Positions 1-33,769 of a DNA stretch of 33,769 nucleotides are shown piece after piece. This DNA is from Candidatus Peribacteria bacterium RIFCSPHIGHO2_01_FULL_55_13 (lineage in GTDB: Bacteria; Patescibacteriota; Gracilibacteria; Peribacterales; Peribacteraceae): positions 1 to 33,769 of the forward strand of contig MFXS01000010.1 of NCBI GenBank assembly GCA_001788925.1. The letters run 5' to 3'. A program made the position numbers and the translations under genes. Within the stretch, counting starts at the first letter, position 1. Each line of letters opens with the position of its first letter. The notes under the pieces are model-generated. The model made no database searches. It had not been told where the DNA came from and saw only the letters and a program-made list of their open reading frames with translations.

Positions 1-549
1 TACGCACTCAAAAACAGGCTCCACGACGGAAAGACACTGCTTCTGGAAACCGGCGCGCTCATTAACGACATGTTGAACCCGCGCTACGTGGAGCGCATCG
101 CGACGATCGCAGGGAAGATCAAACGTAGCGAGCACCTCTATATCATCGGTAAAAGCTGGCACTACCCGATGGCGCTCGAGAGCGCGATCAAGATCCAGGA
201 AGTGAGCTACGTGCATGCGGAAGGGTTTGCGGGAAGTGAGCTGAAGCACGGGCCCATCGCGCTGATCGAGTCCGGCACGCCCTGCATCGCACTTCTCGGA
301 AATGATGAAGTCACGAGCGACATGCTCAATAATGCGACAGAGCTGAAGGCACGCGGTGCGATGCTCATCGGTATCGCCCCGAAGCGCCATGAGATTTTTG
401 ACGAATGGCTGAAGACCCCGGATGCCGGAGCCGCACAGCCCATCGTCACAATTATTCCGATTCAGATCCTGGCGTACGAACTGGCGGTACAGAGAGGGAA
501 GGATCCGGATATGCCAAGGAATTTGGCGAAATCTGTGACGGTAAAATAA
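1..549 (+). CDS. glmS: Glutamine-fructose-6-phosphate aminotransferase, C-terminal SIS domain (5' end outside window)
   Basis: Frame open from base 1 (YALKNRLHDGKTLLLETGALINDMLNPRYVERI...); SIS-domain sequence GKSWHYPMALESAIKIQEVSYVHAEGFAGSELKHGPIALIE and typical GlmS C-terminus DPDMPRNLAKSVTVK. Confidence 0.95.
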   Translation, partial: YALKNRLHDGKTLLLETGALINDMLNPRYVERIATIAGKIKRSEHLYIIGKSWHYPMALESAIKIQEVSYVHAEGFAGSELKHGPIALIESGTPCIALLGNDEVTSDMLNNATELKARGAMLIGIAPKRHEIFDEWLKTPDAGAAQPIVTIIPIQILAYELAVQRGKDPDMPRNLAKSVTVK

Positions 550-558
550 TGTGGCTCC

Positions 559-620
559 GTAGAGACGGACCTGTGGTCCGTCTCCTTCCTATCGGAGACG
601 CACCAAAGGTGCGTCTCTAC
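559..620. repeat. REP-like double-hairpin element (GTAGAGACG...CGTCTCTAC)
   Basis: Two adjacent perfect stems: gagacggacc-tgt-ggtccgtctc (562-584) and gagacgcacc-aaa-ggtgcgtctc (595-617); outer gtagagacg/cgtctctac; related copies at 29368-29394 and 32515-32580. Confidence 0.85.
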
Positions 621-3181
621 TGTTCATTCGGCGGTATCCCATAATACTTAAACAAAAATGCGGCGATGTCCCTGAACACCGGACCGGCGGTCTGTGATCC
701 GTAAATATCACGGCGGGGACGATCGAATTTCACGAGGATCAGGAACTTGGGATTGGGCACTGGCGCGTAGCCGGCAAATGTTGCGATGGTGGAACCCGTA
801 CCGGATTCGTACTTGCCGCCGGGACCGGCGATCTGCGAGGTTCCCGTTTTCCCGGCCATACGGTAGCCCTTTACCTTGGCAACTTTGGCAAACCCCACGT
901 TCATCGAACTCACGAGCATCGCAGTGATGGTGTCGCTGGTTTCCGGCGTGATCACCTGATCGACCATGCGCGGAGAATATTTCTCCACAGTGCCGTCGCT
1001 ATGGATGATGCTGTCGATGATCGTGGGCCGCATCAGCTTGCCGCCATTGGCGAGCGCCGTGTAGGCCGTAATCATCTGCAGGGGCGTGGAGGAGACACCT
1101 TGGCCGTAGGCGGCGGTCGCAAGAAGCGCGTTACTCCATTTTCTCCAGGGGAGAAGTTCGCCGGGAAGTTCGTCTTCGAGTTCGATGCCCGAGACTCTCC
1201 CGAAGCCGAAGCGCTCGAGACTGCGGTGGAAGAGCTTTCTTCCGAGCTTCTCGGAAACCGAGGTCATGCAGGTGTTGACGGAGAACTCCAGACAGTTGGT
1301 CATTGTCACCTTGCCGTAGTAGCGGTTCAAAGCGTTCTTGATCGTGTACTCGTCGACGCTTACGGGGCCTTCGTCGTCATAGACATCGCCCGGCGTCACT
1401 TCGCCTTGGTCGATGGCAATGGCCATCGTCACGGATTTCATGACGGATCCGGGCTCGTAGATTTCCTGAATATTGCGGTTCAGGTACGCACCGACACCGA
1501 TGTTGTTTTTGTACTTGAGCCAGACGTCCGGGCGCTCGGTGGGGAAGATCTCGCGGCGGTGATGCTCGCCGATGAGGAGGTAATACCGGACGATATCTCT
1601 GAGGTCATAGAGCGTCTCGAGCTGCATGATTTCCTTCGCCGTCTCTTCACTCAACACCGCCCGCCCCTCGGGCGTGAAGAGATCGTCGACGAAGGAGCGC
1701 AGAATGAATGCGCGCGTGTCGGGGTGATAGAGTTCGACGATGATCTGCTTCCTCTTTCCCTCATCGAGAATGACGGGCTCGTGTTCGTAGACGTCTCCGT
1801 AGTTGTTGCCATCGAAGAGGGGAGCGTTGGCCATCGCAAGGATGCGGCCGGTGTACGGATCCATCACGATCGCCTGCGCGCTCTCGGCGTCGAACCGCGC
1901 GATGGATTCCTGCAGAAGTGCCTCCACTTTTTCTTGGATGAAGCGGTCGATCGTCAGCACGATCGTGGAGCCGTCTTTCGGATCGACGATCCTCTGGTCT
2001 GCGGTAAGAATCTGGCCACCCTGAGGGTCGCTGACGGTCGCGATCATCCCTTCCTGACCGCGCAGCAGAGGATTGAACGTGCGCTCGATGCCGTACTGCG
2101 CTTCACCGACGGCGTTGAGGAACCCGACGACGTGGGAGGCCACGGAACCATCCGGATAAAACCGCCAGTGCTCGGGCAGGAGGGCGATACAGCGGAGGGG
2201 ATCCTGGATCTGCTGGGCGGCTTCACGCGTCGGCGCTTCGCGTCTCCGTGCGCGGGTATCTTCCAAAGATTTGAGCTGAAGATCCCGAAGCGCTGCAGAC
2301 ATGTCCGGAGTCAACCGGCGCATGACCGGAATGTAGCGCAACGGCCGACTGCGGAGATACCCGCGGAGCACTTCTTCATCAAGGACAAGAGGACCTGCCA
2401 GCCGACGCGCAAACGCCGGAATCTGCAGCTGGGGTACTTCCTCCGGGTTGGCATAGATGAGGCTGGCATCTGCGACGATCGTCACTCCGGGAATCGCCAT
2501 CTCCTCCACTTGCTGCATCTGGACCTTGGTCGCGCCATAGAGGAGCGGTACGAAGGTGACGCGCTTTTCGCGAATGCGATTTTCGATTGCACGCGCAAAC
2601 TGACGGCGGACTTCGGTGAGTTCCGGAATTTCTTGGGGGGCCGGAAGCGAAAGCTGATCGGGAATCGGCTCCAGAAGTGCGCCGGTATTGAGCCTGCGAA
2701 CGCGCTCGAGAGGATCGAACGCTGCGCCGTAGAAGGTAAAGAGTTCGCGAGGACACGCCGGCTGTCCCGCGCTGCAGGCTGCATGGATTCCCTCAGTGAC
2801 GAGCGTGTCGGCAAGCGTCTCTGCGATCATCGTGGGATTGTCGGTGATGACGGGATCCACATAGATCAGGTCCAGTGTGGCATTGGTCGCGAGGATACTT
2901 GTTTCCTCAGTGCGCGCATTTCGCGAAAGTACTTCGCCACGCTTGGCGGGGAGCTTCACACCGCCGAAGTGCTGGGCCTGAGCGAGGTCGAGAAAATCTT
3001 TCCCTTTGATCACCTGCAGCTCGATCAACCGCGCGACCACAATGAGTGCGGCAACCGCAAGAACGAGGTGCACGATCACCATCCGGCGCTCAAACGAGCG
3101 CTTGCGATGAGCCTCAAAAACGGCCGCGGATCGGGTGCGGGACACGGGCAGAAGTGTAGCGGGTATGAAAAAGAGAGACAT
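617..3181 (-). CDS. ftsI: Class B penicillin-binding protein / FtsI-like transpeptidase
   Basis: N-terminal TM segment, PBP dimer-like region, catalytic motifs SVMK (EPGSVMKSVT), SVN (EFSVNTCM) and KTGT (MAGKTGTSQIAG). Confidence 0.9.
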   Translation of the reverse strand: MSLFFIPATLLPVSRTRSAAVFEAHRKRSFERRMVIVHLVLAVAALIVVARLIELQVIKGKDFLDLAQAQHFGGVKLPAKRGEVLSRNARTEETSILATNATLDLIYVDPVITDNPTMIAETLADTLVTEGIHAACSAGQPACPRELFTFYGAAFDPLERVRRLNTGALLEPIPDQLSLPAPQEIPELTEVRRQFARAIENRIREKRVTFVPLLYGATKVQMQQVEEMAIPGVTIVADASLIYANPEEVPQLQIPAFARRLAGPLVLDEEVLRGYLRSRPLRYIPVMRRLTPDMSAALRDLQLKSLEDTRARRREAPTREAAQQIQDPLRCIALLPEHWRFYPDGSVASHVVGFLNAVGEAQYGIERTFNPLLRGQEGMIATVSDPQGGQILTADQRIVDPKDGSTIVLTIDRFIQEKVEALLQESIARFDAESAQAIVMDPYTGRILAMANAPLFDGNNYGDVYEHEPVILDEGKRKQIIVELYHPDTRAFILRSFVDDLFTPEGRAVLSEETAKEIMQLETLYDLRDIVRYYLLIGEHHRREIFPTERPDVWLKYKNNIGVGAYLNRNIQEIYEPGSVMKSVTMAIAIDQGEVTPGDVYDDEGPVSVDEYTIKNALNRYYGKVTMTNCLEFSVNTCMTSVSEKLGRKLFHRSLERFGFGRVSGIELEDELPGELLPWRKWSNALLATAAYGQGVSSTPLQMITAYTALANGGKLMRPTIIDSIIHSDGTVEKYSPRMVDQVITPETSDTITAMLVSSMNVGFAKVAKVKGYRMAGKTGTSQIAGPGGKYESGTGSTIATFAGYAPVPNPKFLILVKFDRPRRDIYGSQTAGPVFRDIAAFLFKYYGIPPNEQ

Positions 3182-3230
3182 GGCTTAAAACCATATTTTC
3201 GTGTACAATAATAAGATTTCACAAACACCC

Positions 3231-3539
3231 ATGACGTCTGAAGAATTCATCACCGCCGTTCAATCCTTCTCGGGCCTGGAATCTGCGATGATTGAAGAGC
3301 TCATGCAGTTGTCACCTACCCTGACACCAGAGCAGCGCAAGCGTGCGGCAGTACAACTGACACCCCTGTCCGCCGAACTTGGAAAGCTACAGAAAGTATG
3401 GAAGGGACTTACAGAGGATGCTTCCGCAATCCTCCAGGTGTGCCGTCATACATTTTTACCTCAAATCCGGCAGATAGAAGAATCGGTCGATCATGATGCG
3501 GCCCTGAAGAAGGCAGAGGCATCACTCATTACAACGTAA
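3231..3539 (+). CDS. Hypothetical protein (small, helical)
   Basis: ORF from ATG 3231 (MTSEEFITAVQSFSGLES...); the longer ORF starts at 3201; just upstream of the 917-aa ORF in the same direction. Confidence 0.6.
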   Translation: MTSEEFITAVQSFSGLESAMIEELMQLSPTLTPEQRKRAAVQLTPLSAELGKLQKVWKGLTEDASAILQVCRHTFLPQIRQIEESVDHDAALKKAEASLITT

Positions 3540-3565
3540 GAAGCATTATCATTTTCCATTTTTCT

Positions 3566-6319
3566 ATGAAAAAGTATTCCATCGACGGTGAACGGCGCCT
3601 GATTGCTCATCAGCAAGGCGCGGAGCCAAACCGCCCAAAGTACGTGCCGCCAGAGGAAGTGAGGCAGTCAGGAGGAGAGGTGTCGAAGGATGAGAGCGAA
3701 CTCGCTCGAGAATTTTTTGAGGCTGGCAGGAAAGAAGTTGAAGATATCAGGCTGCGCTGGCCAACTCTGACCAAAGATCAGCAAGAAACATTCAAGGAAC
3801 TGGAGGAAAATTATAAAAACAATGTTCTCAAGAAATTCTACGAGTTGGACGTACGCAGGGAGGCAGCGGACGCACGTTCGCAAAAAGTCATCGCATCAGC
3901 TCATGCGGTCATCGAAGGTCTCAGAAATCTTTCTCAAGAGACAGCGCCTGTCACATTCGAGCGGCAGGTCATGGGAAACAAAGACCGAAAATCATTCAAC
4001 CCGGATTCCTTTTACAACGGACAGCTCATCGAAGATGCAAATACAATCGGCACCGTGGACCGTCCATACTATGCGGGCCTCCACGATCGGGAGAATGAGT
4101 TTCGCCGCAATTACGGACCAATTCTGAAGAATCTTGAAGAGCATAAAAGTTCCCTCAATCCGGCTGAGAGGGATCTTCTGACACAGGCTGCGCAAGAATG
4201 GGCACAATTTACCAACTGGGCCGACGGAATTTACAAAAGCAAAGCCACCATCGTTCCCAAGATCACGGCAAATGACAATTACGATCTGGCAGAAGCGGCC
4301 ATTGCGAAGGCCGAATTTGTGCTCGGTAGAACAAGCGACCGCTTCAAGGGAATGACGTACGATGACAGGATGGTGCAAAAACAGTGGGAACGGATTTCTT
4401 CGGATAATATCCGCGGGCTCAGTGCCACTCCCGGCACAGGACAGTTCCGCAATGAATCCTACATTGCAATCCCGAAGACCAATTTTCACTTCGTTGATGC
4501 AAAGGGCAATGTGGCCGAGGATTTTGTGTTGGGTAAAGACAGCAATCCCCGTGGACTCGATCGCGTTTTCTTCTCGAATGGACAAAGCAGTAAGCAATTG
4601 CCGAAGCTCGTTCTTAAATCATACCTGGGCAGGATGACATTTGAGCCTAAAAGAGACGTGAAGAATCCGCGCGAGATCCGTTACACACTTGTCGAGAAAG
4701 TGAACGCGCCTGATATTTTGGCACAAGCGTACAAACTGGCAGATGTTGTCGCGGGGCGCACCACGCTCTCCGCAGATGAGCGTGCGAACATGATCGAATC
4801 GATAACTACAAAGATCAATACAGAGTATGCCACCGCCGGTTTGGCAGTAGCAGAGACATGGAAAAGGGCCATTGGAGCTTTGCCGGAGAGCGAACGTACG
4901 GATCTGCAGAAACTTATCCATCTCAGTGCAGACGGGTCGAAATTGGAGGCTGATACAAAGCAGGCGGTCGTTCTCTGGAAAGCGGAGGAAAACCGGCCGT
5001 GGGATCCGGAGATCGATGGAAAAACGTACGTAGGTATGTCCGAGGCGCAAATCCGCGACGGTCTTGCCATAATGGCGCAGCAGGGGAATCCATCAGCAGA
5101 ACGGCAATTACGTCGATTTGATGCATATACTCAAAGTGTGGTGCATGCTCAAGATACGCTGGATGCAGAAGAGCGCGACCAGGAAAAATCCAGGAGTGAC
5201 CGAGAAGCGCTTGGAATACTTGCAGGAAAAATCGCAAGAGAAAAAGGAGCTCTCCTTGCTCCTTTTAAAGACGGTACACTTGCCGACAAAGTGAATACTC
5301 TGGGAGGCGTCGTCCGTTCTTTGAACGAAAGTATTGCCTCCTGGAATGCGAATCAGCACGTACAGAAAGAGAATGGCCCCTTCAAGACGCAAAAAGCCCG
5401 GACATTTGAAACGGAATTATCTGGACTTCAAGAGAGCATGAATGACGATCAGCGATTGCTGTTCAATGCGCTCGTGAGCGTACAAGACGGAAGGATTGTG
5501 CTTGGCGATGTGGAAGCGGAATTGGCACGACGCATGCCCCCTGTCATTGAAAATGGTCCTGGAGCGGTTCCAAGCGGTGAAGTAATGGTGTCCGTTAATT
5601 CACCGGCAGCCGTAACCGAATCCGTAGCACCCCCCGCCCCCGCGGTTACAGAAGCGCCTCAGCCTTCTCGTGAAACATGGTCCGAAGTGGCCACTGGAGA
5701 AGAGGTGAAAACCCTCAGTCAGAAAATCGTGATACCGGCGGCACTCACTGGATTCGATGAGAAAATATCTGGAGAGCTCATTGCGGCGAGTAACGAAGCG
5801 AATCATCAAATTATCACTGCACTGTTTGACGTCCAGGAATTGTCAAAAGGCGGTAATACATCCTTGGCTGTTGACAGCCTCCAGCGTGCCTATGCTGCAA
5901 CAATCCGGTGTATGCGATCTCTCGATACAGCGATCCCGCGCGCAGCAGAGGTGTATTCAACACGCTTTTTAGGAGTCCCCCTTCCGAGCCCCACTCGAAA
6001 GGGTCAGTTGAACCAACTTCTGAATACAGAGAAAGATGTCGATGCCAAACTCGGAGCGGTGTACACGCTCCTCAGGAAGATCGGTGGAGATAATGTCGTT
6101 GCAAACATGCGCGATCCTTCCACATTCGGTACACGGGATGTCCGTCTCACGATGATGAAGGCGTCTATGAGCGGCAACCGCGGAGAATCCCTCAAGATAT
6201 TTTCTCCCCAAACGTATGCGAATTTTTACGGAGTCACATTACCTGCTATTGAAATAGGGGAGGGAGGCACAAAGATCGTTGGGATAAAGCCACGCCGGGA
6301 TTCTTTCAACGGCAGATAG
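3566..6319 (+). CDS. Large hypothetical charged/helical protein, 917 aa
   Basis: Long uninterrupted ORF, Lys/Glu-rich; Pro/Ala/Val-rich linker around VNSPAAVTESVAPPAPAVTEAPQ; no recognised domain. Confidence 0.8.
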   Translation: MKKYSIDGERRLIAHQQGAEPNRPKYVPPEEVRQSGGEVSKDESELAREFFEAGRKEVEDIRLRWPTLTKDQQETFKELEENYKNNVLKKFYELDVRREAADARSQKVIASAHAVIEGLRNLSQETAPVTFERQVMGNKDRKSFNPDSFYNGQLIEDANTIGTVDRPYYAGLHDRENEFRRNYGPILKNLEEHKSSLNPAERDLLTQAAQEWAQFTNWADGIYKSKATIVPKITANDNYDLAEAAIAKAEFVLGRTSDRFKGMTYDDRMVQKQWERISSDNIRGLSATPGTGQFRNESYIAIPKTNFHFVDAKGNVAEDFVLGKDSNPRGLDRVFFSNGQSSKQLPKLVLKSYLGRMTFEPKRDVKNPREIRYTLVEKVNAPDILAQAYKLADVVAGRTTLSADERANMIESITTKINTEYATAGLAVAETWKRAIGALPESERTDLQKLIHLSADGSKLEADTKQAVVLWKAEENRPWDPEIDGKTYVGMSEAQIRDGLAIMAQQGNPSAERQLRRFDAYTQSVVHAQDTLDAEERDQEKSRSDREALGILAGKIAREKGALLAPFKDGTLADKVNTLGGVVRSLNESIASWNANQHVQKENGPFKTQKARTFETELSGLQESMNDDQRLLFNALVSVQDGRIVLGDVEAELARRMPPVIENGPGAVPSGEVMVSVNSPAAVTESVAPPAPAVTEAPQPSRETWSEVATGEEVKTLSQKIVIPAALTGFDEKISGELIAASNEANHQIITALFDVQELSKGGNTSLAVDSLQRAYAATIRCMRSLDTAIPRAAEVYSTRFLGVPLPSPTRKGQLNQLLNTEKDVDAKLGAVYTLLRKIGGDNVVANMRDPSTFGTRDVRLTMMKASMSGNRGESLKIFSPQTYANFYGVTLPAIEIGEGGTKIVGIKPRRDSFNGR

Positions 6320-6330
6320 GGGAGAAGAAT

Positions 6331-6393
6331 GGGAAATTAAGGGATTAATGAGATGCAAGGGATTCCCTTCACTCTCTTAAGTCCCTTATTCCC
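6331..6393. repeat. Nested inverted repeat between convergent-type AAGGGATT motifs (possible terminator/repeat)
   Basis: gggaaattaaggga ... tcccttattccc enclosing aaggga-t-tccctt (6357-6369). Confidence 0.5.
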
Positions 6394-6443
6394 TATCGAT
6401 TCGTCTCTGCAAATCTCGCCATTTTATGCTATACTATGTAGAA

Positions 6444-7547
6444 ATGCCCACACCGAATTGGACAACGCTCAACGGCACCGATTTGCTCCATGCACTCGAG
6501 CAATGGTGCACGGAACAGGGGGTTTCGGACATTCACACAAGTCCCGAGAAAGAGCACGTGCGCGTCGAGGTGCGTCTTCACGGCATGCTCAACCTTCTCA
6601 CAACCATTTCACACGCCTCCTACGAGGATTTCGTCCGCCGCGTGAAGTTCATGAGCAAGCTGAAGCTGAACCTGACGAATGTCCCCCAGGATGGACAGTA
6701 TACGTTCCAGGCACCTGATCGCTTCGTGAACGTGCGTGTCGCGAGCATTCCCTCGCGCTTCGGCGAGACGTATACGCTCCGTCTTCTTGACCCCAAGCGC
6801 GGCATCGTGGCGCTCACGGAACTGGGCTTCCCCCAAGAGATCCATGAAGCCCTCCAGAAACTTGTGAAGGTTCCGAGCGGTCTGATTCTTGTGACCGGTC
6901 CTACGGGATCCGGCAAGACGACGACGCTCTATGCACTCCTTAATACGGTCGTCGGGACGCAGCGCAACATCATCACGCTGGAGGATCCCATCGAATACGA
7001 GCTGAGTGGCATCGTCCAAAGCCAGATCGATACGGAGCACGATTACACGTTCTCCTCGGGCCTCCGTTCGATCCTTCGTCACGATCCCAATATCATTCTG
7101 CTCGGAGAAATCCGCGATCTGGAGACTGCGCAAACTGCCGTCGACGCATCACTGACCGGCCACTTGGTGCTTGCCACGCTCCACACGAACTCCGCAATGG
7201 AAGCGATTCCGCGCCTCCTCTCGATGGGCGTGAGCCCGTACACCTTCGCGCCGGCGCTCCGGGCGATCCTCGCACAGCGCCTCGTGCGCACCTTGAGCCC
7301 CGAGTGCAGTAAGCCCGATGCAACATGTGACGTCGCAGACAACAAAACCTACAGCGGCCGCATGGCACTCCCCGAGCTCATTGCCGTAAGCCCCGCCCTT
7401 CAGTCGATGATCCTGAATTCGGATCCCTCCAATACCATCCTGGAGCAGGCAAAGAAGGAGGGATACCGCACGATGCGCGAATGGGGCGATATCCTGGTCA
7501 AAGAACGCCGCACGACGCGGGCGGAGGTGGATCGGGTGACGCTCTGA
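6444..7547 (+). CDS. GspE/PilB-family type II secretion / type IV pilus assembly ATPase
   Basis: Walker A GPTGSGKTTTLYALLN; Asp box/Walker B ILLGEIRDLETAQTAVDASLTGHLVLATLHTNSA; ORF extends to 6426. Confidence 0.9.
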   Translation: MPTPNWTTLNGTDLLHALEQWCTEQGVSDIHTSPEKEHVRVEVRLHGMLNLLTTISHASYEDFVRRVKFMSKLKLNLTNVPQDGQYTFQAPDRFVNVRVASIPSRFGETYTLRLLDPKRGIVALTELGFPQEIHEALQKLVKVPSGLILVTGPTGSGKTTTLYALLNTVVGTQRNIITLEDPIEYELSGIVQSQIDTEHDYTFSSGLRSILRHDPNIILLGEIRDLETAQTAVDASLTGHLVLATLHTNSAMEAIPRLLSMGVSPYTFAPALRAILAQRLVRTLSPECSKPDATCDVADNKTYSGRMALPELIAVSPALQSMILNSDPSNTILEQAKKEGYRTMREWGDILVKERRTTRAEVDRVTL

Positions 7548-7639
7548 GTCAATCACAGACCGGCCACTGCATCGCGATTTTGGCAAGTCTCTTTGCCCTT
7601 TCCTCTCCGCTCTTTCCTCTATTAGTATGAGGAACCTTT

Positions 7640-9355
7640 ATGCTGCGACGTAGACACCGCACCGGCCCCTACCCACTCGCGCAGACGAGAAGCCCCGTCC
7701 GGGCGTTGATCCCGCTGGCGGCCGCGGCTGTGGCGCTTTTGATTCTGCTCTGGGCAGGAAAGGCCCTTCTCTCCACACTGCAGTTCGGAAATGCGGTGCA
7801 GCGTACGGCGGTCGTCCTTCGGGGAGATGATCGGGGATCGGTGAGCGTGTCTCTCAATGGCGAAGACCCGCGCGTGTCTGACAGTGAACTCAAGCTCTAC
7901 CCGGGAGATTCGGTTGCTACCGATCGCGGCGCTGCGGCCACACTGGAGCTTTTTGACGGCTCTATCATCCGCATCGACCGCGGCAGCGCGCTGACGATCG
8001 AAGAAAGCGTTCTCGGTGCCAAGGAATCGGCCTTTGCGCTTGCCATGGAACGCGGCAGCGCCTGGATCCGCACGCCGGAATCCGTTGCATTCTCCGGAAC
8101 CGTTCTCAGGACGATAGAAACCGCAACCTATACGGCACAGATCCCTTCCGGCGCGGAAGTCTATCTGACCGAAGCGGCAATCGAGGTCTATGCCGCCGAT
8201 GGCGTAGGGGTCACATTCCGGGTGCCGGATATCGATGAAGATTTGATTGCCGGCGAAGGTCAGAAGTTCACCATCCCCACAGAGGATGCGACTCTGGAAG
8301 AGGCATATGCCGGGCGCTCTGCGCTCTCGAGCGACTTCGCAGCAAGCGCGTTTGTGGCCGAAAGCAGGACGGTCATTGGCGTGCGGACATCCGGCGATGC
8401 AAGGCCCGCACCCCGTTCGGATTCTCTGGAGACACTCACGGTCACGAGTCCCGTAGACGGCGCAACCATCACCTCTGCAACCGTGGACGTCACCGGCGCC
8501 TACGCAACGACCGTCGATACTGTCCGCGTGAACGGATACCGCGCGCAGATGGATATGGAGAAGCGGACGTACGCCATCGAAATCAGCCTGCCGGATGCCG
8601 AAAGCATTCCCGTCACCGTGGAGGCGCTGGACAAAAACGGCCTGGTCCTTGAAAAGGAACTCCTTACTCTCAAGCGCGACCGCACGCCGCCCGGAAAGCC
8701 GGGGATCATAGCGCCTGCAGCCGACGGCGCGACGTTTAAGACGAATAACGAAGAGCTCGAGATCCGCGGCAGCGCCCCGCGAGGCACTGCCGGCATCATC
8801 GTGAATGACTACCGGTTGCAACTCTTTGAAACCGGCGACACCGAGTGGAGCTACCTCGCGTCCACAAAGCTCAATAACTTCACGCAGGGCGAAAACATCT
8901 ACCGCATTGTCGCAGTGAGCGAAGCGGGATTCAGGAGCGACCCCGCCGTCCTCACGATCATCCTTGGGCAAGGGGACGAGGGGGTGATCTCCGCAGGATC
9001 TTCGTCTGCGGGTGCCACGACCTCCACGGGCGCTCTTCCGAACAATGCCCCGACCAAGCCCGGAACCCTCACCATCACCGCCCCGAGCGCGGGACTCGAG
9101 CATCAGGCGACGCTCAGTGGCACCGGTGCGGAATTCCTGATCGAAGGCAACGTGCCTTCTGGCACGGCCTCGGTCTGGGTGAACGACTACAAGCTGCAGC
9201 TCTATACCGCAGGCAAGACGTTCTTCAACTACATCGCGAGCACCGGGCTCAATACGCTGAAGCGCGGCAGCAACACCTATGAAATCATCATCCGTGATAC
9301 GGAAGGAAAGATTCTCGATCGTGTTACCTACACGATTATTCTTTCGGTTCAATAG
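7640..9355 (+). CDS. FecR-like domain protein with C-terminal repeated beta-sandwich modules
   Basis: N-terminal TM; FecR-like LYPGDSVATDRGAAATLELFDGSIIRIDRGSALTI; two related modules ending ...VNDYRLQLFETGDTEWSYLASTKLNNFTQGENIYRI / ...VNDYKLQLYTAGKTFFNYIASTGLNTLKRGSNTYEI. Confidence 0.8.
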   Translation: MLRRRHRTGPYPLAQTRSPVRALIPLAAAAVALLILLWAGKALLSTLQFGNAVQRTAVVLRGDDRGSVSVSLNGEDPRVSDSELKLYPGDSVATDRGAAATLELFDGSIIRIDRGSALTIEESVLGAKESAFALAMERGSAWIRTPESVAFSGTVLRTIETATYTAQIPSGAEVYLTEAAIEVYAADGVGVTFRVPDIDEDLIAGEGQKFTIPTEDATLEEAYAGRSALSSDFAASAFVAESRTVIGVRTSGDARPAPRSDSLETLTVTSPVDGATITSATVDVTGAYATTVDTVRVNGYRAQMDMEKRTYAIEISLPDAESIPVTVEALDKNGLVLEKELLTLKRDRTPPGKPGIIAPAADGATFKTNNEELEIRGSAPRGTAGIIVNDYRLQLFETGDTEWSYLASTKLNNFTQGENIYRIVAVSEAGFRSDPAVLTIILGQGDEGVISAGSSSAGATTSTGALPNNAPTKPGTLTITAPSAGLEHQATLSGTGAEFLIEGNVPSGTASVWVNDYKLQLYTAGKTFFNYIASTGLNTLKRGSNTYEIIIRDTEGKILDRVTYTIILSVQ

Positions 9356-9515
9356 CATTAGTCTGTGCGACTTGCCCGGACATTTTTGTCGCCTCTCTTA
9401 GCTTTTTCGCTTCAACGGAAATCAAATAAAGCACCTGTTCATCGAGATTAGGGGGCATATGTTCTGAAAGCCATGCAGACGGATGTAAGCCTTCAGAAGG
9501 AGTATGGTTGACCAT
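9336..9515 (-). CDS. Small hypothetical protein, 59 aa (below ORF-track cutoff)
   Basis: ATG at 9515: MVNHTPSEGLHPSAWLSEHMPPNLDEQVLYLISVEAKKLREATKMSGQVAQTNAIEPKE*; fills most of the gap between convergent genes. Confidence 0.45.
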   Translation of the reverse strand: MVNHTPSEGLHPSAWLSEHMPPNLDEQVLYLISVEAKKLREATKMSGQVAQTNAIEPKE

Positions 9516-9537
9516 ATATAGATATTATAAATATTTT

Positions 9538-10140
9538 TTAAATAATATCAATTTTTTTCCACGCCGCTCTAAAGGCAAATTCTTGAACAAGATTTCTTGT
9601 TCTTGGCCCTTCTTCCCGCTTCTGCAGATCCTCGGAAAGAGAAGCGTGATCGCCGGGGTAACCGATCGCGATCATCGAGCCCGGCTCAAAGTCCTCGGGC
9701 ACTTCCAGAACTGCGTTGGCATTCGCTTTGTCATAGCCCGACATCTGATGACCGACAAGACCGAGAGAGGAGAGTTGCAGCACGAGATAGGACGATGCCG
9801 CGCCGACATCGTGCAGGTTCCAGTTATTTTCCTTCCCGTTTTTCACGAACGTCTTCTTCCCGAAACTGATCGCCAGCACGCCGGCATTCTTCGCCCAGGC
9901 GTTTCCCGGAACAAGGAGCCCCTCGAGCTTTTCGCGAAATGCTCCGTCCTCTTTCAACGCGTACACATAGCGCCATGGCTGTTCGTTGTAGTTACTCGGC
10001 GCCCAACGGGCGGCTTCAAAGAACGTCGCGATCTTCTCCGCCTCCACAGCACGGTCACTGAACGCCAACGGTGACCAACGGTCGATCATCGGCTGAAGGA
10101 TGGGCTGGGCAGCGGGAGCGGGTTTTTGAGGCATGTTCAT
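9538..10140 (-). CDS. Nitroreductase family protein
   Basis: IDRWSPLAFSDRAVEAEKIATFFEAARWAPSNYNEQPWRYVYA; C-terminal MIAIGYPGD. Confidence 0.9.
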   Translation of the reverse strand: MNMPQKPAPAAQPILQPMIDRWSPLAFSDRAVEAEKIATFFEAARWAPSNYNEQPWRYVYALKEDGAFREKLEGLLVPGNAWAKNAGVLAISFGKKTFVKNGKENNWNLHDVGAASSYLVLQLSSLGLVGHQMSGYDKANANAVLEVPEDFEPGSMIAIGYPGDHASLSEDLQKREEGPRTRNLVQEFAFRAAWKKIDII

Positions 10141-10232
10141 AGAGCTTTGGGGAATGGGACCATCATAACAGACGGTCAGGGGCCCGGATCATTTCATGAA
10201 GTGAGTCTGATCGTACGGAGAGATGCCCCCTG

Positions 10233-11177
10233 CTACGGCAAAGCGATCCCCAGCTTCTTCAGCGTGGCCTGGATGTGCATCGGGACAGGCGCGCTCACCG
10301 CATGCAGCTTTTCGTCTTCGGGTGAAACAAACTTGAGCTTCCACGCATGAAGCATCAGCGCGTCGATGCCGTAGCGTGCAGCGGTATCGATGCTGCTGCG
10401 GGTTTCATAGGATGGATCACCAAGGACGGGGTACGCGATGGTCTTCAAATGCACACGCACCTGATGCGTGCGGCCGGTATGGAGATCGAGCTCGAGAAGC
10501 GCCGCATCGCGCTCTTTCGAGACCCCGAGCGTGCGGTACGTCGTCTTCGCTTCACGCATGTGGCTCACCGCATGAAACACCGCCATCTTCGTTCGGTCGC
10601 CGCTATGGCGTCCAATAGGCGCATCGATCATTGCGGCAGCCGGCTTCGGGATGCCCGCGACGATCGCAAGATACTGTTTCTCCACCGTTCGGTCGGCAAA
10701 TTGCTTTTGCAGGAACAGGTGCGCCGCGGGGGACTTCGCAAGGAGCAGGCACCCTGTCGTTTCTTTATCCAGACGATGGACGAGCACCGCGCTCTGCGAG
10801 AAAGGAATCTTGCGCTTCTTGAAGAGAAACGCCGCGCCATGCAACACCGTCGCCGCGTCTTTTGGAATTCCCGGCGCAGGGTGAACCGAGATGCCTGCGG
10901 GCTTGCTCACAACCATGCAGGCATCATCTTCGTAGAGGACTTCCAGCTTGAGATCCGTCGCCTTGAGAAGCTCTTCCGTGAGAGGTTCATCGCTCTCCGA
11001 AACTTCCACCTGATGGCCCGGCTCAAGGACAAGCGCGCCTTTCCGCGCAATACGGCCGTTGACCTTCACCAGCCCCTTGCGCACGGCGTGACTGGCCTTC
11101 ATACGGCTGGAAAAGGCCTTCTGCTCAGCAAGAAAGGTATCGAGCCGCTGTTTTTTCTCTGGAGTCCAGTTTGTCAT
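10233..11177 (-). CDS. RluA-family 23S rRNA pseudouridine synthase with S4 domain
   Basis: S4-like SSRMKASHAVRKGLVKVNGRIARKGALVLEPGHQVEV; catalytic VHRLDKETTGCLLLAKS; LHTGRTHQVRVHL; ORF extends to 11210. Confidence 0.92.
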   Translation of the reverse strand: MTNWTPEKKQRLDTFLAEQKAFSSRMKASHAVRKGLVKVNGRIARKGALVLEPGHQVEVSESDEPLTEELLKATDLKLEVLYEDDACMVVSKPAGISVHPAPGIPKDAATVLHGAAFLFKKRKIPFSQSAVLVHRLDKETTGCLLLAKSPAAHLFLQKQFADRTVEKQYLAIVAGIPKPAAAMIDAPIGRHSGDRTKMAVFHAVSHMREAKTTYRTLGVSKERDAALLELDLHTGRTHQVRVHLKTIAYPVLGDPSYETRSSIDTAARYGIDALMLHAWKLKFVSPEDEKLHAVSAPVPMHIQATLKKLGIALP

Positions 11178-11257
11178 TTTCTGAGGCATTCTACTTGAGA
11201 TATCGATCAAGAAAATTAAAATGCTGGCAAGGATTCATACATCCGGATCCCCATATT

Positions 11258-11300
11258 GGGCAACAGTCCATCATCCTGACTGTTGCCCTTATTTTTTATC
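11258..11300 (+). terminator. Rho-independent terminator-like hairpin
   Basis: gggcaacagt (11258-11267) / actgttgccc (11279-11288) perfect 10-bp stem followed by ttattttttatctt. Confidence 0.65.
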
Positions 11301-11446
11301 TTGATGCAAGAAACTCCGGAAATTTGTCCGTATAATTAGAGCAACTCTCCACATTATATTTTTTTCCGTGGAGGGTCAGGTCGGCAGGAATCCCTGCCGC
11401 CCGTTTTAAGCTTCTTTTCCTGATGCCTTTCGCTAAAATACCATCC

Positions 11447-12490
11447 ATGTCGTCATCAGAACTTTTAACGAGAGGCGTAGAGGAAGTGGTCCCCAAAGCT
11501 CTTGCCGAGGAGAAACTGCAATCCGGCAAGAAGATGCGGCTCTACCTCGGCATCGATCCGACGGGGAGCAAATTGCATCTTGGTCACAGCGTTCCTCTCC
11601 GTAAGCTCCAGGCCTTTGCTGATGCCGGACATGAAGTGATTTTCCTTGTGGGAAGCTTCACGGCGATGATCGGGGATCCTTCGGGAAGAGACGCCCTCCG
11701 CGAGCCGCTGACAAAAGAGCAGGTCATCAAAAACTTCGAGACGTATAAAGAGCAGGCAGGAAAGGTCTTGGATTTTTCCAAGGTCACGATCCGCTACAAC
11801 CATGAATGGCTCGATAAACTTACTGGCGCCGACTTCCTCAAGCTCGGTAGCCACTTCACGGTCCAGCAGATGCTGAAGCGTGACATGTTCCGCAAACGCA
11901 TCAAAGAGGAGGCGGACATCGCTATCACCGAATTCCTCTACCCGATCATGGTGGGCTACGACTCGGTCATTCTCGATGTCGACTGTGAACTCGGCGGCTC
12001 GGACCAGCTCTTCAATATGCTCGCCGGCCGCACGCTCCAGCAGAAGCTCGGCAAGCGCGACAAGTTCGTGCTTACAACAAAACTGATCGAAGGCACAGAC
12101 GGCCGCAAAATGAGCAAGACCTACGACAACTGCATCTGGCTGGAGGACTCCGCAAAGGACATGTACGGAAAGACGCTTCGGATCGAAGACCGGCTAATCA
12201 CTACCTACATGGAGTGCTGCACGAATATCCCGATGGAGGAGATCGCCGCTATCAAGAAAAAAATGGTGAAGAAGGAAAATCCTATGACCTTCAAGAAGCA
12301 GCTCGCCGAGGAAATCGTCCGGATGTATCACGGCGAAGAAGCCGCGAAGAAAGCGGCTGAAGAATTCAGTCAAGGAAAATATGAAACTGAACATGACTCA
12401 ACAATTTTTGTTGATATTGTTAAAGAGGACGACTTAAATGAGGCTATGCAAATTAAGGCTAGGACTAGAAAAGGTAACCCAAACAAATAA
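11447..12490 (+). CDS. tyrS: Tyrosyl-tRNA synthetase catalytic body, lacking its native C-terminal S4 domain
   Basis: YLGIDPTGSKLHLGHSVPLRKLQ (HIGH-like), KMSKT; conserved TyrS sequence to KKAAEEF, then an unrelated AT-rich tail SQGKYETEHDSTIFVDIVKEDDLNEAMQIKARTRKGNPNK*. Confidence 0.9.
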   Translation: MSSSELLTRGVEEVVPKALAEEKLQSGKKMRLYLGIDPTGSKLHLGHSVPLRKLQAFADAGHEVIFLVGSFTAMIGDPSGRDALREPLTKEQVIKNFETYKEQAGKVLDFSKVTIRYNHEWLDKLTGADFLKLGSHFTVQQMLKRDMFRKRIKEEADIAITEFLYPIMVGYDSVILDVDCELGGSDQLFNMLAGRTLQQKLGKRDKFVLTTKLIEGTDGRKMSKTYDNCIWLEDSAKDMYGKTLRIEDRLITTYMECCTNIPMEEIAAIKKKMVKKENPMTFKKQLAEEIVRMYHGEEAAKKAAEEFSQGKYETEHDSTIFVDIVKEDDLNEAMQIKARTRKGNPNK

Positions 12491-13266
12491 TGGAACTTAT
12501 TCCCTTTAAAAACTGGTCGGGCGAAGAGCTCAAGACATGGAGGCAAGAGGCATCAAAAATAGATTCTTCCAAAGACATCACCGTTGTTGATGTTATGGTT
12601 CACAGCAAATTAATCCCCTCAAAGAGCCAAGCAAGAAAACTTATTGATCAAAAAGGAGTAAGGCTAAATGGAAAACTAGTAACAGCCCATGATGCAATTA
12701 TTGAGTTAGGAGAACTTAAAGTTGGAAAACTCAAAGTGTTTTCATTGGGACATTATTTGAAACTACATATCATGTGTTCAAGTGGGGGTACTGCATCTGT
12801 AGATTTATCCCCGCTATTTCAGAGCAAAAAGATTGAAGCTATTGCCGACGCTCTTAGAAGTACTGCTTTCTTTATGGAAAGAAAAGCATATCTCAAAATT
12901 CCTGTTCAACTTTCAGATGAAAGAATTCTTTCAGATCATTTCAAGAAATTATTGCTATCAGGCTTAATGAATTATGTAGAGCGAGAAAACGGTATAATTG
13001 AAATAGATGTTTATATGGATGAATATATGAAGGATTTAGACGAAATTATAAAATATGTGAAATATAGAGATATTGCTGTCGAATTAATAAAGAATCAAAA
13101 AAAGAAGGACGGCATTACATGGAATCTAGAATGCCCAAAATGTAAAAAAAGTACTCTCAATGGCGCATATAACATTATTCTAGGTGGTAATCCTGAAGAA
13201 AAATATAACGTAAATGGTTCGTGCCAAAACTATTCTTGTAGCTTTAAATTTAATGAACTTGCATAA
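12490..13266 (+). CDS. S4-domain protein with C-terminal Cys4 zinc-ribbon-like motif, unknown function
   Basis: TAATG overlap with tyrS stop; S4-like [33 protein letters not shown]...[15 protein letters not shown]...CQNYSC near C-terminus; AT-rich. Confidence 0.75.
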
Positions 13267-13273
13267 CCAAAAA

Positions 13274-13876
13274 ATGCGAATATTTTCTGCTGTCATAATC
13301 CCTCTTCTCCTCGCAGCCTGCCAGCCAGTGCTTCCCGTTGCGACGGACCAAACTTCTTCATCTACTTCTTCTGAGGAGAAGACACAATCCGCTGCATCGG
13401 TGCCATCAATTTGGAATGAATCTGCAGCCTATATCAAACCCTCCGACTCCGAACTCCGCGACCGCCTGACTCTCGTACAATTCGACGTCACCCAGCGCGA
13501 CGGAACCGAGCCGCCGTATCGTAATACGTACTGGGACAATCATGAGGAGGGGATTTATGTGGATATCGTTTCCGGCGAGCCGCTTTTTAGTTCCCAGGAC
13601 AAATACGAATCCGGGACGGGCTGGCCGAGCTTCACGAAGCCGCTGGAGCCGGGAAACATCGTCACGCACGAAGATGATCAGCTTCTCTACACACGCATCG
13701 AAGTCCGAAGCCGGCTGGGAGACAGTCATCTGGGACATGTCTTTGATGACGGCCCGGAGCCGCTGGGGCTGCGGTACTGCATGAATTCGGCGGCGTTGCG
13801 ATTCATTCCCCGCGACCGATTGGAGGCCGAGGGATACGGACAGTACATTGACCTCTTCCCAAGAAGCACACGATGA
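13274..13876 (+). CDS. msrB: Peptide methionine-(R)-S-oxide reductase MsrB, predicted lipoprotein
   Basis: Lipobox-like [57 protein letters not shown] extends to 13214. Confidence 0.93.
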
Positions 13877-14139
13877 AAAACTCCTTCTGGCTGGCGCGCA
13901 TGATCGGCTCGGGACTGGCACATGTTCAGCACGCAATCGATGAGGCTGCGGATACGGGATTTCGCATGCTCCGAAAAGCCGGGACGAAGACGGAATCCGT
14001 GCCCAAGCCCGAAAAGTCCAGGGTGCTTGGCACCCTTAAGCGCACCGGAAAAAGCACTCTGCGCTTCCTCGGCGAAACGGGGGAGTCGTACTATCAAAAA
14101 TACGACGATCTCAAAAACAGGAAGAAGGGATCCTCTTAG
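13873..14139 (+). CDS. Small hypothetical protein, 88 aa
   Basis: ATGA overlap with msrB stop; [33 protein letters not shown]... Confidence 0.55.
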
Positions 14140-14208
14140 GAAACGGCCACTCCGAGAAAGTACGGCGCGCTTGCCGCGGAATTCACCAAAGTATTCACAG
14201 ACAAAGAA

Positions 14209-14424
14209 ATGCCTTCGGATATTCCCGAAGTAAAAGCCAAAAAAGGGGAGCTACTTCTGGGTCTGCTGATGCGCGAAAAATTGATCACTTCAAAATCCGA
14301 CGGACGAAGATTGCTTGAACAGAAGGGGATTCACCTGAACGACAAAGCAGTGACGGATGTGAATGCGGCTGCTGTGCCGGGGATTTATAAAGTGGGGAAG
14401 AGGAAGTTTGTACGTATTGTATAG
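14209..14424 (+). CDS. Orphan S4 domain = displaced native C-terminus of TyrS
   Basis: In-frame upstream sequence AAEFTKVFTDKE then MPSDIPEVKAKKGELLLGLLMREKLITSKSDGRRLLEQKGIHLNDKAVTD...IYKVGKRKFVRIV, typical of TyrS C-terminal region; may be expressed alone or be a remnant. Confidence 0.7.
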   Translation: MPSDIPEVKAKKGELLLGLLMREKLITSKSDGRRLLEQKGIHLNDKAVTDVNAAAVPGIYKVGKRKFVRIV

Positions 14425-14446
14425 ACTTGCGTCTTTCATTGTTAAA

Positions 14447-14475
14447 AAGAAGAAGGTGCGTGAAACCTTCTTCTT
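14447..14475 (-). terminator. Intrinsic terminator hairpin between convergent genes
   Basis: aagaagaaggt / accttcttctt perfect 11-bp stem; minus-strand side followed by ctttttaac. Confidence 0.6.
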
Positions 14476-14486
14476 GTACTGTTTTC

Positions 14487-14849
14487 CTAGCAGGCGACGA
14501 TCTTTGACGTCGTACGCGTCTGCAGGTGCGACGTTCCCGGAGCGACGAAATTCGTCTGGGAATACACGGAACACGTTCCGTTAGCATTGCGGACAACGTG
14601 CGAGTTGTTGTTGTACGCACCGCCGTTCACACCTGCGCCCTGACCGTGGTGGATGCAACCGTGACCTTGCGCGCAGTTTGTACGGCCAATGGAGTAGCCG
14701 CGGTTGCCGTTTACAACGTGACCGGCGCCGGCATTGTTGCCATTATTGTAGATGTAGCCTCTGGCGGCCGCAGCGTCGGCAACGCCCGTGCTCATGACAA
14801 AGAAGGCCGTTGCGACACTCGCCGATGCGAGAATTTTGTGAAGTAACAT
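14487..14849 (-). CDS. Small secreted Asn/Gly-rich protein
   Basis: Signal peptide MLLHKILASASVATAFFVMSTGVADAAAA; mature GYIYNNGNNAGAGHVVNGNRGYSIGRTNCAQGHGC...; ORF extends to 14885. Confidence 0.65.
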   Translation of the reverse strand: MLLHKILASASVATAFFVMSTGVADAAAARGYIYNNGNNAGAGHVVNGNRGYSIGRTNCAQGHGCIHHGQGAGVNGGAYNNNSHVVRNANGTCSVYSQTNFVAPGTSHLQTRTTSKIVAC

Positions 14850-15038
14850 AGAAGAAAAGGGGGAAGAGGGAAATAAAAGACCCATCGGGCCTCAGCAAGG
14901 AGACGGCTACTTCTCTGTATTCTTACACAACAGGAACTAACGCGTAGCGTTTCATCAAAGCACCTGTTCGCACGGATCAGCGCAGCTACTCAGGGTGATC
15001 AATTGTCGAGTGTACGAACGTACAACCCCTTTCCAAGC

Positions 15039-15134
15039 TTATATCCCCACCCAGTACGGCACGCTTGCTGCGGCGCTCACGAGGAGAACCGAGAGGAGGA
15101 ATGCGTAGCCGAGGGAGCGTGTATCGCGGGTCAT
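15039..15134 (-). CDS. Candidate 31-aa single-TM microprotein
   Basis: MTRDTRSLGYAFLLSVLLVSAAASVPYWVGI*; hydrophobic segment; no clear SD. Confidence 0.35.
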   Translation of the reverse strand: MTRDTRSLGYAFLLSVLLVSAAASVPYWVGI

Positions 15135-15215
15135 TGCAGAGATTGAGACGAAGGGAAATTCATGGTCTTACATATTGAGGATGCATTCTATAAATCATTA
15201 ATAGATATATGTCAA

Positions 15216-15494
15216 CTATTTGGATGGTTTTGTCAGGGTGACAGAGCATCCAAGAGAAAGAAGCTGCCCATGGATCCGCCGGTCGGCAGGGGAGTGATCC
15301 GGGCAGTGGGAGGGGAGTCGGACGGAAATGACGTGCCCCCGCGGGGACTGCCGGAGCCAGGCGATGAGATCGTCGGCGTGCTCGGACGATGCACAGTCGA
15401 TCACGACACTGGCCCCGCACCTTTGATGCGAAAGCGTGCTGCTACCATCGTTGTCAAAGGTGCGGGGCATACACCTGAGTGTACGTACGTACAC
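15216..15494 (-). CDS. Possible hypothetical protein, 92 aa (low confidence)
   Basis: ORF with plausible globular segment [66 protein letters not shown]; contains the inverted repeat. Confidence 0.3.
15413..15467. repeat. Perfect 14-bp inverted repeat (hairpin)
   Basis: ccccgcacctttga (15413-15426) / tcaaaggtgcgggg (15454-15467), 27-nt loop. Confidence 0.7.
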
Positions 15495-15558
15495 CCATCA
15501 AATCAATAGGGCAGTGGTATATTCACTCGCCTGTCGTACACCTTTCACGTCTGATCAT

Positions 15559-15861
15559 ATGCAGAAGTCCCCTGTCCCCACTGAACTCATCGAGGAAATG
15601 ATCTACCTGCTGCGGGGAAGGAAAGTGTTGCTCGATTTCGACCTTGCGGTGCTCTACGGAGTCCCGACATCTCGTCTCAATGAGCAAGTGAAACGTAACA
15701 TTGAACGCTTTCCTGAGGATTTTCTCTTTCGTCTGACACAGGAGGAACACCTGCACTTGATATCGCAAAATGCGATATCAAAACACGGTGGCCGTCGGAA
15801 ACTTCCCTATGCTTTTACAGAGCAGGGCGTTGCGATGCTTTTTATAGTTACTTTGAATTGA
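15559..15861 (+). pseudogene. ORF6N-domain DNA-binding protein, truncated at 3' end by cassette insertion
   Basis: [49 protein letters not shown]...[18 protein letters not shown] then abrupt FIVTLN*. Confidence 0.75.
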
Positions 15862-16276
15862 ACTTACCATACATTTTAATTAGCTGCTGTAAAGTCTCAT
15901 TCATGGATCCCATCTGCAGGTTCTCCAATTCAATTTTTCTTTCCATTGATAGCGGAATTAAAGTTCGATTTTTAAATTGATCCGACCGCGTATTAAATCC
16001 ATTTTCTATTGCAAGCTTCTTCTTAATCCAATAAATCTCTCGCTGAAATAAAACTGACATATCATCAACTAGCTCCAGAATTCTAAATGTAATAACGGAG
16101 GGCGAATGTGTATTCCATGAATGCTGCAATAACTTGTTGATGTGATTATCTGCTGTCAGCTGTACCAAGTGATCGTGCAAACGACGAAAAACATGCTTGG
16201 AAGATCCGATGTACGATTCCTGAGTTGAGATATTCTGAATTTCATATATGCCTGCAATGTCTAAGCTGCTATTCAT
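15848..16276 (-). CDS. GIY-YIG nuclease-domain protein
   Basis: [36 protein letters not shown]; start overlaps the upstream gene stop (ATGAATAG); ORF extends to 16324. Confidence 0.8.
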
Positions 16277-16715
16277 GAGCGCGAATGGTGTTGTAAAATT
16301 CAATAAGATGATGAATTGATTCATCCATGGTTCCTAATTGCAGTGACTTTAAATTCTTTTTTACATCTGCATTAACCCCAATACCGGTTTTGATTCTTAG
16401 GGTTCTCTTATCATTGATATTTGCGTTATCGTCGATAATTTCACAGTTTGGGATTTTGCTTACCCAAGAACGGAGATGAGAAGATAAGTGATATTTATTT
16501 GATGTTAATTCTAAAATCGAAAAGCTAAAGGCCGTCGGTCCAAACACATTCCACTCCGACTGAAGTGAGACATTTTCATGTACACCTTTATTAAGAGACG
16601 CAATGTGCTTCAAGATCTTATTAGCAATACTTACAGAACCGCCAACGAATGATTTTGATGTTGCATCGCATTTGATTCCATAAATGCCTATGAGTCCACG
16701 TCGAGCGTTTTCCAT
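16269..16715 (-). CDS. Diverged GIY-YIG-like paralogue
   Basis: GLIGIYGIKCDATSKSFVGGSVSIANKILKHIASL; C-terminal motif LKSLQLGTMDESIHHLI matches [17 protein letters not shown] of the neighbouring ORF. Confidence 0.65.
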   Translation of the reverse strand: MENARRGLIGIYGIKCDATSKSFVGGSVSIANKILKHIASLNKGVHENVSLQSEWNVFGPTAFSFSILELTSNKYHLSSHLRSWVSKIPNCEIIDDNANINDKRTLRIKTGIGVNADVKKNLKSLQLGTMDESIHHLIEFYNTIRAHE

Positions 16716-16731
16716 TCTTTAAGTATACAAA

Positions 16732-17694
16732 CTATAAAACTTTTCCATGAAACTTTTTATGAACATCTTTTAATTGGGGATTTGTTACATGTGTATATAC
16801 CTGCGTTGTTCCCAAGTCTTTATGACCAAGTAATTCTTGAACTGATCGGAGATCAGCGCCGTTTCTAAGTAAGTCAGTAGCAAACGAATGGCGCAGCGTA
16901 TGCGGTGTAGGATGATTCATTAACCCTGCCAACTTGGCATACTTCACGACGATTCTATAAATTGAATTGCTTGATAATCTATATTTTTCACCAGGAGGTA
17001 GTTCCAGATTGGCTTTGTCGAATTTACTAATAAATAGTGGATAAAGGTGATCGAGTCGAACTGCTAAGTAGCTCTTCAGGGCTTCGACAGATTGGTCACT
17101 AACAAACACAACCCGGATCTTCCCCCTCTTACCGCGAACACTGATTTCACGGGTGATAAAATTAAGATCTGCGACATTAAGACTTCTGAGCTCCGCAAGA
17201 CGCAAACCTGTTGAAAAGAATAATTCTAGGATTGCTCTGTCTCTTTTACCAATCTTGGTGCTTGAATCTGGAGCATTTAAAAGAATTATAAGATCTTCTC
17301 GAAATAGAACCTTGACCTTCCGCTCTTCTTCCTTGAGACGAGTAATTCGATCTGGTGGATATACATTGAGTTCTTCCTCTCTCATCAAATATCGCAAGAA
17401 AGCACGAAGGATTGTCAAATGATGATTTTTTGTGCGGACTGCCAGCTGCTTTCCATGCCTCGTGATATGTGTATGAAGAGATGCTTTATACATGCGGATT
17501 GTTTGCTTGGAAAGCAGCAGCGGATCATCGACATCACAAAGAGCTGACAGCAGTTGTAATGATTCGCGGTAGGCCTTAATTGTTAAGGGTGATTTATTTT
17601 CCTCCGCCTGCAAAAATATTAAGTAGCGGTCAATGGCGTGGCCAAGGGGGGTTAACGTTGTCGCTTCAGCCGCTGTGGATGGTTTCGGTGACAT
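16732..17694 (-). CDS. Tyrosine recombinase, XerC/XerD type
   Basis: TGLRLAELRSL; HPTPHTLRHSFATDLLRNGADLRSVQELLGHKDLGTTQVYTHV (R, HxLRH, GH, Y); N-terminal SAM-like domain. Confidence 0.93.
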   Translation of the reverse strand: MSPKPSTAAEATTLTPLGHAIDRYLIFLQAEENKSPLTIKAYRESLQLLSALCDVDDPLLLSKQTIRMYKASLHTHITRHGKQLAVRTKNHHLTILRAFLRYLMREEELNVYPPDRITRLKEEERKVKVLFREDLIILLNAPDSSTKIGKRDRAILELFFSTGLRLAELRSLNVADLNFITREISVRGKRGKIRVVFVSDQSVEALKSYLAVRLDHLYPLFISKFDKANLELPPGEKYRLSSNSIYRIVVKYAKLAGLMNHPTPHTLRHSFATDLLRNGADLRSVQELLGHKDLGTTQVYTHVTNPQLKDVHKKFHGKVL

Positions 17695-17804
17695 ATACAG
17701 TGATTATCGTGTGAATGTTGAGAAACAGAGGAATTGTACGCCTGGAGGGAAGGGGAAGTTTTGGCTGTCAGAGCAGGGAAGTAGGGTTTTCCACATTAAA
17801 CCCT

Positions 17805-17832
17805 ATTCAAGATAATGCATTTTATCTTGAGT
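17805..17832. promoter_or_regulatory. dif-like / recombinase core site
   Basis: attcaagataa-tgcatt-ttatcttgagt: 9-bp perfect arms tcaagataa/ttatcttga around a 6-bp centre, ATAA-N6-TTAT as in bacterial dif; 110 bp upstream of the recombinase start. Confidence 0.55.
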
Positions 17833-17899
17833 ATTCAAGTGACTGTATAGAGAATGTGTTCTTGTTATACTGCTGCGCTAAAGTCCCAGCTCAGCATCT

Positions 17900-18613
17900 A
17901 TGTCAAATGCAGAACTTCCATCGGGCGACAGAGAAAGATCGCGGGCACGAATACTGCACGCACTTCCGAACGAAGAACTGGAGCGTCTTCTGGAGGAGAT
18001 GCGGGTGGAGCGTGAGATGTTGATGAATGTCACTGCAGACAATCGCCCCATTGGCATTTCTGTCATGCAGGCGGATATTTCTATTGCTCCCCTGTTGCCC
18101 ACGGAAGACGGCGCTCCGTTCAGCGTAGAAATCGATCCGGATAAGCCATTCCAGCTCACAGCTCTCCTTCCCAAACGCGAGATTGCTCTCGCGGATGGTT
18201 TTTCCATGCAGGAAATTTGTATGTCCGGCCATACAGAAGATGATGAGTTGCGCAGCATCCACGACCAGGGAAAGATCCTTCAGGGGGTCGCTTTGCTCTC
18301 GAGAAAAAATGCAAAGCTTCATAACATTTACGTGCCAAAGAGGATTGTTGATCACATGCCGCAAATTGAGGGCGGTGAGATCAAGCGGGATGAAACTGAT
18401 CTCATGTTGGAAAAAACCGAGTCCGGACATGAAACAGTTTCTCAAACACTTATTTTTTGGCGTGTGAGGTCTGATATAGCACAAACCCTCGATAGAGGAA
18501 TTTCTCCAGTGCATCAGCCGCTTCTCCATCTACCAGGAGCAAAACAACCGCTGGCCGCTTTCCGCTTTGAAATCAAGCCAAGACAAAGTCAACCAGGGGC
18601 TACCACCATGTAA
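17900..18613 (+). CDS. Hypothetical protein, 237 aa
   Basis: MSNAELPSGDRERSRARILHALPNEELERLLEEMRVEREML...; TATACT-like -10 upstream. Confidence 0.65.
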   Translation: MSNAELPSGDRERSRARILHALPNEELERLLEEMRVEREMLMNVTADNRPIGISVMQADISIAPLLPTEDGAPFSVEIDPDKPFQLTALLPKREIALADGFSMQEICMSGHTEDDELRSIHDQGKILQGVALLSRKNAKLHNIYVPKRIVDHMPQIEGGEIKRDETDLMLEKTESGHETVSQTLIFWRVRSDIAQTLDRGISPVHQPLLHLPGAKQPLAAFRFEIKPRQSQPGATTM

Positions 18614-19188
18614 TACAACATCGCCGCTACTTCCCGCGCCACACTCCGGATCGTAAACGCATCATTCGGAGGAGTATCCGCCGGATACACCGGTAACTTC
18701 CCCCATCCCTGGAGCTGCGCAAGATACTGAATACGCGCGAGGTGGTAGTGATCGCTGATACCGACAATCGATGCGCAGTCTGCAACGAGTGGCCGAGCGT
18801 ACACCAGGTTCTCCCAGGTGGAAGTCGCCTCTTCTTCCAGCGTGATGATCGCGGGATCAACTCCCCTGCGCATCGCAACGCCACGCATCACGGCAGCTTC
18901 GGATTCATTGCTGGCGGCTCCCCTGCCGCCAGTAAAGATGAGGCGATCCACCATCCCCTCGTGGACAAGCCGGGCGGCCGTTGAAGTCCGGCGGGTGATC
19001 CCCGGCCCCGGATCGTCGGTCCTGTGGACGGCTGCCCCGAAGACGAGGCCGCATTCGACCGGAAGGAAGGCATCGCCCTCAAATGCGATCAGAATGCGGG
19101 CAGTGAGGGCAAGAATGGCTATGGCAAGGGCCAATCCACCATACAGGCATGCGGTAAAAAACAGCCGAATAGGAGCACTTTTGATCAT
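18589..19188 (-). CDS. DUF218 (YdcF/SanA/ElyC-like) membrane protein
   Basis: CGLVFGAAVHRTDDPGPGITRRTSTAARLVHEGMVDRLIFTGGRG...NESEAAVMRGVAMRRGV...EEEATSTWENLVYAR; ATGA overlap with upstream gene at 19185-19188. Confidence 0.88.
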   Translation of the reverse strand: MIKSAPIRLFFTACLYGGLALAIAILALTARILIAFEGDAFLPVECGLVFGAAVHRTDDPGPGITRRTSTAARLVHEGMVDRLIFTGGRGAASNESEAAVMRGVAMRRGVDPAIITLEEEATSTWENLVYARPLVADCASIVGISDHYHLARIQYLAQLQGWGKLPVYPADTPPNDAFTIRSVAREVAAMLYYMVVAPG

Positions 19189-20786
19189 CGGGCGGAGGAA
19201 GAACGCAGCAGCGTTTCGATCGTGATATGGGCGGGAATCCTGGGGAGACTGCTGTTCCACGGCGGCCACAGGCGGATATCGGCATTATCGACTTCCGGAA
19301 GGTTACGGAGGATGCGCAGCGCCTCTTCGGTGGTGAGGCCTGTGACAAGCTCGCGGACTTTCTTACTGAACTTTGCGCCGGCGGGCGTGAGCGGATCGAG
19401 AATGAATTGCTCCGTCCCCGAGAGGTCCACCGTGAGCTTGATCCACGAAAGATCGTCGCTGTAGTCGATGACGTGCGCGACAAGGCGGTCCATGCTGATG
19501 GTATCGGGAAGCAGACGCTTGCCGACGCCGACGTGCTCTTCGAGTTCCTTTTTGAGCATGTTCAGGATGTGCTGCGCATCGTAAGCATAGGCCGTGTAGG
19601 TGAGAGACCCCTGCACGGGCACGGAAGTCACCGCTTCCCCCAGAAACTGCCGCGGAAGATCAAAATCATGGAACTCCGCGCGCGTGAGCTCGTCGTAGTA
19701 GAGGATCTCGATGAACGAATCCTTCTCCTGGGTGTTATGGAGCGTCTTCTCCTCATCCACGAGCTGCTTGGCAGTCGCGAGAAGTTCCTGCTCCAGCTGC
19801 TTTCGCGCGGTATCGAGATCTTTCTCATGGAGCACCGTGCGGAAGGACGTTTTCCCGCCGGTGAACGCCGTTCGGTTCTCCGCGTACACTTTCGTACGCT
19901 CGTCGGGCGCGAGTCCCAAAAATTCCCACTCGAGTCCGGCCGGGACGTTACCGCGCTCGCCGATGATCTCGCCATAGAGATCGACATCGGCCGCTTCCAC
20001 CCGCGCGATGACTTCCTCACCGGGCTCTACATTCACGGGATCCAGAAGCAGGAAGATCATGCCGGCGTTGTTGGCGATACGCGTGCCTTTCCGGAGCGAA
20101 TACAGTTCATTCGCTTTATTGACAACCGCGACGTCTCCGTGAGAGTTCTCGCCCACAAAATCTTTGCTTACCTGGTCGAAGGTGAAGCTACGGGTGACTT
20201 CCACGCGGATCGGCCGAAGCTCCATCGTCCGCACACGCGTGGGCACTTCCACGGTGCTCCCCGATTGCACAAGCCACACGTTTGCGGTCTGGCTGACGGT
20301 ATCTTCCCGCGGCCACACGCGGATCTGCGCGGAAGGCAGGAGCCAGAAGAGGACGAAGAAAAAGAGCATCGCACTGATACCCGTCAGGAACCAGATACGC
20401 AGCTTCGGGACGCTCAGAAGCCCCATCGACTGGAGGCGTGAGCGAATCTGCTGCTGCCAAACGTGCGGTGAAAACGCACGCAGCGCCTCCGGGAGCATCG
20501 GGTGACCTTCGAGAAGCATCCGGAAATCGGTGACACGGTCGATGATCCGCAGTCCCTTGGACCGCAGCCCCGTGATAAGTACCTTCTCGCGGACCGCGAA
20601 GCGGGCTCTTCCCCCAAGCCTTGCGCACGCGCTCAAAAATGCGTCGCGCTCCTTCGCACCGGATTCGAGCTCCGCGCCGTATCCCGTGAGAACAATCAGC
20701 AGTTCTCCGCGCTCATCCTCCGCACGCTTGAGTAGCTGCGACCACGACTCCCCTTCCTGCGGCAAAAGGACGGTAAGAGATGTCAT
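19185..20786 (-). CDS. Membrane-anchored protein resembling CPR baseplate J/gp47-like family
   Basis: Central TM LRIWFLTGISAMLFFFVLFWLLPSAQIRVWP; followed by VVNKANELYSLRKGTRIANNAGMIFLLLDPVNVEPGEEVIARVEAADVDLYGEIIGERGNVPAG. Confidence 0.7.
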   Translation of the reverse strand: MTSLTVLLPQEGESWSQLLKRAEDERGELLIVLTGYGAELESGAKERDAFLSACARLGGRARFAVREKVLITGLRSKGLRIIDRVTDFRMLLEGHPMLPEALRAFSPHVWQQQIRSRLQSMGLLSVPKLRIWFLTGISAMLFFFVLFWLLPSAQIRVWPREDTVSQTANVWLVQSGSTVEVPTRVRTMELRPIRVEVTRSFTFDQVSKDFVGENSHGDVAVVNKANELYSLRKGTRIANNAGMIFLLLDPVNVEPGEEVIARVEAADVDLYGEIIGERGNVPAGLEWEFLGLAPDERTKVYAENRTAFTGGKTSFRTVLHEKDLDTARKQLEQELLATAKQLVDEEKTLHNTQEKDSFIEILYYDELTRAEFHDFDLPRQFLGEAVTSVPVQGSLTYTAYAYDAQHILNMLKKELEEHVGVGKRLLPDTISMDRLVAHVIDYSDDLSWIKLTVDLSGTEQFILDPLTPAGAKFSKKVRELVTGLTTEEALRILRNLPEVDNADIRLWPPWNSSLPRIPAHITIETLLRSSSAR

Positions 20787-20804
20787 GCAGAGCGTGGGGT
20801 GATG

Positions 20805-22043
20805 TTATTTGCGTGGTTCGACGCGGCTCACCATTGATAAAGCACTGAGCGCCGGGAGCTCCTTTCCACCGATGAACTCGAGCATCGCTCCCCCGCCGGT
20901 GCTCACATAGGTATACGCGTCGATCGGGTATTTGTACCGGGTATGGAAATCGATCGTATCCCCCCCTCCGAGGATGGCCGTGGCTCCGCCTTTGCACGCT
21001 TTCGCGACAGCCTCGGCGATGCGCTTCGTGGCATGGGAGAATCGGTTCAATTCATAGAGCCCGAGAGGCCCGTTCCAGATGATGGTTTTTGCCTTCTCGA
21101 TCACCGCGATGAAGCGCTCGATGCTCACTTTGCCGATGTCATAGATCGCCATATCACCGAGAATATCCTCCACCGGGAGATCCAGCTTGGTCGCGGTTTC
21201 CGTGGCTTCGCTTGCGACAACCACATCCCGCGGCACGTGGATTTTTGCTTTTCCGGCGAGCTCGCTTTGCAGCATCAGTTCCTGGCACTTTTCCATCCAT
21301 TCCTCTTCGTACTTGCTTTCGCCGACATCGAAGCCGCGCGCCGCGATGAACGTATTGGCAACGCAACCGCCGATGAGGACGTCGTCGCCTTTGTTCAAGA
21401 AATGCTCGATCACCGGAATCTTGGTTTCCATCTTCGCACCGCTGATGATGAGCACGACGGGCTTTTGAGGATGCTCCGTCGCCTTGGTCAGATGGGTAAT
21501 CTCTTCTTCCAGCTGCAATCCCATGAACGATGGAAGCAGCTTCGGGACGCCAACCATGCTCGCGTGTGCGCGGTGGCAGTTCGTGAATGCGTCGTTCACG
21601 TAGAGGTCGCCCAGTGACGCGAGTTCTTGGGCAAATGCCGGATCATTCTTTTTTTCTCTCGGATCAAACCGGAGATTTTCCAGAAGCAGGACTTCGCCGG
21701 GCTTCAGCGCTGCAGCCGCTTTTTTTGCAGAGTCGCCGGTGCAGGAATCGGCAAACAGGACTTTGGTCTTGAGAAGTGTTTCGAGAACGGGAACGAGTGG
21801 CTTCTGACTGAACACGGGATCCGGTTTGTCCTTGGGTCGTCCCTGATGCGCCATGAGAATGAGTGATGCGCCACCCTGCAAAATCGCCTGCATGGTGGGA
21901 AGCAGCGTCTCAATGCGTGACGGATCGACAACTTTGCCGTTTTCGATCGGCACATCGAATCCCGCGCGTACAAGAACGCGCCTTCCCTTCAGCGGAGCGT
22001 CTTTCAGGAGCGGATAGGGAAGAGCGACTATTGCCATGCGCAT
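20805..22043 (-). CDS. pgk: Phosphoglycerate kinase
   Basis: RRVLVRAGFDVPIENGKVVDPSRIE; LILMAHQGRPK; LLLENLRFDPREKKND; GGCVANTF; GGGDTIDF; STGGGAMLEFIGGKELPALSAL. Confidence 0.96.
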   Translation of the reverse strand: MRMAIVALPYPLLKDAPLKGRRVLVRAGFDVPIENGKVVDPSRIETLLPTMQAILQGGASLILMAHQGRPKDKPDPVFSQKPLVPVLETLLKTKVLFADSCTGDSAKKAAAALKPGEVLLLENLRFDPREKKNDPAFAQELASLGDLYVNDAFTNCHRAHASMVGVPKLLPSFMGLQLEEEITHLTKATEHPQKPVVLIISGAKMETKIPVIEHFLNKGDDVLIGGCVANTFIAARGFDVGESKYEEEWMEKCQELMLQSELAGKAKIHVPRDVVVASEATETATKLDLPVEDILGDMAIYDIGKVSIERFIAVIEKAKTIIWNGPLGLYELNRFSHATKRIAEAVAKACKGGATAILGGGDTIDFHTRYKYPIDAYTYVSTGGGAMLEFIGGKELPALSALSMVSRVEPRK

Positions 22044-22109
22044 ATTCTATCGATCCGGAAGCCTGGAGACGAGTCGAGGCGGGTTGACTCCCCTGCCGGA
22101 TGATTGCGC

Positions 22110-22478
22110 TCACGAAAACCAGAGTTCCCGCCTGCGTTCATCGGTATCACCGGTCCAATGGCCCGTAAGGACTCCCCCATCGTTCACGACCGTATCGACT
22201 GCTCCGCGTTTTTTGGCAGAGGCATGAAGAATATCCATCAATGGAAGGATCGGCTGCTGCAGTGCCGGAGTGATGATGTATCCCCGCCGGTCGAAGTGCA
22301 GCATCTCACTCAGGCGCTCGGGCAACGTCGCCGCTGTGCACGGATAGCGGTCCATCGAGCCGTCGATCTTCTCGTCGCGAAACATACGGTTCCACTCTCG
22401 AAGAATCTTCGAGCTCTGAGAGGAGACGCCAAGAACACCGAGGAGGATGCGGTTCGTGGAAATGCGGGATTTCGTCAT
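22110..22478 (-). CDS. Stand-alone shikimate dehydrogenase (AroE) N-terminal-domain-like protein
   Basis: ILLGVLGVSSQSSKILREWNRMFRDEKIDGSMDRYPC...GYIITPALQQPI...RGAVDTVVNDGGVLTGHWTGD resembles AroE GV.G.P..HS...N and GAVNTVVN..G.L.G.NTD. Confidence 0.6.
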   Translation of the reverse strand: MTKSRISTNRILLGVLGVSSQSSKILREWNRMFRDEKIDGSMDRYPCTAATLPERLSEMLHFDRRGYIITPALQQPILPLMDILHASAKKRGAVDTVVNDGGVLTGHWTGDTDERRRELWFS

Positions 22479-22509
22479 GGGGCGGGGAGCAGTATGCTCT
22501 TACCATAGT

Positions 22510-23556
22510 ATGCCCGATCCCCTGACGCTCTTTCCCCTCACGGCTTTTGGAATCTGCGCCGTTTTGCACGGCATTGCGCTGAGTGTATTTCCGAAACTAG
22601 GACTTCTCGATTTTCCCGAGCGCTACGGACTCACGCGCAGACGCCTCCCCTACCCTACGGGAATTATCAGCGTGAGTGTCTTCATTGCGTACTTCCTGCT
22701 CTTCGATCCTCTCGACATGGCATCCTGGGGAATCGTTGCAGCTGTAGCGGTTCTCGGCATCGTGAACTTCGTTGATGACCGCCGGCCGCTACCGTTTTCC
22801 CTCCGCCTGGCCGTCCAGCTCTTTGCCGCTCTGCTGATCTTTCTGACCGGCACCCGGATCTTCACGATCACGAATCCCCTTGATGGTATCAGCGCCTTTC
22901 CGATCATCCCGCTCGATACCTGGGTGATCACCTCCGAAACATTCAGCAATCCCTCCGTCATCGGTGCAATTTTCACGATGCTCTGGCTGGGACTCACGAT
23001 GAACGCGCTCAACTGGTTTGATGGCATTCGCGGGCAGGTGAGCGTCGTGTCACTTATCGGATTTTCCACAATCGGCGCGCTTTCACTCAGCAGCCGCGTG
23101 AATGATCCGCAGCTGGCGCTCCTCGCTTTCATCCTCGCGGGCACTGCAGGCGCAGCACTTGTTTTTGATTTCCCGCCTGCAAAAGTTCTGATGGGAGACA
23201 CCGGCTCGATATTCTTCGGGCTGATGCTCGGCGTCCTCACGATCTATGCCGGAGGAAAAGTGGCGACTGGCTTTCTGGTGCTGGGTGTACCACTCCTCGA
23301 CAGCGTCATCGTCGTCGTGCGCCGGCTGCTCAAAGGCTCCTCGCCGTTCAAGGGAAACACGGTCGACGAACACCTGCATCATCGGCTTCTGCGCGCAGGA
23401 TGGAGCGAGCGGCAGGTCATCGCACTCACTGCCTTTCTTGGTACAAGCTTCGGTGTTGCAGCGCTGTTTATGGATACGCTGCAGAAGTTCTTCGCAGGGC
23501 TCGTGCTACTGGCGATCATGTTGGGACTGTCGGTGTATTCGGGAAGAAGATCATGA
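22510..23556 (+). CDS. Glycosyltransferase family 4 (WecA/TagO/MraY-type) membrane transferase
   Basis: NFVDDRRPLP; NALNWFDGIRGQ; LMGDTGSIFFGLMLG; DEHLHHRLLRAGWSERQ; multiple TMs. Confidence 0.92.
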   Translation: MPDPLTLFPLTAFGICAVLHGIALSVFPKLGLLDFPERYGLTRRRLPYPTGIISVSVFIAYFLLFDPLDMASWGIVAAVAVLGIVNFVDDRRPLPFSLRLAVQLFAALLIFLTGTRIFTITNPLDGISAFPIIPLDTWVITSETFSNPSVIGAIFTMLWLGLTMNALNWFDGIRGQVSVVSLIGFSTIGALSLSSRVNDPQLALLAFILAGTAGAALVFDFPPAKVLMGDTGSIFFGLMLGVLTIYAGGKVATGFLVLGVPLLDSVIVVVRRLLKGSSPFKGNTVDEHLHHRLLRAGWSERQVIALTAFLGTSFGVAALFMDTLQKFFAGLVLLAIMLGLSVYSGRRS

Positions 23557-23708
23557 GGATGCGGTTAAGAGAAGTTCTTACGACCCTTTGCTGCTGTCAT
23601 AAACATATTCATGCATACATTGTAGCGTACGCTCTTGCTGGGTACAGGAAAATGGAGCAGCAGCCGGGATTTGCACATCAAATCGAACAACCCTAAAATA
23701 CAAGAGCT

Positions 23709-24002
23709 ATGCATTTCTCTCGAGAGTTCAACTCTGAGCCGACTCATAGAAGCCCCATTCGCCAAATCCAATTTCCGGAAGGTTCACTTGGAATACCCAT
23801 GCCTGATTCACCATTAGTGCATGAAGTTATGCAGAAAATTTTTGCTGATGAAGATGCGATTCTTGAACTGGAGATAGCTGATCTTACAGGATACCTTGCT
23901 GGCCTTCCTCCTCACCTGGCTGAAAGCGACGCGTTTTCAGCATACAGAGACCGCCTCGCAAGACTGACTGCTGAAAAAGAAGGGCGAGAACAACAATCTT
24001 AA
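23709..24002 (+). CDS. Small hypothetical protein, 97 aa
   Basis: Intact ORF between two confident genes. Confidence 0.45.
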   Translation: MHFSREFNSEPTHRSPIRQIQFPEGSLGIPMPDSPLVHEVMQKIFADEDAILELEIADLTGYLAGLPPHLAESDAFSAYRDRLARLTAEKEGREQQS

Positions 24003-24018
24003 AGCTCAGAGCAGATCA

Positions 24019-25488
24019 CTATCCCCCAAACACCATCGGCTTGCTCGTCACGCCGAAAGGCTTCGCTTCGATGATCACGGTTCGGCGTCCACGCGGGAGC
24101 ATCTGCACGGTCACTCCCCCTCTCTCGAAATCAAAAGACGATAACTGCGACGGGCGGAATTCCGCTTCACCGAAGGCCGTGCGCAGATAGACGTCCGAAG
24201 AAAGTTCGGGACTACGGACCACATCGCCATTGTGATCGAGGATGCGGATTTTTACTTCCTCCCAACCGCGACCCGTATAGGCGCCGTCGTGGGTGATTTC
24301 AATCGTGTACTCCGAAGCGGCGACCGCAGGCAGAAAGCCTGCTCCCGGTGTCGGAATCTGCTCGGGAGATGCAGTGACCACCGTGGTGCGACTGAGAACG
24401 GCTGTGGCTGTCGAGGAAACCGATGACGCAGGTTTTACAGCAACAGTGACCGACCGCGTACGAGCCGTAGCTATGCGCTGCTCACGGCGGCTGAGAACCC
24501 GCGATGCGCGCGTCGGACGCGGTGCGGCAGCATGCGAGGAGACAGACGTGCCGTTATTTGTCGGATCTGCGGATGCGATTGTCTGGCGGTTCACCGGGTA
24601 GTTGGCCTGCACATAGAGCATCGGCTGCACCGTGAACTTCTTTCCGTCGGCCTGATTGAGCCCGCGGTCGACGGCCGCGACAAAGCTGAGGCCGGCATCG
24701 CGCTGTTCTTGTCCTGTGAAAGGCCAGAACGGATGCCACGCGGCTTCTTTGCGGTCCATCTGGAAGTGGAGATGCGGCCCGGTCGCAAAGCCGGTCTTTC
24801 CCGAATAGCCGATCTGCTCCCCTTTCGAGACGACACTGCCCTCACTGACAATGGCGCTATTCAGGTGACCGTAGATCGAATAGAGCGTGGTCGTTGTTTT
24901 CGGATTGAGCGGATCGGGGACGTTGGGATGCCTCAGCATCACCATGACGCCAAGTCCCCCGTTGCCTGCTGTATCCACACGTTCCACGATGCCGTTCATC
25001 ACGCTGCGCACGGGTGTTCCCGTGGGGACGCGGATGTCGACACCCACGTGGCTTCCGGAATTCTCTTTGCCTGAAGCGTACGAACTTAAGTGCCCCATGG
25101 AGTAGACGCCGTACGCATTATCGGCATCGGCGCTTGCGGCATCATAGCGCGGAAGCGGAGTCAGGAACTGGCTCGGCACTTGCGCGAACGTATGCTCCGA
25201 GGCGTTTCCTCCGTAGGTGCTCCAGCGACGGTAGTCGGGCACCTGCGCGATCGGCGTGACTGTGCCGGTGTAGACGATCAAGCTATCATCCATTTTACCG
25301 AGCACTGACGCCCAAAACGTATGCCAACCGTACTGCCCCATCATGTTTCCTGCGATATAGGCGATCACCGAAAGCGCCGCGACCCAGAAGGATGCGCGCT
25401 GGGACAAATAATGGAACGCATGCGGCTCCGCGGCCACGTGGACGCTGCGTACGGTAAAGCCATGTTTGCGACGATGGACGGTATGCAT
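24019..25488 (-). CDS. M23-family peptidase, membrane-anchored
   Basis: SHVGVDIRVPTGTPVRSVMNGIVERV...YSIYGHLNSAIVSEGSVVSKGEQIGYSGKTGFATGPHLHFQMD. Confidence 0.93.
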   Translation of the reverse strand: MHTVHRRKHGFTVRSVHVAAEPHAFHYLSQRASFWVAALSVIAYIAGNMMGQYGWHTFWASVLGKMDDSLIVYTGTVTPIAQVPDYRRWSTYGGNASEHTFAQVPSQFLTPLPRYDAASADADNAYGVYSMGHLSSYASGKENSGSHVGVDIRVPTGTPVRSVMNGIVERVDTAGNGGLGVMVMLRHPNVPDPLNPKTTTTLYSIYGHLNSAIVSEGSVVSKGEQIGYSGKTGFATGPHLHFQMDRKEAAWHPFWPFTGQEQRDAGLSFVAAVDRGLNQADGKKFTVQPMLYVQANYPVNRQTIASADPTNNGTSVSSHAAAPRPTRASRVLSRREQRIATARTRSVTVAVKPASSVSSTATAVLSRTTVVTASPEQIPTPGAGFLPAVAASEYTIEITHDGAYTGRGWEEVKIRILDHNGDVVRSPELSSDVYLRTAFGEAEFRPSQLSSFDFERGGVTVQMLPRGRRTVIIEAKPFGVTSKPMVFGG

Positions 25489-25536
25489 GTGGGTTTTTCT
25501 TTAGTTATATTGTATCACATAATCTGATATTGATCA

Positions 25537-26616
25537 ATGTTAGAATCTATTAACATTTGGCTGAGTAATGCCGAAAAGACGATGTCCGCCGGTAGGCATT
25601 TTGCGAAAACGATCTACACCCTTCCGGTCGATATTCTCCTTTCTGGAGAGCTGGGGGCGGGAAAAACCACGTTCCTCCAGGGGTTTGCGAAGGGGCTTGG
25701 GATTACGCAGCAGATTACGAGTCCGACCTTTGCACTGGAGCAGCGATACCGAATGACCAATGACCAGGAACGCAATGACCAAACAATGCGAATGACCGAT
25801 GACCAAGCAGGCAATGACCAAGGAATGCCCAATGCAGAATTGATTCATATTGATCTGTATCGGCTTTCGGAAAAACAATCCCGCGACCTTCTTGCATCGA
25901 CCGATGATCACACGGGTATTCGCTGCATCGAGTGGCCGGACCATGCAGGAATGACGTTTGCGTCTCCGAAGATCGAAATCACGCTGCGGGAAGAGAATGA
26001 TGGACGCACGGCGGTGATTACGTTTGACGATGCGGAGCCTCTCTCCCGCGCGACGATTGAAACCTGGCGCAGCGAAATGCTTCTGCCGGAACATATCGCA
26101 CGCCATTGCGATGCGGTTGCCGCTCTTGCCGAAGATCTCGGAAAAGCGCTGGTCGAGCGGGGGGTACCGCTGCGGCCAATGCTGCTGCGCAGAAGCGCCG
26201 AGGTGCACGATCTTCTGCGGTTTCTGGATTTCCGTCCAGGAGGATTTGTGGGTCCCCAGGATCATTCCAAAGAGCAGATCGAGCTCTGGGCGAACATGCG
26301 GCTGAAGCACCCCGGACTCAAGCACGAACCAGCGTGTGCGCAGTTTCTACGGGAACAGGGATTTCTTGCGGTCGCCGAGGTGGTCGCCGTCCACGGACTG
26401 ACGCTCCCCGCGCCGCCGCGAAGAACCATAGAGCAGCAGCTTCTGTTCTACGCCGACAAGCGCGTGAAGATCGACGAGCGCGTCTCTCTGGAGGATCGTT
26501 TCGCGGATTTCCGTGCGCGCTACAGCAATAACCAGGCGACGCAGGACTCGGAAACCTGGTATCGGGAAGCCAAAGGCGTGGAAGCGGAACTGTTTCCGGA
26601 GGGAATCCCCTTTTGA
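25537..26616 (+). CDS. tsaE: TsaE (t6A ATPase) fused to HD-domain phosphohydrolase
   Basis: TsaE: LSGELGAGKTTFLQGFAKGLGITQQITSPTFALEQRY...LIHIDLYRL...IRCIEWPDH. HD: LPEHIARHCDAVAALAEDLGKAL...AEVHDLLRF...AEVVAVHGL...IEQQLLFYADKRVKIDERVSLEDRFADFRARY. Confidence 0.88.
   Translation: MLESINIWLSNAEKTMSAGRHFAKTIYTLPVDILLSGELGAGKTTFLQGFAKGLGITQQITSPTFALEQRYRMTNDQERNDQTMRMTDDQAGNDQGMPNAELIHIDLYRLSEKQSRDLLASTDDHTGIRCIEWPDHAGMTFASPKIEITLREENDGRTAVITFDDAEPLSRATIETWRSEMLLPEHIARHCDAVAALAEDLGKALVERGVPLRPMLLRRSAEVHDLLRFLDFRPGGFVGPQDHSKEQIELWANMRLKHPGLKHEPACAQFLREQGFLAVAEVVAVHGLTLPAPPRRTIEQQLLFYADKRVKIDERVSLEDRFADFRARYSNNQATQDSETWYREAKGVEAELFPEGIPF
25751..25836. repeat. Degenerate AATGACC(A) tandem/interspersed repeat inside tsaE
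   Basis: gaatgaccaatgaccaggaacgcaatgaccaaacaatgcgaatgaccgatgaccaagcaggcaatgaccaagg; encodes RMTNDQERNDQTMRMTDDQAGNDQG. Confidence 0.8.
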
Positions 26617-26666
26617 CCGTTGGAAGAATCCGAGCGGGACGTGCACAATAGGGCAAACCTTTCTGT

Positions 26667-27416
26667 ATGCTCAGCGCCTCCTTCTCCGCCATCGCCGCCG
26701 TCCTCGCCGTGAGTGCAATCTCCTTTGTGGGCATCGCGCTCTTCGCGGTCTCGGAAACGTTCATCCGCAGGAGCCTGGTGTACTTAGTCAGCCTTGCCGC
26801 TGGTGTGCTCCTCGGCGAAGTCTTCATCCATATTCTGCCAGAGATCACGGAGGAAGCAGGCATGATGCCCGCCACGAGCATGGCAATCCTCATCGGCATC
26901 ATCGCTTCCTTCGTCATTGAGAAAATCATCCACTGGCATCACTGTCACGTGCTCCCCTCCTCCGACCATCATCACCCGGTAGGAATGCTGACGCTCGTGG
27001 GCGACGGCATCCATAACATCGTCGACGGTGCACTGATCGCCGGCGCGTTTTTGGTCTCCCCCGAACTCGGCATCGCAACGACAATCGCGATCGCATTTCA
27101 TGAAATCCCCCAGGAGATCAGCGACTACGCACTTTTGATCTACAGCGGATACACGCGCAAAGCGGCGTTGCTCTGGAATTTCTGCTCCGCGCTGGCTTCC
27201 GTCCTCGGAGCTGTATTCGTTCTTCTGAGCCGCAGCGAACATCCCGATTTTCTGCCGCTTCTTATGGCATTCGCCGCCGGAAACTTCCTCTACATCGCCG
27301 GCGCCGACCTGATCCCTGAGCTTCACAAAGAAACCCGCCTGCGTTCTGCATTGACGCAATTGATCCTCATTTGCGGCGGCATCGGGCTGATGCAGGTGCT
27401 GACAGTGCTGGAATAA
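26667..27416 (+). CDS. ZIP-family metal transporter
   Basis: LVGDGIHNIVDGALIAGAFLVSPELGIATTIAIAFHEIPQEISDYALLIYSGYTRKAAL. Confidence 0.93.
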   Translation: MLSASFSAIAAVLAVSAISFVGIALFAVSETFIRRSLVYLVSLAAGVLLGEVFIHILPEITEEAGMMPATSMAILIGIIASFVIEKIIHWHHCHVLPSSDHHHPVGMLTLVGDGIHNIVDGALIAGAFLVSPELGIATTIAIAFHEIPQEISDYALLIYSGYTRKAALLWNFCSALASVLGAVFVLLSRSEHPDFLPLLMAFAAGNFLYIAGADLIPELHKETRLRSALTQLILICGGIGLMQVLTVLE

Positions 27417-27419
27417 CGC

Positions 27420-28007
27420 TTAATGGAAGAGTGTTGTCATCTCCTCTCCGAGGATGCCGAGAACCGTAGACACATCCGCTCCCATGAGAGGCGCGGCAAG
27501 GACAAGCGCTGCGATGCCCGTGATCACCGTGAGGATGGAGAGACGCTCGGTGAGCGTCCAGGATTTGCCGATCCTTGGATGCGGGTGCTCCAGATAATTG
27601 CGGACATGAATCCATACTTTCAGTGAATCATTGAGAATGAGGAATTTCGGGATGACGGTACCGAGAGCCCGCACCATCGTCAGTTCTGAGCGCAGAAGGC
27701 CCGAGATGCTTGCCACGGCCATCGCATGGTGAAAGTACACGGTGAAGGTCAGTCCGATCATCAGAAGCGCAACATCGAAGAGACTTTCGCGGACCATGCC
27801 CTCGACGGTCTTGCGGAAGCTGAAACGGTGATAATCGCGGTACTTCACGTAATCGAGCGCCATGTGGGCAACGATCAGTGCAGCAAAGGCGCCAAGCGAA
27901 AGGAGCGCGGCGCAGAGGACGGTAATAACGAGATATGCTGCATGAAAAGCCGGCAGTTCGTCATGCCGGTGCGCAAAGAGACGGGCGGAAGCGAGGGTGT
28001 GAGGCAT
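27420..28007 (-). CDS. Hypothetical multi-pass membrane protein
   Basis: Several hydrophobic segments; convergent with ZIP gene. Confidence 0.7.
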   Translation of the reverse strand: MPHTLASARLFAHRHDELPAFHAAYLVITVLCAALLSLGAFAALIVAHMALDYVKYRDYHRFSFRKTVEGMVRESLFDVALLMIGLTFTVYFHHAMAVASISGLLRSELTMVRALGTVIPKFLILNDSLKVWIHVRNYLEHPHPRIGKSWTLTERLSILTVITGIAALVLAAPLMGADVSTVLGILGEEMTTLFH

Positions 28008-28068
28008 AGGGGTGTTTTTGATATTATAACATATTTTTTAATATTAACAAATACCCTGTAGTGCTCTT

Positions 28069-29358
28069 CTACAAGAGAATCTTACGTACTTTTACCAATC
28101 GTTCCCTTACTTCAATCTCAAACCCCCGATCCGTCGGTTCATAGAATTCCGTCCGCTCCACGCCTGTGGGAAAATAATGCGCCGCAACAACGCCACCGAG
28201 AGCATTGTGCGGATACTCGTACCCTTTTCCGTACCCCTGCGACTGCATGCCTTTCACGGGAGCATTGCGCAGATGCATCGGCACCTCGAGTGACGGGATG
28301 GTATTGATCGCGTTCTTGGCAGCACCCATCGCTTTTGTCACCGCATTGCTCTTCGGTGCCTGACCAAGGTACACACAGGCCTGCGCCAGGAAGAATTCTC
28401 CTTCCGGAAAACCCACAAGTTCAAACGCCTGCCAGGCGGAGACCACCATCTGCAGCGCGCGCGGATCGGCATTGCCGATATCTTCCGAGGCAAAAACCGC
28501 CATGCGGCGGAACAGGAAGCGTGGATCTTCGCCGCCTTTGATCATCTTGAAGAGCCACAGCAGCGCAGCATCGACATCGCTGCCACGGAGGGATTTGATG
28601 AATGCCGAGATCGTATCGTAGTGGTCTTCCTGATCGGCATCGTAGCGGGACCTGCGCTCTTTGAAGAGCTTGTCGATCTCCGTAAGGGACAGATTCTTCC
28701 CGGCTGTAAGCGCCGCCAGCTCAAGCGCATTCAGGGCGATGCGCGCGTCGCCGTTGGCGATTGTTGCCAGGCGGGCGATCGCCTCATCAGAAATCTTCAG
28801 CTGCCCTTTGTAGCCGCGGTCATCCGCGACCGCGCTTTTGAGGATTGCTGCAAGCTCTTCAACGCTCAGAGGCTTTAAGAGATAGACATGCGACCGTGAA
28901 ACGAGCGCTGCATTCACATCAAAGTAGGGATTGCCCGTCGTCGCGCCGATGAGGATGACATCGCCGCGCTCCACATAGGGAAGTAACGCATCCTGTTGCG
29001 CGCGGTTGAATCGATGGATTTCGTCGATGAAGAGAACCGTGCGCTGATTGAAGGTGGTTTTCATCCGCTCGGCCTCCTGGCAGACGGCCTTGAGGTCGGC
29101 GACGCCGCTCGTGACGGCATTGAGCTGCATAAACTGCGCCTTGGTGGTCTCGGCGATGATCTTCGCGAGCGTGGTCTTCCCGGTCCCCGGGGGCCCTGCA
29201 AGAATCACGGAAGAAAGCGCGTCGGTTTCAATCGCAGCTCGCAGCGCCGTCCCCTCTCCCACGATCTCGCGCTGGCCAATGAATTCTGAAAGGGTTCGAG
29301 GGCGGACGCGGTAGGCCAGGGGTTCGGTGACAGTCTTTGGGAATGCGGCTTTGGGCAC
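28069..29358 (-). CDS. rarA: Replication-associated recombination protein RarA/MgsA (AAA+ ATPase), GTG start proposed
   Basis: YRVRPRTLSEFIGQREIVGEG; AGPPGTGKTTLAKII; LFIDEIHRFNRAQQDALLPYVERG; ATTGNPYFDVNAALVSRS; upstream ORF extension runs through a REP-like repeat. Confidence 0.93.
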   Translation of the reverse strand: MPKAAFPKTVTEPLAYRVRPRTLSEFIGQREIVGEGTALRAAIETDALSSVILAGPPGTGKTTLAKIIAETTKAQFMQLNAVTSGVADLKAVCQEAERMKTTFNQRTVLFIDEIHRFNRAQQDALLPYVERGDVILIGATTGNPYFDVNAALVSRSHVYLLKPLSVEELAAILKSAVADDRGYKGQLKISDEAIARLATIANGDARIALNALELAALTAGKNLSLTEIDKLFKERRSRYDADQEDHYDTISAFIKSLRGSDVDAALLWLFKMIKGGEDPRFLFRRMAVFASEDIGNADPRALQMVVSAWQAFELVGFPEGEFFLAQACVYLGQAPKSNAVTKAMGAAKNAINTIPSLEVPMHLRNAPVKGMQSQGYGKGYEYPHNALGGVVAAHYFPTGVERTEFYEPTDRGFEIEVRERLVKVRKILL

Positions 29359-29367
29359 GACGATAGT

Positions 29368-29394
29368 GTAGACGTGCCACCGGCACGTCTCTAC
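29368..29394. repeat. Single-unit REP-like hairpin
   Basis: gtagacgtgcc-acc-ggcacgtctctac (stem 29371-29378/29382-29389), same GTAG...CTCTAC ends as 559-620. Confidence 0.7.
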
Positions 29395-29434
29395 CGAAAC
29401 CCATCTTGATTTCGTCGCGGCTGGCCCCATACTG

Positions 29435-29584
29435 ATGGATATGAACTGCGAAACCTGCCACACCCCCACCTGCGAATCCTGCGGAGGCTGCAAATGTCCA
29501 GGCAACGACTGCCTCTGTAAGGACATTTTCGAGAAGAGCGACGAAGCGGGCACGGCGGCCGGCCTCGAAGATACGGAGGTCTAG
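29435..29584 (+). CDS. 49-aa Cys-rich metallothionein-like small protein
   Basis: MDMNCETCHTPTCESCGGCKCPGNDCLCKDIFEKSDEAGTAAGLEDTEV*; eight Cys in 24 residues; stop 4 nt from bcp stop (convergent). Confidence 0.6.
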   Translation: MDMNCETCHTPTCESCGGCKCPGNDCLCKDIFEKSDEAGTAAGLEDTEV

Positions 29585-29587
29585 GCG

Positions 29588-30025
29588 TTATACAAACGTT
29601 GCGATATCGCGCAGCACTTCCTCTGCATGCTCCTCGCAAGCGACCTTGTCATAGATTTTTTTGATCGTTCCATCCGGTGCGATGAGAAAGCTCACGCGTT
29701 TAGGGTAGATCACCCCATCCGCACCGTACGCCGCGATGATCGCCTTGTCCGGATCGGCAAGGAGTGGAAACGGCAGATCGTATTTCTCCGCAAATCGCGC
29801 ATGACTTTCCGCATCGTCTTTGCTCACGCCGAGAATTACGGCCTTCTTTGAAAGCTCGTCAAAGTGATCGCGAAAGCCGCAGGCCTCTGTCGTGCAGCCC
29901 GGCGTATCGTCCTTCGGGTAGAAATAGAGTAGGACGAAGCGGCCGGCATATTCCTGAAGCGAGTGAATCTTCCCGCTCTGGTCGGGTGCTGTGAAAGCCG
30001 GTGCAGAATCGCCAACGTGAAGCAC
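29588..30025 (-). CDS. bcp: Thioredoxin-dependent peroxiredoxin (Bcp/PrxQ)
   Basis: GDSAPAFTAPDQSGKIHSLQEYAGRFVLLYFYPKDDTPGCTTEACGFRD. Confidence 0.95.
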   Translation of the reverse strand: MLHVGDSAPAFTAPDQSGKIHSLQEYAGRFVLLYFYPKDDTPGCTTEACGFRDHFDELSKKAVILGVSKDDAESHARFAEKYDLPFPLLADPDKAIIAAYGADGVIYPKRVSFLIAPDGTIKKIYDKVACEEHAEEVLRDIATFV

Positions 30026-30066
30026 GATGCAATGATAGCCGCTTTCTGCTACAATAGAAGGAACGC

Positions 30067-30459
30067 ATGGCGGACTTCCTCACAACGATGGCACAAGGTC
30101 AAAAGGCGGGCGTAAGTGCTGCCGACCAGAAAAAGATGGGCGAAGCCGCGGCCGCCCCCATGGACGACAAGAAGAATGTCTTCCTGCGAACCATTCTTTC
30201 ACTGATCGACAACGGAGAAATCGACGTCTACCAGCCCCAGACATTTTTGAAGCACGACGTGTACGACAAACTCGATGAGCAGTGGCAGGACAAGACCGAC
30301 CTCGCGCTCATGAACATCGCGAATCTGCTCCAGAGCATCTATCTCTTTCGCGTGAGTAAGCAGACGCCCGACGAATCCCCCATCCTCTCTCAGATGATTG
30401 AAGAATTGTGGCAGATGAAGCAGCGGATCGAAGAGACTCACGACGTTTTCAAGTTCTAA
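30067..30459 (+). CDS. Hypothetical protein, 130 aa
   Basis: Intact ORF MADFLTTMAQGQKAGVSAADQKKMGEAAAAPMDDKKNVFLRTILSLIDNGEIDVYQPQTFL... Confidence 0.7.
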   Translation: MADFLTTMAQGQKAGVSAADQKKMGEAAAAPMDDKKNVFLRTILSLIDNGEIDVYQPQTFLKHDVYDKLDEQWQDKTDLALMNIANLLQSIYLFRVSKQTPDESPILSQMIEELWQMKQRIEETHDVFKF

Positions 30460-30470
30460 CATCTCTGTCC

Positions 30471-30701
30471 ATGAAAAACCCTGAAATCCCCAAGGTACGG
30501 CAGGAACATTCCCGTGAAGCGCTCAAGGATTTGCAGAGCACAGTGAAGCTTGCTCCGGAAGCCATGAAGGAGCGTGATCACATCGTCGACGTTGTTGCAG
30601 ACGCGCGCGGTGAACGATTCGATCTTGTAAAGGCGATGCAGAAGGAGAAGAACGTGCCGAAGGCAGATCTCCGCAAGCTCGAGATGGTTCTTACGGCGTA
30701 A
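30471..30701 (+). CDS. Small hypothetical protein, 76 aa
   Basis: ATG 30471: MKNPEIPKVRQEHSREALKDLQSTVKLAPEAMKERDHIVDVVADARGERFDLVKAMQKEKNVPKADLRKLEMVLTA. Confidence 0.6.
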   Translation: MKNPEIPKVRQEHSREALKDLQSTVKLAPEAMKERDHIVDVVADARGERFDLVKAMQKEKNVPKADLRKLEMVLTA

Positions 30702-30715
30702 GATCTTCAGGGGAA

Positions 30716-30840
30716 AGCCAGTGGATTCTTTGATCATGCTTCCACCCTTCGACTCGTCCCGAGCGCGGGACTCGCTCAGGGCAAGCCATTCGTAATTTCC
30801 TCTGGGGCGAGCCAGTGGATTCTTTGATCATGCTTCCACC
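30716..30840. repeat. 31-bp direct repeat flanking a CCCTTCGAC...GGGCAAGC palindromic repeat at the miaA 3' end
   Basis: agccagtggattctttgatcatgcttccacc at 30716-30746 and 30810-30840; palindromic element 30745-30787. Confidence 0.85.
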
Positions 30841-31756
30841 AGGTCATTTGTCGTTTTGCATATTGCCGAGTCTTTGCTGCAATGATCCCTAAAAGCTTTT
30901 TTGCATTTTCCTCTTTGCTTTTTCCATTCGAAATTGCCTCAGCAATTTCGCGATACCCATGACTCTTCATCCCCGGATCATTCACGGAGTAACCGCGATC
31001 CAGAAGTGACTGCACTTCGCCGATCCAGCCGTCTGCAAACATCTGCTCTGTCCGCGCATTGATCCGCTCGACGAGCTTTTCTCTTGGCCATTCCATGCCG
31101 AAGATCAAAAGATCCCACGGGCATGATCCGGTTTTTTTAAGAGACGATGGGATATCTCCCGTGCTTTCAACAATTTCCATCGCACGGACGACGTAGGGTT
31201 TGTTCTTCAAGGAAAAGGCCGAAGCCGTCTCCGGATCGATCTCCATCAGGCGTGCATACAATGCCACTCCCCCATCCGCATCGTATTGCTGCTCCAATGT
31301 CTGACGTAATACAGGATCACCGCTTGCGACAAATTGCAGATCATCCAAAAGCGCGGAGATGTAGAGCATCGAGCCGCCGACAAGAATTGGAACATTGCCT
31401 CGCCCAAGAACTTCATTGACGATACGCGTTGCCTCACTCTTGTACCACGCTGCCGTTGCTTCTTCTTTCGGATCAAGAACATCCAGAAGATGATGCGGGA
31501 TCCCTTCCATTTCGTTCGGCGTGATCTTCGCTGTCCCGATATCCATGAACCGGTACAGCTGGCGCGAGTCGGCGTTGATGATTTCGGCGACGTTCCATTG
31601 GTGTGGTAGCGGAGGTTCATGAACCTCCGCTGCGGCCTTTGCGACATCGAGGGAGAACGCTGTCTTCCCGCTCGCCGTTGGCCCAAGCACAACGATTAAC
31701 GAATGCCCGGAATTTTGGACATGAAATGTAATCTTTTCTTTCCAATTTGCGGTCAT
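30776..31756 (-). CDS. miaA: tRNA dimethylallyltransferase
   Basis: VVLGPTASGKTAFSLDVAKA; INADSRQLYRFMDIGTAKIT; GIPHHLLDVLDP; GGSMLYISALL; KRQMTWWKHDQRIHWL. Confidence 0.94.
   Translation of the reverse strand: MTANWKEKITFHVQNSGHSLIVVLGPTASGKTAFSLDVAKAAAEVHEPPLPHQWNVAEIINADSRQLYRFMDIGTAKITPNEMEGIPHHLLDVLDPKEEATAAWYKSEATRIVNEVLGRGNVPILVGGSMLYISALLDDLQFVASGDPVLRQTLEQQYDADGGVALYARLMEIDPETASAFSLKNKPYVVRAMEIVESTGDIPSSLKKTGSCPWDLLIFGMEWPREKLVERINARTEQMFADGWIGEVQSLLDRGYSVNDPGMKSHGYREIAEAISNGKSKEENAKKLLGIIAAKTRQYAKRQMTWWKHDQRIHWLAPEEITNGLP
31606..31633. repeat. Palindromic element in frame inside miaA
   Basis: Perfect 24-bp palindrome agcggaggttcatgaacctccgct (31608-31631), encoding AEVHEPPL between Walker A helix and INADSRQ. 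Confidence 0.8.
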
Positions 31757-31847
31757 CGGAATCTATTCCACCATATAAAGACGTCAATGAACACTGCTCC
31801 GATACGCGAAAAGCGGTACAATGATCTGAATCATTTTCCTCCCCTGT

Positions 31848-32489
31848 ATGCACCCTCTGATCCAGTCCGTCGCCAAAAATATCTCCCGCGGCATCATCAC
31901 ACCCCAGAACACGCTGATCCCGACCGTCATCGAAAAGACGCAGTTCGGCGAGCGCGTGTACGACATTTACTCCCGCCTCCTCGAAGAGCGCATCGTCTTC
32001 CTTGGCACGCCGATCAACGACGATGTGGCGAACTCCGTCATCGCGCAGCTGCTCTTCCTGGAAAAGGAAGATCCGAAGAAGGACATTCTCCTCTACGTGA
32101 ACTCTCCCGGAGGACAGGTTACTTCAACCCTCGCGATGTACGACACGATGCAATACGTGAAACCGGATATTTCCACGGTATGTCTCGGCATGGCAGCCTC
32201 CGGCGGAGCAATTATTCTGATGGGCGGAGCCAAGGGAAAGCGCTTCGCGCTGGAGCACAGTGAGATCATGATCCACCAGCCGCTCGGCGGAACCGAAGGT
32301 CAGGCGACCGATATCGCGATCCATGCGGATCACATCATCAAGACGAAAGATCTTTTGAATCAAATGATCGCTAAGCACTCGGGTCAGAAGCTGGAAAAGG
32401 TAAAAAATGACACCGAACGTGATAAATTTATGAGTGCCAAAGACGCCTTGGATTACGGAATTATCGACGGGATTGTGAACAAGCATTAA
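31848..32489 (+). CDS. clpP: ATP-dependent Clp protease proteolytic subunit
   Basis: [86 protein letters not shown]. Confidence 0.96.
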
Positions 32490-32514
32490 GCGCACGTAGG
32501 TTATCAATGCACAT

Positions 32515-32580
32515 GTAGAGACGGACCTGTGGTCCGTCTTTTTTTCACGACCAAGAGACGCACGCCACGTGCGTCTCTAC
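32515..32580. repeat. REP-like double-hairpin element (second full copy)
   Basis: gtagagacggacctgtggtccgtctttttttcacgaccaagagacgcacgccacgtgcgtctctac; same two-stem architecture as 559-620; first stem followed by T-run may terminate clpP. Confidence 0.85.
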
Positions 32581-32599
32581 GGTAGACGTTTTCATTTCA

Positions 32600-33046
32600 T
32601 TACATCGTTACCGTTCCCGGCTTCTCGCACGATCCCGATGTGCAACACGAAATCCGAAGCACGAGGAGATAGAGAATGATCCAGACAAAGGCATTGATGG
32701 CAGCGGGCATCGTATCGGCCAGTGAAAGGCCGCCGACCACGGACTTGAGAAGCATGCCTGCGGGGATAGAACCGAGGGCAACGCTCGTGGCCCAGGCTTC
32801 GATATCGCGACGCTTGTCTGCCACGAGCAGGCCTCCGCCGACGATCATGAGGGCCGGCAGAATGTAGGCCCACACGGATCCCAGAATCGAGATAACGCCG
32901 AGACCATCGGCAACCATGCCGCGGAACGCGGAGATGGTCAGATAGTGTGCGATTCCGACAAACACAAGGGAGAGACCGAAGCTGACTCTGAGACAGAGCG
33001 CGACGATCGCCTTCGGAGTTTTAGGGCACCAAGCGGGATTCAACAT
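32600..33046 (-). CDS. DoxX-like membrane protein
   Basis: Four hydrophobic segments: LCLRVSFGLSLVFVGIAHYLTISAFRGMVADGLGVISILGSVWAYILPALMIVGGGLLVADKRRD; ORF extends to 33100. Confidence 0.6.
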   Translation of the reverse strand: MLNPAWCPKTPKAIVALCLRVSFGLSLVFVGIAHYLTISAFRGMVADGLGVISILGSVWAYILPALMIVGGGLLVADKRRDIEAWATSVALGSIPAGMLLKSVVGGLSLADTMPAAINAFVWIILYLLVLRISCCTSGSCEKPGTVTM

Positions 33047-33100
33047 TGGATATGGGGGAGAAATTGGAAACAGTGTTGTCTCCTTTGGAAAAGGAATCAA

Positions 33101-33174
33101 GTTGCGGGTTGCGGGTTTCGGGTTGCTGGATCGTTCCTTGCACGGGCAACATGCCGTTACTCGAAACCCGTAAC
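33101..33174. repeat. Imperfect inverted repeat of GTTGCGGGTTTCGGGT type upstream of tgt
   Basis: gttgcgggtttcgggt (33108-33123) / actcgaaacccgtaac (33159-33174), 14/16 pairing. Confidence 0.6.
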
Positions 33175-33182
33175 TCGAAACT

Positions 33183-33769
33183 ATGTCTTCTCCCTTTACT
33201 CTTCTTCATTCCTCGCCGATAGGCCGTCGTGGCCGGCTGGAGACCGCGCACGGCCCCATCGAAACACCTTTCTTCATGCCCGTGGGAACGGCGGGCGCGA
33301 TGAAAGGACTCACACATGAGGATCTTCTCGCGCTCGGCGCGCAGATCCTGCTGTGCAACACGTACCATCTGCATCTGCATCCCGGAGAAGACACGGTGGC
33401 CAAGGCAGGAGGGCTGCATCATTTCATCCACTGGGAGAAGCCGATCCTCACGGATAGCGGCGGCTACCAGGTCTTTTCCATGGCCCGGATCCGCTCTATT
33501 GACGATTCCGGCGTGACATTCCGTTCGCATGTGGATGGAAGCGAGCACCGGCTGGATCCGAAGTCGGCGATGCACATCCAACACAAGCTCGGGGGCGACA
33601 TCATCATGTGCTTCGACCACTGTCCGCCTTCCACAGCAAAGCGATTGGAGATTCTCGAAGCGACGGACAGAACGCTGCGATGGGCAGAGGAATGTAAGAA
33701 ACAACATCAGATCTTGATCGAGCAAACCCGCCCTTCGACAGAGCTCAGGACAGGCAAACCAGCAAACAA
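33183..33769 (+). CDS. tgt: Queuine/archaeosine tRNA-guanine transglycosylase, 5' part (3' end outside window)
   Basis: ATG 33183, open to window end: MSSPFTLLHSSPIGRRGRLETAHGPIETPFFMPVGTAGAMKGLTHEDL...NTYHLHLHPGEDTV...GLHHFIHWEKPILTDSGGYQVFSMA...MCFDHCPP. Confidence 0.95.
   Translation, partial: MSSPFTLLHSSPIGRRGRLETAHGPIETPFFMPVGTAGAMKGLTHEDLLALGAQILLCNTYHLHLHPGEDTVAKAGGLHHFIHWEKPILTDSGGYQVFSMARIRSIDDSGVTFRSHVDGSEHRLDPKSAMHIQHKLGGDIIMCFDHCPPSTAKRLEILEATDRTLRWAEECKKQHQILIEQTRPSTELRTGKPAN

Follow-up and report, generated by a model that had tools for sequence, protein, structure and literature searches.

Split aminoacyl-tRNA synthetases and helpers that bind tRNA in trans are exemplified by PylSn/PylSc, Arc1p and Trbp111. 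The tyrS locus described here resembles these systems in that catalysis and tRNA binding are predicted to reside on two different proteins, whereas the split is in this case an insertion seen in one species and has a mobile-element domain attached. When compared with bacterial TyrRS (TIGR00234, with PF22421 as its S4 domain), the catalytic half matches along its length and the S4 domain of the adjacent gene is also of TyrRS type; in contrast to the bacterial enzyme, this S4 lies on a separate ORF together with an extra domain of ~170 residues, and the native S4 is displaced. S4 is an RNA-binding domain that is flexibly attached (PMC4275181). In most TyrRSs its removal lowers tRNA affinity and does not abolish activation, one enzyme being inactivated (PMC6310243), and since S4 loss often just lowers tRNA affinity, the truncated TyrS described here might suffice.

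The window, i.e. the whole stretch of 33,769 nucleotides that was analysed, contains the features listed below, where S4X denotes the ORF starting at the tyrS stop, X its second domain, and G001, G003 and G004 the related species of the same genus used for comparison. No tRNA or Rfam features were found in the window.

11423-12490, plus strand: annotated tyrS ORF, S4 domain absent
11423..12368, plus strand: native part of tyrS, catalytic and helical domains without S4 (profiles; G003 DNA alignment)
12369..12487, plus strand: foreign, AT-rich tail that continues the tyrS frame (SQGKYETEHDSTIF...KGNPNK), GC3 0.27 vs 0.70
12478..12484, plus strand: slippery heptamer C CCA AAC (no other X XXY YYZ occurs in the tyrS frame)
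12488..12492, plus strand: TAATG overlap of the tyrS stop with the S4X start
12490..13266, plus strand: S4X ORF, 258 aa (ORF list, profile matches)
12553..12747, plus strand: TyrRS-type S4 domain of S4X, residues 22-86 (profiles, best matches)
12766..13254, plus strand: X domain, about residues 93-255 (homologues; AlphaFold)
13132..13239, plus strand: zinc ribbon of S4X, C215/C218...C245/C250 (alignment)
13274..13876, plus strand: msrB, SelR domain (profile match; slot shared with G001 and G003; translation may begin earlier, at 13214)
13873..14139, plus strand: orf88, 88 aa, conserved msrB neighbour (G001/G003 comparison)
14136..14178, minus strand: d1, orphan 3' fragment of a small membrane-protein gene, G001/G003 type (PYFLG...)
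14180..14421, plus strand: displaced native S4 end of tyrS, frame intact (S4X search, G003 comparison)
14487..14885, minus strand: ORF of 132 aa after the native S4 (ORF list)
15039..15134, minus strand: d2, intact small membrane-protein gene (MTRDTRSLGYAFLLSVLLVSAAASVPYWVGI), G004 type (PYWVGI)

TyrS retains the class Ic catalytic core (tRNA-synt_1b, 7.6e-77; tyrS, 2.7e-98) with its HLGH and KMSK motifs, and TIGR00234 covers only model positions 8-326 of 406. No C-terminal S4 was found on the TyrS chain; S4 sits in the next frame. The alignment of tyrS DNA with G003, at 81% identity, ends at 12368. The truncation of TyrS proposed by the first-pass annotation was therefore borne out, a segment of a foreign locus interrupting the gene and the model match ending at 326/406. 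A genome-wide search (1.17 Mb, 43 contigs, 97.7% complete) returned one tyrS only, and the sole other tyrS-like match, 25% identical, looks like TrpS.

The S4 of S4X was recognised by Pfam S4 (PF01479; E 3.6e-8, 33.5 bits, cut-off 22.8), by the TyrRS-specific SYY_C-terminal family PF22421 (E 6.4e-8, 32.8 bits, cut-off 27) and by the C-terminus of the TIGR00234 tyrS model (E 2.5e-8), which confirms the TyrS-like S4 that had been proposed for the N-terminus. Its best matches are the TyrS S4 domains of same-family genomes, 48-56% identical; a distant foreign donor was considered and rejected, the best matches being these and no donor being found. The conserved strand KVGKRKF is altered to KVGKLKV. 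The ORF and its TAATG overlap onto tyrS also held (12488-12492 and 12490-13266), as did the claim that its composition is far more AT-rich than the flanks: GC is 0.38 in S4 and 0.32 in the rest, with GC3 of 0.33 and 0.25, compared with GC and GC3 of 0.53 and 0.70 in tyrS (11423-12364) and 0.56 and 0.61 in msrB, i.e. GC3 of 0.25-0.33 vs 0.6-0.7 in the neighbours. The AT-rich stretch starts at ~12369, within annotated tyrS, and takes in its last 40 codons.

Behind S4, the ~170 residues described as unfamiliar do form a real X domain, but they have relatives, a family of stand-alone HTH/zinc-ribbon proteins. Homologues of X occur in three genomes of the class (E 1.4e-12, 2.3e-11 and 3.5e-9) and in eight public contigs, partly from the same genomes, with 29-36% identity over the full domain; for the family as a whole, identity over X is 26-36%. 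Their hosts are mainly CPR (Peregrinibacteria, Gracilibacteria, Yanofskybacteria, Paceibacterota, Kerfeldbacteria), with one Acidobacteriota bin and one further bacterium. Family members have 173-196 aa and carry, besides an SSGG-like motif at the N-terminus, an HTH-like stretch and a zinc ribbon. The domain of S4X shares with them scattered S, G, Y and N residues and the cysteines 215, 218, 245 and 250, which are invariant across all 9 aligned sequences and correspond to the CPKC...CQNYSC noticed at first. S4X differs from the family by its N-terminal S4 and by 7 residues deleted from the HTH (SSRDIAxxYGxxRQYWEKLL), which is thus not intact, as well as by its place in tyrS, away from hsdM or phage genes. 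AlphaFold gave a strand-helix and a winged-HTH-like part, together with a zinc ribbon and one long helix (pLDDT 73), a model limited by the small size of its alignment of 9 sequences. A PDB fold search with it returned nothing significant, with weak winged-helix and TFIIS/RPA12-type zinc-ribbon resemblances alone. T4 baseplate gp26 (PF12322) was rejected for X, since it scored 17.8 bits against a gathering threshold of 24.5 and was not among the matches listed for the three X homologues scanned.

The neighbours of X-family genes were named by eye from translations, without recourse to family profiles. Among them, hsdM is directly adjacent in L050 and L051; serine recombinases occur in L061 and L064, genes of ParB/N6-methylase and terminase-like type in L064 and L065, and a KAP-type P-loop NTPase in L062. 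In PADLOC, family members weakly matched PDC-M06B and mad1 (best E 8e-4 and 3e-3) and S4X itself matched neither; a link to these defence-associated proteins is only suggestive. No match for a phage, plasmid or IMG/VR origin was obtained. By its sequence, X is a degenerate member of a rare mobile-element-associated HTH/zinc-ribbon family, which supports the earlier view of S4X as element-encoded. No S4-X fusion was found in 353 genomes of the class, in 380 genomes sampled across the phylum or in the public contigs searched, and no X homologue beside tyrS in the genomes searched. By the refuting outcome that the first-pass annotation had named, this tells half against its reading: in the genomes searched, relatives of the 160-residue domain are never tyrS-linked, while the S4 is clearly of TyrS type.

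At the junction, C CCA AAC lies after the stop of the -1 frame (12475) and before that of tyrS (12488). A -1 shift must fall in this 13-nt interval, and the heptamer is expected inside it at ~1.3% by base composition. No stimulatory RNA structure for -1 frameshifting was found at the tyrS/S4X overlap; of the features of a programmed frameshift, the overlap has the in-frame heptamer and not the structure. The AT-rich tail was also considered as a foreign TyrRS linker and rejected, its linker profile score being not above shuffles (p 0.13), whereas the native linker scored far above them. The S4X N-terminus together with the tail showed no TyrRS-linker likeness either. Given this lack, S4X is more likely to be a gene of its own, with S4 and X joined, than one half of a foreign TyrS that was split.

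Since the sole tyrS lacks S4, its catalytic half should need an S4 supplied in trans, by -1 frameshift fusion or by the displaced native S4. We propose that S4X, translated after stop/restart at the TAATG of the message that it shares with tyrS, would provide the S4 contact for tRNA-Tyr to the S4-less TyrS. A TyrS-S4X fusion arising where ribosomes slip into the -1 frame on C CCA AAC might be an alternative or partial route, and the displaced native S4 may act as an alternative or additional donor. In favour of the anatomy and of S4X acting in trans, taken together, we counted the native S4 lying downstream, the intact tyrS of G001, G003 and G004, the gene order shared with G001 and G003, the two alleles of the small membrane gene, the break and resumption of native tyrS DNA at one codon, the single tyrS, the sharp GC3 change, the placement of the heptamer and TAATG, the intact TyrRS-type S4 and the mobile context of X; against it, the absence of a TyrRS-like linker, the KVGKLKV strand change, the lack of a frameshift structure, the often mild effect of S4 loss in other TyrRSs, the restriction to one MAG and the lack of an S4-fused X relative anywhere searched. 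On this balance, the in-trans role together with the anatomy described is given slightly less than an even chance of being right. It is more doubtful that an essential TyrRS would work in two separate chains, or through a frameshift fusion made at a low level, with its S4 supplied by an HTH/zinc-ribbon protein derived from a mobile element. The overall interpretation of the first-pass annotation is in part supported, as regards the truncated TyrS and the element-encoded gene.

A different donor would be the displaced native S4 (14180-14421), acting as the working tRNA-binding part, S4X being a passenger with a role of its own. A search of the genome with S4X revealed this second TyrS-type S4 at 14227-14442, overlooked in the first pass: it is the native 3' end of tyrS (AEFTKVFTDKEMPSDIPEV...KVGKRKFVRIV), behind msrB and orf88, ~1.7 kb downstream of the cut tyrS. 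No stop interrupts the remnant, which is 87.5% identical in amino acids to the S4 of the intact G003 tyrS and shows dN 0.09 / dS 1.6, similar to the catalytic part; however, an intact frame is also expected after a recent event, and Gly has replaced a conserved Asp (GELLLGLLM). Translation could start from a possible ATG at KE-MPSDIPEV or proceed by read-through of the orf88 TAG, but no clear start site or ribosome-binding site was found for 14180-14421. Altogether we consider it improbable that the displaced S4 is the working part. The native S4 lies in frame with orf88 across that stop (14137-14421), and read-through would fuse both. The 132-aa ORF that follows it (14487..14885) had no relatives in the 58 relatives searched.

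It is comparably improbable that TyrS works, poorly or well, without S4 and that S4X is an unrelated mobile-element protein whose S4 binds another RNA. The mobile context of the X family, the lack of linker homology of S4X to TyrRS and the activation kept at lowered tRNA affinity by most TyrRSs after S4 deletion (PMC6310243) would fit with it, but the S4 of S4X is of TyrRS type and the ORF begins exactly at the tyrS stop.

Comparison with related species indicates how S4X may have come to follow the cut tyrS. In G001 and G003, rluD precedes a tyrS that is intact, after which come a slot gene rich in AT, msrB, orf88 and, on the opposite strand, a gene for a membrane protein of 34 aa; in G004, an intact tyrS is followed by a short ORF and the membrane-protein gene, msrB and orf88 being absent between, and no tyrS match was found in G002, of the same genus. 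In the window, a segment of ~1.8 kb from 12369 to ~14178 (tail, S4X, msrB, orf88 and d1) lies inside tyrS, between the helical domain and the S4 domain, and is syntenic with the region downstream of tyrS in related species. Native tyrS DNA halts at 12368 and resumes at ~14173-14180 in the codon where it had left off, and both edges carry GAATTCA. Since the segment ends with the orphan d1 while an intact d2 stands at 15039-15134, it appears to derive from a different version of this locus. We infer that the insertion arose by recombination with such a version and landed inside tyrS at GAATTCA: horizontal recombination would have used short shared sequence, GAATTCA on the left and, as proposed here, the GC-rich GCYGCGG on the right. 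The coinciding edges favour insertion into tyrS; pairing by homology would better account for the syntenic position. The locus is known from one genome (one MAG), a draft of 43 contigs in which both versions of the locus are recognisable, but a chimera or strain mixture joined in metagenome assembly is very improbable, as the sequence shared, <= ~7 nt at the right junction and GAATTCA at the left, is too short to explain a join by k-mers, and genome contamination is estimated at 0.16%.

The small membrane protein (31-34 aa, single-TM-like), whose gene d2 lies on the minus strand, is conserved in all four species compared, with a longer start in G004. Elsewhere in the window, AT-rich ORFs at 15848-16715, one with a GIY-YIG domain and one similar-looking partner, adjoin a XerC-like integrase (16732-17694); both are present in G001 and were not seen in G003 and G004. 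Within the family, an AT-rich ORF has its start at -15 to 0 relative to the stop of tyrS (ATGA/TAATG) in 9 of ~55 tyrS loci (L084, L096, L117, L120, L123, L126, L127, L032 and L033, tyrS 3' ends counted alone), with GC of 0.26-0.40 vs 0.41-0.57 in tyrS. Most of these ORFs look like proteins with an N-terminal TM, an outside domain and a C-terminal TM, and have almost no mutual similarity. The G001 tyrS (L032, reverse complement ~4025-4294) has an in-frame AT-rich stretch of 90 codons replacing RIKEEADIAITE in the catalytic domain, with a CPNC...CDSC zinc ribbon and a GC of 0.38 vs 0.49/0.52.

Even without a role for S4X, this locus points to the tyrS 3' end as a spot of repeated AT-rich gene exchange in this family. 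If S4X does act in trans, this would be a natural in-trans TyrRS, in which tRNA-Tyr charging is tied to an acquired gene, and one recombination event would have made a core translation enzyme dependent on that gene. As the native S4 has stayed close by, the succession of events by which a synthetase is split would then be directly testable.
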